Origin: Bacteroidaceae bacterium
Lineage (GTDB): Bacteria > Bacteroidota > Bacteroidia > Bacteroidales > Bacteroidaceae
Direction: 5' to 3'
Length of the DNA stretch: 58,331 nucleotides
Assembly (NCBI GenBank): GCA_017933995.1
Contig: JAGBKI010000019.1
Span: 1 to 58,331 of the forward strand
Part shown: positions 1-58,331 of the stretch, in pieces
Layout: each line of letters opens with the position of its first letter
Position numbering within the stretch: position 1 is the stretch's first letter
The notes under the pieces: generated by a model
Database searches by the model: none
What the model was told of the DNA's origin: nothing
What the model saw: only the letters and a program-made list of their open reading frames with translations
Translations under genes and position numbers: made by a program

Positions 1-1958
1 AAGCCCTCTTTTGAGGGTCGTGAGAAAACATCATGGAACCAGGTGTGCCAGAGGAAGAACTGGCTGTTTGAAGACAAGTCCATATCTTCAAAGTCGATGC
101 GGATGCCTTGCTCGACAAGTTCCTGTTTTACAATGTCTGCGATGTCCTTCCTCAACTGCACTTTCTTATCATGTTCTGGACAAGCATAGTATTCCGCAAG
201 TTTATCGCGTAGGTTCTTGCGATAAACGTCTAACATACTATCAAAGATGGTGATGCCATGACCTGCTATGTTCTTTTCCGTCATCGTGGAAAGGTCTGCC
301 CCCTTATACTGCTCCAACAGAGAGTTTCCCTGCATAATCTTAAAGTCGAGGTTAGGCAGAGCCTCTGGCGACTTCTCATCCACAATCAATGAAAGCCAGA
401 AACGCAGTCGGGCAATATCAACCGCACCACGCTCGATGTCAACGCCATAGATGTTGTGTTGGATGATATGACGTTTGATATTGGCGGCATTCTCCACTAT
501 GTTTGGTTCGATAGCGGAACGGCAGAAGAACAGTTCGCGCAGCAATCCCATGGGGAAAGCACCAGAGCCAATGGCAGGGTCACAAATCTTTACATCAATC
601 AGTTTCTGGTCAATGTCTGCTTTTAACTCACCAAGCAGTTCCGCATCGTGCGTGGTGACAAACTGGCGAATGCGCTCCTTATCTTCTTCCTTTTGGTCTG
701 TCTGCAAATACGCAATCAGACTTTCGCGGCACATATACTGCACAATTTCCTTCGGGGTGTAGAATGCGCCTTTGTCCTTGTTGTCCTCCAGCAGATTCTC
801 AAAGATGCGACCGAGCATTTCGGGGTCAACACCCACTTCTGCATCGTTCGGGTCGTTCTCATCGATGGTGAAGTTATATTGCGAGAGCATTGTCAGCAAG
901 TTATCAAAATAACTGGCTGGGAAATGACTCGGTTTTTTGTCAAGATTGTCACGCTCAAACAGACCGCCATTCAAATACGGAATGCGACAGTTGCGGAAGC
1001 CCTCCACCTCTGTGTCGTAAAGGTCGCCTCTGTCTGAACGATTACGGTCTAAGCCTTCTGCGAACAAGTCTTCCAATATGTCATCAAGGAAATTCTCTTT
1101 TTGGCGGTCTGTTGCCTTCTGGAAGAGGTTCAGCATAAAGTTATGGTCACCTTCTCCCCAATCTTTGCCAGCAGGAACACCAAGCCATCCCTTCTTTTGT
1201 AGGAAGTGGAGGAACACTATACGCCCAAGGAGCTTCTTCACATAGTCGCGTATTGGCTTTTCCTCACGGTCTCGAATCTTGTCTGCTGTCATGCCCGTAT
1301 GGTCAAAGTCTGTATCAATGAAGTCCTGACGCATTCCATTGGCTGGGTCAACCATATAGCTGACAAATGCTTCATATTGAGCCTTGTATTTGCCAAAGAA
1401 CTCTTTGGAAAGTGCTTCTACGTTGAAAGCATCTTCGATGTCTTTTATTTCAAGTGAACTCCTCTTGTCATACAGAGCCATAAAGTTGTCGGTTGCCGTG
1501 CGGCATGACTGACCTGGACCAAGAAGGAATGTGTATCGCTTGCTGTCAGTGGACTCTTCCTTGTTGCCACTCTTTCGACAATAGGTAAAACGCCAATCCC
1601 AACGAGTGTCATCCTCATAGTGGAACAGCATGAAGGCACAAGAGAACTGATCCATGACAGCACGGATGAGCCGCTGAATGTTCACGCGGTTACGCTCCAT
1701 CATTACCCTATCGCTGACAGTGACATCGAAAATCTGCAAAGGTTCTACGCCAACATACATCATGCCCACTTGCTTGATGCTGCGTATTCCCGTGTTTTCT
1801 GCCAGTTGTCTGCGTTCGGGCTGACTATCCAGAAGTTCTGTCTCATAACCATCCTCAAAGTCTTCTTCACCAAAAATGGGGAAGATAACATTGCTGAGGA
1901 ATGAACTCCAGCCTTGATACTGGCTACTCAGATATTCTTTTAATGCCTCCTTATTCAT
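1..1958 (-). CDS. Eco57I-like N6-adenine DNA methyltransferase, partial (C-terminus off the left edge)
   Basis: Start ATG is at 1958 and about 652 residues are visible before the frame leaves the window still open. Near residues 370-385 is a GAFYTPKEIVQYMC segment, the usual lead-in to the catalytic core of large gamma-class adenine methylases. Around residues 457-467 is SAM-binding motif I, DPAIGSGAFP, followed by an IYGVDIERGAVDIARLRFW stretch. The catalytic NPPY motif should lie just beyond the edge and is not visible. About 370 residues precede the core, as in large Eco57I, PglX or DrmMI-type enzymes. It lies 84 bp downstream of the PLD-SNF2 helicase on the same strand, so the two are probably one operon. 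Predicted role: protective methylation of host DNA in a restriction-like system. A nuclease fused after residue 652 cannot be excluded. The class is clear; the system type is not settled. Confidence 0.85.
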   Translation of the reverse strand, partial: MNKEALKEYLSSQYQGWSSFLSNVIFPIFGEEDFEDGYETELLDSQPERRQLAENTGIRSIKQVGMMYVGVEPLQIFDVTVSDRVMMERNRVNIQRLIRAVMDQFSCAFMLFHYEDDTRWDWRFTYCRKSGNKEESTDSKRYTFLLGPGQSCRTATDNFMALYDKRSSLEIKDIEDAFNVEALSKEFFGKYKAQYEAFVSYMVDPANGMRQDFIDTDFDHTGMTADKIRDREEKPIRDYVKKLLGRIVFLHFLQKKGWLGVPAGKDWGEGDHNFMLNLFQKATDRQKENFLDDILEDLFAEGLDRNRSDRGDLYDTEVEGFRNCRIPYLNGGLFERDNLDKKPSHFPASYFDNLLTMLSQYNFTIDENDPNDAEVGVDPEMLGRIFENLLEDNKDKGAFYTPKEIVQYMCRESLIAYLQTDQKEEDKERIRQFVTTHDAELLGELKADIDQKLIDVKICDPAIGSGAFPMGLLRELFFCRSAIEPNIVENAANIKRHIIQHNIYGVDIERGAVDIARLRFWLSLIVDEKSPEALPNLDFKIMQGNSLLEQYKGADLSTMTEKNIAGHGITIFDSMLDVYRKNLRDKLAEYYACPEHDKKVQLRKDIADIVKQELVEQGIRIDFEDMDLSSNSQFFLWHTWFHDVFSRPSKEG

Positions 1959-2011
1959 GGGGTTCCTTGTTTACTTGATAGTTGAACTTTGTCCTTCCAT
2001 TCTCACGCTCG

Positions 2012-2035
2012 GCAGAACATGCAAGCACGTTCTGC
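2012..2035. repeat. 24-bp imperfect palindrome between helicase and methylase genes
   Basis: Arms GCAGAACATGC and GCACGTTCTGC are separated by AA, with one mismatch in 11 positions. In the minus-strand transcript the mismatch becomes a G-U wobble, so a stable hairpin is possible. It sits in the 84-bp gap between the helicase stop and the methylase start. It could be an operator for a control protein or an RNA processing or attenuation hairpin. There is no U-tract, so it is not a simple terminator. Confidence 0.6.
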
Positions 2036-2042
2036 TCTCGCT

Positions 2043-5000
2043 TTATCGAATGGTTCCTAATACTATGGATGCTTCGCCTTGCTTACTTTCAACATTGGCT
2101 ACGAGTTTGCCGATTTCTCGCTCCAGAATATCGTCGATGTCTTGTTGCTCAATGGCAAGAAGGCGTGACTCTCTCTCATTAAGTTCTTGACCGATAGCCA
2201 ATACCTTTTTGATAATGTCAAAACTTCCCCGGTCAACCAATTTGCGAGCATTTTTCAGCAAGACCTTTGATTGAGGTGACAAGTTGGGGGTATTGTTTAT
2301 CTTAACCAGCATTTCCTTTGCTGCCGTTGCCTTGTCACCAGCCCTCGACCTGTTGATGCGAACGAAGTACTGATTGTATGTCTTGATGGCTTCAGCCGAA
2401 AGTTGTTGCCAGTTGTCTGGCAGTGGAACACGCTTGGCATTCTCATCCACGCGCATGTCTTCCAGCAGTTCGAGCAAGGATATAATCTGCGCATTTCCTT
2501 CTGCATCTATCCTGATAGCAAGTCGTGCAGAACGTGGGGCTTTCACAATGAAATATGCTGTGCCACTTGCTGCCTGTGCTATCTGCCAGTCGCCATCAGC
2601 TTGCTCTATTTGCTGATAACGCTCTGGGTGGGCTTCCTTGTACTGCTTCAACTCGAACACGTACTTCTGCAAAGGAGACTCTTCGCCGTCAACGGCCTTT
2701 GCTATGTCGTAATGCACAATGCTTTCCTCTTCTGAGAAAATCTTGCTGTCCTCGCCAAACAGCACATGGAAGGACTGCAACTTCGTGTGTGCCTTACGAA
2801 CCAGCTGTATCTGTGCATCGCCCTCTGCACTCGGCATGAAATTATAGACATAGACAAAAGGCTCTTTGCTGCCGATACGGTTTACACGGCCAATGCGCTG
2901 CATCAGGCGAGTGGAGTTCCATGGCGTATCATAGTTCAGAATAACATTGGCACGGTGGAGGTTTACACCTTCAGCCAACACCTCTGTTGTAATGATAACA
3001 TTGTAGTCATCCTTCCATTCACCTTCATAGTTGGCATCAAAGTTTTCCGCTATCGTTTGTTCCATCTCGTCACGATTGGCAGCAGTGATTGCCAGAACCT
3101 TATAGCCTTTTGCCTCTACCGCTCTCTTTAGTGACTTAACAGTGTCTATCGCTTCGGAGAAGATAACCAACTTTCCAGAGGTGTTCTTTATTGAATTAAA
3201 CAGTTCTGGCTTGATGTTTTCTTTGAAAGCGTCAAACTTTGGGTCTTGTGAGTTCTTTGCCCATCGGTCATAAAGGTTGGATATGAGGCGGTAGTCCTCT
3301 TTTAGTTGAACGAAGTATTCCTCCTTGAAGTCTTTGCGCCTGTATTCAGCGTTCTGTCCTTTATCATTACGCCCATCTTCGGTCAGTTTCTTTATCTTGG
3401 ATCTAATGTCTTCCACGCAATCATTGAACGAAACACGCTTGCCACGTTTCAATGTCTTGGCTTCATAGTCAAGTTCCTTGTTCACGTCGATTTGTGGGCA
3501 AACGAAAATAGTGTTGTTCTCCCACATCTTTATCATGTTCTCGGTGTAACGACGCAAGTTCAGCAATGACTGGGCAAAAGCCGTAAATGAACTTTCAAGA
3601 CGTTTTACAAGAAGAATTTGCATAATGGTGGCAAGCTGCTTGGCTACATCGCTTACACCACGGTTGCCTCGACCTGTATGTTTCTTTTCGTTGGCAGGGT
3701 CAACAAAATATTCGATGGCGCGATAACGGAAATATTTTAGCCATTCGTCCGTCTGCAACTTTTCCTCTTCCGTAGGCGCAATGATTGTCATCGTGTCAGA
3801 GAAAAGTAGCGCCAACTCGGCATCCATGATGTATTCAAGGTTGTTGGGGCCGACTATTTTAGGGAACACTAAACCTTGTGAATCCATGTCCTCCTTGTAA
3901 TACTTCTCTACGTCAGTTCTTGTGCGGCGTTCCAGAATGTCGCTCAGCACGCTGTCACGCAATCTTTTTGAAACAGCATCCAGACGCTGGCGACGTTCAT
4001 TATCAGGAATGTCGTTGCTTCTGTCAATAAGCAATTCATACTCTCGATTGACATCTGCAAAGAACCTTTCTATGTTACCACTTTCTGCTTTCTTCAATGT
4101 GCTGTCATTATGGTTACGCTCAAAGAGGTAAATCTGATTTTTTAAATCATTTGGGCGGTTGTTCTGTGGAGTGGCAGAGAGAAGCCCTACATACGGATAA
4201 ACACCTGTATTAGAACCAATCTTTTGTATCAGTTCGTCGAGAGACTGGTACATCAACGTTGCACTATTGCGGAATTTATGGCTTTCGTCGATGACAATAA
4301 AGCCATAATTCTTTTCTTGTAGTGTTTCATCAAACTCACCAGTGTCTCCGCTGTCGTCATCGTCGTCACCAAAGTCTTCTTCTGCGACATTCCCGATGCG
4401 TCCAGTTGTAACGAAGTCTATGTATGGCGCAATTTGCTCGTCAGAATCCTTGTCGAACATTGCAATGGTCTTCTTCCAGCCCGACTGAATGGCAGGAGGA
4501 GTAATGACCAACACCTTACGCTCGCGTCCATCATCTTCTGGTACGGACAGGAAGCGTTTGATGATAAGCGTGCCGATAATTGTCTTACCAAGTCCCACCA
4601 CGTCAGCAAGCATAAAGCCACCATGTTCGTGCATGATGCCGATACACCTCTTCACGGCTTCAATCTGGTATTCCAATTTGTGTATGTTTGCAGGGAGGTA
4701 TGTCTCAATCTGCTGTCCGAGCGATTTATCTACAATGTCACCAAACTTTATTTGAAGCAGTCTGATATACAGCTCGTATGGACTGAACAGCCCATCTTTT
4801 GCCTTGTCATCATCTTCAATTTTCTTGGTGATTGGGGCTGGCTTCAAAACTTGTTCAAGAAACTCCTGGTTCCATGGTTCTGATATATTCCACTTTTCAT
4901 CGAACCAGACAGCATGGCTTTTCTGAAATGGGTTGCTGGTGTCTTTTGAGGCTACCTGAAGCCAACTGGTCTCCACATAGTTGAGTTCCGCGTTACCTTC

Positions 5001-5498
5001 CAGCCCCTTTTGCGTAAAATTTGAACTGCCAACAATGCCGATGGCGTTATTGGTACCTGTAAAGATGTAGCATTTTGAATGAAGGAACTGAGTTTCGTCT
5101 TCTTCATTTTTTCGGAAGATGCGTATTTGTATCTTGGATTCCTCTCCTTCTGTACAGAAGTCCAAAAGAAGTCGTACTGCATTTTCAAACTCAACCTTTG
5201 GTTCTAACTCGCACAAATCTGTACGAATATAATCAGCAGGATAGTTTTTGTCCTTATACTTGGGGTTCTTGACTTGGGAAGCATATACGTATGGGTCTTT
5301 CCCGATAAGAAGGTATAACTTGGTTCCTTCCTTTTCAAGAAAAGCCTTGATGTCATCTGTCAACAAGGCAAGCCCTGGAATGTCCCAGTAACCAGTTGCA
5401 ATCTTCACAGTATTGATGTCCTGTAAAGCAAGGCACTCTTTCAATGTGTGGAGCATTGAAAGCTGTTCAGTTGAGTTATCGATGAGAGTATTATTCAT
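2043..5498 (-). CDS. PLD-domain SNF2-family helicase of a restriction or DISARM-like defence module
   Basis: Protein of 1151 residues from the ATG at 5498, preceded by AAGAGGCGT; an in-frame ATG 12 codons upstream at 5534 is less likely. Residues 30-180 form a phospholipase D-like domain with HSK at 140-142 and GSSN at 157-160, but the Asp of a canonical HxKxxxxD motif is replaced by Thr. A superfamily 2 helicase follows: ADVVGLGKT (Walker A) at about 298-306, DESH at 404-407, SATP at 441-444 and QRIGRVNRIG (motif VI) near 866-876. An Asp-rich insert lies at 376-390. Such proteins are thought to translocate on DNA and cut or remodel unmodified phage DNA. The order SNF2 helicase then adenine methylase matches the start of class 1 DISARM (drmD-drmMI), but two-gene helicase/methylase systems also exist. 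AT-richer than the genes right of the tRNA. Confidence 0.88.
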   Translation of the reverse strand: MNNTLIDNSTEQLSMLHTLKECLALQDINTVKIATGYWDIPGLALLTDDIKAFLEKEGTKLYLLIGKDPYVYASQVKNPKYKDKNYPADYIRTDLCELEPKVEFENAVRLLLDFCTEGEESKIQIRIFRKNEEDETQFLHSKCYIFTGTNNAIGIVGSSNFTQKGLEGNAELNYVETSWLQVASKDTSNPFQKSHAVWFDEKWNISEPWNQEFLEQVLKPAPITKKIEDDDKAKDGLFSPYELYIRLLQIKFGDIVDKSLGQQIETYLPANIHKLEYQIEAVKRCIGIMHEHGGFMLADVVGLGKTIIGTLIIKRFLSVPEDDGRERKVLVITPPAIQSGWKKTIAMFDKDSDEQIAPYIDFVTTGRIGNVAEEDFGDDDDDSGDTGEFDETLQEKNYGFIVIDESHKFRNSATLMYQSLDELIQKIGSNTGVYPYVGLLSATPQNNRPNDLKNQIYLFERNHNDSTLKKAESGNIERFFADVNREYELLIDRSNDIPDNERRQRLDAVSKRLRDSVLSDILERRTRTDVEKYYKEDMDSQGLVFPKIVGPNNLEYIMDAELALLFSDTMTIIAPTEEEKLQTDEWLKYFRYRAIEYFVDPANEKKHTGRGNRGVSDVAKQLATIMQILLVKRLESSFTAFAQSLLNLRRYTENMIKMWENNTIFVCPQIDVNKELDYEAKTLKRGKRVSFNDCVEDIRSKIKKLTEDGRNDKGQNAEYRRKDFKEEYFVQLKEDYRLISNLYDRWAKNSQDPKFDAFKENIKPELFNSIKNTSGKLVIFSEAIDTVKSLKRAVEAKGYKVLAITAANRDEMEQTIAENFDANYEGEWKDDYNVIITTEVLAEGVNLHRANVILNYDTPWNSTRLMQRIGRVNRIGSKEPFVYVYNFMPSAEGDAQIQLVRKAHTKLQSFHVLFGEDSKIFSEEESIVHYDIAKAVDGEESPLQKYVFELKQYKEAHPERYQQIEQADGDWQIAQAASGTAYFIVKAPRSARLAIRIDAEGNAQIISLLELLEDMRVDENAKRVPLPDNWQQLSAEAIKTYNQYFVRINRSRAGDKATAAKEMLVKINNTPNLSPQSKVLLKNARKLVDRGSFDIIKKVLAIGQELNERESRLLAIEQQDIDDILEREIGKLVANVESKQGEASIVLGTIR

Positions 5499-5664
5499 AC
5501 GCCTCTTGTAAGCAAGAACCCCCAAGCAGTGCATCGACAGGCGACCAAACCTTTATGCAACACCGCGAGGGAGTCCTATTATATTTAATTTTGCCAATTG
5601 GCTATTGGGGTCTTTGCCGATGCGAATATGCGATGATGTCTCTCGTGCGCACATTGCATGGGCG

Positions 5665-5672
5665 CAAAGTTA
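5665..5672 (-). promoter_or_regulatory. Bacteroidetes -7 box for the helicase-methylase operon
   Basis: Reads TAACTTTG on the minus strand, matching the TAnnTTTG consensus of the Bacteroidetes primary sigma factor, about 165 bases upstream of the chosen helicase start. A clear -33 element was not identified. Confidence 0.5.
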
Positions 5673-5860
5673 CAAAAAATAATCCAAACAGAGGGTGTAT
5701 TTATTATTAAATAAGGTGAAGAATATGATTTTTGTTACATTTTGATTTAAAGAAATTATATAAAGGGCCTCTCATGTCAGTTATTAAATTGCTTTTTGCG
5801 TAAACGAAAGACCCTTCCTTTCTACATGGAAAAGGACTGCTTATTGAATAACAAAAGAAA

Positions 5861-5901
5861 ACACCCAACTTTACATTTTTGGGTGTAAAATTGGGTGTAA
5901 A
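5861..5901. repeat. ACACCCAA inverted/direct repeats beside tRNA-Ser; candidate attachment-site arm repeats
   Basis: ACACCCAA (5861-5868) faces TTGGGTGT (5879-5886) as an inverted repeat. TTGGGTGTAAA then recurs directly at 5879-5889 and 5891-5901, a 12-bp period. The block lies 33 bp from the 3' end of tRNA-Ser, where tyrosine-recombinase elements commonly insert. Composition changes here: the left side is AT-rich, the right side GC-rich. Integrase arm-type sites are the favoured reading; no integrase gene is visible in the window. Confidence 0.45.
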
Positions 5902-5933
5902 CTTTGCAAATCACTGAAAATCAAGTGATATTG

Positions 5934-6022
5934 CGGAGAGTGAGGGATTCGAACCCCCGGTACGACGTAATGCGTACACCGCATTTCGAGTGCGGCTCTT
6001 TCGACCACTCAGACAACTCTCC
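5934..6022 (-). tRNA. tRNA-Ser(CGA)
   Basis: Class II tRNA. Acceptor strand GGAGAGT pairs with ACTCTCC; the anticodon arm is CCGCA-CTCGAAA-TGCGG with anticodon CGA; a variable stem of serine type follows; the T arm contains GGTTCGAACCC. The CCA is not encoded (CAA follows the discriminator G). It reads the UCG serine codon. Its 3' end borders the AT-rich island with the helicase/methylase module. Confidence 0.93.
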
Positions 6023-6104
6023 TGTCGTGCAAACCGCCCTGCTGGCTGGGGCTGACGGCTGCTGTAGCAGTCCGTCGCGGCGCGCTCCGGCGGCTTTGCG
6101 GGTG

Positions 6105-6112
6105 CAAAGGTA
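6105..6112 (-). promoter_or_regulatory. -7 box for tRNA-Ser
   Basis: TACCTTTG on the minus strand (context ATTACCTTTGC), about 83 bp upstream of the tRNA 5' end. It matches TAnnTTTG and implies a 5' leader removed by RNase P. Confidence 0.5.
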
Positions 6113-6147
6113 ATGCTTTCCCGCCGAAACGCGCCGCAAGGGAGGGA

Positions 6148-6735
6148 TTATTTTTTCTGATAGCGTTTGTTCAGCCCCTCGATGAACTCGTCGGTGATGT
6201 CGTAGCCGGGGGCGGCGTAGAGGATGCTGACGCTCTGCTTGCCCATAATGAGGCTGTAGCGCCCGTCGGCGTTGAAGACAGCCATGTAGTTGTTGATGCT
6301 GTCGAGCAGGGCGGTCTGCAGGGCCTGGGTCTTGTTGGCGATGGTCTCGCTATACTGGGCTTCGAGCTGCTCGTACTGGCGCTGCTGGGCTTCGAGGTTG
6401 CTCTGCACCTGCTTGGCCTGCGCCTCGGAGGTTATCTGGCCGTTCTGCATCTTCTTCTGGAAGTCGGCGATGCCGTTTTGCAGTGCCTGGGCTTTCTGCT
6501 GGAGGGTGCTGGCGTATGACTTCTGCTGCTGTTCGAGGGCTTCGTTCTGCTCGACGCAGAAGGAGTAGCGTGCGTTCACGCTGTCGAGGTCGACGTAGGC
6601 GATGCGCCCCTGTTGTGCGTCGCCCTTGGCGTCGGCGGCAGCGGCGGTTTTGGCGGCGGGCTTCTTGTCGGCGGGTTTGTCGCCGCCGCAGGCCGTCAGC
6701 GCAAGGGCTGCGGCGAGAAAGAGAATCTTTTTCAT
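6148..6735 (-). CDS. OmpH/Skp-like periplasmic chaperone lipoprotein
   Basis: 195 residues. A short signal sequence ends in a lipobox (LTACGG), so Cys16 is probably lipidated, followed by an Ala/Lys-rich linker. Residues 45-55 (RIAYVDLDSV) match the start of the OmpH/Skp fold. Residues 60-150 form a Gln/Glu/Ala-rich coiled coil, and the C-terminus returns to the beta core. Family role: holding unfolded outer-membrane proteins in the periplasm; a lipidated form is common in Bacteroidetes. It follows the small membrane protein gene by 18 bp and probably shares its promoter. The exact function, Skp-like or a diverged relative, is inferred. Confidence 0.85.
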   Translation of the reverse strand: MKKILFLAAALALTACGGDKPADKKPAAKTAAAADAKGDAQQGRIAYVDLDSVNARYSFCVEQNEALEQQQKSYASTLQQKAQALQNGIADFQKKMQNGQITSEAQAKQVQSNLEAQQRQYEQLEAQYSETIANKTQALQTALLDSINNYMAVFNADGRYSLIMGKQSVSILYAAPGYDITDEFIEGLNKRYQKK

Positions 6736-6753
6736 TTATTCGGTTTTGTTTCT

Positions 6754-6939
6754 TTATGTTTCTTGTTGGCTGACAATCTCCATCTCCTGCTCGACGGCGC
6801 AGCGTATGCCGCGCTGTTCAAGCGCCTTGTTGCCCTTGATGTCGGTGTGGACGAACCTGCGCCCGAAAAACAGGCGCACGCTGAGGGCGCACACGGCCAG
6901 AGCGACAAGCAGAAGAATGGCAAAAAAAGCTTTGAGCAT
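6754..6939 (-). CDS. Small inner-membrane protein conserved in Bacteroidales
   Basis: 61 residues from the ATG at 6939: one N-terminal transmembrane helix (about residues 2-22), then a short tail with HTDIKGNKALEQRGIRCA. I recognise the GNKALxxRGIxCAxxQ tail from small Bacteroidales proteins without assigned function. It is the first gene of a probable operon with the OmpH-like lipoprotein. Longer starts upstream lie in or past the promoter region and are rejected. No function is assigned. Confidence 0.7.
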   Translation of the reverse strand: MLKAFFAILLLVALAVCALSVRLFFGRRFVHTDIKGNKALEQRGIRCAVEQEMEIVSQQET

Positions 6940-7004
6940 ATATAAATACGGTGTGAAGTGTGTGTTTTTGACCGCACCGCCACGCCGCATTGGGCTGAAA
7001 ACAT

Positions 7005-7012
7005 TACCTTTG
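7005..7012 (+). promoter_or_regulatory. -7 box for pepD
   Basis: TACCTTTG, 50 bp upstream of the pepD ATG and facing right, back to back with the leftward box at 7030-7037. The two boxes overlap in extent, so the divergent transcripts share promoter space. Confidence 0.6.
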
Positions 7013-7029
7013 CGGCAACTTGCAGCGCG

Positions 7030-7037
7030 CAAAAGTA
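7030..7037 (-). promoter_or_regulatory. -7 box for the small membrane protein/OmpH operon
   Basis: TACTTTTG on the minus strand, about 90 bp upstream of the ATG at 6939. Matches TAnnTTTG. Confidence 0.5.
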
Positions 7038-7061
7038 CAAACAAAAATACACTTACGCCTT

Positions 7062-8513
7062 ATGACAAACCAAGAATTACTGAAGCCGCAAGCGGTTTTC
7101 GACTGCTTCGCGCAGATTTGCCAAGTGCCGCGCCCGTCGAAGAAGGAGGGCAAGATGATTGCGTTCCTCAAGGCTTTCGGCGAAAACCTGGGACTGATGA
7201 CGCTCGTCGACGAGACGGGCAACGTGCTCATCCGCAAGCCCGCCACGCCGGGGCTGGAGCACCTGCCCACCATCATCCTGCAGAGCCACATGGACATGGT
7301 GTGCGAGAAGGAGGCGGGGCTTGACTTCGACTTCGAGACGCAGCCCATCGAGACGTACATCGACGGCGAGTGGCTCACGGCCAAGGGCACGACGCTCGGC
7401 GCGGACGACGGCATCGGCGTGGCCATGGAACTGGCCATCCTGCAGAGCCAGGACGTGAAGCACGGCCCGCTGGAGTGCGTCTTCACCGTGGACGAGGAGA
7501 CGGGCCTCACGGGCGCGGAGGGCATGAAGCCGGGCTTCATGACGGGCCGCTACCTCATCAACCTCGACAGCGAGGACGAGGGCCAGATTTTCATCAGTTG
7601 CGCGGGCGGCGCCAACACCGAGGCGCTGTTCCCCTGGACGGAGCACTTCGTGCCTGCGGGCTTCGTGGCCCTGGGTGTGAGCGTCAGCGGCCTGACGGGC
7701 GGCCACAGCGGCGACGACATCAACAAGCGCCGCGCCAACGCCAACAAGTTGCTGGTGCGCCTGTTGCACGACACGTCGCTGAAGACCGACCTGCGCCTGC
7801 TCGACATACAGAGCGGTGGCCTGCACAACGCCATCCCGCGCGACGGGCGCGCCGTCATCGCCATCCCCGGCAGTTACAAGGAGCAGTTCGTGGCCGACGC
7901 CAACGTGTTCCTGGCCGAGGTGCGCGAGGAGTTCGCCGCCACCGAGCCGGGCATCGCCATCAGCGTGGAGAGCGAGCAGATGCACCCCACGTCGCAGGAC
8001 AAGGCGCAGACCGCCCGTATGCTCGCCGCCCTGCGCGCCGTGCACAACGGCGTGCTTGAGATGGACCAAGACCTCAACTGGCTGGTGCAGACGTCCTCGA
8101 ACCTGGCCAGCATACGCCACACGCCCGAGGGCGTGCGCGTCGTGACGAGCCAGCGCAGCAACGTGATGAGCGCGCGCAAGAATATGAGCGCCACCGTGGC
8201 CGCCGCGCTCCAGTTGGGCGGTGCCACCACCAAGACCGCCGACGGCTACCCCGGCTGGAAGCTCGACCCCAACAGCAAGTTGCTCAAGGCCGCGCGCGAG
8301 AGCTACGTCCGCCTGTTCCACAAGGAGCCCAAGGTGCTGGCCATCCACGCCGGGCTGGAGTGCGGCCTGCTGAGCGAGAAGTATCCCGAAATCGACATGG
8401 TGAGCTTCGGCCCCACGCTGCGCGGCGTCCACTCGCCCGACGAGCGCCTGCACATACCCACCGTGCAGATGGTGTGGGACCACCTGCTCGACTTGCTGGT
8501 GAACATCGAGTGA
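7062..8513 (+). CDS. pepD: PepD, cytosol non-specific dipeptidase (aminoacyl-histidine dipeptidase, M20C)
   Basis: 483 residues from the ATG at 7062 (MTNQELLKPQAVF); frame-extended starts upstream overlap the promoter. The protein has the M20C metallopeptidase layout: metal-site motif QSHMDMV near residue 80, LGADDGIGVA near 115, DEETGLTGA near 147, NLDSEDEG near 175, GGHSGDDI in the lid domain and a late HAGLECG near 440. It hydrolyses dipeptides, including Xaa-His, in the cytoplasm with two zinc or related ions; peptides are a main carbon and nitrogen source for Bacteroidales. Monocistronic with its own promoter, followed by an inverted-repeat region. Confidence 0.96.
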   Translation: MTNQELLKPQAVFDCFAQICQVPRPSKKEGKMIAFLKAFGENLGLMTLVDETGNVLIRKPATPGLEHLPTIILQSHMDMVCEKEAGLDFDFETQPIETYIDGEWLTAKGTTLGADDGIGVAMELAILQSQDVKHGPLECVFTVDEETGLTGAEGMKPGFMTGRYLINLDSEDEGQIFISCAGGANTEALFPWTEHFVPAGFVALGVSVSGLTGGHSGDDINKRRANANKLLVRLLHDTSLKTDLRLLDIQSGGLHNAIPRDGRAVIAIPGSYKEQFVADANVFLAEVREEFAATEPGIAISVESEQMHPTSQDKAQTARMLAALRAVHNGVLEMDQDLNWLVQTSSNLASIRHTPEGVRVVTSQRSNVMSARKNMSATVAAALQLGGATTKTADGYPGWKLDPNSKLLKAARESYVRLFHKEPKVLAIHAGLECGLLSEKYPEIDMVSFGPTLRGVHSPDERLHIPTVQMVWDHLLDLLVNIE

Positions 8514-8518
8514 CATCT

Positions 8519-8660
8519 TAAGGGAGTGAAAGGGGAGTTAGAAGGAGTTATAGGGGAGTTATAGAGCCGTTAGTCGCGGCGGACGAAAAATTATTGCTAA
8601 CACTACCGGCACTATAACTCCTCTTAACTCCCCTTAACTCCCTCTAATTCCCACTCCCCG
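8519..8660. repeat. Imperfect inverted repeat of GGAGTTA/TAACTCC words after pepD
   Basis: The left half repeats GGGGAGTTA-like words several times (8523-8565). The right half (8600-8660) carries the complementary TAACTCC series in reverse order. The two halves could fold into one long stem around a short GC-rich centre. Same design as the repeats at 39.46 and 48.66 kb. It may act as a 3' mRNA structure; origin unknown. Confidence 0.65.
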
Positions 8661-8695
8661 CCCCCACAAACTCAACTTTTAACTTTTACCCTTCC

Positions 8696-10153
8696 TTGCG
8701 CTCCCTCCCCCACCTCCTTCTGCTCGCACTCGCGCTGTGCCTCGCCTCGTGTTTCGACGACGAGGACTACAGCACGTCGGCCACCGACTTCCTGGTGAGC
8801 GACGCCGACACCGTGCGCTTCGACACCGTCATCAGCGGCGAGCCCACCAGCACGGCCACGTTCCGCCTGTTCAACCCCGCCAAGAAGTACGTGCGCCTGG
8901 CCGAGGCATACCTTGAGGGCGGCGCGTCATCGCCTTTCCACGTGAACATTGACGGCGCGGTGCTGGGCGACGGCACGGCGCAGGCCGTCGAGGTGGCCGG
9001 GCGCGACAGCCTCAGCGTGTTCCTCATGGCCAACCTGCCCGACCTCGACCAGGACGAGCCGCAGTTTGTGCGCGACCGCCTGGTGCTGGTCACCGAGGGC
9101 GGCGCACGCACAGTCATCGTGCTCGAAGCCAGCGGCCAGAGCGTGGTGAAGATGCGCGCCGAGCGCATCAGCACCGACACGCGCCTCGACGCCGCCCGCC
9201 CCTACCAGGTGGTCGACAGCCTGGTGGTCGACGCCGGCGCCACGCTGACGCTGCCCGCCGGCACACGGCTGTGGATGCACCCCGGCACCACGCTCGTCGT
9301 CCACGGCACGCTGGTGGCCGAGGGCACCGCCGAGCATCCCGTCACGCTGCGCGGCGACCGCCTGGGCAACATGTTCAACGCCCAGCCCTACGACCGCATC
9401 CCCGCGCAATGGGGCGGCGTGGTCTTCGCGTCAGAGAGCACGGGAAACACCCTACAGCACACCGACATCCACAGCGCCACGTTCGGCCTGCGCGTCCTGC
9501 CCGGCAGCGACACCGCCACCGAACGGCTGCGGCTGGAGAACAGCGTTGTGCACAACGTCAGCGACCTCTGCCTGGAGGCCGAGGGCAGCCGCATCTTCGT
9601 GGGCAACACGCAGATTACCAACGGCGGCGCGGGCTGTGTCAGCCTGCGCGGCGGCGACGCCACGTTCGTGCACTGCACCATCGGGCGCTTCTACGCCTTC
9701 GCGGGCGGCTACGGCTCGGCCCTGACGTTCACCAACGCCGACGCCGAGGGACGCGCGCTGCCCCTGGTGCGCGCCGACTTCCTCAACACCATCGTCACGG
9801 GCTACAGCACCGACGAGGTGATGGCCGAGCGCGCCTACGCCGACGAGGAGGCCGTCTTCAACTTCCGCTTCGACCACTGCCTGCTCGACACCGACCCCGT
9901 CGACGACGAGACGGTGGCTGCGGCCTGCCTGTGGGACAACACGAAGGCCGCCGTGTGGCGCGAGGACAACTTCACCCCGGCCTTCGACTACGCCACGCTG
10001 ACCTTCACCTTCGGCCTCGCCGCCGAGAGCCAGGCCGTGGGCACCGCCGACCCCTCCGTCACCGCCGCCTACTACCCCCTCGACCGCCTCGGCGCGCCCC
10101 GTCCCGCCGCCGCGCCCGATATGGGGTGCTACCAGCACGCGGCGAGCGAATAA
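8696..10153 (+). CDS. Lipoprotein with right-handed beta-helix domain
   Basis: 485 residues from a TTG codon; no ATG or GTG gives a usable signal peptide. The N-terminus is a hydrophobic signal ending LCLASC, a lipobox. Residues 40-160 look like a beta-sandwich with a conserved DTVxFDTV start. Residues 170-400 carry short repeated beta-helix rungs (LVVDAGATLTLPAG, GTLVAEGTAEHPVTL and similar) typical of right-handed parallel beta-helix proteins, and the C-terminus ends DMGCYQH. Expected at the outer surface or periplasmic face of the outer membrane. Beta-helices of this kind often bind or cut polysaccharides, but no catalytic residues were identified. Followed by a strong terminator, so a single-gene unit. 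Confidence 0.8.
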   Translation: MRSLPHLLLLALALCLASCFDDEDYSTSATDFLVSDADTVRFDTVISGEPTSTATFRLFNPAKKYVRLAEAYLEGGASSPFHVNIDGAVLGDGTAQAVEVAGRDSLSVFLMANLPDLDQDEPQFVRDRLVLVTEGGARTVIVLEASGQSVVKMRAERISTDTRLDAARPYQVVDSLVVDAGATLTLPAGTRLWMHPGTTLVVHGTLVAEGTAEHPVTLRGDRLGNMFNAQPYDRIPAQWGGVVFASESTGNTLQHTDIHSATFGLRVLPGSDTATERLRLENSVVHNVSDLCLEAEGSRIFVGNTQITNGGAGCVSLRGGDATFVHCTIGRFYAFAGGYGSALTFTNADAEGRALPLVRADFLNTIVTGYSTDEVMAERAYADEEAVFNFRFDHCLLDTDPVDDETVAAACLWDNTKAAVWREDNFTPAFDYATLTFTFGLAAESQAVGTADPSVTAAYYPLDRLGAPRPAAAPDMGCYQHAASE

Positions 10154-10225
10154 AGGCGGACGACAGTCCGTATTAAATACATACGCGCACATACACGCGC
10201 ACGCGGGCAAGACCTTTTGTAAAAC

Positions 10226-10276
10226 GCCCGAAACGCAAAGCAGAGTTTACATATCGCGCTGCGTTTCGGGCTTTTT
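10226..10276 (+). terminator. Intrinsic terminator after the beta-helix lipoprotein gene
   Basis: Perfect 12-bp stem GCCCGAAACGCA (10226-10237) with TGCGTTTCGGGC (10260-10271), followed by TTTTT. The loop is 22 nt. Confidence 0.85.
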
Positions 10277-10332
10277 GCGCACAAAAAGTAAGGCGCAGCG
10301 CTCCAGTTGCTTACACAAAGTTATCCTTTAGG

Positions 10333-10340
10333 TACTTTTG
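10333..10340 (+). promoter_or_regulatory. -7 box for gdhA
   Basis: TACTTTTG with TTG at 10307-10309 as a possible -33 element. It lies 79 bp upstream of the chosen gdhA start, which argues against longer gdhA frames that would begin inside the promoter. Confidence 0.55.
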
Positions 10341-10418
10341 CCTACAGAAGATGAAAAGAAATGCGGCCCGCGCAGACCCGGTGCCGCCATGTTTAACCCC
10401 AAAACAGACACAGACAAA

Positions 10419-11756
10419 ATGAACGCACAACAAGTCGTGGCCGACCTGACGCGCCGCTTCCCCGGCGAGCCCGCCTACATCCAGGCCGTGAGCCAGGTGC
10501 TGGGCAGCATCGAGGAGACCTACAACGAGCACCCCGCCTTCGAGGCCACCAACCTCGTGGAGCGCCTCTGCATCCCCGACCGCGTCATCTCCTTCCGCGT
10601 CACGTGGACGGACGACGCCGGGCGCGTGCGCACCAACTTCGGATACCGCGTGCAGCACAACAACGTGCTCGGCCCCTACAAGGGCGGCATCCGTTTCCAC
10701 GAGAGTGTGAACCTGGGCATCCTCAAGTTCTTGGCCTTCGAGCAGACCTTCAAGAACTCGCTCACCACGCTGCCTATGGGCGGCGCCAAGGGCGGCAGCG
10801 ACTTCTCCCCGCGCGGCAAGTCGAACGCCGAGGTGATGCGTTTCTGCCAAGCCTTTATGAGCGAACTCTACCGCCACATCGGCCCCGACGAGGACGTCCC
10901 GGCGGGCGACATCGGCGTGGGCGGACGCGAGGTGGCCTATATGTTCGGCTGGTACAAGCGCCTCACCCACCAGTGGGGCGGCGTGCTGACCGGCAAGGGG
11001 CTGGAGTTCGGCGGTTCGCTCATCCGTCCCGAGGCCACGGGCTACGGCAACGTCTACTTCCTGCAAAACATGCTCGCCACGCGCGGCGAGGGCCTCGAAG
11101 GCAAGACCGTGCTGGTCAGCGGCTCCGGCAACGTGGCGCAGTACACGATGGAGAAGTGCCTGGAACTCGGCGCGAAGGTCGTCACCTGCAGCGACAGCGA
11201 CGGCTACATCTACGACCCCGACGGCATCGACCGCGAGAAGCTCGACTTCATCATGCGCCTGAAGAACGAGGAGCGCGGGCGCATCCGCGAGTACGCCGAG
11301 GAGTACGGCGTGAAGTACGTCGGCGGCGGGGCCAAGCCCTGGAACGAGAAGGCCGACATCGCCCTGCCCAGCGCCACGCAGAATGAAATCGACGGCGAAG
11401 CCGCCAAGGCACTGGTCCAAAACGGCGTCATCGCCGTCAGCGAGGGCGCCAACATGCCCAGCACGCCCGAAGCCATCAGCATCTTCCAGGACGCCCGTCT
11501 GCTCTACAGCCCCGGCAAGGCCGCCAACGCGGGCGGCGTGGCCGTGAGCGGCCTCGAAATGTCGCAAAACAGCGAGCGCCTCTCGTGGACGCGCGAGGAA
11601 GTCGACGCGCGCCTGCACGGCATTATGGACAACATCCACGCCAACTGCGTCGAATACGGCACGCAGGCCGACGGCTACATCAACTACGTCAAGGGCGCCA
11701 ACGTCGCCGGCTTCCTCAAAGTGGCGCGCGCCATGATGGCGCAAGGCATCTATTAA
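10419..11756 (+). CDS. gdhA: NADP-type glutamate dehydrogenase
   Basis: 445 residues from the ATG at 10419 (MNAQQVVADLTRRFP), the usual length of Bacteroides GdhA. Recognisable features: GPYKGGIRFH and KFLAFEQTFKNSLTT around the substrate site, PMGGAKGGSDF with the catalytic lysine, PAGDIGVGGRE, the dinucleotide-binding GSGNVAQYT in the second domain, and SEGANMP. It interconverts 2-oxoglutarate plus ammonia and glutamate, mainly assimilating ammonia. An in-frame ATG at 10389 would add ten residues and is not needed. Single gene with its own promoter; a 59-bp hairpin follows. Mutually long frames on the opposite strand are shadows caused by GC-rich codon usage. Confidence 0.97.
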   Translation: MNAQQVVADLTRRFPGEPAYIQAVSQVLGSIEETYNEHPAFEATNLVERLCIPDRVISFRVTWTDDAGRVRTNFGYRVQHNNVLGPYKGGIRFHESVNLGILKFLAFEQTFKNSLTTLPMGGAKGGSDFSPRGKSNAEVMRFCQAFMSELYRHIGPDEDVPAGDIGVGGREVAYMFGWYKRLTHQWGGVLTGKGLEFGGSLIRPEATGYGNVYFLQNMLATRGEGLEGKTVLVSGSGNVAQYTMEKCLELGAKVVTCSDSDGYIYDPDGIDREKLDFIMRLKNEERGRIREYAEEYGVKYVGGGAKPWNEKADIALPSATQNEIDGEAAKALVQNGVIAVSEGANMPSTPEAISIFQDARLLYSPGKAANAGGVAVSGLEMSQNSERLSWTREEVDARLHGIMDNIHANCVEYGTQADGYINYVKGANVAGFLKVARAMMAQGIY

Positions 11757-11818
11757 GCCGTCCCCGCCTCCATACAAACGCTGCGCCGCAACAGCCACAT
11801 GCGGCGGCCAGCGACACA

Positions 11819-11877
11819 CCAGCCCCTCCCCCACCCCGGAAAGCGTCAACCGACGCCCGGCGGCGGGGAGGGGCTGG
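11819..11877. repeat. Nested hairpin downstream of gdhA
   Basis: CCAGCCCCTCCCC (11819-11831) pairs perfectly with GGGGAGGGGCTGG (11865-11877); inside, GCGTC-AACC-GACGC forms a second hairpin. No U-tract follows, so it is more likely a stability structure or a repeat element than a canonical terminator. Confidence 0.6.
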
Positions 11878-11974
11878 AGCGTAGGCAACATACCATATAG
11901 GAATGTTCCAGCCCGCATAGAAAGAGAACTTTATTGTTAAAGTCCCTCCCAAGAACGAGCGGATATGGAAAAAT

Positions 11975-12214
11975 GACGCTGGAAGCGTCACCCCCTCTGT
12001 AACCGCAGGTACGCGACGTGTAGCGGCGCGCACCTGCGGGAAAGGCATGGTGTGAGGACGGACGCTGGAAGCGTCCCCCACGATGGGAACGAGCGGCAAT
12101 GAACGCCCGTGGGGCACGCTTCCAGCGTGCGTTTTCTATCTACAGACCGCCGCAGGTGCGCTCCGTTTTACTTCGCGTACCTGCGGTTACAAAGAGGGCG
12201 ACGCTTCCAGCGTC
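11975..12214. repeat. 240-bp self-complementary dispersed element, copy 1
   Basis: Bounded by GACGCTGGAAGCGTC on the left and GACGCTTCCAGCGTC on the right, themselves palindromic. Internally the left half reads CCCTCTGTAACCGCAGGTAC then CGCACCTGCGG; the right half gives the complementary CCGCAGGTGCG then CGTACCTGCGGTTAC. The element could extrude as one large hairpin. A 239-bp relative is at 42957-43195 and a half copy at 34413-34514. No coding capacity. It resembles a MITE or a BIME-type repeat. Confidence 0.75.
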
Positions 12215-12308
12215 GTGCGCACGCTTCACAGCCCACAAATTCCCTTCTTCCGCTCCTGAAAAACCATCCAAACCCGCACAATTCCCGCCCGCTCCCACAC
12301 AATTCTCA

Positions 12309-12389
12309 AAATTAAGCCTTAATTTGTACAAACTAAGCCTAAGTTTCGCCAAATCTAAGCTTAATTTGCAGAAACTTAGGCTTAGTTTG
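12309..12389. repeat. Array of four 17-bp palindromes at 21-bp pitch, copy A
   Basis: Centres near 12317, 12338, 12359 and 12380. Unit 1 is a perfect palindrome AAATTAAG-C-CTTAATTT; units 2 and 4 (AAACTAAGCCTAAGTTT type) have one mismatch; unit 3 is degenerate around TAAGCTTA. Copy B at 40286-40365 is in reverse orientation. A spacing of two DNA turns between palindromes looks like a set of protein-binding operators. Confidence 0.75.
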
Positions 12390-12567
12390 GAGATTTGAAA
12401 GCCACTGCGAACTTTTTGTGCGGCTTGCGGCGGGATTTTTGCGGCTTCGGGGGAAATGTGCGGGGATGCCGGTGGGGCGGCCACGGCGGCAGGTGGAAGA
12501 TGTCGGGAAGGCGGGCGACGGCAACAAGATTCCAAGCGTGATATTTGGCCGTTCGCAGCGGATGGCC

Positions 12568-12575
12568 TACCTTTG
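12568..12575 (+). promoter_or_regulatory. Promoter for the structured RNA at 12.6-12.8 kb
   Basis: TACCTTTG (-7) with TTTG at 12544-12547 (-33), 20 bp apart, a good Bacteroidetes promoter. Predicted start of transcription near 12582. Confidence 0.7.
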
Positions 12576-12581
12576 CACCCG

Positions 12582-12780
12582 TGATTGCAGCGGCAACACA
12601 TACATTCTGATTGCTCACCCAAGTACCTCGGTCGAACTACCACCTCTTTTCGAGTCTACTTAAAGAAGAGCGACAAGCAATACCTGCGAACGTATGCACC
12701 CCTATAGTGCAGACTCGTCCGAGGTATTGCTGGGCTGTGGTAGGCCCGACCGAGGTAGGAACGGGTTTGCGCTTTTTTTG
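12582..12780 (+). ncRNA. Candidate structured noncoding RNA, about 200 nt, with predicted pseudoknot
   Basis: Closing helix TACCTCGGTCG (12624-12634) with CGACCGAGGTA (12747-12757), 11 bp, extended by CTACCAC (12637-12643) with GTGGTAG (12737-12743). Inside, GCAATACCT (12677-12685) pairs with AGGTATTGC (12722-12730), while CGAGTCT (12651-12657) can pair with AGACTCG (12711-12717), crossing the former helix. A small hairpin TGCAC/GTGCA lies at 12695-12711. A run of seven T follows at 12773-12779. With its own promoter this looks like a stand-alone RNA. 6S RNA, a long rod with a central bulge, is the most plausible known class, but I cannot confirm it. It could also be a leader for the glycosyltransferase whose ATG is at 12845. 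Confidence 0.6.
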
Positions 12781-12844
12781 TGCACATTGGCGTAAGACCC
12801 GGCAGGAAACGGTTTTTTCTTCACCTCAACAAGCAGTCAGACTG

Positions 12845-13744
12845 ATGGAACACCTCCACGTCGTCATCACCCTTTTCAACCTGAAGTTCTACGACCGCGA
12901 CAAGCGCAACACCGCTGTCGGCACGCCGCTGTGGCTCAAGAAACGGCTCGCCCTGTTCGACAAATACTGTTTCCCCTCCGTCGTGGCGCAAAGCTGCAAG
13001 GACTTCGTGTGGCTCGTGCTGCTCGACGCCGGGACTGACACGGAGACACGCGCCCTGATGGCCGACTATGCCGCGCGCTGCCCCAACATGCGCCTGCACT
13101 ATCTCACTGCCGCCGAGGCCCTCGCCTACACCAAGACCGACACGCCCACCGGGCGGAGCCTCCTCCACGACATCATCGCAGGCATGGCCACCGGCGGCGA
13201 ACGCCTCATCGCCACCAGCAACCTCGACAACGACGACGCGCTCCACCGTGACTACGCCAGCCGTGTCGCCGCCTTTCTCCGCTCGCGCCACGCCCGCACC
13301 GGCAACGATGCGCCCCAAGCGGAACTGCTTTCGTTCCCCTACGGCTACCAGTACTTCCCCGGAAAAGAAATCCTGCTGCGTATGCGCTATCCCCACAACC
13401 ATTTCCTGACGCTGGTGGAGCGCGCCGACAGCAACTATCTCGGCATCGTGTCCTACCCCCACACCCGCGCCCGCAAGCAACTGCCCAATACGGACGTCTG
13501 TTGCGAACCGCTGTGGATGGAGGTGGTACACGACAGCAACGTGAACAACGACCTGCGCATCACCTCGCGCATCGCCTACGCCCCGCGCCTGCGCAGTTTC
13601 AGTTTCAAGGGGTTCGGGCGCGACGCCAGTGTTCCGGCCTGGCGCAACGTGCTTAACCTTTTCGGCCCCATCCCGCTGCTGCTGCTCCGCACGGCCATAT
13701 CGCGCCTGCGCAAAAAACTGTGGAAACAGCGGGAGCAGGCTTAG
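12845..13744 (+). CDS. Putative rhamnosyltransferase-type glycosyltransferase
   Basis: 299 residues from the ATG at 12845 (MEHLHVVITLFNLKF). It begins with the beta-strand of a GT-A-like fold, then RLALFDKYCFPSVVAQSCKDFVWLVLLDAGTD, the layout I associate with the putative rhamnosyl transferase family (PF11316). SNLDNDDALH near residue 125 supplies a DxD-like metal/nucleotide-sugar motif. The C-terminus has a hydrophobic LLLLRTAIS segment and a basic tail, suggesting membrane association. Likely adds a sugar to a surface glycan; donor and acceptor are unknown. The frame continues upstream through the structured RNA, but that part is not protein-like. Ends in a strong hairpin. Confidence 0.72.
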   Translation: MEHLHVVITLFNLKFYDRDKRNTAVGTPLWLKKRLALFDKYCFPSVVAQSCKDFVWLVLLDAGTDTETRALMADYAARCPNMRLHYLTAAEALAYTKTDTPTGRSLLHDIIAGMATGGERLIATSNLDNDDALHRDYASRVAAFLRSRHARTGNDAPQAELLSFPYGYQYFPGKEILLRMRYPHNHFLTLVERADSNYLGIVSYPHTRARKQLPNTDVCCEPLWMEVVHDSNVNNDLRITSRIAYAPRLRSFSFKGFGRDASVPAWRNVLNLFGPIPLLLLRTAISRLRKKLWKQREQA

Positions 13745-13758
13745 GCACAGCCACTAAC

Positions 13759-13793
13759 AAGCGGGGCGACTCTTTCGAGCCGCCCCGCCTTTC
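13759..13793 (+). terminator. Hairpin terminator after the glycosyltransferase gene
   Basis: GCGGGGCG-A-CTC pairs with GAG-C-CGCCCCGC around a TTTC loop, followed by a short CTTTC tail. It lies between convergent genes. Confidence 0.6.
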
Positions 13794-13866
13794 GTGTTCC
13801 CGCTTCTCTCATCCCACGCAGCCCTCCTGCGAGACGCTGAACGTTCTTTATACATCGCAGAGAAAC

Positions 13867-13907
13867 GGAAAAAAAATCCCGCCTCGCGTGAAAGCAGGGC
13901 GGGATTT
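13867..13907 (-). terminator. Intrinsic terminator of clpB
   Basis: AAATCCCGCC (13874-13883) with GGCGGGATTT (13898-13907). On the minus strand the stem is followed by a run of U from the plus-strand A tract at 13867-13876. Confidence 0.8.
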
Positions 13908-13942
13908 GGGGAAGATAGGTGGCGCGGAGTGCGCGGGCCGGC

Positions 13943-16525
13943 TCAAGCGTTGTCGAACTTGAGGCGTTCGGCGTCGGCGGTGACGCGGACGGGGCGCGTG
14001 CGGTCGACGGTGCCTGCGAGCAGGGCGCGGCTGAGGTCGTTGAGCAGCAGGCTCTGCAGGGCGCGCTTGACGGGGCGTGCGCCAAACTCGGGGTCGAAAC
14101 CCGCGCGGGCGATGAGGCTGACGGCACTGACGTCGACTTCGAGGCGGATGTCCTGGTCGGCGAGGCGGCGGGTGACGGCCTCGACTTGCAGGCGAACAAT
14201 CTGCTCTATCTGCGGCTCGGTGAGCGGGCGGAATATGATGACCTCGTCTATGCGGTTGAGGAACTCGGGGCGTATGGTCTTCTTGAGCATCTCCATCACG
14301 GTCTTCTCGGTGTCGCGCAGGGCGGCCTCGCTCTGGCTCTCGGCCAGGCGCGACTGGATGTACTGGCTGCCGGGGTTGGAGGTCATGTTGATGAGGGTGT
14401 TCTTGAAGTTCACGGTTCGCCCCTTGTTGTCGGTGAGCCGCCCGTCGTCGAGCACCTGGAGCAGCACGTTGAAGACGTCGGGGTGGGCTTTCTCGATTTC
14501 GTCGAAGAGCACGACGCTGTAGGGCTTGCGTCGCACGGCCTCGGTGAGCTGTCCGCCCTCGTCGTAGCCGACGTAGCCCGGAGGCGCACCGACCAGACGC
14601 GAGACGGTGTGCTTCTCCTGGTACTCGGACATGTCGATGCGCGTCATCATCGTTTCGTCGTTGAAGAGGAACTCGGCCAGCGCTTTGGCCAGTTCGGTCT
14701 TGCCGACGCCGGTGGTGCCGAGGAAGATGAACGAGCCGATGGGGCGTTTGGGGTCCTGCAAGCCTGCGCGCGAGCGTCGCACGGCGTCGGCTACGGCGCT
14801 GATGGCCTGGTCCTGGCCCACGACGCGGCGGTGGAGTTCGTCCTCAAGGTGGAGGAGTTTGTCGCGCTCGCTCTGCAACATGCGGCTGACGGGGATGCCC
14901 GTCCAGCGTGCCACGATTTCGGCGATGTCGTCGGCGGTGACTTCCTCCTTGACCATGGCGCCCGCGCCTTGTTTCTCGGCCAGTTGGGCCTGGATGCGGC
15001 GGTTCTCCTCTTCGAGCGCCTGGAGGCGTCCGTAGCGTATCTCGGCCACGCGCCCGTAGTCGCCTTCGCGCTCGGCGCGCTCGGCCTCGAAGCGCAGGCT
15101 CTCCATCTGCTGCTTGTTCTCCTGGATTTTGCCCACGAGGCCGCGCTCGCCCTCCCACTTGGCCTTGAGGGCGCTGACACTTTCGCGCAGGGTGGCAATC
15201 TCCTTTTCGAGGGCTTCGAGTTTGGGCTGGTCGCCCTCGCGGCGTATGGCCTCGCGCTCGATTTCGAGCTGGCGCAGACGGCGGTCGGCCTCGTCGAGTT
15301 CCTCGGGCTGGCTGTCGCGCTCCATGCGGAGGCGTGCGGCGGCCTCGTCCATCAGGTCGATGGCCTTGTCGGGCAGGAAACGGTCGGCAATGTAGCGGTC
15401 GGACAGGCGCACGGCTGCGATGATGGCGTCGTCCTGGATGCGCACACGGTGGTGGTTCTCGTAGCGCTCCTTGAGGCCGCGCAGGATGCTGATGGCGTCC
15501 TCGGGCGACGGCTCGTCGACCATCACGGTCTGGAAGCGGCGTTCGAGAGCCTTGTCTTTCTCGAAGTACTTCTGGTACTCCTCAAGCGTCGTGGCGCCGA
15601 TGCTGCGCAGTTCGCCGCGCGCCAGTGCGGGCTTGAGAATGTTGGCGGCGTCCATAGCGCCTTCGCCCTTGCCCGCGCCGACGAGGGTGTGGATTTCGTC
15701 GATGAACAGGATGATGCCTCCCTCAGCGGCCTTGACTTCATTGACCACGCTCTTGAGGCGTTCCTCGAACTCGCCTTTGTATTTCGCCCCGGCGACGAGG
15801 GCGCCCATGTCGAGGCTGTAGAGTTGCTTGTCCTTGAGCCCCTCGGGCACGTCGCCGCGCACGATGCGCCCAGCCAGCCCCTCGACGATGGCGGTCTTGC
15901 CGGTGCCCGGCTCGCCGAGCAGGATGGGGTTGTTCTTGGTGCGGCGGGAGAGAATCTGCAGCACGCGGCGTATCTCGTCGTCGCGCCCGACGACGGGGTC
16001 GAGCCTGCCCTGGCGCGCCTCCTCGACGAGGTTGCGGGCGTACTTGCTCAGGGCTTGGTACTGCTCCTCGCTGCCCGGGCTGTCGGCCTTGCGGCCTCCG
16101 CGAAGTTCCTTGGTGGCGGCGCGCAGGGCGTCGGCGGTGAGGCCGGCGTCCTTGAGTATCTGGGCGGCCTGGCTGCGGGTCTCGACGATGGCGATGAGCA
16201 CAGGTTCGAGGCCGACGTAGCTGTCGCCCATCTCCTTGGCGATGTCCTCGGCGCGGAGCAGGGCTTTGTTGGCGTCGCTGTCGAGGTAGGGTTCGCCGCC
16301 TTCGACGCGCGGCAGGCGGTTTATCTCGGCGTCCACAACCTGGCGGACGCGCTGGGTGTTGGTTCCGGCCTTGCCGAGCAGGAAGTCGGTGACGTTCTCG
16401 CCCTTTGCCAGCACGCCTGCCAGGAGGTGGAGCGGCGTGACGGCCTGGCCGTGTCCGCGCTGTGCGAGGGCGATGGCCTCTTGCAGCGCCTCTTGTGCTT
16501 TGATGGTGAATTTCTGTATGTTCAT
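13943..16525 (-). CDS. clpB: ClpB, ATP-dependent protein disaggregase
   Basis: 860 residues, the normal length. Order of parts: N-domain (residues 1-150), first AAA+ module with GEPGTGKT near 205 and LFIDEIH near 275, the long coiled-coil middle domain (about 400-525, rich in Glu/Arg/Gln), second AAA+ module with GTTGVGKT near 605, [11 protein letters not shown] near 675 and [10 protein letters not shown] near 765, and a C-terminal D2-small domain. It is a cytoplasmic hexamer that threads aggregated proteins with the DnaK system. A run of TTTAG words upstream of the start is noted, but no clear TAnnTTTG box was found, so heat-shock or other control cannot be judged. Confidence 0.98.
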
Positions 16526-16744
16526 AGTCTTTTTAGTTTTTAAGTTTATGAGTTTTTTAGTTGTTTAGTTGTTCTCCAAAAAACTTGCCAACGGTTTACA
16601 CCATACAGGGAAGCCGACAAAATGGCAGGGGAAGAGGATGCTAAGCTGGCAAAATGGCAGTGCCCATGCCCACAAAAAAGCGCCGCGAAACGCACAAGCG
16701 GGCGAAAAAGAACAATACGGGCGGCGGATACACGATATTTTCAT

Positions 16745-16752
16745 TACTTTTG
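16745..16752 (+). promoter_or_regulatory. -7 box for the glsA-like gene
   Basis: TACTTTTG, 40 bp before the ATG at 16785. It supports the short start and rules out frames that extend through it. Confidence 0.6.
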
Positions 16753-16784
16753 CGCAACTTTGCATTGGAAACTTACCAGCACCA

Positions 16785-17603
16785 ATGGCACAGCAACCTC
16801 TTGACATCCGAAGCATCATCCGCAGCAAAGCGGGCAACAAGGCGCGCTTTGTGCCCGGATTCCTCATCGCCTATCTGGAGCGCATAGCCCACCAGCGCGA
16901 GCTCAACGAGTTTTTTGAACAAGCGGGCGACCTCGAAGGCGTGCCTTGGCTCGACGCGGCGGTGAAATTCGCTGGCGTCACGGTGGAACGTTTTGGTGAG
17001 GACAACCTCCCCGCCCCCGACGACCCGCGACGCTACACCTTTGTGAGCAACCACCCGCTGGGCGGCATCGACGGCATCACACTCGGCTCCATCCTGGGCC
17101 ACCGCTACGACGGACACATACGCTACCTGGTGAACGACCTGTTGATGAACCTACAAGGGCTTGCCCCGCTGTGCGTCGGCGTAAACAAATTCGGCGCGCA
17201 GGGGCACGACTTCGCCCGCAAGGTGAGCGAGGCATTCAGCTCCGACAACCACATCATCATGTTTCCCGCCGACCTCTGCTCGCGCAAGCAGGGCGGTGTT
17301 ATTCGCGACGTGGACTGGAAAAAAACGTTCATTCAGAAAAGCGTGGAGACACGGCGCGACGTCGTGCCCATACACTTTGGCGGGCAGAACAGCGACTTCT
17401 TTTACAACTTGGCCAACTGGAGCAAACGGCTTGGCATCAAGTTCAACATCGCCATGCTTTATCTGGCCGACGAGACATTCAAGAACCGTGGCAAGACGTT
17501 CACAGTGAAATTTGGAAAGCCCATACCCTGGGAAACGTTCGACAAGAGCCGCACGGCGCGCGAATGGGCCGCCTACGTCCGCCAGCAGGTCTACGAACTC
17601 TGA
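16785..17603 (+). CDS. glsA: GlsA-like lysolipid O-acyltransferase (PlsC family), glycine-lipid synthesis
   Basis: 272 residues from the ATG at 16785 (MAQQPLDIRSIIRSK). Contains the PlsC/HxxxxD-type acyltransferase motif as SNHPLGGIDG near residue 88, a downstream MFPADLCSR block (cf. the FPEGTRS block) near 160, and VVPIHFGG near 195. It would add a second acyl chain to an N-acylated amino-acid lipid at the inner membrane. In Bacteroides thetaiotaomicron, adjacent glsA and glsB genes make glycine lipids; here the next gene is a glsB-like N-acyltransferase, which supports the same job. The substrate could instead be ornithine or another lysolipid. Confidence 0.82.
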   Translation: MAQQPLDIRSIIRSKAGNKARFVPGFLIAYLERIAHQRELNEFFEQAGDLEGVPWLDAAVKFAGVTVERFGEDNLPAPDDPRRYTFVSNHPLGGIDGITLGSILGHRYDGHIRYLVNDLLMNLQGLAPLCVGVNKFGAQGHDFARKVSEAFSSDNHIIMFPADLCSRKQGGVIRDVDWKKTFIQKSVETRRDVVPIHFGGQNSDFFYNLANWSKRLGIKFNIAMLYLADETFKNRGKTFTVKFGKPIPWETFDKSRTAREWAAYVRQQVYEL

Positions 17604-17722
17604 AGCGCACACCCCGTCAGCCGCCCTGCCTATATATTATATATAATACGGTATACCCCTACGCGCCGCCCCACCCTGCGGCATCCCCACACCAAGCATC
17701 ACACAACCACACCCGTACATCC

Positions 17723-18709
17723 GTGCAACCCATCATTTCCCCCGTCAGCCGCGAACTGCTCAAAGCGGAACTCACACCCGCCCGGCGGCTGCGCACCACG
17801 AACAAGAGCAACAACGAAATCTATGTCGTGACCTACCAAAACGCGCCCAACGTGCTGCGCGAAATAGGCCGCCTGCGCGAAATCGCTTTCCGCACCGCTG
17901 GGGGCGGCACGGGGCGTGAGCTTGACCTCGACGAATTCGACACGTGCGAGGGGTGCTACTACCAGCTCATCGTGTGGTGTCCCGAAACCGAGGAAATTCT
18001 GGGCGGCTACCGCTTCTTGCCCGGACTGGAATGCAAGTTCCGCGAAGACGGGCAGCCCCACCTCGCCACCAGCCACATGTTCCGCTTCTCGCAGGAGTTT
18101 ATACGCGACTACCTCGCCACGACTGTGGAGTTGGGACGCTCGTTCGTCACGCTCGAATACCAAAGTTCGCAGCGCAACTACAAGAGTCTCTTCGCCCTCG
18201 ACAACCTGTGGGACGGCCTCGGCGCACTGACGGTGGTCATTCCCGGCGTGCGCTACTTTTTCGGCAAGATGACGATGTACCCGTCGTTCAACCGCGCCTC
18301 GCGCGATATGATTCTCTATTTCCTCAACAAGCATTTCGGCGACAAGGAAGCCCTGGTGCGTCCCATCACGCCCGCCACCATCGGCACGCCTGAGGCACAG
18401 CTCGCGGCCATGTTCGACAAGCCCAACTTCAAGGACGACTATTTCACGCTCAACACCGAGGTGCGCAAGCTGGGCTACAACATACCACCGCTCATCAACG
18501 CCTACATGGGACTCAGTCCCACAATGCGCGTGTTCGGCACGGCGGTGAACGAGGACTTCGGGCAGGTTGAGGAGACGGGCATTCTCATCGCTTTCGACGA
18601 GATACTCGAAGAGAAGCGTATGCGCCACATCGAGACCTTCGTGCGCCGCCACCCCGAGTCTATGGAAATCATGCGCAACGTTTTCCTCAAAGAACACACC
18701 GACGCATGA
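17723..18709 (+). CDS. glsB: GlsB-like GNAT N-acyltransferase, glycine-lipid synthesis
   Basis: 328 residues from a GTG at 17723; no ATG upstream fits, and the intervening 119 bp contain an AT-rich TATATATTATATATAATA block. The sequence matches the OlsB/GlsB hemolysin-like family: NEIYVVTYQNAPNVLREIGRLREIAFR opens the acyltransferase fold, followed by ILGGYRFLPG and a long central VELGRSFV segment near 135. It would transfer a 3-hydroxyacyl chain from ACP to the amino group of glycine or a related amino acid, the first step before GlsA. Its stop overlaps the ATG of the next gene (ATGA), so the operon continues. Confidence 0.82.
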   Translation: MQPIISPVSRELLKAELTPARRLRTTNKSNNEIYVVTYQNAPNVLREIGRLREIAFRTAGGGTGRELDLDEFDTCEGCYYQLIVWCPETEEILGGYRFLPGLECKFREDGQPHLATSHMFRFSQEFIRDYLATTVELGRSFVTLEYQSSQRNYKSLFALDNLWDGLGALTVVIPGVRYFFGKMTMYPSFNRASRDMILYFLNKHFGDKEALVRPITPATIGTPEAQLAAMFDKPNFKDDYFTLNTEVRKLGYNIPPLINAYMGLSPTMRVFGTAVNEDFGQVEETGILIAFDEILEEKRMRHIETFVRRHPESMEIMRNVFLKEHTDA

Positions 18710-19593
18710 GGCACACCGTCTTGGCCATATTGCTGTGTTTTGCCCTGACGCTCGCCGCACAGGAAGTGCCGCTGTGCCGAGGCGGCTTGTCGACACACAC
18801 CGGCGTGCCCGTGGGCGACGCCGACACTGTGGCAGCCTCGCTCGACACGCTTAAAGCAAGAGGCATCACCGCCCTGCGCATCGAGCTGCGCGGCCCCTTA
18901 GCGCTCGAACGCCTCGACACGCTGCTGGTCCTGACTGACAAGGCCGCGATGGCCGTCACGCTGGCCGTGCCCGACACGCTGCTCTCGGCTCTCGGACTCG
19001 ACGCCGTGACCGGGCGCGCCGCCAGCCATAGCGTCAAGACATGGACCCTGATGCGCACCGCCACGACGCCCGCCGACACCCTGCTGCGCCAGGTGCGCGC
19101 TCTCGCCGCCGCCACGCCAGCCGCGCGCCACGGCGTGAGTTTCGTCAGCGCGGGCGAGACGCTCTTCCAACTTGTCGTCAGCGAACCGTGCGTCGACTAC
19201 CTCGGCCTCCGTCTGGGCTACGAAGACCAGCGCTGGGCTTCGCGCGACCGCGTTCGCGAAGCCATCGGGCAGGTGTTCAGCCGTATGCCCGACGTGCTGC
19301 ACAACGCTCTGCGCCAGCTCGAACTCGCTGACAAACCGCTCGTCATCGACTACGTGAACTATCCACGCGACCGCGCTGCCCACTATCCTGGCACGCCCGT
19401 CAGTATGCGCAATAACGTCGTGAACTATGTTCAGCATTTGGCCGGAGGTTGGCCTGGCAAAATCGCCGCCTTCTACGTGGGCGACTGGACAGGCGACACA
19501 AGTTTCCTCCCCTACCCGCCCACCGAGACGCTCTACAACAGCGACGACACAATCTGGCTCATTGCGGGGCAAACTCCCAGCGAAGCACAATAA
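18706..19593 (+). CDS. Secreted protein of unknown function, translationally coupled to glsB
   Basis: 295 residues with an N-terminal signal peptide ending near AAQEVP. Alternating hydrophobic strands and helices (RGITALRIELRG, AMAVTLAVPD, GVSFVSAG, CVDYLGLRLGY, KPLVIDYVNYP) suggest a TIM-barrel-like, glycosidase-related fold, but I see no safe catalytic pair and do not name a family. The start overlaps the glsB stop by 4 bp (ATGA). The operon position suggests an envelope-related role; that is inference only. Confidence 0.7.
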   Translation: MRHTVLAILLCFALTLAAQEVPLCRGGLSTHTGVPVGDADTVAASLDTLKARGITALRIELRGPLALERLDTLLVLTDKAAMAVTLAVPDTLLSALGLDAVTGRAASHSVKTWTLMRTATTPADTLLRQVRALAAATPAARHGVSFVSAGETLFQLVVSEPCVDYLGLRLGYEDQRWASRDRVREAIGQVFSRMPDVLHNALRQLELADKPLVIDYVNYPRDRAAHYPGTPVSMRNNVVNYVQHLAGGWPGKIAAFYVGDWTGDTSFLPYPPTETLYNSDDTIWLIAGQTPSEAQ

Positions 19594-19655
19594 CCACGCC
19601 GCCACTCCGTTTTTTATATATAATAGGGTGTAACTTCCTCAATAAACCAACGCTT

Positions 19656-22157
19656 ATGAAAAGGCACCTCCCCATACTCCTCCTCGCCCTGTTCGCTATT
19701 CTTGGCGCCCCGCGCGCCGTGGCGCAGTCGTCGATGACCGACGACCAGGTGATGGAGTTCATCGTCAGCGAAACCGCGCGCGGCACCACGCGCTCGCAGC
19801 TGATGACCAAACTCGTGGAGCGCGGCGTCACCGTCGAACAGGTGCGCCGCGTGCGCGACAAGTACGAGCGTATGCAGCAGAGCGGCACCACCGGCCGGCG
19901 CGACGACACGCAGTCCGCCTCGCGCACCCGCACCCCCAACGGACAGGCGCAGCGCGGGCGGGGCGGAAAGGACAGCCAGCAGACCCAGCAGCCCTCGCGC
20001 CGGCGCGACGCCCAGCGCCAGTACGACAGCGACGAGGAGCGCGACGACGACTACCGCGACGTCCTGAGCACTTTCGCCGAGGACAGCACCGAGAACTGGC
20101 GCGGGCGTGCCCTGCGCGAACCGCGCCGCGACCGCTCGCGCGAGGTCTTCGGGCGCAACATCTTCCAGCGCGACAACCTCACTTTCGAGCCTGAGATGAA
20201 CATCGCCACGCCCGCCGACTACCGCCTCGGCCCGGGCGACCAGGTGTTTGTCGACATCTACGGCGCGTCGCAAAAGAACTTCGAGGCCACCGTCTCGCCC
20301 GAGGGCGTCATCGACCTCAAGGGCTACGGCCCCGTCAATGTGGCCGGGCTGACCGTCAGCGGCGCCACCCAGCGACTGCGCAACACCATCGGGCGGCACT
20401 ACCAGAGTTCGCAGATACGCCTCACGGTGGGGCAGACCAAAACCATCAGCGTCAGCGTGATGGGCGAGGTCGAAATGCCCGGCACCTACACGCTCTCGGC
20501 CTTCGCCACCGTGTTCCACGCCCTCTACATGGCGGGCGGCACCACCGACATCGGCTCGCTGCGCGCCATCAAAGTCTATCGCGGCGGACGCCTCGTCACC
20601 ACCGTCGATGTCTACGACTACATCCTCAACGGCAACCTCACGGGCAACGTCCGCCTGCACAGCGAGGACGTCATCGTCGTGGGCACCTACGAGAGCCTCG
20701 TGCAGGTGGCCGGCAAGGTGAAGCGCCCCATGTTCTACGAAATGAAGCCCGGCGAGAGCGTCGCCACCCTGCTCGACTACGCGGGCGGACTGGCGGGCGA
20801 CGGCTATGCCGACAACATCAGCCTCGTGCGCAAGCAGGGCGGCGAGCGCAGCATCTACAGCCTCACGCCCTACGAGCGCGCCACGTTCCGCGTCCTCGAC
20901 GGCGACAGCCTCTACGTCGACAGCGCGCTCACACGCTTCAGCAATATGGTCGAGATTAAGGGCGAAGTGCGACGCCAGGGCATGTACCAGGTGGACGGAC
21001 AGGTCAGCACGCTGCGCCAGCTCATCGAGCGCGCGGGCGGCCTCACGGAGTACGCCTTTATGGGCCGCGCGCTGGTGCACCGCCACCGCCCCGACAACAC
21101 CGTCGAGGCCATCTCCGTCGACCTCGCCGGACTGATGGAGCACACCGCCCCCGACGTGCCGCTGCAAAACCGCGACCTCGTCTTCATCGCCTCCACGCGC
21201 GACCTGCAAGAGGAGCGCACCATGGGCATCTACGGCGAAGTGCAGATGCCCGGCACCTACGACTTCGTGGCCAACACTACCATCGAGGACCTCATCATCC
21301 AGGCCGGCGGCCTTAAGGACGCAGCCAGCCTGGTGCGCGTCGACGTCTCACGTCGCGTGCGCAACCGCACCGCCAGCGCCTCCGGCCAGCAGATTTCACA
21401 GTGGTACAGCTTCGAACTGCGCGACGGTCTCGTGGCCGACGCCGACACCGCTTTCGTCCTGCAACCCTTCGACGAGGTGTACGTGCGCCGCAGCCCCGCC
21501 TACATCGAGCAGGAGCACGTCAGCGTCACCGGCGAAATCAACTTCGAGGGCAGCTACGCCCTGACCAAGAAGGAGGTGCGCCTCTCCGACCTCATCCAGA
21601 TGGCCGGCGGCCTCACGCCCGAAGCCTTCGCCCACGGCGCGCGCCTGGAGCGCGTCCTCACCTACGCCGAGATACAGAAGCGCAACACCCTCCTCAAACT
21701 CATCGTCACCGACAGCATCGACGTGCGCAAACTCGAACTGAGCGACGTGCGCACCGTCGGCATCTACCTCGACCGCGCCCTGGCCGAGCCGGGCTCCGAG
21801 TGGGACGTCGTGCTGCGCAACGGCGACCGCCTCGTCATACCGCAGTACACCAACATCGTCAGCACCAACGGCGAGGTCATCTACCCCAACAGCGTCAGCT
21901 ACCGCGAGGGCGCGTCGCTCTCCTACTACATCAACCAGAGCGGCGGCTTCACCCAGCGCGCTCGCAAGCACCGCGTCTTCGCCGTCAATATGAACGGCAC
22001 CGTGACGCGCGTGCGCAGCGCCAAGGACATCGAGCCGGGCTGCGAAATCGTTGTGCCCTCGCGCGCCGCCCGACGCGGCCTCAACACCACCGAAATCCTC
22101 TCGCTCGGCACGATGGGCGTCAGCCTCGCAGCCGTACTCGCCACCGTACTGAAGTAA
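19656..22157 (+). CDS. Polysaccharide export outer-membrane protein with multiple SLBB domains (Wza-like)
   Basis: 833 residues from the ATG at 19656, with signal peptide ending at AVAQ. Residues 25-65 form a short helical domain, 70-150 a charged, low-complexity linker rich in Arg/Asp/Gln, then the polysaccharide export domain starting YRLGPGDQVFVDIYG (about 190) and several SLBB repeats marked by V-x-GEVxxPGxY motifs (near 270, 350, 430, 525 and 630). A C-terminal hydrophobic segment ends at VLATVLK. It would form the outer-membrane channel for exopolysaccharide or capsule. Followed by a chain-length/co-polymerase gene 16 bp away. No glycosyltransferases accompany the pair, so the glycan genes must be elsewhere. 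Confidence 0.9.
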   Translation: MKRHLPILLLALFAILGAPRAVAQSSMTDDQVMEFIVSETARGTTRSQLMTKLVERGVTVEQVRRVRDKYERMQQSGTTGRRDDTQSASRTRTPNGQAQRGRGGKDSQQTQQPSRRRDAQRQYDSDEERDDDYRDVLSTFAEDSTENWRGRALREPRRDRSREVFGRNIFQRDNLTFEPEMNIATPADYRLGPGDQVFVDIYGASQKNFEATVSPEGVIDLKGYGPVNVAGLTVSGATQRLRNTIGRHYQSSQIRLTVGQTKTISVSVMGEVEMPGTYTLSAFATVFHALYMAGGTTDIGSLRAIKVYRGGRLVTTVDVYDYILNGNLTGNVRLHSEDVIVVGTYESLVQVAGKVKRPMFYEMKPGESVATLLDYAGGLAGDGYADNISLVRKQGGERSIYSLTPYERATFRVLDGDSLYVDSALTRFSNMVEIKGEVRRQGMYQVDGQVSTLRQLIERAGGLTEYAFMGRALVHRHRPDNTVEAISVDLAGLMEHTAPDVPLQNRDLVFIASTRDLQEERTMGIYGEVQMPGTYDFVANTTIEDLIIQAGGLKDAASLVRVDVSRRVRNRTASASGQQISQWYSFELRDGLVADADTAFVLQPFDEVYVRRSPAYIEQEHVSVTGEINFEGSYALTKKEVRLSDLIQMAGGLTPEAFAHGARLERVLTYAEIQKRNTLLKLIVTDSIDVRKLELSDVRTVGIYLDRALAEPGSEWDVVLRNGDRLVIPQYTNIVSTNGEVIYPNSVSYREGASLSYYINQSGGFTQRARKHRVFAVNMNGTVTRVRSAKDIEPGCEIVVPSRAARRGLNTTEILSLGTMGVSLAAVLATVLK

Positions 22158-22173
22158 CCCCCTACAAGCCGCA

Positions 22174-23406
22174 ATGAAGTTCCCCCGTTTCAACATAAAG
22201 AAGAAACCGCCAGTAGGAGCGCAGGCGTCCTCACCTGCAACCGCCGACACTGCCGCCGCTCCCGCTGATGGCGTTGCGTCTGCTGCTGCATCGCAGCAGC
22301 CCCCTGCCGACGAGGCTGCATCGCAGCAGCCTCCCGCCCCGGCTGAAGCCCCCCTCCCCGTCCTCTCCGAGAAAATCAGCATCAACGCCATCTTCGGCTG
22401 CATCTGGCGCAACAAGTGGAAGTACATCCTCCCGCTCCTCCTCACCGGCGCGCTCGTCGCGTGGCTCGCGCTGTGCATCCCGCGCTACTACAAAGTCACC
22501 GTGATGCTCGCCCCCGAATACAACCTGCCCACCAGCGGCCTCAGCGGCTCGCTCGGCAGCCTCGCCTCAAGCATCGGCCTCGACTTCGGCAGCATGACCA
22601 GCACCGACGCCATCGTGCCCCTGTTCTACCCCGACCTCATCGGCTCGACCGACTTCCTCGTGCCGCTCTTCAACGTTAAGGTCACCACCAAGGACGGCAA
22701 GTTCAAAGGCCGCTACGCCGACTACCTGATGAAGCAGACCAAGCGTCCGTGGTGGGAGACCGAGATGGCCGCGCTGATGGCCAAAATCGCGCCCCCGCCG
22801 CAGAGCAGCGTGGGCGGCGAGCAGGACACCATCAACCCCTTCGCCCTCACCTACGCCGAGGACCAGCTGATGCGCGGCATCAAGGGCAGCATCAACTGCA
22901 CCGTCGACAAGAAGACCGACGTCATCACCCTCACCACCCAGGCGCAAGACCCGCTCGTGGCCGCCTTGCTGGCCGACACCGTGCGCGTCCGCTTGCAAAA
23001 CTTCATCATTCAATACCGCACCGTCAAGGCGCGCCGCGACCTCGACCTCGTCGAGAAGCAGTGCGAGGACGCCCACAACGACTACCTCAAGAAGCAGGCC
23101 GCCTACGCCACCTTCGTCGACGCCAACCAAGACCTCGTGCTGGAGACCTTCAAGGCCAAGGAGAAAGACCTTGAGGACGAGATGCAGCTGGCCTTCAACG
23201 CCTACAGCACCCTCCTGACGCGCGTCCAGCTGGCCAAGGCCAAGGTGCAGGAGCGCACCCCCGCCTTCACCACGCTGCAAAACTCCAGCGTACCCGTCAA
23301 GCACGCCGGCCCGCCCCGCGTCATGATGGTGCTCGGCGCCCTCGTCGCCGCCTTCATCATCACCACCGTCGTCCTCATCTCCCGCGACAAACGTCTCAAG
23401 TGGTAA
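22174..23406 (+). CDS. Wzz/GumC-like polysaccharide chain-length determinant
   Basis: 410 residues. A Pro/Ala/Gln-rich cytoplasmic N-terminus (residues 12-62) contains an imperfect duplication of AASQQPPADEA-like sequence. Transmembrane helix 1 is near 82-102 (YILPLLLTGALVAWLAL), a large periplasmic region with coiled-coil helices spans about 270-350, and transmembrane helix 2 lies near 380-400 before a basic end. This is the polysaccharide co-polymerase arrangement, without a fused tyrosine kinase domain. It should work with the SLBB export protein directly upstream to control length and export of a surface polysaccharide. Confidence 0.87.
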   Translation: MKFPRFNIKKKPPVGAQASSPATADTAAAPADGVASAAASQQPPADEAASQQPPAPAEAPLPVLSEKISINAIFGCIWRNKWKYILPLLLTGALVAWLALCIPRYYKVTVMLAPEYNLPTSGLSGSLGSLASSIGLDFGSMTSTDAIVPLFYPDLIGSTDFLVPLFNVKVTTKDGKFKGRYADYLMKQTKRPWWETEMAALMAKIAPPPQSSVGGEQDTINPFALTYAEDQLMRGIKGSINCTVDKKTDVITLTTQAQDPLVAALLADTVRVRLQNFIIQYRTVKARRDLDLVEKQCEDAHNDYLKKQAAYATFVDANQDLVLETFKAKEKDLEDEMQLAFNAYSTLLTRVQLAKAKVQERTPAFTTLQNSSVPVKHAGPPRVMMVLGALVAAFIITTVVLISRDKRLKW

Positions 23407-23419
23407 AAGCGCCTACCGG

Positions 23420-23490
23420 CCTCTATCGTCTCTATTGCCTCTAAAGTCTCTATTGTCTCTATTCTCTCTATTGTCTCTATTCACTCTATC
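23420..23490. repeat. Degenerate TCTCTATTG tandem repeat
   Basis: About eight copies of a 7-9 bp word (TCTCTATTG, TCTCTATTC and similar) fill the gap between the chain-length gene and the FMN-binding protein gene, ending just before its start at 23497. A pyrimidine-rich unstructured leader or a slippage-prone spacer. Confidence 0.65.
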
Positions 23491-23496
23491 CCTCCA

Positions 23497-23907
23497 ATGA
23501 CCCGCAAAACCACCCTCCTCTCCCTCGGCGCCCTGGCCATAGTGGCCGTGGGCGTAGTGCTGTTCCTCTCGCTGGCTCCCGCCGACGGTATCATGACCAA
23601 GAAGAACGGCACCTACATCGTGAACACCACGAAACTCACCCCCAACGTGCGCGGCTACGCAGGCCCCACGCCACTCGAAATCACCATCAAGGGCGACAAG
23701 ATAACCGACATCAAGGCCCTGCCCAACCACGACACGCCCGACTTCTTCGTCAGCGCGAAGAACAAACTTTTCAAGCAGTACAAGGGCAAGACCGTCGCCG
23801 AGGCGCTCGCCCTCCAGCCTGACGGCGCAACCGGTGCCACCTACTCCTCCCGCGCCATCGTCACCAACCTGCAAGAGGGTCTGAAGTACTATAAAGCCCA
23901 CAAGTAA
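23497..23907 (+). CDS. Small membrane-anchored FMN-binding domain protein
   Basis: 136 residues. One N-terminal transmembrane or signal-anchor helix (about 8-28), then a compact FMN_bind domain like that of NqrC/RnfG: LEITIKGDKITDIKAL and a late DGATGATYSSRAI, which contains the TGATxS-type motif whose last Ser/Thr receives FMN through a phosphoester bond from ApbE. Probably on the outer face of the inner membrane, where it could take part in electron transfer. No Nqr, Rnf or apbE gene is nearby. Next to polysaccharide export genes, so operon membership may be incidental. Confidence 0.78.
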   Translation: MTRKTTLLSLGALAIVAVGVVLFLSLAPADGIMTKKNGTYIVNTTKLTPNVRGYAGPTPLEITIKGDKITDIKALPNHDTPDFFVSAKNKLFKQYKGKTVAEALALQPDGATGATYSSRAIVTNLQEGLKYYKAHK

Positions 23908-23917
23908 CGCGGTTTAT

Positions 23918-25057
23918 ATGAAACACTTCACCCTATCCGCACTACTCACAGTCTTAGCGTTAGTGGGATGTGGCGCGGGGAATGCCACCCGTCCGCAACC
24001 AACTGAAACAACCGACACGATTGCTCCATCCGCTATGGCGGCCAGCGTGGCCGACACGATTACGGACAAGACCTGTGTTGTACAAGCCGACACCCTTGTC
24101 ATCGCTATGTGCGGCGACATCATGATGGGCACGACATATCCCAGCGTGCAACTTCCTGCAAACGGCGGGCGCGATGTGTTCCTCGACACGAAAGCAATTA
24201 CCCAGAGCGCCAACTTAGCTTTGGGCAACTTGGAAGGCACTTTGCTCGAAGGTGGCAAAAGCACCAAGGGCAGTGGGCCACACAGTTTCTCTTTCCGCAC
24301 ACCACCAGCCTATGTGGAATGGCTCGTGGACGCTGGCTATGACTACGTAAGCCAGGCCAACAACCATGCCAACGACTTCGGCACGGAGGGCATACTTTCT
24401 ACGGAACGCACACTCGACAGTGCGGGCATCGCTTTCAGCGGCATCAACGGACGACGCGAGAGTGCTGTGATGGAGCGCGACGGTGTGCGCTACGGCATAT
24501 GCGCCTTCGGACATAACCGCTACACGCTCAAACACCGTGACTTGCAGACCGTTGAGCGTATACTGGACGACCTGCGCGCGAAGTGCGACATAGTCATTGT
24601 GTCCTTTCACGGCGGAGCCGAAGGCAGGGACAAGCGCCACTTGCCGCCGGGCAGCGAGAGTTTTCTTGGCGAAGACCGGGGTGCGCTGCGCGAGTTCGCC
24701 CACTTCTGCATAGACCATGGCGCAGACATCGTTTTCGGGCACGGGCCACACGTGGTGCGCGCCATGGAAGTGTACAAGGGTAAGTTCGTAGCCTACAGCC
24801 TCGGCAACTTCTGCACGCCATACGGCATGAGCCTCACCGGCATCTCGGGCTATTCGCCCGTGGCCGAGGTACGCATTCTGCGCCAAGGCGGCAACTTTGT
24901 GGACGGACAAATTCACAGTTTCATCCAACAAAAAGGCGTGGGGCCACGACGTGATGCAACTTGCGCCGTCGCCCGCGAAATCCGCACGCTTTCGCGCGAA
25001 GACATCCCCACCTCCCCCTTGCGTATCAGCGAAAGCGGCGCAATGACATTGGAATAA
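23918..25057 (+). CDS. CapA-family lipoprotein (metallophosphatase-like)
   Basis: 379 residues with a lipobox (LVGCGAG, Cys18). The mature part has the CapA/PgsA layout of a calcineurin-like fold: CGDIMMGT near 66, NLEGTLLEG near 108, SQANNHANDFG near 150, VSFHGGAEG near 227, DIVFGHGPHVV near 272 and SLGNFC near 295. Gram-positive CapA proteins act in poly-gamma-glutamate synthesis, but the family is broad and other members are phosphatase-like. Ten bp after the FMN-binding gene; the operon ends in a strong bidirectional terminator. Confidence 0.88.
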   Translation: MKHFTLSALLTVLALVGCGAGNATRPQPTETTDTIAPSAMAASVADTITDKTCVVQADTLVIAMCGDIMMGTTYPSVQLPANGGRDVFLDTKAITQSANLALGNLEGTLLEGGKSTKGSGPHSFSFRTPPAYVEWLVDAGYDYVSQANNHANDFGTEGILSTERTLDSAGIAFSGINGRRESAVMERDGVRYGICAFGHNRYTLKHRDLQTVERILDDLRAKCDIVIVSFHGGAEGRDKRHLPPGSESFLGEDRGALREFAHFCIDHGADIVFGHGPHVVRAMEVYKGKFVAYSLGNFCTPYGMSLTGISGYSPVAEVRILRQGGNFVDGQIHSFIQQKGVGPRRDATCAVAREIRTLSREDIPTSPLRISESGAMTLE

Positions 25058-25097
25058 GCACATCCGCATTTCGTCGGGGCATAAGCCCAACACAATA

Positions 25098-25135
25098 AAG
25101 CGGCAGGACTTCTGAAAAGAGCCCTGCCGCTTTTT
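25098..25135. terminator. Bidirectional terminator between the CapA gene and eno
   Basis: AAAGCGGCAGG (25098-25108) pairs with CCTGCCGCTTT (25123-25133), followed by TTTTT on the plus strand. It separates convergent genes. Confidence 0.85.
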
Positions 25136-25156
25136 ATATTAAGGAGTGCCTATAGT

Positions 25157-26485
<1,329 letters not shown>

Positions 26486-26505
26486 TTAAAAGGTTTGACT
26501 TGCCG

Positions 26506-26513
26506 CAAAAGTA
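26506..26513 (-). promoter_or_regulatory. -7 box for eno
   Basis: TACTTTTG on the minus strand, 33 bp upstream of the ATG at 26473. Confidence 0.6.
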
Positions 26514-26641
26514 CAAAAAAAACGCAACGCGCGCCGCTTCGGCGCGGAAAAAGCGCGTTTTTTCGGCGACGCTTAAAGCGGTTCTTGTTTGTCTTGCGGC
26601 GGTTTGTAAGCTGCATTTCTTCCTGTTTCTTAGATTTGGCC

Positions 26642-26649
26642 TATCTTTG
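26642..26649 (+). promoter_or_regulatory. -7 box upstream of the type III restriction-modification leader
   Basis: TATCTTTG; predicted transcript start near 26656, giving a leader of about 260 nt before the methylase ATG, with the folded element at 26719-26859 inside it. Confidence 0.6.
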
Positions 26650-26718
26650 CAGCGACATAAGCCCGCGCGGAGGCGCAGGCGACACAATAGAATAAACAAG
26701 CGTTTGCTTCGTATTCGG

Positions 26719-26859
26719 TATGTCGTGAAACGTAGGAAATTTCATTAAGCATATACACGAATAAGTCGTAAACGTCTGCGCTTTGCGTAGGCGTGACTTA
26801 TCGTATATGCAGGCATCCTACGGCCAACGACATAGATAAGGACACGCCTTTTTTATGTC
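26719..26859 (+). ncRNA. Strongly folded leader or small RNA with alternative terminator-like hairpin
   Basis: Nested helices: TATGTCGT (26719-26726) with ACGACATA (26827-26834); CGTAGGA (26731) with TCCTACG (26816); GCATATAC (26749) with GTATATGC (26803); ATAAGTC (26761) with GACTTAT (26795); ACGTCTGCGC (26772) with GCGTAGGCGT (26785, two wobbles) around a TTT loop. That is about 40 bp of nested pairing. A second hairpin, 26829-26841 with 26847-26859 (12 of 13 paired, T-rich 3' arm), reuses the 3' strand of the outermost helix, so the two folds exclude each other. It could be a regulatory leader for the type III genes or an independent small RNA such as a 6S-like rod. No known family is assigned. 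Confidence 0.6.
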
Positions 26860-26913
26860 TTGGCCTTAGGAAGCCTGCAACCGAAGATAAGCCGACGCGC
26901 AAAAGCGTACATT

Positions 26914-28599
26914 ATGCCTACAAACGAAAACGGGCAGACAGTTAGCCCTACGCGGCAGGATATACTCGACGACCTGGCGCGGCGCGTGGCCGACCGCGTG
27001 CTGGAGCCTGCCAACTCCAGCCTGCTCCGTAAACTCATCAAGCAGGCCGAGACGGACGACGAGGCCATTTCCATCGCCGCCCTCGGCACCACCTACAAGC
27101 GCACGGGATTCCACTTTGACCCGCGCCTTGAACCGCTCACCTCCGACATTCGCTACTTGCGCCGCAACCCGGCGCTGAGTTTCGAGACCGCCCCCGACGC
27201 ATTGACGCACCGCCTCATCATCGGCGACAACTACGAGGCACTGCAAAACCTCCTCATCCAGTATCGCGGCGCGGTGGACGTCATCTACATCGACCCACCC
27301 TACGGCAAGGATAGTATGGGCGAGTTTGCCGCCACGAACTATGAGAACGCCATCACGCGTGACAACCTCCTCTCTATGCTCTACCCGCGCCTTGTCCTCG
27401 CCCGCCAACTTCTTTCCGACAGCGGCGTTATCTTTTGCTCCATCGACGACCGCAACCAAGCCTACGTCAAGTGCTTGTTTGATGAGGTGTTTGGGGAGAG
27501 AAACTATGTAGAAACCTTTATATGGAATAAAACTTCAACACCGCCCGCCCTATCTAACAAGTCAAGGCAAACCCACGAGTTTATTCTTTGTTATACTCAA
27601 CAATACAATACAGAGAAATTCAAGGGACTTGTTAATGAGGGAGGTGATGCTCCGTTACTTAACGAAGCAAACAGAGAGGTTGTTCTTTCTTTTCCTGCAA
27701 ACTACATTGTTACTCATTTGGATGACGGTGTATACACTGCTGGCATCCGAGAGCGTGTGGAATTATTAAATGATGTGGAAGTTAAAGACGGCATAATAAC
27801 CACGGCTTTTTCTTTAAAAGGGAAATTCAGGTGGCAGCAGTCAACCCTTGATGACGAGATTGCTAATGGATGTAAGTTAGTAGTCAAGTCCAATAAGTTC
27901 GCTATTCGTTATTGTAGGGAAGGCGAACGCTCTGTCGCTCCTGCAAATTTTATAGAGGAACGCATATATTCCGCTGACACATCAATAAATAAGAAAGCGC
28001 ACAATGTAGATACAAATGAAAGGGCAGGAAAAGAGGTCGAGTCTATTATTGGGAAAAGTGTCTTTGACTTTCCAAAGCCAGTTTCTTTAATAGCTTATCT
28101 TATCTCATTTTTGGACAACAAGTCTGCCCTCATCCTCGACTTTTTCGCCGGCAGCGGGACGACGGGACACGCCGTGCTGGAGCTAAACCGCAAGGACGGC
28201 GGGCGGCGCAGGTTTATCCTTTGCCAACTCAACGAAAAGACGGACACCACGCCGCGCAGCATCGCCTACGACGTGACCGCCCCGCGCCTGCGCCGCATCA
28301 TGACGGGCGCGGACTACGACGGCACGGCGGACTTCCGCTGGGCGAAGGAGAACAAGCCCTATGGCGACAACTTAGAGGTAACGGAAGTGGCGCACGTCTT
28401 CAACGCGGAGACCACTGAGGGACAGACACCCTTCGACGTGATAGACGAGCGGCTGTACGGCCAAGAGCCGTTCGCCACGCTACGTGAGAAAGTGGACTGG
28501 GTGTGCCAGAACTTCCACAGCGCGCAGCGCACGGCGGAGAAGGACAAGGATTGGGAACAACGCAGACGAAACCTCGACGACTATGCTGCAAGAAGCTAA
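26914..28599 (+). CDS. mod: Type III restriction-modification methylase subunit (Mod)
   Basis: 561 residues from the ATG at 26914. Beta-class amino-methyltransferase order: catalytic IYIDPPYGKD (DPPY at 127-130) comes first, then a target-recognition region of about 200 residues, then SAM-binding DFFAGSGTTGHAV near 410. GDNYEALQNL at 104-113 is typical of type III Mod proteins. It methylates adenine in an asymmetric site and recruits Res. The stretch 27494-28112 (about residues 194-400) is markedly AT-rich compared with its GC-rich flanks, a sign of exchange of the recognition region by recombination. It overlaps res by 17 bp. Confidence 0.93.
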   Translation: MPTNENGQTVSPTRQDILDDLARRVADRVLEPANSSLLRKLIKQAETDDEAISIAALGTTYKRTGFHFDPRLEPLTSDIRYLRRNPALSFETAPDALTHRLIIGDNYEALQNLLIQYRGAVDVIYIDPPYGKDSMGEFAATNYENAITRDNLLSMLYPRLVLARQLLSDSGVIFCSIDDRNQAYVKCLFDEVFGERNYVETFIWNKTSTPPALSNKSRQTHEFILCYTQQYNTEKFKGLVNEGGDAPLLNEANREVVLSFPANYIVTHLDDGVYTAGIRERVELLNDVEVKDGIITTAFSLKGKFRWQQSTLDDEIANGCKLVVKSNKFAIRYCREGERSVAPANFIEERIYSADTSINKKAHNVDTNERAGKEVESIIGKSVFDFPKPVSLIAYLISFLDNKSALILDFFAGSGTTGHAVLELNRKDGGRRRFILCQLNEKTDTTPRSIAYDVTAPRLRRIMTGADYDGTADFRWAKENKPYGDNLEVTEVAHVFNAETTEGQTPFDVIDERLYGQEPFATLREKVDWVCQNFHSAQRTAEKDKDWEQRRRNLDDYAARS

Positions 28600-30622
28600 A
28601 GACCTACAGCAACAGGCCGTCGGCAGGCTGTACGAATTATTGGAGAAGAAGCGCGAACTGACGTTCCGCGCGCCAACGGGCAGCGGCAAGACGCACATGA
28701 TGGCCGACCTGATGCAACGCGTGCTTGCGGAACGGAAGGACGTGGTGTTCCTTGTCTCCACGCTCTCCAAGGGCGGATTAGCCGCGCAGAACTTTGAGGC
28801 CTTCCGCCGCCTGGCCGACGACGGCACGTTTCCCGCGCTGCGCCCCTACCTCATCAACACGGAAATAGGGAAAGAGGAGTGCGTGCATATCCCCACGGAC
28901 TACAACGTCTACGTCCTCCCGCGCGACCTCTACAAGCGCGGCGGGCGGCTGATGCAGGGCGCGATGCAGCACTTCCTGCTGACGCTGACGGAGAACTTCT
29001 TCGGCCACGGACTGCGGAAGCAGATTTACCTCATCAAGGACGAGTGCCACGTGGCCACGAAGAACCTCGACGACATCAGCGCGGACTTTTTTGCGCGCGT
29101 CCTCAACTTCTCCGCCACGCCCAACCTCGCGCGCCGCCAGCACCCCGACGTGGAGATTACCGACGAGGAGGCCGTCGGCGCGCGGCTCATCAAGCGCATA
29201 GAGTTCGACGATAGCCCCGACGTCCCCGTGGACGCAGCCATCGAAATGCTCATCGAGAAGAAGGAGGCCTACCGCAACCTGCTTGGCGTGAACCCCTGCC
29301 TCATCGTCCAAATCTCCAACAAGGACAAGGCCGAGGAGGAGTGGACGCGCCGCATCCGCCCCGCCCTCGACAAGCACCAGGAGCTAAAGTGGATGAAGAT
29401 TATGGACAAGGACAAGGAGTGCGACACCAACGATGCGGTGAAGAAGCGCTTGCCCGTGCGCCGCTGGAAGGACTACGCCAAAGGCGCGCAGTCCTCCATC
29501 GACGTGATTGTCTTCAAGATGGTTATCTCCGAAGGCTGGGACATTCCCCGCGCCTGTATGCTCTACCAGGTGCGCGACACACAGAGCCGCCAACTCGACG
29601 AACAGGTAGTGGGGCGCGTGCGTCGCAATCCGCGCTTGCTCGACTTCGACACACTTCCGACCGAAGCGCAGCAATTAGCCACGACGGCGTGGGTATGGGG
29701 TGTGCGTCCCGACAGCCTGCGCCGCACGCAGCAGGTGTCGCTATGGAGCCAGCCAGGCGTAGACCTGCGGGAGCAAATCCGCGTGAAGACCACGCGCCTC
29801 GCCAACCTCACGCAGCGGCAGGGCTTCCGCGTGGAGGACGTGCTGCGACCGCTCGACCGCACCGCCGCCACAGACATCTTCACCCTCCACCGCCACCTCT
29901 CGCGGATGGAGAACGAGGTGCAGGATTTGTGCTACCGATATGCCGACGGCGACGCGCTGCGCTGGTGGCAGTTCGCGGAGCAGGCAGACAAGGTGCGGCG
30001 CGCATACAATAACTTTGCCTGCGACTACGCGCAGAGCATGGAGGTGGGCGAAGAAACGTCGCTGCCCGCCACGTCGTCGTACTCGGAGACCGAGCACGGG
30101 CTGACCGTGCGCGACTGGGTGTGGCGCAAGCAGGGCAGCACGTCGGCGCGCTACAGCTTCGATAGTGAGGCCGAGACGGAATGGGCAAGCGTGCTTGAAG
30201 AAGCGGCAGCGCAGTACGGCCAGCCCGTCACCGAAGAAAGCGGTGTGCCAGTCAGTCCGCCGCGCCACCTGTGGGGCAAGAACTTCCCGCAAGGTTCTGC
30301 CGTGCGTTACGAGTACTACGACCACGGCATCCACGCCTCCTATCCCGACTTCGTGATGAAAGACCGCGAGGGGCGCATCCACCTTTTTGAGGTCAAGAGC
30401 GTGAACAAGGCTGCCGCCTCTGCCGTCAGCGAGGAGGACTACAAGCACAAGATAGAGGTGCTCTCCGCCTGCTACAAAGCCAGTTCGCGCCTCCTGCCCG
30501 ACCACATCTTCTATCTCCCCGTCCTGCGCGGCGCAACGTGGCACATCCACCGCTTCGCCCGTGGCGAGGGAAGCGTGATTTCGGAGGAAGAATTTCGGAA
30601 TGATTTATCCCTAAATCAGTAA
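28583..30622 (+). CDS. res: Type III restriction-modification endonuclease/helicase subunit (Res)
   Basis: 679 residues from the ATG at 28583, which lies inside the end of mod (17-bp overlap). Superfamily 2 helicase: PTGSGKT at 31-37, KDECH near 152, FSATPN near 178, VVGRVRRNP near 342. C-terminal PD-(D/E)xK nuclease domain: YPDFVM near 587 and FEVKS near 602 supply the D and ExK residues. It cuts DNA beside unmodified recognition sites with Mod. Shorter than the 900-1000 residues of EcoP15I Res but with all core motifs. GC-rich like its neighbours, unlike the central part of mod. Confidence 0.92.
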   Translation: MLQEAKDLQQQAVGRLYELLEKKRELTFRAPTGSGKTHMMADLMQRVLAERKDVVFLVSTLSKGGLAAQNFEAFRRLADDGTFPALRPYLINTEIGKEECVHIPTDYNVYVLPRDLYKRGGRLMQGAMQHFLLTLTENFFGHGLRKQIYLIKDECHVATKNLDDISADFFARVLNFSATPNLARRQHPDVEITDEEAVGARLIKRIEFDDSPDVPVDAAIEMLIEKKEAYRNLLGVNPCLIVQISNKDKAEEEWTRRIRPALDKHQELKWMKIMDKDKECDTNDAVKKRLPVRRWKDYAKGAQSSIDVIVFKMVISEGWDIPRACMLYQVRDTQSRQLDEQVVGRVRRNPRLLDFDTLPTEAQQLATTAWVWGVRPDSLRRTQQVSLWSQPGVDLREQIRVKTTRLANLTQRQGFRVEDVLRPLDRTAATDIFTLHRHLSRMENEVQDLCYRYADGDALRWWQFAEQADKVRRAYNNFACDYAQSMEVGEETSLPATSSYSETEHGLTVRDWVWRKQGSTSARYSFDSEAETEWASVLEEAAAQYGQPVTEESGVPVSPPRHLWGKNFPQGSAVRYEYYDHGIHASYPDFVMKDREGRIHLFEVKSVNKAAASAVSEEDYKHKIEVLSACYKASSRLLPDHIFYLPVLRGATWHIHRFARGEGSVISEEEFRNDLSLNQ

Positions 30623-30642
30623 TTTTGGGAAAAAGCGCGTTT

Positions 30643-31371
30643 TCACTCGAAATAGAGGGTGAGTGTGACCATATTGCTCGTGGCGCAGTCGACGGAGCGG
30701 GTGAATACGACGTTGTCGGCCTCGTGGAGGTCGGGGCGCTTGCGGTCGAGGATGTCGGCCAGGCCCAGCGAGAATTTCAGTTCGGGAATGAGCTTGAAGA
30801 AAGGCAGGTAGAAGTCGCAGCCCAGGCCCAGTTCGACGTTGCAGCTGAGCGGCTTGGTGCGCAGCAGGGTGTGCTTGTTCGTCGTGAGGTCGTACATGGG
30901 GTTGATGCCGGCCAGGATGTACGGGCGGTAGTTGTTCCAGCGCGGCCCGCTGATTTTGGCCAGGACGGGCAGGGCGATGTAGGTGCTCTTCATGTCCTGC
31001 GACTGCGTCTCGCCCGTCAGCTGGTCGCGGAACTTGAGGTGCTTCGAGCCGAAATAGAGCGTGGGCTGGAGGCGCAGGCCGACGTACTGGTGGAGGCGGA
31101 GTTCACCCAGCACGCCGACGTGGAAGCCGAAGTTTGGGCGGTCGTTCTTCACGAGCCACTGGCGCCCCGTGGCGGGGTCGATGTAGCCGTTTCCGCGCAG
31201 GGACAAGCCCTGGTCGTGCACGCCGAAGAAGAAGCCGTAGTGGAGGGTGCGCAGGTCGATGTAGGGCTTGTTCTGCACCTTGCGGTCCTGCGCACGCAAG
31301 GGCAAAGCCGTTCCCGCAGCCACGATGAGCGAGAGGAACAGGGTTATAAGGTGGTGAGGCGTTCTACGCAT
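30643..31371 (-). CDS. porT: PorT, type IX secretion outer-membrane beta-barrel protein
   Basis: 242 residues; signal peptide ending PLRAQ, then QDRKVQNKPYIDLRTLHYGFFFGVH, which I recognise as the PorT/SprT N-terminus. The remainder alternates amphipathic beta-strands (GFHVGVLGELRLHQYVGLRLQP, YIALPVLAKISG, NVELGLGCDFYLPFF) and ends TLTLYFE, as expected for an eight- to ten-stranded barrel. PorT is needed for type IX secretion and gliding in Bacteroidetes. Here it is not next to ubiE, its common partner in Bacteroides as I recall. The start codon directly follows an AT-rich TTTATTATATAT stretch. Confidence 0.85.
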   Translation of the reverse strand: MRRTPHHLITLFLSLIVAAGTALPLRAQDRKVQNKPYIDLRTLHYGFFFGVHDQGLSLRGNGYIDPATGRQWLVKNDRPNFGFHVGVLGELRLHQYVGLRLQPTLYFGSKHLKFRDQLTGETQSQDMKSTYIALPVLAKISGPRWNNYRPYILAGINPMYDLTTNKHTLLRTKPLSCNVELGLGCDFYLPFFKLIPELKFSLGLADILDRKRPDLHEADNVVFTRSVDCATSNMVTLTLYFE

Positions 31372-31519
31372 ATATATAATAAACGGAGAGGCGGCACAGT
31401 TATTGTGCCGTGTCTGCTCAAAGAAAGCCGCAAACGCCTGCGCGGCCTACAGAAACGGCTGGCGAGGGTGTTGCCTCCCTCGCCAGCCAATCATTCACAC
31501 GATAAGGAAACACTAAGTT

Positions 31520-33085
31520 CTACTTAAAAGCCACCAGCGGAACGACAGAAAGCCCCGCCTGTGTCTTCTGATAAGAGCTGTAGTTCTGTGGACGAGAGTG
31601 CGAGTAGCCGTAGTACGCAGCCATGAACGTTGTTACCATCGCGTTCTGCTTCTTCTTAGTCACATTCTCCACAAAGTCGCCCTCATTGGCCATCCAGGCG
31701 TTAAACTGCGCAGCGCCCCAGTCCGGCTGATAGCGGCTTGTGACGTTAGCGAACTGGTCGAAGAAGTTGTGGTACTGTTTGTACGTGCCGAGGAACCAGG
31801 CACTGTACATTCCGCCTGGGATGGTGGTGACCGCCCGGGCGGCCTTGGCCGCATTGCCCCGGTTGGTGGGCAACGCGCAGAGCAAGTCCGTGAGGTAGGC
31901 ACCGTCCATATAAGTGCTGTTATCGGGCGAGAAAGTGTTGCTGTAAATAGTTGGATTCACTATTTGGTTGTCCCAACTCGTCGGGCCGTAGCGCTGGAAA
32001 GACATGGCGTAGCCCTTGTAGCCCTCCTCGCGCTCCCGCGCGGACACTTCACTGCCGTCGTTGGCCTTGGTGATGACATAGGCCACGACGGTTTTGCCAG
32101 CGGGACGCTCGGTGCCCCACGTGCCGTCACTGTAAATGTAGTCCTCGAACTGCATACCGTAGCGCAGCGCCTTGGTGTAGATTCTGCCTGGGGCGAGCGT
32201 CACGCTGGCGTTGCTCCCGAGGCTTATCACGCGCTCTTTGAGCGTCTCGTTGCTGTAGAGGATGCGTTGCCCGCCGCTGCCGGTGTATGTGCCAGCGGGC
32301 AGGGCGAGATAAACGGTGTTAGTCAGCGAGGCGTCGGCGGAGAAAGTGGCCTTGGCCATCGCTGTTGGCCCGTCCGAATAGACCAAGCTGCTTGCGCTTC
32401 CTGGCAAAATGCCATTGGTGGCCGTCACCGTGAGGCGCAGTATGCACACGTTGTAGACGAATTCCACCCGTATGTGCTCGCCCGTGCCGTAAGCCGCCGT
32501 GCCTTGGTAGATGTTATGACTCAGCGCGTCGTCAAGCGTCCCGTTCTGATCCATTAAGCCGCCAAACACGCCGTCGGTTGTTTCATATCCCGCCCCGTTG
32601 TTGCCGATACTGACACCGGTGGGATGGTTGCGGTCTTTGATGAAAAACGAAAGGTCCGAAGTGGCCGTAGGCGGAGTGTAGTAGTTGAGCGCACCCTCGA
32701 AGATGGCCACGTCGCTGCCTTCGCCCGCCACCATGGCCAGTTCGCTGGCCAGGCCGTCATAGACAACCACAAGTTTGTCGCCCTGCTCGAAGGTTGCCTT
32801 GACGGTTGTGCCGTCGTGGTGGTATGCCACGCGGCGAGGCGCTTCCTGCACACTTCCATACTCCTGCGCGTTTGCCAGCGCATCGCGCATCGTGGACTTT
32901 GTCTTGTCGGCATCGATGCCATGGTGGGCCGTGACGGTGATGGGCGTGGCCATTGGCGCTGGCGCGGCCTCCGGGTCGATGTCGCTTTCCTGAATGTCGT
33001 ACTCGTGGCTGCACGAAAGCGACGTGGTGGCGCACAGGAGCGCGAGGAACATGCGGCGTGCTGTAAATAAGTTCTGTTTGGTCAT
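31520..33085 (-). CDS. Fimbrillin-like lipoprotein (Mfa-like family)
   Basis: 521 residues from the ATG at 33085 (MTKQNLFTARRMFLALL). Lipobox LSCSH, followed by an acidic, Pro/Ala-rich stretch. The body matches the fimbrillin-family layout: a beta domain with FEQGDKLVVVYDG near 100 and HIRVEFVYNVCILRLTVTA near 215, then APGRIYTKALRYG near 320. The C-terminal 170 residues (YKGYAMSFQRYGPTSWDN onward) resemble the DUF-type domains attached to some Bacteroidales fimbrillins and are rich in Tyr, Asn and Ser. Likely surface-exposed; Bacteroidetes fimbriae are assembled from lipoprotein precursors cut by an Arg-gingipain-like protease. The partner small gene lies directly upstream. Whether it forms pili or acts as an adhesin cannot be judged. 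Confidence 0.75.
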   Translation of the reverse strand: MTKQNLFTARRMFLALLCATTSLSCSHEYDIQESDIDPEAAPAPMATPITVTAHHGIDADKTKSTMRDALANAQEYGSVQEAPRRVAYHHDGTTVKATFEQGDKLVVVYDGLASELAMVAGEGSDVAIFEGALNYYTPPTATSDLSFFIKDRNHPTGVSIGNNGAGYETTDGVFGGLMDQNGTLDDALSHNIYQGTAAYGTGEHIRVEFVYNVCILRLTVTATNGILPGSASSLVYSDGPTAMAKATFSADASLTNTVYLALPAGTYTGSGGQRILYSNETLKERVISLGSNASVTLAPGRIYTKALRYGMQFEDYIYSDGTWGTERPAGKTVVAYVITKANDGSEVSAREREEGYKGYAMSFQRYGPTSWDNQIVNPTIYSNTFSPDNSTYMDGAYLTDLLCALPTNRGNAAKAARAVTTIPGGMYSAWFLGTYKQYHNFFDQFANVTSRYQPDWGAAQFNAWMANEGDFVENVTKKKQNAMVTTFMAAYYGYSHSRPQNYSSYQKTQAGLSVVPLVAFK

Positions 33086-33146
33086 ATCGAAAAACCTTTT
33101 GCTGTGGTTATGGGGAAAAATGAACGAGGCGTTCCCGCCTTCACGA

Positions 33147-33362
33147 CTACTCCCAGTCGAATGCCGGCGTGCCGCCACCGTCCGTGAAGGAAGTGAAGCC
33201 GCGCGTAGGCGAACCGTCTCCCCAAGGGTCTGACGGATCTTCCTGTCCGTCCTGAAGCTGGCCGGAAACTGTGATAAGGAGCGCGCCGGGAGCCATCGCG
33301 ATGATACGCGAACAGGGCTGGCTATACAACTGGCGGGGCAAAACAATGCTTTTGTCCTTCAT
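33147..33362 (-). CDS. Small hypothetical protein preceding the fimbrillin-like gene
   Basis: 71 residues from the ATG at 33362 (MKDKSIVLPRQLY). The N-terminus is basic and hydrophobic; the second half is rich in Gly, Asp, Ser and Thr (DPWGDGSPTRGFTSFTDGGG) and ends AFDWE. This pattern recurs in short Prevotella/Bacteroides proteins encoded near surface-protein genes, with no assigned function. It lies 61 bp upstream of the fimbrillin-like gene on the same strand and downstream of a TAACTTTG box, so the two are probably co-transcribed. Confidence 0.55.
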   Translation of the reverse strand: MKDKSIVLPRQLYSQPCSRIIAMAPGALLITVSGQLQDGQEDPSDPWGDGSPTRGFTSFTDGGGTPAFDWE

Positions 33363-33506
33363 GCTTCTATATAAGTCTGTCGGCACACCCTTCTGCCTCC
33401 AATACGGTTGCAGCCGTGCCTGAACACACACGCGCCGTCCCCCTATACCTTATTATATAATAAACACCGTGTGCGGGCGAGACGGCATCGTGACTTTTGA
33501 ACGCTG

Positions 33507-33514
33507 CAAAGTTA
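33507..33514 (-). promoter_or_regulatory. -7 box for the small protein/fimbrillin-like operon
   Basis: TAACTTTG on the minus strand, about 145 bp upstream of the first ATG (33362). The leader contains TTATTATATAATAAGGTATA around 33449, an AT-rich motif also seen elsewhere in the window. Confidence 0.55.
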
Positions 33515-33671
33515 GCACCGTTTTTTCAGATTGGCTAAGAAGGTGAGGCAAAAAGACCTCGCGGACAATGCAAAATGCTGCCAAGACCTCCCCTGTGCCA
33601 AACGATAAAGGCTCCACCTTATGGAACGGACTCTGCACAACGCCCCTACCCTATTCTCCCGTCCACAATAG
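33515..33671. other. Noncoding spacer between the fimbrillin promoter and the rplS terminator
   Basis: About 160 bases with no gene, no tRNA and no clear repeat. Confidence 0.5.
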
Positions 33672-33709
33672 AAAAACGGCAGCGCACACGGTTGTGTTAC
33701 GCTGCCGTT
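33672..33709 (-). terminator. Intrinsic terminator of rplS
   Basis: AACGGCAGCG pairs with CGCTGCCGTT (33700-33709); on the minus strand the stem is followed by UUUUU from the plus-strand A tract at 33672-33676. Confidence 0.75.
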
Positions 33710-33750
33710 CTGAACGAATTTCTTTAAGTTCGCTGCAAAGGAAACGTCCT

Positions 33751-34119
33751 TTAAGCCTCCTTCTTCACCGCTACGCGGCGCTCCTTGATGCGGGCTTTCT
33801 TACCCGTGAGCTTGCGGAGGTAGTAGAGCTTGGCGCGGCGCACCTTGCCGTACTTGTTCACCTCGATGTTTTCGATGGCGGGGCTGTTGATGGGGAAGAT
33901 GCGCTCCACACCTACCGTACCCGACATCTTGCGGACGGTGAAACGTTTCTGGTCGCCGTGACCCACAATCTTAATCACCACACCGCGATAGAGCTGTACG
34001 CGCTCCTTGTTACCCTCGACGATGCGGTAGGCCACCGTCACGGTGTCGCCAGCACGGAAATTTACCGTGCGGCCCGTGGTGGCAAATGCTTCCTGAGCAA
34101 CTTTAAGCAAGTCTTCCAT
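33751..34119 (-). CDS. rplS: 50S ribosomal protein L19
   Basis: 122 residues, full length for L19. Typical segments: [29 protein letters not shown] near 22-50, [18 protein letters not shown] near 70-87, and a basic end with [21 protein letters not shown]. It binds 23S rRNA at the interface with the 30S subunit. A single-gene unit with its own promoter and terminator. Confidence 0.98.
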
Positions 34120-34244
34120 TTTGACTCTTAGAGTTTTTTGAGTTTATTGTCTCGCACACAACATTCGCAGTTCTCTCTGTCAGCGCTCCCTGCCACGATT
34201 GACGTGCGGGGCGCATCTGCCAGCGGTTATGCCGAAAGCGGGTG

Positions 34245-34252
34245 CAAAAATA
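34245..34252 (-). promoter_or_regulatory. -7 box for rplS
   Basis: TATTTTTG on the minus strand, about 125 bp upstream of the rplS ATG, leaving an unusually long leader for a ribosomal protein gene. An autoregulatory leader is possible, but no L19-binding structure is recognised. Confidence 0.5.
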
Positions 34253-34412
34253 AGTCTTTCGGGCTTTCCCGCAAAGTTATTCCCAATAAATTCTAACTTA
34301 AAGGCACAAACTTTCAGGCTTTTGGGGATAAAGAGCATCGAAATCACTCCGTATTATATTATATTATTGCTGTCCGCTAAAACTTCTTAGACGATGAACC
34401 GCCGCGCACAAT

Positions 34413-34514
34413 GACGCTGAAAGCATCACCCCTTCTGTAACCGCTGGTACGCGACGTGTAGCGGCGCGCACCTGCGGCAGACGGCACACCACCGAATGCA
34501 CGCTGAAAGCGTGC
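34413..34514. repeat. 240-bp palindromic element, left half only (copy 3)
   Basis: Starts GACGCTGAAAGC and continues with CTGTAACCGCTGGTACGCG and CGCGCACCTGCGG, matching the left half of the copies at 11975 and 42957, then ends at GCACGCTGAAAGCGTGC. The complementary right half is absent. Confidence 0.65.
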
Positions 34515-34525
34515 CCCACATACCG

Positions 34526-34704
34526 TATCTTTGCTTGACACGAAGATACGCTGCGGCTCGGCTATGAAAAAAACCGCTGTGCGTTTTTTTTCCATTGCGC
34601 TCGCCTTGCAGTATCTTTGCTTGACACGAAGATACGCTGCGGCTCGGAAAAAACAAAAACTGGCCTTACAGTTTTTCCATTGCGCTCGCCTTGCAGTATC
34701 TTTG
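34526..34704 (+). repeat. Tandem 86-bp repeat carrying three identical promoter boxes
   Basis: TATCTTTG occurs at 34526-34533, 34612-34619 and 34697-34704, spaced 86 and 85 bp. Two full units share TATCTTTGCTTGACACGAAG at the start and CCATTGCGCTCGCCTTGCAG at the end, but their middles differ (a CCGCTGTGCG-T8 segment versus ACTG-GCCTTA-CAGTTTTT). GTATCTT and AAGATAC flank a TGCTTGACACG loop as an inverted repeat. The third box drives the AmpG-like gene 30 bp downstream. Confidence 0.7.
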
Positions 34705-34733
34705 CACCCGAATACTTCTTTAACTTTTTCTTT

Positions 34734-36008
34734 ATGCGAAAAACCTCGCCGTGGGCATGGGTGCCCACGCTCTACACCGCCGAGGGACTGCCCTACGTCG
34801 TCGTGATGACTGTGGCGGTGGTGCTGTTCAAAAACCTCGGACTCGACAATACCGATGTGGCGCTCTACACCTCGTGGCTCTACCTCCCGTGGGTTATCAA
34901 GCCTTTTTGGAGTCCGCTTGTCGACGTGCTCAAGACCAAGCGGTGGTGGATTGTGGCGATGCAGCTCATTGTGGGCGCGGCTATGGCCGGTGTAGCAATG
35001 ACCATACCCGCAAGCGGAACGGTGCGCTGGTGTCTGGCTTTCTTTTGGCTGATGGCTTTCAGCAGTGCGACACACGACATCGCCGCCGACGGCTATTATA
35101 TGATTGAACTCGACGAGCAGGAACAGTCGCTCTTCGTGGGCATCCGCAGCACGTTCTACCGCGTGGCCACCATCATCGGCCAGGGTGCCATCGTGGCGCT
35201 GGGTGGATTCCTCGAAACCCTTTTCAAATCGCCGCAGCGCGCATGGATGTACACGTTCCTGGCTGTCAGCGCACTCTTCCTGCTGCTTTGCCTGTACCAC
35301 GCCGTGGTGCTGCCTAACCCCGAAAAGACGAACGAGGGAAACGGCGCACGCATCGGCCTGAGTTCTGTCTTTAAGAACGTCATCGCCACGTTCGTGAGCT
35401 TTTTCAAAAAAGAAGGTATCGCTGTGGCTTTGCTCTTTATGCTCCTCTATCGTCTGCCCGAGGCACTGCTCGTGAAGATATGCCCGATGTTTCTGCTCGA
35501 CCCCGTGGACAAGGGCGGCCTCGGCCTCTCCACCATCGACCTCGGCTTTGCCCAAGGCACGGTGGGCGTCATCGGTCTGACTGTCGGCGGCATACTCGGC
35601 GGCATCGTCGTGGCGCGCCACGGCTTCAAGCGGTGGTTGTGGCCCATGGTGCTGAGCATCACGCTGCCCGACGCCGTCTACATTTTCCTTGCCTACTACC
35701 AGCCCGACAACCTCTGGCTCACCAGTGCCTGCATCGGCGTGGAGCAGTTCGGCTACGGCTTTGGCTTCACCGCCTATATGCTCTATATGCTCTACTTCGC
35801 GCGCGGCGAGCGGCAGACGGCGCACTACGCCTTCTGCACGGGCTTTATGGCCTTGAGCATGATGCTTCCGGGTATGGTTTCGGGCTGGTTGCAGGAGCAC
35901 CTCAACTACCTCAACTTCTTCATCCTGGCCATGGCGCTGACGTTTGTCACCTTCGCCGTCACCGCCCTCGTCAAGGTAGACCCGGAGTTCGGGAAGAAGA
36001 AAGCGTAA
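34734..36008 (+). CDS. AmpG-like MFS permease
   Basis: 424 residues from the ATG at 34734 (MRKTSPWAWVPTLYTAEGLPY). The opening AEGLPYVVVMTVAVVLFKNLG and SWLYLPWVIKPFWSPLVD are characteristic of AmpG-type permeases, as is ATHDIAADGYYMIELDEQEQ near 120. About 12 transmembrane helices are visible. AmpG imports anhydromuropeptides for cell-wall recycling in Enterobacteria; Bacteroidetes homologues are annotated as AmpG-like or MFS transporters with unknown substrate. Expression probably comes from one or more of the three repeated promoters. A long frame on the opposite strand is a shadow. Confidence 0.85.
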   Translation: MRKTSPWAWVPTLYTAEGLPYVVVMTVAVVLFKNLGLDNTDVALYTSWLYLPWVIKPFWSPLVDVLKTKRWWIVAMQLIVGAAMAGVAMTIPASGTVRWCLAFFWLMAFSSATHDIAADGYYMIELDEQEQSLFVGIRSTFYRVATIIGQGAIVALGGFLETLFKSPQRAWMYTFLAVSALFLLLCLYHAVVLPNPEKTNEGNGARIGLSSVFKNVIATFVSFFKKEGIAVALLFMLLYRLPEALLVKICPMFLLDPVDKGGLGLSTIDLGFAQGTVGVIGLTVGGILGGIVVARHGFKRWLWPMVLSITLPDAVYIFLAYYQPDNLWLTSACIGVEQFGYGFGFTAYMLYMLYFARGERQTAHYAFCTGFMALSMMLPGMVSGWLQEHLNYLNFFILAMALTFVTFAVTALVKVDPEFGKKKA

Positions 36009-36033
36009 AGCAAACAAAAACAGACAACCTCTA

Positions 36034-36330
36034 ATGAGAGTTATATCGTTTACAATCATCCGAAACTTCATAGCCCGCCACCCAGATGCCGACGTAGCCT
36101 TGCGCGACTGGTATAAGAAAGTATCAAAAGCCAATTGGGAGACACTGGCAGACATAAAGGCAACATTCAACAGTGTGGACTATGTGGGCAATAACAGGTA
36201 CGTTTTCAACATAAAAGGCAACAACTACCGCATTGTGGCACTGGTGTTGCTTGTCAACAAAAAGGTGTATATGCGTTTTGTAGGCACACACACTGAATAC
36301 GACAGGATTAAGGACATAAAAAACGTCTGA
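36034..36330 (+). CDS. higB: HigB-family mRNA interferase toxin
   Basis: 98 residues. Matches the HigB_toxin family: VISFTIIRNFIARHPDADVALRDWYKKV near the start, then NNRYVFNIKGNNYRIVALVLLVNKKVYMRFVGTHTEYDRI, ending in the usual Asp-Ile-Lys tail. RelE-like fold; it cleaves mRNA, often on the ribosome. The gene is 4 bp before the antitoxin gene, giving the toxin-first order typical of higBA. AT-richer than its neighbours, suggesting recent acquisition. Confidence 0.92.
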   Translation: MRVISFTIIRNFIARHPDADVALRDWYKKVSKANWETLADIKATFNSVDYVGNNRYVFNIKGNNYRIVALVLLVNKKVYMRFVGTHTEYDRIKDIKNV

Positions 36331-36334
36331 TGCA

Positions 36335-36700
36335 ATGGCCAAGATAAAGAATGAACAGCAGTACAAAGCGACTTGCGAACGTATCGAAGAGTTGCTGAAG
36401 ACCATTGACGAGTCATCCCGTGCGGGTGATACGAATATGGTGGAACTCGACCTCCTTTCGGATCTCGTGGCAGACTATGAGGAAGAGCACTACCCCATTG
36501 CAGCGCCGACGCTCGTGGAGACCATCAAGTTGAGGCTCTATGAGATGAACCTCACACAGGCTGCGCTGGCCAAAATGGTTGGCGTCAGCAGGGCGCGCAT
36601 AAGCGAGATTATAAACGGAAAGGCCGAGCCTACGCTCAGCACGGGGCGCAAGTTGAGCCAACAACTCAACATAGACCCTGCTGTAGTACTCGGTGTTTAA
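36335..36700 (+). CDS. higA: HigA-family antitoxin with helix-turn-helix
   Basis: 121 residues. The N-terminal helical half (ERIEELLKTIDESS, DLLSDLVADYEEEHYP) probably neutralises the toxin; the C-terminal half is an HTH_3/XRE domain (LTQAALAKMVGVSRARISEIINGKAEPTL). It should repress the operon with HigB. rnpB begins only 26 bp after its stop, so the 3' end of higA may hold the rnpB promoter or the two may be co-transcribed. Confidence 0.92.
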   Translation: MAKIKNEQQYKATCERIEELLKTIDESSRAGDTNMVELDLLSDLVADYEEEHYPIAAPTLVETIKLRLYEMNLTQAALAKMVGVSRARISEIINGKAEPTLSTGRKLSQQLNIDPAVVLGV

Positions 36701-36725
36701 CCAACCCATAACACCAAACCCATAA

Positions 36726-37143
36726 AACCAGCCGGACGGTCTGCCGCTTGCGTCCCTGCGGCGCAAGAGGAAAGTCCGGGCAGCAAAGGGCGCTCCGCTT
36801 CCTAACGGGAAGAAGTCCGCGAGGGCTTGCCAGCGCAGAAGAAAACAACCGCCTCCGTCGCCGCCCACCCGCAAGGGGAAGCGGCGCGAGGCAAGGGTGA
36901 GAAGGTGGGGTAAGAGCCCACCAGCCGTATGGCGACATACGGGCTGTGCGCCCCGGAGGCTGAAAGTCCGCGTATACCGGCGCCCACGAGGGCGGCCCGT
37001 CCCAGTTCCGAAAGGAACGCGCCGGAGGGTAGGACGATTGAGACGTGCGGCGACGCACGCCCCAGATGAATGGCAGACACCGCCGCGCCATAGCGCACCG
37101 CGCGGACCGGCGGCACAGAACCCGGCTTACAGTCCGGCTGGTT
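36726..37143 (+). ncRNA. rnpB: RNase P RNA (bacterial type A)
   Basis: About 418 nt. The terminal P1 helix is AACCAGCCGGAC with GTCCGGCTGGTT. The universally conserved GAGGAAAGTCCGGGC lies near 36770, and further conserved parts are GAGGCTGAAAGTCCG-type sequence near 36957, GGTAAGAGCCCACC near 36909 and GACAGAACCCGGCTTACAG-like 3' core (CACAGAACCCGGCTTACAGT). It is followed by T-rich sequence acting as terminator. It removes 5' leaders from pre-tRNAs with RnpA. No TAnnTTTG box is visible in the 26-bp gap after higA. Confidence 0.97.
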
Positions 37144-37179
37144 TTTTCTTTTTTTCATCGCAAACCGATACCCATCCCC

Positions 37180-38427
37180 ATGCGCCCCGCCGCCCTCCTG
37201 CTCCTCCTGCTGCCCCTCACGCTCTGCGCCCAGCGCACTGTGGTCTACAGCCCCGACGTGGCCACCGTCACGCTCAGCGTCGACGGCGACGACGCACGCC
37301 TGCCCGTACTCACGCTGGGCGGCACGGACAGGCTCACCGTGGAGTTCGACGACCTCACGCCCGAGTACCGCCGCTACACCTGGCGCGTGGAACACTGCGA
37401 CCCCGACTGGCGCACCACCGACGGCCTCTTCGACAGCGAGTTTATGGCCCTGCCGCCCGACGGCGACCCCATCGACGACTACACGCCCAGTTCGCTCACC
37501 GCCACGCTCTACACCCACTACCGCTTCTCCCTGCCCGGACGCGGCGGCACCGCGCGCCCCCTGCTTTCCGGCAACTACCGCATCAGCGTCTTCGCCGACG
37601 GCGACGACGAGTCGCCCGCCTTCACCTGCTGCTTCGCCGTCGTCGACAACCGCTGCGCACTGGGCGCCACCGTCAGCGGCGACACCGACATCGACTACCG
37701 CGCCGCCCACCAGCAACTCACCGCCAGTGCCGACGTCTCCGCCCTGCGCCTCACCGACCCCGCGCAGGAGGCGCGCCTCGTCGTTGTGCAGAACCGCTGC
37801 CCCCTGTTCAGTGCCGTCCCCTCCCCCACCTCGCAGACCGCCACGCGCCTGCTGTGGGAGCACTGCCGCGCACTCATCTTCCCCGGCGGCAACGAGTACC
37901 GCAAGTTCGAGATGCCCTCGACGCGCATCCCCGGTATGCACGTCGACCGCCTGCGCTACAACGCCGACGAGGTGCTTTACTGCGCCTGGCTGCTGCCCGA
38001 CCGCCCGCGCCGGGGCTACTTCTACGACGAGGACCAGAACGGACGCGCCCTGGTGCTGGCCGACGAAGCCGCCACCCCCGCCACCGAGGCCGACTACGTG
38101 CTGACGCGCTTCACGCTTGAGGCCGACGAAATCGCCGGTGCCGACGTCTACGTTGACGGACGCTGGACGGAGCCGACCGACGCCTACCGCATGGCCTACA
38201 ACCCCGAGGCCGGTGCCTACGAGGCCGACATCCTGCTCAAACAGGGCTACTACAGCTACCGCTACCTCGCCGTGGAGCGCGCCACGGGCCGCACCGTCGT
38301 CTACAACCCCGACGGCGACCACTACCAGACCGACAACGAGTACACCCTGCTGCTCTACTACCGCCCCCTCGGCGCGCGCTACTGGCAACTTGTCGGCCTC
38401 AACGACTTCCGCGTAGCCCCCAACTAA
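37180..38427 (+). CDS. Type IX secretion system plug protein family (DUF5103)
   Basis: 415 residues from the ATG at 37180, with signal peptide ending LTLCAQ. The N-terminal beta domain has TEYRRYTWRVEHCDPDW-like sequence (PEYRRYTWRVEHCDPDWR near 62) and DYTPSSLTATLYTHYRFSLP, which mark the T9SS plug/DUF5103 family; the later QGYYSYRYL and DNEYTLLLYYRPLGARYWQLVGL blocks are also family features. Members have been linked to plugging or cargo release at the SprA translocon. The start lies 37 bp after rnpB, so read-through from the rnpB transcript is conceivable. Second T9SS-related gene in the window after porT. Confidence 0.85.
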   Translation: MRPAALLLLLLPLTLCAQRTVVYSPDVATVTLSVDGDDARLPVLTLGGTDRLTVEFDDLTPEYRRYTWRVEHCDPDWRTTDGLFDSEFMALPPDGDPIDDYTPSSLTATLYTHYRFSLPGRGGTARPLLSGNYRISVFADGDDESPAFTCCFAVVDNRCALGATVSGDTDIDYRAAHQQLTASADVSALRLTDPAQEARLVVVQNRCPLFSAVPSPTSQTATRLLWEHCRALIFPGGNEYRKFEMPSTRIPGMHVDRLRYNADEVLYCAWLLPDRPRRGYFYDEDQNGRALVLADEAATPATEADYVLTRFTLEADEIAGADVYVDGRWTEPTDAYRMAYNPEAGAYEADILLKQGYYSYRYLAVERATGRTVVYNPDGDHYQTDNEYTLLLYYRPLGARYWQLVGLNDFRVAPN

Positions 38428-38492
38428 TTCCCCGCCCCCCTTGTTGTGTCTGCTGTTGCACCGCAACAGCCCTCCTATAAAAAGAACAGAAA

Positions 38493-39455
38493 ATGCCCAC
38501 CATCGTCTTTCTCGACAGCAACGCCCTGGCCGGCCCGGGCGACCTCGACTGGCGCCCGCTCCGCGAGGCCGGCCAGTTCACCGAATACCCGCGCACGCCG
38601 CAGCCGCTCATCGCCGAGCGCACGCGCGGCGCCGAAATCGTCATCACCAACAAGTGCCGCCTCACCGCCGACGTGCTGCGCGAGATGCCCACCGTGCGCC
38701 TCATTCTGGAGGCCGCCACGGGCTTCGACAACATTGACGTCGCCGCCGCCCGCGCCCTCGGCATCGACGTCTGCAACGTGGCCGGATACGCCCGCCTGCC
38801 CGTGGCGCAGAGCATCGTGGCCATGCTGCTCGACCACTGCAACCGCATAGCCGACTACGCCCGCGAAAGCCGCGAGGGGCAGTGGGCCGCGTGCAAGGAC
38901 TTCTGCCTGCTGTCCCACCCCACGGTGGAACTCGACGGCAAGCGCATCAGCATCGTGGGCTTCGGCAGCATAGGCAGCGCGCTCGCCGACATGTTGCAAC
39001 CTTTCGGCGCCGAGGTGTGCGCCGTCACGTCCAAGCCGCAGGAAGCCCTGCCCACAGGCGTCACCAAGGTGAGCCTCGACGAAGCACTCGCCACGAGTTT
39101 CGCCCTGAGCCTCAACTGCCCGCTCACGCCCGCCAACCGTGGCTTCGTCAACGCCGCCCTACTGGCCAAGGCGCGGCGCGGGCTGGTGCTCATCAACACG
39201 GCGCGCGGCGCGGTGGTCAACGACGCTGACGTGGCCGCCGCCCTCGCCGACGGCACGCTGGGCGCCTACTACGCCGACGTGCTCACCGACGAGCCGCCGC
39301 GCCCCGACAACCCGCTGCTCACCGCCCCGCGCAGTTTCATCACGCCCCACGTCGCCTGGGCCACGCGCGAGGCCCGCACCCGCATCATCGAGGCCCTCGC
39401 CGCCAACGCCCGCGCCTACGCCACTGGGCAGCCGCTGCAAAACGTCGTGAATTAA
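38493..39455 (+). CDS. D-isomer-specific 2-hydroxyacid dehydrogenase (glycerate dehydrogenase-like)
   Basis: 320 residues. Catalytic-domain start (MPTIVFLDSNALAGPGDLDW), ATGFDNIDVAAARALGIDVCNVAGY near 72-96, NAD-binding ISIVGFGSIGSALADMLQPFGAEV near 150, LINTARGAVVNDADVAAAL with the active-site Arg near 232, DVLTDEPP with the Glu near 262, and ITPHVAWATREAR with the catalytic His near 288. Most like Bacteroidales enzymes annotated as hydroxypyruvate/glycerate dehydrogenases. Reduces a 2-keto acid with NADH; the actual substrate is uncertain. Probably transcribed with the T9SS plug gene 65 bp upstream. Confidence 0.93.
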   Translation: MPTIVFLDSNALAGPGDLDWRPLREAGQFTEYPRTPQPLIAERTRGAEIVITNKCRLTADVLREMPTVRLILEAATGFDNIDVAAARALGIDVCNVAGYARLPVAQSIVAMLLDHCNRIADYARESREGQWAACKDFCLLSHPTVELDGKRISIVGFGSIGSALADMLQPFGAEVCAVTSKPQEALPTGVTKVSLDEALATSFALSLNCPLTPANRGFVNAALLAKARRGLVLINTARGAVVNDADVAAALADGTLGAYYADVLTDEPPRPDNPLLTAPRSFITPHVAWATREARTRIIEALAANARAYATGQPLQNVVN

Positions 39456-39458
39456 ATT

Positions 39459-39553
39459 CATAATTAGGAGTTAGGAATTAGGAATTTCCGTCCGGCACGA
39501 CCACTCCCTCCACCCACCGCGCAGCCTAATTCCTAATTCCTAACTCCTAATTC
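39459..39553. repeat. Inverted repeat of ATTAGGA/GTTAGGA words
   Basis: The left arm (ATAATTAGGAGTTAGGAATTAGGAATT region, 39461-39487) and the right arm (CCTAATTCCTAATTCCTAACTCC region, 39526-39551) are nearly perfect complements around a 40-bp GC-rich centre. Same word set as at 48661-48782. It separates the dehydrogenase and TRIC genes and could form a long mRNA hairpin. Confidence 0.75.
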
Positions 39554-39573
39554 CCAATTCGCCTCTCCCCAAA

Positions 39574-40206
39574 ATGCAAATCACCTTCGTCCAAGTCCTC
39601 GACTTCATCGGCACGCTGGCCTTCGCCGTGTCGGGCATAAGGCTGTCGTCGGCCAAGCGTTTCGACCTGTTCGGTGCCTACATCGTGGGTCTCGTCACGG
39701 CCATCGGCGGCGGCACAATGCGCGACCTGATGCTGGGCGTGCCCATCTTCTGGATGCACGACCCGTTCTACCTCATCTGCACCGCGCTGGCGCTGCTGTG
39801 GGTCATCCTGTTCAGCCGCCACCTCATCCACCAAAACAACACGTGGTTCATCTTCGACACCATCGGCCTGGCCATGTTCACCGTGACGGGCATAGAAAAG
39901 ACGATGCACGCGCCCGACCAATACCCCTTTTGGGCCGCCATCATCATGGGCACCATCACCGGGGCCGCCGGGGGCGTGTTCCGCGACGTGTTCATGAACC
40001 AGGTGCCGCTCATCTTCCGTGGCGAGATTTACGCCCTGGCGTGCGTGCTGGGCGGCATCGCCTATTTCGCCGCGCTCGAATTGGGTCTTAGCACGGTGGC
40101 TGCCGGCCTCATCTGCGGCGCGTTCGTCATCACGATGCGCATCCTCGCCGTACGCTACCGCCTCCACCTCCCCATCCTCAAGGGCGACGAGACGCCTAAG
40201 GACTAA
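39574..40206 (+). CDS. TRIC-type cation channel family protein (YadS-like)
   Basis: 210 residues with about seven transmembrane helices arranged as two homologous three-helix repeats, each with a Gly-rich kink followed by Arg-Asp: AIGGGTMRDLMLG near 45 and GAAGGVFRDVFMN near 130. This is the bacterial TRIC (formerly UPF0126) pattern. Trimeric K+-permeable channels are known for the family; the physiological role in bacteria is uncertain. It lies between two repeat elements. Confidence 0.92.
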   Translation: MQITFVQVLDFIGTLAFAVSGIRLSSAKRFDLFGAYIVGLVTAIGGGTMRDLMLGVPIFWMHDPFYLICTALALLWVILFSRHLIHQNNTWFIFDTIGLAMFTVTGIEKTMHAPDQYPFWAAIIMGTITGAAGGVFRDVFMNQVPLIFRGEIYALACVLGGIAYFAALELGLSTVAAGLICGAFVITMRILAVRYRLHLPILKGDETPKD

Positions 40207-40285
40207 ACCGCTTCCACTCTTGCGCGGAAGGGAGAAAAAATCCCGCGCAAGGGCTTAATTCGCGGCCAAGTCCGCAGAAATCTGC

Positions 40286-40365
40286 AAATTAAGCCTTAGT
40301 TTTTACAAATTAAGGCTTAATTTGGCGAAACATAGGCTTAGTTTGTACAAACTAAGCCTTAATTT
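40286..40365. repeat. Array of four 17-bp palindromes at exact 21-bp pitch, copy B
   Basis: Centres at 40294, 40315, 40336 and 40357. Unit 2 is perfect (AAATTAAG-G-CTTAATTT); units 1 and 4 mix AAATTAAG and AAACTAAG half-sites; unit 3 is AAACATAG-G-CTTAGTTT. Linkers are TTAC, GGCG and GTAC-like. The array is the reverse complement of copy A at 12309-12389 in order and linkers. It lies 220 bp upstream of the porin gene and 80 bp after the TRIC gene. Confidence 0.8.
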
Positions 40366-40571
40366 GTAGAATTAGTCCGCACAAAAAAACTTTTTAGTCC
40401 GCAGCGGAATGTTTTGGGGTGCTTGGCGCGGCGTTTTTCTGCGCCGGGCGACGTTTTTTTTCTGCGCCTGCGGCGGGGCGAGCAGGTGTATCGGACACGC
40501 GCGCGTGCTACCTGCACGGCGTGCAAGCGAAAAAGGACGGGACGGGGGCGTGATACTTCGGGCGTTTTTCA
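40366..40571. other. Noncoding stretch upstream of the porin gene
   Basis: GC-rich with several T/A runs. The frame that continues upstream of the porin start through here is Cys/Arg-rich and not protein-like. No other signal seen. Confidence 0.5.
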
Positions 40572-40579
40572 TACTTTTG
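40572..40579 (+). promoter_or_regulatory. -7 box for the porin gene, almost abutting the start codon
   Basis: TACTTTTG ends only 6 bp before the GTG at 40586. With the usual spacing from -7 to +1 the transcript would begin at or within a few bases of the start codon. Confidence 0.5.
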
Positions 40580-40585
40580 CACATT

Positions 40586-42859
40586 GTGAAAACGATAAAC
40601 ATCCGCACATACCCGTTCCTGGCGCTGGTGGCGTGGATCTGCGCGTCCGTGGGCGCGCAGGCGCAGATACTGCGGCAGCTCGAGGACGAGCGCAACAGGG
40701 CCGACCACTTTGCCAGCGACAGCGTGGAAACGACCGACGTGCCCGAGGGGCTGGACATGTGGCAGGTGGACGAGCGCTTCGGCGACATCGTGCGCGCTGT
40801 GCCCGACACGTCGATGACGCTGTTCCAGAACGACGCTTTTACATCGGGTCGCACCGGGCGCTACAACTTTACGGGCAATTTCGGTGCGCCGCGCGTGTCG
40901 CGCGTGTGGTTCGACCAACCGGCCGATGCCATGCACGGCGGTTTTCTCTTTGCCCAGCCCTACGATTACTTCCTTCGGGAACCGTCGGCCTTGTGGTACA
41001 CCAACACCAAGTCGCCTTTCACCAATCTTACCTACCACGAGTGCGGCAACAAGACCAATGGCGAGGACCGCATCAGCGGCCTGTTCGCTACGAACGTGAA
41101 CAAGCGTTTCGGCTTTGGCTTTGAAGGCGACTACCTCTATGGACGCGGTTATTACGCCAACCAGAGCACGTCGCAGATAACGGGGCGCCTTTTCGCCTCC
41201 TACATCGGCGAGCGCTACGACCTCCACGCCAGTGTGTCGACGCACTACCTCAAGACGGGCGAGAACGGCGGTCTGGAGGACGACACCTACATCACGAACC
41301 CCGAAGCCTTTGCCACGAGCTACGACGAGGCCGACATGCCCACCCGCCTGTCGAAGACGTGGAACCGGCAGCACCTTTTCACCACGCTGCTGTCCCACCG
41401 CTACCGCCTGGGGTTCCGCCGCTATCGCGACACAAAGGGGCGCGTGGTTCACGCGTCGCAGATAGGCGGGCTGGTGGGCAACGCGCTCGGCAGCATGGCC
41501 GCCCTGCCCGATGCACAACCGCCGTTGCTGCCCGCCAAGCCCGTTGCGCCCCAGGGTATCGACCTCGCAAATCGCACCGCAGCCGCCGCAGCCGATTCCG
41601 CCGCCCTGCCCGACTCGCTGCGCCCCCTCACGCTTGCCGAGCGGCAGCGTCCCGACGCGCCCGACAGCCTGCGCCTCACGCAGGAGTTCGTCCCCGTGGC
41701 CAGCATCGTCCACACGCTGCGCGTTGATGCCGACTGGCGACAGCTGCGCTCCAACCTGCCGATGAATGCGGCCAATTCCAGCTATTTTCTTGACTTTTAC
41801 CTGCCTGGCGACAGCACTGCCGACCGCACGCACTACACGCGCGTGCGCAACATGCTCTCGCTCGAAATCAACGAAGGCTTCAGCCGCTGGATGCGCACTG
41901 GCTTGCGCCTCTACGCCGCCCACGAATACGAACGCTTCACCTTGCCACGCCTCGACTTGAGCGAGGAGGCGTTCACCCAGCACTACGTCACGCTCGGCGC
42001 ACGCCTGCTGAGCACACGCGGGCGCTACTTCCGCTACGACGCCTTTGCCGAAACGCGCTCGGACGGCAAGTCGTGGGGCGAATTTCTGGCCAGTGCGCGC
42101 GCCGACGGCAGCCTGCCACTCTTCGGCGACACGCTGCAAGTGACGCTCAACGGCACGGCGCGCAGCGACCGTCCTGACTTCTATCTGGAGCACTACCACG
42201 CCCGCAACGCCTGGTGGGACAACGAGTCGGCGTTCGACAAGGTGATGCGCCTGCGTCTCGCCGGCACGCTGCGTTGGAAAGGCACGCGCCTCTCGGCCGG
42301 TGTGGAGACGATACAGAACTACGCCTACCTGGCCGAGACCACGCAGCTTGCCGACGGCGACACGCCCCAGCTCTTTGGTGTCAGCGCGCGCCAAGCGTCG
42401 AAGAACCTGCAAGTGCTCTCGGCCACACTGTCTCAGGAAGTGCGCATGGGCATTTTCCGCTGGCAGGGCGAGCTCACCGCGCAGGCCACGAGCGACCGCG
42501 ACATCCTGCCGCTCCCCGCGCTCAACGCCTACACCAACATGTATATCGACTTCCGCATAGCCCGCGTGCTCCACACCCAGATCGGTGCCGACCTCTATTG
42601 GTTCACGAAGTACTATGCCCCCGCCTACAGCCCCGTCATCGGGCAGTATGCCGTGCAGGCCGCCGACAACCGCGTCAAGATAGGCGGTTATCCCGTGGTG
42701 AACGCCTACGCGAACTTCCACCTCAAGCGCACGCGTTTCTACATCATGGCCTCGCACGTCAATCACGCCGACGGAACGGGGCGCCCCTTCCTTGTGCCCC
42801 ACTACCCCCTGAACGAACTCGTCCTGCGATTTGGCGTGTCGTGGAACTTCATCAACTAA
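40586..42859 (+). CDS. Putative beta-barrel porin (Porin_10 family)
   Basis: 757 residues from a GTG at 40586, the only start that keeps the signal peptide (VKTINIRTYPFLALVAWICASVGAQAQ region). The body is rich in aromatic-ended beta-strands and carries family segments such as FTNLTYHECGNKTNGEDRISGLFATNVNKRFGFGFEGDYLYGRG near 130-175 and YWFTKYYAPAYSPVIGQYAVQ near 670; the end VLRFGVSWNFIN has the C-terminal aromatic expected for BAM recognition. Residues 310-375 form a Pro/Ala/Asp-rich insert. Outer-membrane pore of unknown substrate, conserved in Bacteroidales. Followed by a perfect terminator. Confidence 0.85.
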   Translation: MKTINIRTYPFLALVAWICASVGAQAQILRQLEDERNRADHFASDSVETTDVPEGLDMWQVDERFGDIVRAVPDTSMTLFQNDAFTSGRTGRYNFTGNFGAPRVSRVWFDQPADAMHGGFLFAQPYDYFLREPSALWYTNTKSPFTNLTYHECGNKTNGEDRISGLFATNVNKRFGFGFEGDYLYGRGYYANQSTSQITGRLFASYIGERYDLHASVSTHYLKTGENGGLEDDTYITNPEAFATSYDEADMPTRLSKTWNRQHLFTTLLSHRYRLGFRRYRDTKGRVVHASQIGGLVGNALGSMAALPDAQPPLLPAKPVAPQGIDLANRTAAAAADSAALPDSLRPLTLAERQRPDAPDSLRLTQEFVPVASIVHTLRVDADWRQLRSNLPMNAANSSYFLDFYLPGDSTADRTHYTRVRNMLSLEINEGFSRWMRTGLRLYAAHEYERFTLPRLDLSEEAFTQHYVTLGARLLSTRGRYFRYDAFAETRSDGKSWGEFLASARADGSLPLFGDTLQVTLNGTARSDRPDFYLEHYHARNAWWDNESAFDKVMRLRLAGTLRWKGTRLSAGVETIQNYAYLAETTQLADGDTPQLFGVSARQASKNLQVLSATLSQEVRMGIFRWQGELTAQATSDRDILPLPALNAYTNMYIDFRIARVLHTQIGADLYWFTKYYAPAYSPVIGQYAVQAADNRVKIGGYPVVNAYANFHLKRTRFYIMASHVNHADGTGRPFLVPHYPLNELVLRFGVSWNFIN

Positions 42860-42865
42860 AAACGA

Positions 42866-42910
42866 GCCGGAGGCCGCAGGAAATGGATTTCCTGCGGCCT
42901 CCGGGCTTTT
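42866..42910 (+). terminator. Intrinsic terminator after the porin gene
   Basis: GCCGGAGGCCGCAGGAAA pairs with TTTCCTGCGGCCTCCGGGC around a short TGGA loop, followed by TTTT. One of the longest stems in the window. Confidence 0.9.
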
Positions 42911-42956
42911 AGTTGTCGGTGTGCGCTAAAACTTTTCAGCCAAAAAGCCACACAAT

Positions 42957-43195
42957 GACGCTGGAAGCGTCACCCCCTCTGTAACCGCAGGTACGCGGAA
43001 TGAAATGGAGCGCACCTGCGGCAGGCGGAACCCACCGGATGCATGCTGAAAGCGTGCCCCAGAAGCGCTAAAAGTGGCTCTTTCCCGTCGTGGGGGACGC
43101 TTTCTGCGTCCGTCACTCGCCCTGCCCACATCGCAGGTTCGCTCCGTTCCACTGCGCGAACCCGCGATTACAGAGGAGGAGACGCTTCCAGCGTC
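42957..43195. repeat. 239-bp self-complementary dispersed element, copy 2
   Basis: Starts GACGCTGGAAGCGTCACCCC and ends GACGCTTCCAGCGTC. Inside, CTGTAACCGCAGGTACGCGG and GAGCGCACCTGCGG on the left face CGCAGGTTCGCTCCG and GCGAACCCGCGATTACAGAG on the right. Same architecture and nearly the same length as the copy at 11975-12214. It occupies the gap between the porin terminator and the HD gene. Confidence 0.75.
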
Positions 43196-43225
43196 TTTCA
43201 CACATGACACCGCTCTAAACCACGT

Positions 43226-43861
43226 TCAGAGCGGCGTGGTCTTTTCGAGCAGGTTGCTGGAGAGCATGTCGGCGCTGTGGACAAGAGAGACGAGGGGGTA
43301 CAGCTCCAGCGCGCGATAGAAGGAGAAACGCTGCGAGGAGCCTTGCTCGCCCATGTCGAACATACCCATGTGCCAGCGAATGGCCAGCAGTTCCTCGGAC
43401 TTGAGACGGAAGAAACGCTCAATGAGGAAACACGACTTCTCGCCGTGGCCGAAAGGGAAAGCGTCCTCGACCTTGTAGCCCATGTACTTGACCCAGCGGT
43501 CGTTATCGTCCTTTTTGAAACGCTCGGCCTCGTGGTAGAGGCCTATCTTGCAGAGGTCGTGAAGCAGGGTGGCGATGGCCACACTCTCCGTGTCGGGCAC
43601 GGAGGTGAAGGGCGACACGCCGCTTTCGACGGCGGGGCGCAACACATGCTCCACAAGCGTCAGCGCCGTCTCGAACACGTTGAGCGAGTGGCGGCACAGG
43701 CCGCCAGGTTCGTTCAGGTGGAACTTGGTCGAGGTGGGCGCGGTGTAGAAATCGCTCTTGTCCAGATAGGCGAGCAGGCCGTCGAGCCCCTCGCGGTGTA
43801 TGTGCTGGCGGCAGGCTGCCTCGAAGGCTTGCTTGTTGGCCGCAATCTGTTCTTGGGTCAT
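43226..43861 (-). CDS. HD-domain phosphohydrolase
   Basis: 211 residues. HD-superfamily residues in order: CRHSLNVFETA near 57 (first His), LLHDLCKIGLYH near 98 (HD pair), FGHGEKSC near 137 (His), RWHMGMFD near 161 and LVHSADMLSSN near 192 (last Asp). The family hydrolyses phosphoester bonds in nucleotides, often dNTPs or signalling nucleotides, with divalent metal; the substrate here is unknown. No promoter box is obvious in the 66 bp to the next gene upstream, so it may be transcribed with the ABC and hypothetical genes. Confidence 0.85.
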   Translation of the reverse strand: MTQEQIAANKQAFEAACRQHIHREGLDGLLAYLDKSDFYTAPTSTKFHLNEPGGLCRHSLNVFETALTLVEHVLRPAVESGVSPFTSVPDTESVAIATLLHDLCKIGLYHEAERFKKDDNDRWVKYMGYKVEDAFPFGHGEKSCFLIERFFRLKSEELLAIRWHMGMFDMGEQGSSQRFSFYRALELYPLVSLVHSADMLSSNLLEKTTPL

Positions 43862-43927
43862 GTCGGTGGGTCGGTTTACGGGTAATTGTAAATGCCTCGC
43901 GATGAGACAGGAAAGGGTCTGGCGGGT

Positions 43928-44431
43928 TCAATCGTGGCCAGGAATCTGCCTCAGCAGGTACTGCACCTCTTCAAACGCCTTCTGCCAGTCCGTGTCGAGG
44001 CTGAAGGGCGTCAGTTCCTCGTCCTCGGACACATAGGCTTGGGATGTGGCGGTGTCGGGGTCATTCCACATGGGGCAGTCAAGGCTCGCCTTGATGAACA
44101 TACGGATGGCCGTTTCGCGGTTGCCTTTCTGGTGGTCGCCGCTGTAGCGCAGAATTTCGCGCAGATAGGCCGTGGTGAACTGGCTGAGGTAGTAAGCCTG
44201 ATAGTCGAGCACGCGGTAGCTGACCAGCGTGTCGGAAGCCTCGGCCCGCACGCGCATATAAGTCAGCGCGGTCTTTTTGAACTGGGCGAGCTTCACCTGC
44301 GTGTAGCTCGACGTGGGGTCATTGACGGTGCGCGTGGCGCTGTCGAAAACCATGTCGTACACCTGCTGCGCCGGTACGGATGCGGCAACGGCGGCGAGGA
44401 CGAGGGAAAGGAATAAGCGTTTCATTTTCAT
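43928..44431 (-). CDS. Secreted hypothetical protein conserved in Bacteroidales
   Basis: 167 residues from the ATG at 44431 (MKMKRLFLSLVLA); signal peptide cleaved after VPAQ. The mature part is mostly helical with many Tyr and Thr (VKLAQFKKTALTYMRV, LDYQAYYLSQFTTAYLREIL, NRETAIRMFIKAS) and an acidic end DEELTPFSLDTDWQKAFEEVQYLL. I recognise no named domain. It starts 5 bp after the ABC ATPase gene ends, so co-transcription is likely. A longer frame reading up through the ABC gene is a shadow. Confidence 0.7.
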   Translation of the reverse strand: MKMKRLFLSLVLAAVAASVPAQQVYDMVFDSATRTVNDPTSSYTQVKLAQFKKTALTYMRVRAEASDTLVSYRVLDYQAYYLSQFTTAYLREILRYSGDHQKGNRETAIRMFIKASLDCPMWNDPDTATSQAYVSEDEELTPFSLDTDWQKAFEEVQYLLRQIPGHD

Positions 44432-44436
44432 ATCGA

Positions 44437-45834
44437 TCAAGGTTTTGGGGTTTCGGGGGATGTGAGGTGGAAGTCGCGGTCGGCCAATCCGTTGAAGTCG
44501 CTGCGACGGTGGGACACCATCACGAGGGTTCCGCCCGCCGCGCAATGGTCGGCGATGACACTGGAGGCACGGCGACGCGCGGCGGGGTCGAGACCGTGAA
44601 ACGGTTCGTCGAGCAGAAGCAGTTCGGGACGCTTCACAAAGGCGCGCGCCAGCATCACCAGCCGACGCTCGCCACCGCTGAGCGTGAGGAAGTCGCGCCG
44701 GGCCAAGTGCTCCGCGCCGAAACGTCCGAGCCAATGCACCGCCGCATCGCGCTCGGCGGACGTGGCTGCGCGATGCAAGCGTCCCGTGTCGCTCAAGCCC
44801 GATGCCACGACGTCGGCCACCACGCGCGACTGCGCAAACATGCGCACCAATTCGGGCGAGACGTAACCCAGACGGCGCTTCACGTCCCAAATGGTGCCGC
44901 CACGGCCACGGCGCTGGCCAAAGACGCGCACATCGCAGGCGTAGGCCATGGGGTTGTCGGCGCACACAAGGGAAAGCAGCGTGCTTTTTCCCGCACCGTT
45001 GCTGCCTGTCAGCGCCCAACGTTCACCCCGACGCACCGTCCAAGAGACGTGGCTCAAAATGGATTTGCCAAAATAGGCCACAGAGACGTCGTTGAGCCGT
45101 ATAACCTCGTCGGCATCGCTTCCGGGGGAGTCTACAGTGGGAGCGGTGACAAGCGGATGGGGTTCTGGCAAACGGGAAGTGGATGCGGACGCGGTGTATG
45201 GCTCAAGGCTCTTGATTTCCTTGTTTTCCACCCGGGCGATGTGGGTCACAAACGGCGGTACGTCCGCCTCATCGGCCAGGCAAAGCATCAGCGTGCAGCG
45301 GGTGGCCATACGGGTTAGAAAGGCCGTCAGTTCGGTGCGGGCGGCGGTGTCAAGACCAATGTACGGCTCGTCGATAATGGCAACGTTGGTGTCGCCCGAA
45401 AGCGCCCGGAGCAGATGAACTTTGCGCAACTCGCCGCTGGAAAGCCACAAGAGGGGCTTGGCCAGCAGGCGTTCCATGCCGGGAAACATGCGAAGCCACT
45501 CCGCGTCGTGGGCCGTGGCACCGAGAAAATCGCACACTGTTGGGGTCTCGACGCTTTCGCCGTGGTGCCAGCGCAGAAAATGCGAGGCAGCAGGCAGAGT
45601 GTCGCCCCAAGCGTCGCGGAACGTGGCCATACGCGCGCGCGCACACGTATTATTATATTGTATAGTGCCGCTGCGCAGGGGGAGCGCCCCGGCAACGATG
45701 CGCGCCAGCGTTGTCTTGCCGCCGCCATTCGGGCCGACAAGTGCCAGATGGGCACACGCTGGAAGCTCGAACGAGAGCGGGCGCGGCAAGCGGAAGTCTG
45801 GGTGGAGCGGCTGTGCGTTGGCGACAGTGAGCAT
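44437..45834 (-). CDS. Twin-ABC ATPase (ModF/PhrA-like)
   Basis: 465 residues holding two ABC nucleotide-binding domains in one chain and no membrane segment. Domain 1: GPNGGGKTT near 34, LSSGELRKVHL near 131 (signature Gln/Gly-Gly changed to S-G), IIDEPYIGLD near 152. Domain 2: GSNGAGKST near 280, LSGGERRLVML near 374, LLLDEPFHGLDP near 397, and a switch His in VSHRRSD near 440. This is the ModF/PhrA pattern of cytosolic dual ATPases whose biological role is not firmly known. A TACTTTTG box lies 23 bp upstream, giving a very short leader. Confidence 0.88.
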   Translation of the reverse strand: MLTVANAQPLHPDFRLPRPLSFELPACAHLALVGPNGGGKTTLARIVAGALPLRSGTIQYNNTCARARMATFRDAWGDTLPAASHFLRWHHGESVETPTVCDFLGATAHDAEWLRMFPGMERLLAKPLLWLSSGELRKVHLLRALSGDTNVAIIDEPYIGLDTAARTELTAFLTRMATRCTLMLCLADEADVPPFVTHIARVENKEIKSLEPYTASASTSRLPEPHPLVTAPTVDSPGSDADEVIRLNDVSVAYFGKSILSHVSWTVRRGERWALTGSNGAGKSTLLSLVCADNPMAYACDVRVFGQRRGRGGTIWDVKRRLGYVSPELVRMFAQSRVVADVVASGLSDTGRLHRAATSAERDAAVHWLGRFGAEHLARRDFLTLSGGERRLVMLARAFVKRPELLLLDEPFHGLDPAARRRASSVIADHCAAGGTLVMVSHRRSDFNGLADRDFHLTSPETPKP

Positions 45835-45856
45835 TCAGGTCTGGTCTTTTTCAGGG

Positions 45857-45864
45857 CAAAAGTA
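45857..45864 (-). promoter_or_regulatory. -7 box for the twin-ABC gene
   Basis: TACTTTTG on the minus strand, 23 bp before the ATG at 45834 and inside the short gap after the DUF6048 gene stop. Confidence 0.6.
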
Positions 45865-45875
45865 CAAACCGCCTA

Positions 45876-46583
45876 TCAAATGTCAAAGACAAGGTTAAAC
45901 GTGCCGCCCCACGCGCTGGTGTCGTTCTTGCCAAAGCCGGGGACGTACCACGCCTGGCCGGGTTCGGAGACCTTTTGCGAGAGGCGGCGGCGGTAGCGCG
46001 CACTCCAGCCCAGGTGGAAGCCGCGCCATATCTTCGCCTCGATGCCGAACACTAACTCGGCCCAGAGCATATTGCTCTTCACGCCTTTGTACTCGAACGT
46101 GCTGGCGTCGTGCCATACGGGGTCTTCGAGAGCGGGCGCGCTGATGTCGTAGCTGAACGACGTGCCGGCCAGGCGCAGGCCGCCGAATACGCGGTTGCCG
46201 CTGCGCAGGTCCTTGACGAAGTTGTAGTCGCAGCCCACGCGCAGGTAGGGCGCGCTGACCTTGAGGCGGATGTCGGTAGCGTCGTCGGTGCGGTCGCACA
46301 CGCCAAGCCCGGCCTCGACCACGGGGAAGAACTTCTGCTTGAGGTTGAGGCGCACGAAGCCGCCGTACTCGCCGTAAGAGGTGAAGGCGGCCAGCCCCGC
46401 GCCGAGTGCGTCGACACCGACGGCCACACCGCCTATGAGCGGCTCATCCTGCGGCGCGAGGCGGGCCACGAAGGCGGCCACACGCCCGGTGCGCGTCGAG
46501 TCGCGCTGGGCGGCGAGCGGCGCGGCGAGTACGCTACTCAATAAAATCGCGCAGATAAAGGCGTATGTTCTCCTGGGTGTCAT
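45876..46583 (-). CDS. Outer-membrane beta-barrel protein (DUF6048 family)
   Basis: 235 residues with signal peptide ending PLAAQ. Beta-barrel pattern of alternating residues: GGFVRLNLKQKFFPVVEAGLG, YLRVGCDYNFVKDL, NRVFGGLRLAGTSFSYDIS, LWAELVFGIEAKIWRGFHLGWSARYR, ending FNLVFDI with the C-terminal hydrophobic signature. I recognise the DUF6048 arrangement, which typically follows a DUF6452 lipoprotein gene in Bacteroidales, as here. The function is unknown; the pair may form an envelope complex. Its start lies 50 bp inside the upstream gene. Confidence 0.8.
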   Translation of the reverse strand: MTPRRTYAFICAILLSSVLAAPLAAQRDSTRTGRVAAFVARLAPQDEPLIGGVAVGVDALGAGLAAFTSYGEYGGFVRLNLKQKFFPVVEAGLGVCDRTDDATDIRLKVSAPYLRVGCDYNFVKDLRSGNRVFGGLRLAGTSFSYDISAPALEDPVWHDASTFEYKGVKSNMLWAELVFGIEAKIWRGFHLGWSARYRRRLSQKVSEPGQAWYVPGFGKNDTSAWGGTFNLVFDI

Positions 46584-47040
46584 AGTTCACTTGCGGGTAA
46601 ACGAGTTCGGCGCGCTCCAGGGCGTGCGAGGTGGCCGAAAGGGCGGTGAGGGTGTGGAAATAGCAGAGCGGACAGTCCATAGCCTCGAAGTGGGTCTCGT
46701 TGGTGTGGCCGACGACGAGCGTGTCGCGCAGGGTGTCGCCCTCGTCGTCGGCAAAGGTGAGGACGAGGGTGTCGGCCTCGGCGGTGTAGTGTACGGGCAG
46801 CAGGAACGAACTGACGCCCTGCGCCTGGTTGAGCAGCACGGAGTCGGTGCCGAGGGCGGTGACGGTGAGGCGGTCGGTGAGCGTAACCGACGTGCCGTCG
46901 GCGCGATAGAGGCCGTACTGCACCGCCACGACGTTGTTCAGCGGGCAGTCCACTTCCGAGCAGTCGGTCAGCAGCGCGCACAGCGCGGCCAGCACCGCGA
47001 GGGCGGCGGGGCTAAATCTCTTTTTCAATCTGGTACTCAT
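46534..47040 (-). CDS. Lipoprotein of the DUF6452 family
   Basis: 168 residues; hydrophobic N-terminus ending LLTDCSEVDCPLNN, with Cys at the lipobox position and a second Cys five residues on. The rest is a small beta domain (VAVQYGLYRADGTSVTLTDRLTV, VSSFLLPVHYTAEADTLVLTF, ETHFEAMDCPLCYFH). It overlaps the GT2 gene upstream by 29 bp and the DUF6048 gene downstream by 50 bp, so the three are translated from one message. Function unknown. Confidence 0.8.
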   Translation of the reverse strand: MSTRLKKRFSPAALAVLAALCALLTDCSEVDCPLNNVVAVQYGLYRADGTSVTLTDRLTVTALGTDSVLLNQAQGVSSFLLPVHYTAEADTLVLTFADDEGDTLRDTLVVGHTNETHFEAMDCPLCYFHTLTALSATSHALERAELVYPQVNYDTQENIRLYLRDFIE

Positions 47041-47965
47041 TGCGCGAGGCCGCGTTGCGACTGACCAGTTCGCCGATGAAGCCCGCGAGGAAGAACTGCG
47101 AGCCGAGCAGCATCATGGTCAGCGCGATGTAGAAATAGGGGGAGTCGGTGACAAGGGGAGCGGGCGTGCCGCCGACGATGTGGGCCAGTTTGACGCCGCC
47201 CACCACGACCACGGCCACAAAGCCGATGAAGAACATCACGCTGCCCAGGAAGCCGAAGACGTGCATCGGCTTCTTGCCGAAACTGTCGAGAAACCACAGC
47301 GTGAGCAGGTCGAGGTAGCCGTTCACGAAGCGGTTCAGGCCGCCGAACTTGGTCTTGCCGAACTTGCGCGCCTGGTGGTGCACCACCTTCTCGCCAATCT
47401 TGCCGAATCCGGCATTCTTGGCCAGGTAGGGGATGTAGCGGTGCATCTCGCCGTACACCTCGATGTTCTTCACCACGTCGCGGCGGTACGCCTTGAGCCC
47501 GCAGTTGAAGTCGTGAAGGTTGGGGATGCCGCTCACCTTGCGCGCCGTGGCGTTGAAGAGTTTGGTGGGGATGGTCTTCGACAGCGGGTCGTAGCGCTTC
47601 TGCTTGTAGCCGGAGACGAGGTCGTAGCCGTCCTCGGTAATCATGCGGTAGAGTTCGGGGATTTCGTCGGGGCTGTCCTGCAGGTCGGCGTCCATCGTGA
47701 TGACGACGTTGCCCTGCGCGGCCTTGAAGCCGCAGAAGAGGGCGGGCGACTTGCCGTAGTTGCGGCGGAACTTGATGCCGTGGACGTGGGTGTCGGCGGC
47801 GGCAAGACCCTCGATGACCTGCCACGACGTGTCGGTACTGCCGTCGTTGACAAAGAAGATTTCGTAGCTGAAGCCGTTCTCCGTCATCACGCGCGTAATC
47901 CACTCGTGCAGTTCGGGCAGGCTCTCGGCCTCGTTATAAAGGGGGACGACGATGGAGAGGTCCAT
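47012..47965 (-). CDS. Membrane-anchored GT2 glycosyltransferase (DPM1/GtrB-like)
   Basis: 317 residues. GT-A domain: DLSIVVPLYNEAESLPEL at the start, FVNDGSTDTSW near 40, MDADLQDSPDEIP near 92 (DxD-type metal motif), and HDFNCGLKAYRRDVV near 148. Two C-terminal transmembrane helices lie near 230-255 and 275-300. This is the polyprenyl-phosphate glycosyltransferase layout (GtrB, ArnC, DPM1), which loads a sugar onto undecaprenyl phosphate at the inner membrane. Sugar and downstream pathway unknown. First gene of an overlapping set with the DUF6452 and DUF6048 genes. Confidence 0.92.
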   Translation of the reverse strand: MDLSIVVPLYNEAESLPELHEWITRVMTENGFSYEIFFVNDGSTDTSWQVIEGLAAADTHVHGIKFRRNYGKSPALFCGFKAAQGNVVITMDADLQDSPDEIPELYRMITEDGYDLVSGYKQKRYDPLSKTIPTKLFNATARKVSGIPNLHDFNCGLKAYRRDVVKNIEVYGEMHRYIPYLAKNAGFGKIGEKVVHHQARKFGKTKFGGLNRFVNGYLDLLTLWFLDSFGKKPMHVFGFLGSVMFFIGFVAVVVVGGVKLAHIVGGTPAPLVTDSPYFYIALTMMLLGSQFFLAGFIGELVSRNAASRNEYQIEKEI

Positions 47966-47967
47966 TC

Positions 47968-48095
47968 TTACAAGTTAAAAGTTAATAGGTAAAAGTTAAA
48001 AGTGGAGTTAGTCATAGCGGAGAATTGGGCGAATTGGGGAATGGGCTTTCCCTCGGCAAGAAGTAACTCAACTTTTACTTTTTAATTTTTAATTA
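47968..48095. repeat. Inverted repeat of GTTAAAA/TTTTAAC words
   Basis: The left arm (ACAAGTTAAAAGTTAATAGG, then TAAAAGTTAAAAGTGGAG, 47970-48005) and the right arm (AACTCAACTTTTACTTTTTAA, 48066-48090) are complementary around a GC-richer centre. Same design as the ATTAGGA repeats but with a different word. Confidence 0.65.
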
Positions 48096-48655
48096 TTCAC
48101 CAACGAAGGTCTCCTCCAACTGAACGCCGCCACGAGGAGCGACATCACGGGGGCCACGAAGATGTTGGTGGAGATGAAGGGATAGGCGAAGTCGGCGGGC
48201 TTCATCTCACGCAGCACGCGCACCACCTCGTCGGTGCCCAGTCCGCCCGTCATCTGGCGCATCATCGCCGCCGTCTCGGGCGTGGTCATCTGGGCCAGCT
48301 GGCGCGCGTAGGCATCGACGGTGCTGCCCTTGTCGAACCACACGAAATAGACCAGCACGAACAGCGCGATGACCAGGCTGGAGTAGATGCCCATCAGCAG
48401 CGAGTGGGTGTAGGCGCGGGTGTAACTGAATCCCTCGCCGGGCGCAGTGACTTCGTCGCGGAAACGGCGCGTGAGCCACACGGCCACGACGGGCGAGGCC
48501 AGCGTGACGGCGTAGGCGGCGAGCATCGCCACGGGGCGGTCGAGGCCGATGCGGAACAGCGCGACGCTCAGCGCGCCCAGCAGGCCGAAATACAGCCCGT
48601 GGAGCATCGCGTAGGAGTTGGCCTGCACAAGCAGGGCGTTGCGGGAGGAAGACAT
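48089..48655 (-). CDS. DUF4199 integral membrane protein
   Basis: 188 residues with four hydrophobic helices (near 18-35, 42-62, 85-110 and 160-178) and the family-typical loop GEGFSYTRAYTHSLLMGIYSS near 75. The C-terminal third contains a soluble helical stretch (STVDAYARQLAQMTTPETAAMM). DUF4199 genes commonly sit beside a GT2 gene in Bacteroidales, as here, but no function is known. Separated from its neighbours by two inverted-repeat elements. Confidence 0.8.
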   Translation of the reverse strand: MSSSRNALLVQANSYAMLHGLYFGLLGALSVALFRIGLDRPVAMLAAYAVTLASPVVAVWLTRRFRDEVTAPGEGFSYTRAYTHSLLMGIYSSLVIALFVLVYFVWFDKGSTVDAYARQLAQMTTPETAAMMRQMTGGLGTDEVVRVLREMKPADFAYPFISTNIFVAPVMSLLVAAFSWRRPSLVNN

Positions 48656-48660
48656 TCTTT

Positions 48661-48782
48661 CTAATTAGAATAAGGATTAGGAATTAGGAGTTAGGAATTA
48701 GGCTACGCGAAGAAGCGCGCGGGAGAGTGGGCTGGATGCCGTGCCGACGACAATTCCTAATTCCTAACTCCTAATTTTAATT
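48661..48782. repeat. Inverted repeat of ATTAGGA/GTTAGGA words
   Basis: The left arm (AAGGATTAGGAATTAGGAGT then TAGGAATTAGG, 48672-48702) pairs with the right arm (AATTCCTAATTCCTAACTCC then TAATT, 48751-48776) around a 48-bp GC-rich centre. Near-identical word order to 39459-39553. It lies between the DUF4199 and purC genes. Confidence 0.75.
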
Positions 48783-49730
48783 ATTACTTAACAACGCCTT
48801 TACGTTTCGCTCAATGCGCACGGCGGGGTCCTCGTCGGCGGAGGCGGGGCGGAACTGCTCGCCGGTGAGTTGCTCGTAGAGTTCGACGTAGCGCGCCGTG
48901 ATGCCGGCCACCACCTCGTCGGTCATCTCGGGCACCTGCTGTCCGGCCTGCCCGCTGAAGCCCTCGCCCATCAGCCACTCGCGCACGAACTCCTTGGACA
49001 ACTGCCGCTGCGGCTCGCCGGCCTCAAAGCGCGCCTCATAGCCGTCGAGGTAGAAGTAGCGGCTGCTGTCGGGCGTGTGGATTTCGTCCATCAGGCACAC
49101 CGTGCCGTCGGCCAGTTTGCCGAACTCATACTTCGTGTCGACGAGTATCAGCCCGCGCTGGGCGGCTATCTCCTGCCCGCGCTGGAACAGGGCGAGGGCG
49201 TAACGCTCCATCGTGGTGTACTCCTCGGACGTGGCCAGCCCCTGGCGCAGGATTTCGGCCTTCGAGATGTTCTCGTCGTGCAGCCCCAGTTCGGCCTTGG
49301 TGGTGGGGGTGACGATGGGCTGCGGGAAACGCTGGTTCTCGCGCATACCCTCGGGCAGTGCCACGCCGCACAGTTCGCGCTCGCCGGCCTTGTAGGCGCG
49401 CCACGCACTGCCGCAGAGGTAGCCGCGCACTATCATCTCGACGGGGAAACCCTCGCAGCGCACGCCCACCGTCACGGCGGGGTCGGGCACGGCGCGCTTC
49501 CAGTTGGGGCAGATGTCGGCCGTGGCGTCGAGGAAACGCGCGGCAATCTGGTTGAGCACCTGGCCCTTGAAGGGGATGCCCTTGGGCAGCACGACGTCGA
49601 AGGCACTGATGCGGTCGGTGGCCACCATCACGAGCGTGTCCGTGCCGACGGTGTAGACGTCGCGCACCTTGCCGTGATAGACGGCCGTCTGGCCGGGGAG
49701 TTGCAGGGAGGTTTGGGTTAGGGAGTTCAT
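48777..49730 (-). CDS. purC: Phosphoribosylaminoimidazole-succinocarboxamide synthase
   Basis: 317 residues from the ATG at 49730, the long SAICAR synthase form. Recognisable: [46 protein letters not shown] at the start, [20 protein letters not shown] near 100, [12 protein letters not shown] near 150, [31 protein letters not shown] near 198 and [10 protein letters not shown] near 246. It joins aspartate to CAIR in purine synthesis using ATP. It starts 16 bp after the PhoH-like gene and shares its transcript. Confidence 0.97.
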
Positions 49731-49746
49731 ATTGGTTGGTGTTTGG

Positions 49747-50685
49747 TTATTCGTTGTGGTTTTCTTTCTCATACGCCTGCACGATTTTCGTCACAAGGCG
49801 GTGGCGCACGATGTCGTCCTGGCCAAGCGTGACGAACGCAATCTCGCCGATGCCGCCCAGTATGCGGCGCGCCTCCGCCAGACCGCTGCGCTGCGCTGTG
49901 GGGAGGTCAATCTGCGTCACGTCGCCCGTCACAATCATCTTCGTGCCGTGGCCCAGGCGCGTGAGGAACATACGGAGTTGCGCCCGCGTCGTGTTCTGCG
50001 CCTCGTCAAGGATGACCACCGCGTCGCTCAACGTGCGGCCACGCATAAAGGCCAGCGGCGCAATCTGTATGACGCCCGTCTCGATGTACTCCTGCAACTT
50101 AGCGGCGGGCAGCATCTCGCCCAGCGCGTCGTAGAGCGGCTGCAGGTAGGGGTCCACCTTGTCTTTCATATCGCCCGGCAGGAAGCCCAGTTTCTCGCCC
50201 GCCTCCACGGCGGGGCGGCTGAGGATGATGCGGCGCACCTCCTTGTTCTTCAGCGAGCGCACGGCGAGCGCGATAGCGATGTAGGTCTTGCCCGTTCCGG
50301 CCGGCCCGATGGCGAAGAGCAGGTCGTGCGCCCGGAACGCCTCCACGATGCGCCGCTGTCCCTCGCCGCGCGGCGCCACAGGTTTGCCGCCCGTGCTGTA
50401 GACGATGGCCGCCGCGTCGGTCTCGCGCGGCTGCAAACCGCGCACCGAGGCCAGGATATCTTCCTCCGAGAGCGCGTTGTAGCGCACGCAGTGTGCCTTG
50501 AGCCGCTCGAAAAGCGGCTCGAACGCAGCCACGTCGCGCTCGTCGCCCAACACCTTCACCACGTCGCCGCGCGCCACGAGCCGCAGCTTCGGCTGCAGCG
50601 ACCGCAGCATACGCAGGTTCGCGTTACCCACCCCGTAGAACACCCCAGGGTCGGCCTCGTCAAGCAAAAAGTGGCGTTCAGTCAT
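49747..50685 (-). CDS. PhoH-like ATPase (YbeZ type)
   Basis: 312 residues from the ATG at 50685 ([14 protein letters not shown]); an upstream ATG at 50706 is possible. The PhoH domain is complete: [18 protein letters not shown] near 127 (Walker A), [19 protein letters not shown] near 155, [21 protein letters not shown] near 205 (Walker B), and [12 protein letters not shown] near 248. The N-terminal 100 residues match the small domain of YbeZ/PhoL proteins. A probable RNA helicase or ATPase linked to ribosome and RNA maturation. phoH-purC is a recurrent Bacteroidetes gene pair. A TAATTTTG box lies 35 bp upstream. Confidence 0.95.
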
Positions 50686-50719
50686 TGAAAGCGTTGCAAT
50701 AATCAAAGAAAATCCCGCG

Positions 50720-50727
50720 CAAAATTA
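50720..50727 (-). promoter_or_regulatory. -7 box for the phoH-purC operon
   Basis: TAATTTTG on the minus strand, 35 bp upstream of the PhoH ATG at 50685. Confidence 0.6.
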
Positions 50728-50911
50728 GCAAATTCGGGCGACTACCGGCGGCTTTTCAACTAATTTCGCGCCGCAAAGGGCGCGGCGCGTGGCGGGCAGG
50801 CAGGGATTTGTTTGTTGGGGCCGCAAAAGTATGCCTTATATAAAAGGGCTCCTCCCGCGCAAAAATACTGAAAACGGGCGGGAACGGGGACGCGGGGCGC
50901 GGGGAAATGCG

Positions 50912-50919
50912 TAATTTTG
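50912..50919 (+). promoter_or_regulatory. -7 box for pyrF
   Basis: TAATTTTG, 28 bp upstream of the pyrF ATG at 50947. Transcription is divergent from phoH. Confidence 0.6.
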
Positions 50920-50946
50920 CGGCGAAAACACACAAAAACAGGCCAC

Positions 50947-51783
50947 ATGACCTATTCTGAACTCACCGCATTCATCCGCAGCCAGCGCAGTTTCCTCTGC
51001 GTGGGGCTGGACACCGACCTGCGCCGCGTGCCGCAGCACCTGCTCGCAGACGAAGACCCCATCTTCGCTTTCAACCGCGCCATCATCGACGCCACAGCAC
51101 CCTACTGCGTGGCCTACAAGCCCAACCTGGCCTTCTACGAAACCTACGGCGTCAAGGGTTGGGCGGCGTTCGAGCGCACGGTGGACTACCTGCGCCGCAA
51201 CCACCCCCGCCACTTCATCATCGCCGACGCCAAACGAGGCGACATCGGTAACACGAGCACGATGTACGCCCGCGCATTCTTCGAAGACCTCGACGTCGAC
51301 GCCCTCACTGTGGCACCCTATATGGGACGTGACAGTGTAGAGCCTTTCCTGGGCTACGAAGGCAAGTGGGTGGTGCTGCTCGCCCTGACGAGCAACAAGG
51401 GTTCAGCCGATTTCCAGCTGACGGAGGACGCCGACGGCACGCGGCTGTTCGAGCGCGTGCTGCAGACGTCGCAGGACTGGGCCGGCGAGGACCAGATGAT
51501 GTACGTCGTAGGCGCCACGCAGGGCGAGCGTTTCGCCGACATTCGCCGTCTGGCGCCGCGCCACTTCCTGCTGGTGCCGGGCGTGGGCGCGCAGGGCGGC
51601 TCGCTGCAGGACGTGTGCCGCTACGGCATGACCGACGACTGCGGCCTGCTGGTCAACTCCTCGCGCGGCATTATCTACGCCGACGCCACACCCTGCTTCG
51701 CCGAGGCCGCCGCTGCCGCCGCCCGCGCCCTACAACAGGAAATGGAGACCGAACTCCTGAAACGAGGCGTCATTGCGGCATAA
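50947..51783 (+). CDS. pyrF: Orotidine 5'-phosphate decarboxylase (type 2)
   Basis: 278 residues from the ATG at 50947 ([22 protein letters not shown]). The PyrF type-2 core is present: [12 protein letters not shown] near 18, [13 protein letters not shown] near 59, and [14 protein letters not shown] near 91 with the catalytic D-x-K-x-x-D set. [13 protein letters not shown] near 145, [15 protein letters not shown] near 185 and [11 protein letters not shown] near 208 follow. It makes UMP from OMP in pyrimidine synthesis. A miaA gene follows 71 bp later on the same strand. Confidence 0.97.
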
Positions 51784-51854
51784 CCCGAAAGCACGCGCAG
51801 TCCCACAAGAAAAACCACCGTCCCGAGCCGGACTGACAAACTCCCCCACTGAAA

Positions 51855-52844
51855 ATGCCCCAAACCGCATCGACCGCCCCGCAGCCCACTCCCCCACCCC
51901 GCCCCGCCGAAGCCGAAGCAGGGCGAGGTGCTGCCGACCTGCTCTGCATCCTCGGCCCCACGGCCTGCGGCAAAACGCGGCTGGCCGTGGCCGTGGCGCG
52001 CGCGGCTGGGGGCGAAATCATCAGCGGCGACTCGCGGCAGGTGTACCGGGGTATGGACATCGGCACGGGCAAAGACCTGGCCGACTACGGCACCGGTGCC
52101 GACCGTGTGCCTTGCCACCTCATCGACATCCACCCGGCAGGCTACCGCTACACCGTCTTCGAGTTCCAGCGCGATTTCCTCCACGCCTACGACGATATAC
52201 GAGCCCGCGCCCGCCTGCCCATCCTCTGCGGCGGCAGCGGCCTCTACCTGGAAAGCGTGCTGCGCGGCTACCGCCTCTCGCCCGTGCCGCAGAACGCCGA
52301 ACTGCGACGCGCGCTGGAAGGCAAGAGCCTGGAGGAACTCACGCGCATACTGGCCACCTACAAGACGCTGCACAACACCACCGACGTCGACACGCCACAG
52401 CGCGCCATCCGCGCCATCGAGATTGCCGACCACTACCGCCGCGAGCCCGTCCCCGACCGCCCCTTCCCCGCGCTACGCAGCCTCACGGTGGGCGTGGACG
52501 TGCCGCGCGACGTGCGCCGCGCCCGCATCACAGCCCGCCTCGACGCCCGGCTGCGCGAGGGGCTGGTGGAGGAGGTACAGGGGCTGCTCGACAACGGCCT
52601 CACACCCGACCAACTGACGTACTACGGACTGGAATACAAATTCGTCACGCACTACGTCCTCGGCCAGACCGACTTCGCCACGATGCGCACTGGGCTCGAA
52701 ACGGCTATCCACCAGTTCGCCAAGCGCCAGATGACTTACTTCCGGGGAATGGAGCGGCGCGGCGTGCCCATCCGCTGGATTGACGGCACGCTGCCGCTGC
52801 AAGAGCAGGCAGAAACCGTGCTTGAAGCGATAAACAAAAAATAA
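51855..52844 (+). CDS. miaA: tRNA dimethylallyltransferase (i6A37)
   Basis: 329 residues with a Pro/Ala/Glu-rich 25-residue N-terminal extension that may be untranslated if a later start is used. P-loop LCILGPTACGKTRLAVAVA near 30-48, SGDSRQVYRGMDIGTGKD near 57 (substrate Asp and Gln), PCHLIDIHP near 86, ILCGGSGLYLESVLRGY near 123, and a C-terminal FAKRQMTYFRGMERRGVPIRWID that binds tRNA. It adds a dimethylallyl group to A37 of tRNAs reading UNN codons. The DVDTPQRAIRAIEIADHYRR segment and overall length suggest the shorter of the two MiaA types found in Bacteroidetes. Confidence 0.94.
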   Translation: MPQTASTAPQPTPPPRPAEAEAGRGAADLLCILGPTACGKTRLAVAVARAAGGEIISGDSRQVYRGMDIGTGKDLADYGTGADRVPCHLIDIHPAGYRYTVFEFQRDFLHAYDDIRARARLPILCGGSGLYLESVLRGYRLSPVPQNAELRRALEGKSLEELTRILATYKTLHNTTDVDTPQRAIRAIEIADHYRREPVPDRPFPALRSLTVGVDVPRDVRRARITARLDARLREGLVEEVQGLLDNGLTPDQLTYYGLEYKFVTHYVLGQTDFATMRTGLETAIHQFAKRQMTYFRGMERRGVPIRWIDGTLPLQEQAETVLEAINKK

Positions 52845-52867
52845 GCCCTCGTCACCGCCCATATACG

Positions 52868-52905
52868 AACCGCCCCGGACACGCATTTGTGTCCGGGGCG
52901 GTTTT
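52868..52905 (+). terminator. Intrinsic terminator of miaA
   Basis: AACCGCCCCGGACAC pairs perfectly with GTGTCCGGGGCGGTT around a GCATTT loop, followed by TTTT. Confidence 0.9.
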
Positions 52906-53035
52906 ATGCTTATGGGTTATTGTTTATTGTGATTGCGAGAAAGAGGAAAAATAAGTAGCACTTACGGGGAGCGTGGATAGGAGTTACGGAGGCCGTAGAT
53001 GGAACTTACGGATAGAAAGGATATGGGAAGACGGG
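52906..53035. other. Short spacer with repeated ACTTACGG-like words
   Basis: Between the miaA terminator and the corA stop; CACTTACGGGG, GAGTTACGGAG and GAACTTACGGA recur at irregular spacing. No gene seen. Confidence 0.5.
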
Positions 53036-53965
53036 TCAGAGCCACGCGCGACGGCGGAACACCCAATAGAATGCGCCAGTGACGATGACCGAGCCGATGA
53101 CGACGATGGGCATACCCCAAAGGTGGTTCTCCATGCCATTGATGAGGTTCATGCCGAAGATGCTGGCGATGAGCGTAGGGAACATGAGGATAATGCTCAC
53201 GCTGGTCATCTGTTTCATGACGCCCGACATGTTGTTGTTGATGACCGAGGCGTAGGTTTCCATCGTACTGTCGAGGATGTGGCTGTAGATGTTGGCCGTC
53301 TCGCGCGCCTGGTGGATTTCAATGTTCACGTCTTCGATGAGGTCCGCATCCAGCTCGTCCACGGGGAGTTTGAACTTCAGTTTGGAAAGTAGCGTCTCGT
53401 TGCCGCGAATGGACGTGACAAAGTATGTCAGGCTGTCTTGCAGGCGCGATAGGGCTATGAGGTCTTCATTGTCAATTACGCGGTCCTCCAGGTTCTGCTT
53501 GGCCTCTTCGATGAGCGCGCTGATTTGCTTCAAACGCTTCAGATACCACACGGCGCTCGACAAAAATAGGCGGAAGACAAAGTCCACGCTATCAGTGAAT
53601 CCCAAGCCGCGCTTCTGCTGATAGGCCACAAAATCTATCATCATGTTGGTCTCGTAATTGCAGACCGTGACGCAAACGTCGTCTTTCATGATGATACCAA
53701 GGGGAATCGTGGTGTGGGGCGTACGGCTTTTGACCTCCCTTACATAGGGTATGCGCAGGATGATGAGTTGCCAGCCTTCGTCGTAGTCGAAACGAGCGCG
53801 CTCATCCTTGTCTCGGATGTCGTCAAGGAAATATGCAGGTATGTTCAGTTCCTGCGTGAGGTAGTCCTCGTCGTCCTGTGTGGGGCAGGTAATCTGCGTC
53901 CAGCAACCGCTCTTCCACTCGTCGAGCAGTCGCAGGGTGTGGTTGTAGTTCCAAAAGGTTCGCAT
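53036..53965 (-). CDS. corA: CorA-family divalent cation transporter
   Basis: 309 residues. The N-terminal cytoplasmic alpha/beta domain (1-150) and long stalk helix (about 150-245, SALIEEAKQNLEDRVIDNEDLIALSRLQDSL) end in two transmembrane helices near 247-270 and 285-303. The signature GMN follows helix 1 in SIFGMNLINGMENHLWGM. Pentameric channel for Mg2+, or Co2+/Ni2+ in relatives. The gene is preceded by a noncoding leader of about 260 nt from a TACTTTTG promoter, which may carry regulation. Confidence 0.94.
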   Translation of the reverse strand: MRTFWNYNHTLRLLDEWKSGCWTQITCPTQDDEDYLTQELNIPAYFLDDIRDKDERARFDYDEGWQLIILRIPYVREVKSRTPHTTIPLGIIMKDDVCVTVCNYETNMMIDFVAYQQKRGLGFTDSVDFVFRLFLSSAVWYLKRLKQISALIEEAKQNLEDRVIDNEDLIALSRLQDSLTYFVTSIRGNETLLSKLKFKLPVDELDADLIEDVNIEIHQARETANIYSHILDSTMETYASVINNNMSGVMKQMTSVSIILMFPTLIASIFGMNLINGMENHLWGMPIVVIGSVIVTGAFYWVFRRRAWL

Positions 53966-54034
53966 GGCTTCCCTGTCGGTTTTTTGTCCGTAGGCGGGAA
54001 GCGCGCTCCTTATTCAAGAATATGGAGAGTGGGC

Positions 54035-54142
54035 TTACCGCCGGGACAGGTTGTAGAAAAAGTCCGCGCGTCGGCCCTGGCAACGTATGCAGAGCCTTGT
54101 GGCAGATCGATAGTCAGTGCTTTCCGGATGGTAATCGTCCAT
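54035..54142 (-). CDS. Possible 35-residue leader peptide upstream of corA
   Basis: ATG at 54142, stop TAA at 54035. The peptide begins MDDYHPESTDYR and contains LCIRCQG, a CxxC pair, then a basic aromatic end. It lies wholly inside the predicted corA leader. No homologue is recognised and another frame is also open here, so this is a weak call. Confidence 0.2.
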   Translation of the reverse strand: MDDYHPESTDYRSATRLCIRCQGRRADFFYNLSRR

Positions 54143-54232
54143 AATAGGGATGAAAATGTTTTTAGTCGGGCGGGACGCTGCAATGCTGATGCGGCAAAAG
54201 CCTGCGCAGCGTTTCCGACCCTATTTCGGCGG

Positions 54233-54240
54233 CAAAAGTA
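54233..54240 (-). promoter_or_regulatory. -7 box for corA
   Basis: TACTTTTG on the minus strand, 268 bp upstream of the corA ATG at 53965. Confidence 0.55.
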
Positions 54241-54320
54241 CACTTTTATTTACGAACGGCGTGCTCCCCGCACGGTTTTATGCTGTATTCCGCACCGCAA
54301 AACTACGCTCCATGCATATT

Positions 54321-54926
54321 TTAGGCCTCCCGGAGCGACTTGTTCACGCTGTCAATATAGTCCAGCAAGGTGTCCGTGCCTTGCCCGTTTGAACTGCTCG
54401 TGACGAAATACGGAGGCAGTTCCTCCCACGCTGCGCGCAGGGCGTCGAGAAAGCGTTCCACGCTGGGATTGAGTTGCGACTTGCGCACCCCGTCGGCTTT
54501 CGTGAAGACAATGGCAAGGGGTACGCCCTGCTCGCCCACGTTGCGGATGAACTCAAGGTCGATGGGCTGCGGCGGGATGCGCGAATCAACCAGCACAAAC
54601 AAGCAGGTAAGTTCCTCGCGGGTGGTCACGTAGTAGTCAATGAGCTTGCGCAGTTTCTCCTGCTCGCGCTTCCCACGCTTGGCATATCCGTAGCCGGGGA
54701 GGTCCACGAGATACCAGTCGCCGTTGATAAGGAAGTGGTTGATGAGCAGGGTCTTTCCAGGCGTGGCCGAGGTCTTTGCGAGTCCCTTCCTTCCCGTAAG
54801 ACGGTTTATCAAACTGCTCTTTCCCACGTTGCTGCGCCCGATGAAGGCATATTCGGGTTTTCCGTGATGCGGACAGGCATCAGCGCGTGAGTTCGAAATA
54901 ACAAATTCGGCTGTGTTTATTTTCAT
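54321..54926 (-). CDS. engB: Ribosome biogenesis GTPase EngB (YihA/YsxC)
   Basis: 201 residues. GTPase motifs: G1 GRSNVGKSS near 30, G2 within KTSATPGKT near 53 (Thr), G3 DLPGYG near 74 followed by YAKR, G4 FTKADG near 141 (TKAD), and G5-like [11 protein letters not shown] near 175. Normal length for the family. Needed for 50S subunit assembly. It lies 15 bp after the HAD gene at the end of the minus-strand run that starts with the ATP-grasp gene. Confidence 0.96.
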
Positions 54927-54941
54927 ATCCGATTGTTGATA

Positions 54942-55697
54942 TTACCGTTTTGATTCGTATAACAGTGCGCCCCGCCTCTCTACTCCCATCAACGTGTACT
55001 CCAGTTCGGCGTAGTTGGCTACTACAATCAGCGGAACAGACTCCGCTCCAAGAGGAGACGTATGCGGTTTGCTATTAAGCCAAACGGTGCGGCAACCGGC
55101 GGCGCGGGCGGGGCGGATGTCGTTTTTGAGGCTGTCGCCGATGGCGGTGCACTCGTCGGGGTGGCAGCCGGCGGTCTCGACAGCAAGGCGCCACAGAGCG
55201 GGGTCGGGCTTACGGATGCCCACGGCGGCGCTTTCCACCACGGCGTCGAACAGGCCGTCGAGGCCGTAGTCGCGCAGCACGGCGGGCAGGTTGCCGTAGA
55301 AGTTGGAGACGAGCACGGTCTTATAGCGTCGGCGCAGTCGGCGTAGCATCGGGCGCACGGCGTCGAGGTTGCTACGCACGTCGGTGTCAAGGTGCGCGGC
55401 CAGTCGGTCGGCCTTGACCTCCACACTCTCCTTGGCAAAGGCGTCGGCGAGGCCGTGGTCGCGCAGCCAGGCCAGTTCAAGGCGCAGTTTCTTGGCCAGG
55501 AGTGGGCGGAAGGTGCAGTCTGTGGCCACGGCGCCGGGTTCGGACAGCGCGCGCTCGGCCTGGATGTATGCGTCGCGTGCCAGCGCGTCGTCGGGATGCA
55601 GCCCGGCACCGGCCCAGGCTCGGCGCAGCACGTCGTACCAATGCACGCCGCAGGTGTCGAGCGTGCCGCCGTAGTCGAAAAGCAGGGCGCGGGTCAT
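54942..55697 (-). CDS. HAD-superfamily hydrolase
   Basis: 251 residues. Motif I is FDYGGTLDT (nucleophile Asp8), but the second Asp of the usual DxDGT is Gly, as in some HAD members. Motif II LVSNFYGN near 130, motif III Lys in GIRKPDPALWRLA near 162, motif IV IGDSLKNDIRPARAAGCRTVWLN near 186. An all-alpha cap lies between motifs I and II (residues 15-95). Probably a small-molecule phosphatase; the missing acid/base Asp may slow or alter the chemistry. It overlaps the flippase-like gene by 4 bp, so it is part of the same operon. Confidence 0.88.
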   Translation of the reverse strand: MTRALLFDYGGTLDTCGVHWYDVLRRAWAGAGLHPDDALARDAYIQAERALSEPGAVATDCTFRPLLAKKLRLELAWLRDHGLADAFAKESVEVKADRLAAHLDTDVRSNLDAVRPMLRRLRRRYKTVLVSNFYGNLPAVLRDYGLDGLFDAVVESAAVGIRKPDPALWRLAVETAGCHPDECTAIGDSLKNDIRPARAAGCRTVWLNSKPHTSPLGAESVPLIVVANYAELEYTLMGVERRGALLYESKR

Positions 55698-56701
55698 GGG
55701 CGCAGGGCTTTAGGGCACACTTTGATGAACACGACGCCGACGGCCACCCAAAAAATCTCGCGCACGCGCGTATATAAAGCGGTATAGATGCCCAGGGCGG
55801 GCGCCAGTCCCAGCAGGGCGAAGACGGCGGCCACACCGCCCTCGCGCGCGCCGAGTTGCAGCGGCAGGAAGAAGAACACGTTGCCCACCAGCGAGGAGAA
55901 CGCCAGCACCATCAGGGCGTCGGCGTAACTCACCTGTACGCCGAAGGCAAGCAGGATGAAGACAAACTCCCACGTATTGACCAGGCGCGCGAAGTATTCG
56001 CACATCAAGGCTTTGATGAAAGCGCGCGGCGCGCGGTGGAGCATCGCCAGACATTCGTCGAGGCGCGCCGCCGAGTCGCCGTAGCGTTCGGCCAGACCGC
56101 GCGTGAAGCGTTGGAGCAGCGGCAGGGCGGCGGCCACGCGCAGCAGTTTCTGCGCCACGCCGCTGCGCACGCCGCGCAGGAAGAGGTAGTAGACCAGCGC
56201 GGCCAAGCAGACGAAGAGGGCTATCAGCACGCCGAGCGTGGCGTCCATCTTGGCGGCGTAGACGACGGGGAAGAGCAGGGCGGCGGTGGTCCACAGCAGG
56301 AAGTGGCTCAGCACGTGGGTCATCGAATAGAGCAGCGTGGAGGCCGTGGCGCGCGTGGTGCCGTAGCGCGGGCGCAACTCCATAATGCGGTAGGGCAGGC
56401 CGCCGAAGCCCATCGGCGTGATGTAGCTGAAAGCGAAGCCGCTCACCGTGAGGCGCAGCGCGGCGGGATAGGACAGGCGGGGGCTGTCGGGCGTGGCGGC
56501 GGTGAGGTTCACGATGGTGCGGTAGGCCACGCCGTTGAGCATATAGACGAAAATCCACACACCCAGCACGACGGGCAGCCACGGCCACGCGCCTTGCAGG
56601 AACAGGGCGGCGCCGGTGCCGTCGGTGTCGAAGTGCAGCGCCATAAACACCACGCAGGCGATGCCGAAGACGAAGAAAAGGTTGCGGTATAGGGGCTTCA
56701 C
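55694..56701 (-). CDS. Flippase-like integral membrane protein (LPG synthase TM/AglD family)
   Basis: 335 residues with eight or so transmembrane helices. The segment SGFAFSYITPMGFGGLPYRIMELRPRYG near 88-115 is the conserved region of the lysylphosphatidylglycerol_synth_TM/UPF0104 family, with SSLVGNVFFFLPLQLGAREGG near 270 as the second. No catalytic synthetase domain follows, so it is the membrane-only type thought to flip or move lipids. Neighbours are a CDP-alcohol phosphatidyltransferase and a HAD hydrolase, suggesting it handles their lipid product. Confidence 0.87.
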   Translation of the reverse strand: MKPLYRNLFFVFGIACVVFMALHFDTDGTGAALFLQGAWPWLPVVLGVWIFVYMLNGVAYRTIVNLTAATPDSPRLSYPAALRLTVSGFAFSYITPMGFGGLPYRIMELRPRYGTTRATASTLLYSMTHVLSHFLLWTTAALLFPVVYAAKMDATLGVLIALFVCLAALVYYLFLRGVRSGVAQKLLRVAAALPLLQRFTRGLAERYGDSAARLDECLAMLHRAPRAFIKALMCEYFARLVNTWEFVFILLAFGVQVSYADALMVLAFSSLVGNVFFFLPLQLGAREGGVAAVFALLGLAPALGIYTALYTRVREIFWVAVGVVFIKVCPKALRP

Positions 56702-56744
56702 GGTTCAGGGTATCAGTTCAAAGGGCTTGTATATTGCCGAACGT

Positions 56745-56990
56745 TTATTGGCCAACGTTTAATGCTTATTGGCCAACGTTTAATGCTTATTGGCCAACGT
56801 TCAATGTTTATTGGCCAACGTTTAATGTTTATTGGCCAACGTTTAATGTTTATTGGCCAACGTTTAATGTTTATTGGCCAACGTTTAATGTTTATTGGCC
56901 AGCGTTTAATGTTTATTGGCCAACGTTTAATGTTTATTGGCCAACGTTTAATGTTTATTGGCCAGCGTTTAATGTTTATTGTCTATTGTT
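56745..56990. repeat. 21-bp tandem repeat, 11 complete copies plus partial ends
   Basis: The unit is TTATTGGCCAACGTTTAATG followed by T or C. Eleven full units run 56745-56975, with a degenerate start near 56731 and a diverging tail to about 56990. Variation is limited to a few positions (A/G in CCAACG, T/C before AATG, T/C at the unit end). Each unit contains the palindromes TTGGCCAA and AACGTT. The array fills the gap between the flippase-like and CDP-alcohol transferase genes, and its tail overlaps the stop codon of the latter. Two plus-strand frames are open across it, but there is no start signal or gene-like context. Confidence 0.9.
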
Positions 56991-57854
56991 TATTGTTCTG
57001 CACAGTCGCTCGTGCCGCCTGTGCATCACCACGTAGAGGGCGGTGAAGACGGTCACCTCGGCGGCGAAGTAGAGCCAGGGGTGTCCCACGAGCAGGCTGG
57101 CGTAGAGCGTCAGGGCGCGGGCGTTGAACGTGAGCAGGTTGGCGTAGGCCATCAGCGGGCGGCTGCCCTCCAGAAACGGCTCGCGCAGCGACGGTTGGGC
57201 GAAGAGGCGGGCGCGGACGAGCTGGAAACAGGGCGTGGCGGCCTCCTGCGCGGCGGTGTAGCGGATGTAGGTCCACAGGAAGGCTTTCCACACGCGGTTG
57301 CCCCGCCACGGCAGGCGGTTGTAGTCCTGGCGCAGGCGTCGGCTGTCGTCGAGTTCGCTGCCGTCAGCGCCTTTGAGGAGGCGCAGGTGGATGTTGCGGT
57401 AGTAGTCGGCCAGCCGCGCCTGCCGCGTGTGGCAGCCGAAGCCCGCCACAGTGCCGAGCATCCAAATCCACACGCCCCACTGCGGCTGCAGGCGCAGGCA
57501 GATGGCGGCGTAGATGGTCACGAACCAGAGGTCGCCCGCCGCGCCGTCGAGCACACGTCCCAGGCGCGACTTCCGGCCCGTCATTCGCGCCATCTGCCCG
57601 TCGGTGCTGTCGAAGATATTGGCTTGCACCAGCAGCAGGATGCCCAGGGCGTTGAGCGCGAGGTCGTCGAAGTAGAACAGCACGCCCGCCGCCACGCCCA
57701 GCACGATGGAGAGGACGGTGACGGCGTTGGGCGTCCAACCCAGGCGTATGAACAGGCGCGCCCACAGCAGGCCGACAGGGCGCGTGAAAACGCGGTCGAG
57801 CCATTCCTCGGTGTCGAGGCTCTTGTAGGTGTCGCGGGCGGTGACTTTGGCCAT
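56976..57854 (-). CDS. CDP-alcohol phosphatidyltransferase
   Basis: 292 residues with about six to eight hydrophobic helices. Carries the full CDP-alcohol transferase signature D-x2-DG-x2-AR-x8-G-x3-D-x3-D as DSTDGQMARM then RLGRVLDGAAGD near residues 83-108. It transfers a phospho-alcohol from a CDP-linked donor to an alcohol acceptor at the membrane. Longer than bacterial PgsA or PssA (about 180-250), with an extra region at 150-215. The gene follows the ATP-grasp gene by 4 bp. The product could be an inositol- or other polyol-headgroup lipid, but the alcohol cannot be read from sequence. Confidence 0.92.
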   Translation of the reverse strand: MAKVTARDTYKSLDTEEWLDRVFTRPVGLLWARLFIRLGWTPNAVTVLSIVLGVAAGVLFYFDDLALNALGILLLVQANIFDSTDGQMARMTGRKSRLGRVLDGAAGDLWFVTIYAAICLRLQPQWGVWIWMLGTVAGFGCHTRQARLADYYRNIHLRLLKGADGSELDDSRRLRQDYNRLPWRGNRVWKAFLWTYIRYTAAQEAATPCFQLVRARLFAQPSLREPFLEGSRPLMAYANLLTFNARALTLYASLLVGHPWLYFAAEVTVFTALYVVMHRRHERLCRTINNRQ

Positions 57855-57858
57855 GGGT

Positions 57859-58331
57859 TCAGGGTTGGAGCAGGCGTTTGACGACGGCCTCGGCGGCCTC
57901 GGCGGCGCACGGGGCGTAGGAGGGGAAATCGTTGAAGTCGAAATAGACGGGCATTCCGTCGCTACCGACGATGGCGTCCGCGCCGTAGATGTCGATGCCG
58001 AGTGCTGTGGCCAGTTCGTGTCCCACGAAGCGGAAATAGTCGGCGGGCGTGGGGAACTCGTCGCCCACGAGTGCGGCGACGGCCTCGGGCAGCGGTGCGC
58101 CCTCTGGCGTGTCGGGCAGGACGAAACGGGCGAACGGCGTGCCGGCGACGCCGTAGATTTTCACCTGCGTGCCTTCGACGTGGCGTTCCATGGAGAAGTC
58201 GCTGACGCCCGTCGGGGCGGTGCGGCGCACGAAGTCGGCCAGGGCGCGGGGGTTGTCAATGCGCTCGACGACTCGCCCGGGTGTGTCGAGGCGTTGTGCC
58301 TTGGCCCAGACGGGGAAGCCGCCGTCGTAGG
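57859..58331 (-). CDS. ATP-grasp-like protein, partial (N-terminus off the right edge)
   Basis: The last 157 residues are visible and the frame is open to the window edge. They start YDGGFPVWAKAQRLDTPG and include FSMERHVEGTQVKIYGVAG, ALGIDIYGADAIVGSDG and PVYFDFNDFPSYAPC. The metal-binding E/N-type end of ATP-grasp enzymes is represented by the DAIV..YFDFNDFPS segment. ATP-grasp proteins join a carboxylate to an amine or other nucleophile using ATP, or phosphorylate small alcohols. An internal GTG at 58230 is not the true start. First visible gene of the operon that includes the CDP-alcohol transferase. Confidence 0.75.
   Translation of the reverse strand, partial: YDGGFPVWAKAQRLDTPGRVVERIDNPRALADFVRRTAPTGVSDFSMERHVEGTQVKIYGVAGTPFARFVLPDTPEGAPLPEAVAALVGDEFPTPADYFRFVGHELATALGIDIYGADAIVGSDGMPVYFDFNDFPSYAPCAAEAAEAVVKRLLQP

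Follow-up and report, generated by a model that had tools for sequence, protein, structure and literature searches.

Dispersed four-unit palindrome arrays in a Bacteroidaceae genome and a candidate HU-winged-helix protein as their cognate factor

Arrays in the window and across the genome

The window, the whole stretch of 58,331 nucleotides analysed in this work, contains a gene at 39574-40206 which we take to be TRIC-like, two structural RNAs, and two arrays (A and B) of four 17-bp near-palindromes joined by 4-bp linkers. The features and the flanks of each array are located as follows.

5934-6022: tRNA (Rfam)
12225..12308, no strand: left flank of array A, in the region of the family-wide phased A/T-G/C preference (family profile)
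12309..12388, no strand: array A, four 17-bp near-palindromes at 21-bp pitch; unit starts at 12309/12330/12351/12372, exactly 21 bp apart; linkers GTAC, CGCC, GCAG; unit 3 degenerate
12389..12472, no strand: right flank of array A, starting with GGAGATTT, like the family edge G[CG]AGA[AT]TT
36728-37145: bacterial class A RNase P RNA (Rfam)
40202..40285, no strand: left flank of array B, ending with AAATCTGC, the reverse complement of the family edge; family-wide profile; its first bases are shared with the end of the ORF that stops at 40206
40286..40365, no strand: array B, four 17-bp near-palindromes at 21-bp pitch; unit starts at 40286/40307/40328/40349, exactly 21 bp apart; linkers TTAC, GGCG, GTAC; unit 3 with one mismatch
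40366..40449, no strand: right flank of array B, starting with GTAGAATT, a rarer variant of the family edge; family-wide profile

The two arrays of four palindromes at an exact 21-bp pitch, as well as their intergenic location, had been proposed in the original prediction, and both points were confirmed, with array A ending at 12388 and with both arrays outside the genes called by our own script. The palindrome form given there, AAAYTAAG-N-CTTARTTT, holds exactly for four of the eight units, and the other four require the wider consensus AAAYTWAGSCTWARTTT (motif 1), from which the third unit of A deviates by two mismatches and the third unit of B by one. At up to three mismatches this consensus has eight sites in the window, all within A and B, compared with 0.23 expected from 100 shuffles of the window, none of which reached eight. 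The opposite orientation ascribed to A and B has little meaning, because the arrays are nearly dyad-symmetric mosaics.

Several other repeats are present in the window. Twelve near-identical 21-bp tandem copies (GTTTAATGTTTATTGGCCAAC) at 56677-57033 have the same pitch as the arrays and more units, and were flagged by a motif-free scan; being of other sequence, they were excluded from the family. A second family of dispersed imperfect inverted repeats (GACGCTGGAAGCGTC ... GTAACCGCAGGTACGCG) is found at 11969-12214, 34407-34487 and 42951-43203, one of them beside array A, and AATTCCTAATTCCTAACTCCTAATT repeats occur in both orientations at 39455-39566 and 48676-48776.

The genome of the window (G000; 2.48 Mb in 66 contigs, 83.7% complete) has 339 single motif 1 sites at up to two mismatches, vs one for the reversed pattern, and 83 four-unit arrays of 21-bp pitch at up to three mismatches, vs none for the reversed pattern. 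Further copies thus exist genome-wide, and their pitch is exactly 21 bp rather than random. We examined the 75 array positions that were listed, which take in only part of the 83, retrieving the DNA around 73, with the two window arrays as the remainder. Exactly four units are present in 71 of these; the remaining four have two, three, five and six units, one each, and are left out of the set of 71 used below. None of the 75 lies inside a predicted gene (own simple gene caller), and they are spread over 44 of the 66 contigs.

The spacing of the arrays is regular. On the contigs below C42, for which the list of arrays is nearly complete, the 21 gaps between arrays range from 7.9 to 41 kb, with a coefficient of variation of 0.44 vs 0.85 expected (P 0.0005) and no gap below 7 kb vs 6.1 expected (P 0.00025). 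All 31 gaps listed for this genome, from a less complete list, give the same picture, with a minimum of 7.8 kb. Gaps are 11.7-31.7 kb in the congener G061 (n=6) and 9.2-188 kb among the matches listed for G069 (n=21). The arrays are thus dispersed over the chromosome with over-dispersed gaps, like the sites of site-specific nucleoid proteins such as matS. Around 68 arrays of G000, the neighbouring genes are divergent in 26 cases, co-directional in 27 and convergent in 15, compared with 12, 22 and 3 for 37 intergenic regions without arrays that are 250 bp or longer; with our own gene caller, no promoter preference of the dispersed arrays over these regions was found (P 0.08).

All 71 four-unit arrays are distinct from each other. 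Their median best identity to another array is 75 of 80 positions, which is high because few positions vary. The linkers, suggested earlier to be conserved, vary among a few words: the 213 strand-collapsed linkers comprise CGCC (70), GTAC (65), CTAC (37), GTAA (20) and rarer forms (21). The related idea that the whole block moves as a unit is contradicted by the distinctness of all 71 arrays and by their flanks, which share no common sequence beyond an edge word and a phased composition; moreover, between array pairs of G000 and G061 that have a neighbour gene in common, the non-coding DNA outside the array is unmatched wherever it was aligned.

As a family, the 142 flanks of the G000 arrays begin with the edge word G[CG]AGA[AT]TT directly beside the array, followed by A/T-rich positions 4-7, 25-28, 46-49 and 67-70 and G/C-rich positions 12-14, 33-34, 54-55 and 75-76, a phased preference that fades ~84-100 bp from the array. 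Both the 21-bp and the 10.5-bp components are significant in G000 (139 flanks), G061 (54) and G069 (14), with nearly equal 21-bp phase in the three genomes. For G085 (10 flanks) and G320 (7), significance is limited to the 10.5-bp component. At 300-384 bp none of the five sets has a significant 21-bp signal, and a weak 10.5-bp signal persists in G000 only. Judged by its composition, an array with its flanks looks like a bending or wrapping path of ~250 bp. In runs directly beside some G000 arrays (L061, L057, L047), 21-bp tandem copies were also seen, as if the flank period were expandable.

The palindromes are built from half-sites of two kinds, C and T types. Within a palindrome the two types are independent (P 0.63 in G000, 0.32 in G061 and 0.37 in G069). 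Across the 4-bp linker they are coupled (P 4e-18 in the 71 arrays of G000, 0.02 in the 29 of G061 and 0.016 in the eight of G069), with few or no T-T pairs. This coupling may reflect either a contact of neighbouring protomers or one dimer spanning the linker.

Related genomes and the candidate protein

A first scan of 36 congeners gave at most two motif 1 sites per genome at up to one mismatch. An exact two-unit motif 1 scan of a public genome collection, which may omit the genome of the window, retrieved 20 stretches: 12 from RGIG5034 (roe deer rumen), three from a Bacteroidales MAG, two from a Parabacteroides MAG, one from RGIG8884 and two from Chryseobacterium. The Chryseobacterium matches have two units only and were set aside; one of those genomes was checked and has one pair. 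Among the other 18 stretches, 17 have four units and the one from RGIG8884 (L027) has three. The latter is nearly 100% identical over several kb to a locus of G000 (L075), as for the same species or an assembly contamination.

The RGIG5034 genome is G061, a congener of G000; G072 was taken as the same genome by its equal coordinates and identities. All 29 arrays retrieved from G061 have four units. For seven of them the immediate neighbour gene is the reciprocal best match of the neighbour of a G000 array (53-98% identical, sought among array-neighbour genes only), compared with one or two expected by chance, a rough estimate from an unmeasured gene count. The gene start faces the array in all seven cases, two of which (L141 and L167) correspond to opposite sides of one G000 array, L044. 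The other 22 have no immediate neighbour in common with the G000 arrays examined. In the congener loci inspected by eye, the site downstream of the 39574-40206 gene showed no array.

A gene that adjoins an array in both G000 and G061 encodes an HU domain with a C-terminal winged helix (HU-wHTH):

G000, contig C7 29330-29953 (locus L044 3157-3783): HU-wHTH gene, 208 aa, array 76 bp upstream
G061, L141 2687-3304: HU-wHTH gene, array at 162 bp

The proteins of G000 and G061 match PF18291 with 76.3 and 68.8 bits, respectively (cut-off 26.2), and matches to TIGR01201 (HU_rel) reach 78.6, 71.3 and 97 bits (cut-off 68.6). An AlphaFold2 model of the single chain, built from nine sequences, has an HU and winged-helix fold with a mean pLDDT of 86.7 and a pTM of 0.54, the modelled C-terminal winged helix comprising helices 144-158, 163-170 and 174-186 and strands 192-195 and 202-205. 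The best Foldseek match is Bacteroides vulgatus BVU_2165 (4fmr; TM 0.43-0.45), followed by HU/IHF proteins; winged-helix matches are weak (AspA, MarR type and PagR at E 0.06-0.09). Judged by these profiles and by the predicted fold, the candidate is a member of the HU-HIG / HU_rel family with a winged helix fused to HU.

Of the 24 genomes searched, nine have close full-length homologues (E <=1e-24), and when 393 genomes of the order were searched with a profile, ten had a match at E <=1e-30. One genome, G085, has twenty-one HU-like matches, several with an in-frame stop, which suggests repeated duplication and decay.

The upstream regions of homologues were scored for four similar palindromic 17-mers at 21-bp pitch, independently of the motif; 142 control windows of 600 bp gave a mean of 70 and a maximum of 97, the next being 87. 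Close homologues were defined as full-length, with E <=1e-24 in the 24-genome search or at least 148 bits in the 393-genome profile search, and with at least 600 bp upstream. From among the matches listed we drew 17, leaving out L170 and L193 (since G072 is the G061 genome), L198 and L208 (duplicates of the L190 and L168 genes), L197 (where the gene found is the one tested in L180) and L175 (198 bp upstream). An array is present 34-296 bp before the start in 16 of the 17, with scores of 89-151: two in G000, four in G059, and one each in G061, G075, G015, G017, G069, G062, G020, G320, G103 and G173. Two of these scores (95 and 89) fall below the control maximum. The top control window itself (L134 position 216, in G011) may be an array (ACTTACGC..GCGTAAGT). 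The seventeenth homologue (L202, in G149) has no 21-bp array within 700 bp, only weak repeats of 22-bp pitch, and the G063 gene has 198 bp of upstream sequence, too short for array scoring. Among the 27 weaker HU relatives with retrieved loci, an upstream array is present in two, L178 (G085; more distant, score 123) and L216 (G059; truncated match, score 114); the other 25, one with only 162 bp upstream, score 55-74.

In G059 the array is exactly 63 bp from the start in five of six matches and absent from the sixth (L217), and some of the motifs at these matches resemble each other (L201 and L213; L209 and L216) while others differ. Related proteins with agreeing motifs were found in G015 and G017, in G320 and G103, and in G069 and the second protein of G000. 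In cultured species, for which five of 16 matching records were opened, the array is present at four of the five loci, 84-101 bp upstream, with scores of 119 in Bacteroides finegoldii, 103 in Parabacteroides distasonis, and 125 and a borderline 91 in Phocaeicola massiliensis; a third Phocaeicola massiliensis gene scores 86 and was not counted as having an array. One HU-wHTH protein of Parabacteroides distasonis is WP_005856492.1. Two array-like GTCTTTT...AAAACAC blocks, 34 kb apart, were also observed in Phocaeicola massiliensis (L258 positions 5877 and 40357).

The motif changes together with the protein. In a set of 13 genomes, motif 1 sites number 339 in G000, 145 in G061, 52 in G062 and 65 in G063 (control 21), and in the other nine they are not above their controls. 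The second HU-wHTH protein of G000, encoded on contig C27, has its own motif AAACCAAASTTTGGTTT (motif 2), with 83 sites in G069, 14 in G000, eight in G062 and 0-3 in the ten others, and the motif of G020 has 22 sites in its own genome and 0-4 in the other twelve. Each of the three motifs tested thus peaks in genomes whose HU-wHTH gene carries that motif. The eight motif 2 sites of G062 (control 2) were observed, yet no motif 2 protein was seen there. Across 18 proteins, one of them truncated and with shared ancestry partly controlled, winged-helix identity predicts motif similarity when HU identity is allowed for (partial Mantel r 0.31, 0/2000 permutations); the reverse test of HU identity given the winged helix was not significant (r 0.12, P 0.083).

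Besides the array upstream of its gene on C27, motif 2 forms arrays on C14 and C17 of G000, and the arrays on C21 and C53 are mixed, each with two motif 1 and two motif 2 units in one four-unit array. Two further single motif 2 sites (C33 and C62) have no array. The two mixed arrays suggest that the number of positions is fixed at four, while the word at any one of them can be exchanged.

Motif-free scans give dispersed arrays in several genomes: five in G085 (120 kb), all of its own motif; five in G320 (116 kb), two resembling its own motif and three with a different one; three in G020 (120 kb), one of its own motif; one in G017 (120 kb), not of its own motif; and eight in G069 (160 kb, selected around known sites), seven with its own motif. 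The three G320 arrays of the second motif, ~ATCTYCAGSCTGRAGAT, lie at L239 and L240, and this genome encodes further HU-wHTH relatives. None were found in 20 kb of G075 or in 120 kb of G059, although five G059 genes have self-arrays, so that the genome-wide role does not extend to every genome. At six other pitches between 18 and 24, arrays were seen only in G085 (one at 22 and three at 23) and G320 (one at 22).

Proposed mechanism and alternative explanations

Both HU-wHTH genes of G000 have a TAnnTTTG box 21 bp beyond the array, and the array's end contributes a TTTG 20 bp before this box, a combination that we take to be the Bacteroides promoter consensus. In G085 the same TTTG-N20-TAnnTTTG pair occurs, but 55 bp beyond the array, and in G017 the box is present at 21 bp without TTTG; in nine of the upstream regions of the other 16 proteins there is no such TAnnTTTG box.

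We consider it probable that the arrays are assembly sites of a dedicated site-specific HU-wHTH protein, which would repress its own gene and would probably have an architectural function elsewhere. For arrays A and B of the window the cognate protein would be the 208-aa HU-wHTH of C7, whose own gene bears a like array. The winged helices of this protein, predicted to be attached to an HU dimer body, would read the 17-bp palindromes, and the HU bodies would bend the A/T-rich joints (TTT-N4-AAA) between them. Because the pitch corresponds to two helical turns, four dimers would be aligned on one face of the DNA and may bend or wrap ~84 bp; the bent path may carry on for ~84 bp to each side, where the DNA has only the phased A/T-G/C preference. 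Given the half-site coupling, a dimer may span the linker rather than the palindrome. The earlier proposal of same-face sites for a cooperatively binding protein or nucleoid factor is supported by the candidate gene that adjoins arrays in many genomes and by the bending-type 21/10.5-bp signal of the flanks. In front of the HU-wHTH gene itself the array coincides in part with the presumed -33 element, so that autorepression would be expected, as far as the two G000 genes indicate. Elsewhere, the arrays, ~8-42 kb apart and in all intergenic kinds including convergent ones, would organise the chromosome rather than single genes; the lack of promoter preference and the regular spacing favour such an architectural role.

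A more far-reaching version of this mechanism, which we put forward tentatively and with somewhat less than even confidence, is a nucleosome-like system, in which four-dimer particles on ~250-bp dyad-symmetric wrapping sites every 10-40 kb would define chromosome domains. Each protein would have a private, fast-changing address code followed by its whole set of sites, and paralogues would share 2+2 hybrid arrays.

The main alternative to be weighed is an ordinary regulon, in which the HU-wHTH protein would regulate transcription from ~80 target promoters, with the dispersed arrays as its operators. Its expectations agree with the array in front of the protein's own gene, the promoter overlap at both G000 genes, the start of all seven shared immediate neighbours of G061 and G000 towards the array, and the 26 of 68 arrays between divergent genes. 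However, 15 of the 68 lie between convergent genes, vs 3 of the 37 other regions of at least 250 bp, with no promoter bias (P 0.08), the spacing is regular, and the footprint of ~250 bp is symmetric, which makes this explanation unlikely in our judgement. Wrapping by a protein of the Lrp/AsnC type was another early reading, dropped once the HU-wHTH gene was found. The motif differences between congeners and some paralogues could also be read as a self-marking or conflict system, a private motif labelling the cell's own DNA against incoming DNA or competing paralogues, in line with the zero exact two-unit motif 1 matches in a viral collection (one motif, exact). Conflict roles for HU clades were reportedly proposed in a 2017 paper; we regard this reading of the arrays as very improbable.

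A small mobile element, MITE- or REP-like and amplified in the species, would account for the many dispersed intergenic copies and the patchy species distribution, and over-dispersion would suit target immunity. Copies related by descent with defined ends, expected of such elements, were not found: the 71 of 71 distinct arrays are mosaics of units with no common flank beyond the edge word and the phased signal. In many genomes HU-wHTH genes are preceded by an identical layout built from other motifs, some arrays retain their neighbour gene between species, and 2+2 mixed arrays exist, so that an origin by amplification is extremely unlikely. An RNA-level element such as paired terminators, for which the palindromic units and the location of 16 of 69 arrays between convergent genes might speak, has a practically negligible probability: a one-base centre should permit only short, A/T-rich hairpins, the arrays occupy every kind of intergenic region, and Rfam matches in the window are limited to RNase P and one tRNA. 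A viral origin was rejected on the zero exact two-unit motif 1 matches in viral contigs and the weak PHROG matches of three HU-wHTH proteins. A plasmid origin was likewise discarded, as all 16 matching records are typed non-mobilizable; of the five opened, two have gene tables, and these list recA, clpB and other genes typical of a chromosome.

Relation to known systems and significance

In the textbook view, the HU proteins of bacteria bend DNA irrespective of its sequence. The candidate protein scores above the cut-offs of the HU-HIG family of the HU/IHF superfamily (PF18291) and of TIGR01201, with a predicted fold of HU and winged helix; the HU-HIG domain is said to have been defined in an earlier paper. 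To our knowledge, no genome-wide array with sequence specificity has been described for this family, and a literature search brought up neither arrays of this kind nor a DNA code of the family, which does not prove absence from print.

MatP-matS, Noc-NBS and SlmA-SBS are systems of short palindromic sites dispersed over the chromosome and read by a dedicated protein. The arrays resemble them in their short dispersed palindromes, and the gene beside an array together with the motif counts across genomes points to a candidate for the dedicated protein. Unlike them, the arrays have four units, a fixed 21-bp pitch and a phased flank, and the candidate protein has an HU body, an array in front of the gene that encodes it, and a motif that differs from one such protein to another. 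Regulators of the Lrp/AsnC and phage 186 CI types bind as several dimers to sites about two turns apart, with the DNA bent or wrapped. Their spacing is like that of the arrays, although they belong to other protein families and are known mainly from individual promoters. BIME/REP elements are dispersed intergenic palindromic modules. The likeness extends to strong gyrase sites, wrapping sites that the phased A/T-G/C flanks recall; unlike BIME/REP, the arrays are associated with an HU-wHTH protein, vary in motif between genomes and keep an exact four-unit layout.

By these comparisons, a branch of the HU proteins appears to carry its own address code, written in four-unit arrays chromosome-wide and with a motif that changes between species and some paralogues. 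The arrays make the division of Bacteroidota chromosomes directly testable, and they offer a natural experiment on how a protein and ~80 of its sites change together. Since homologues with self-arrays are present in the named gut species Bacteroides finegoldii, Parabacteroides distasonis and Phocaeicola massiliensis, the system is accessible at the bench.
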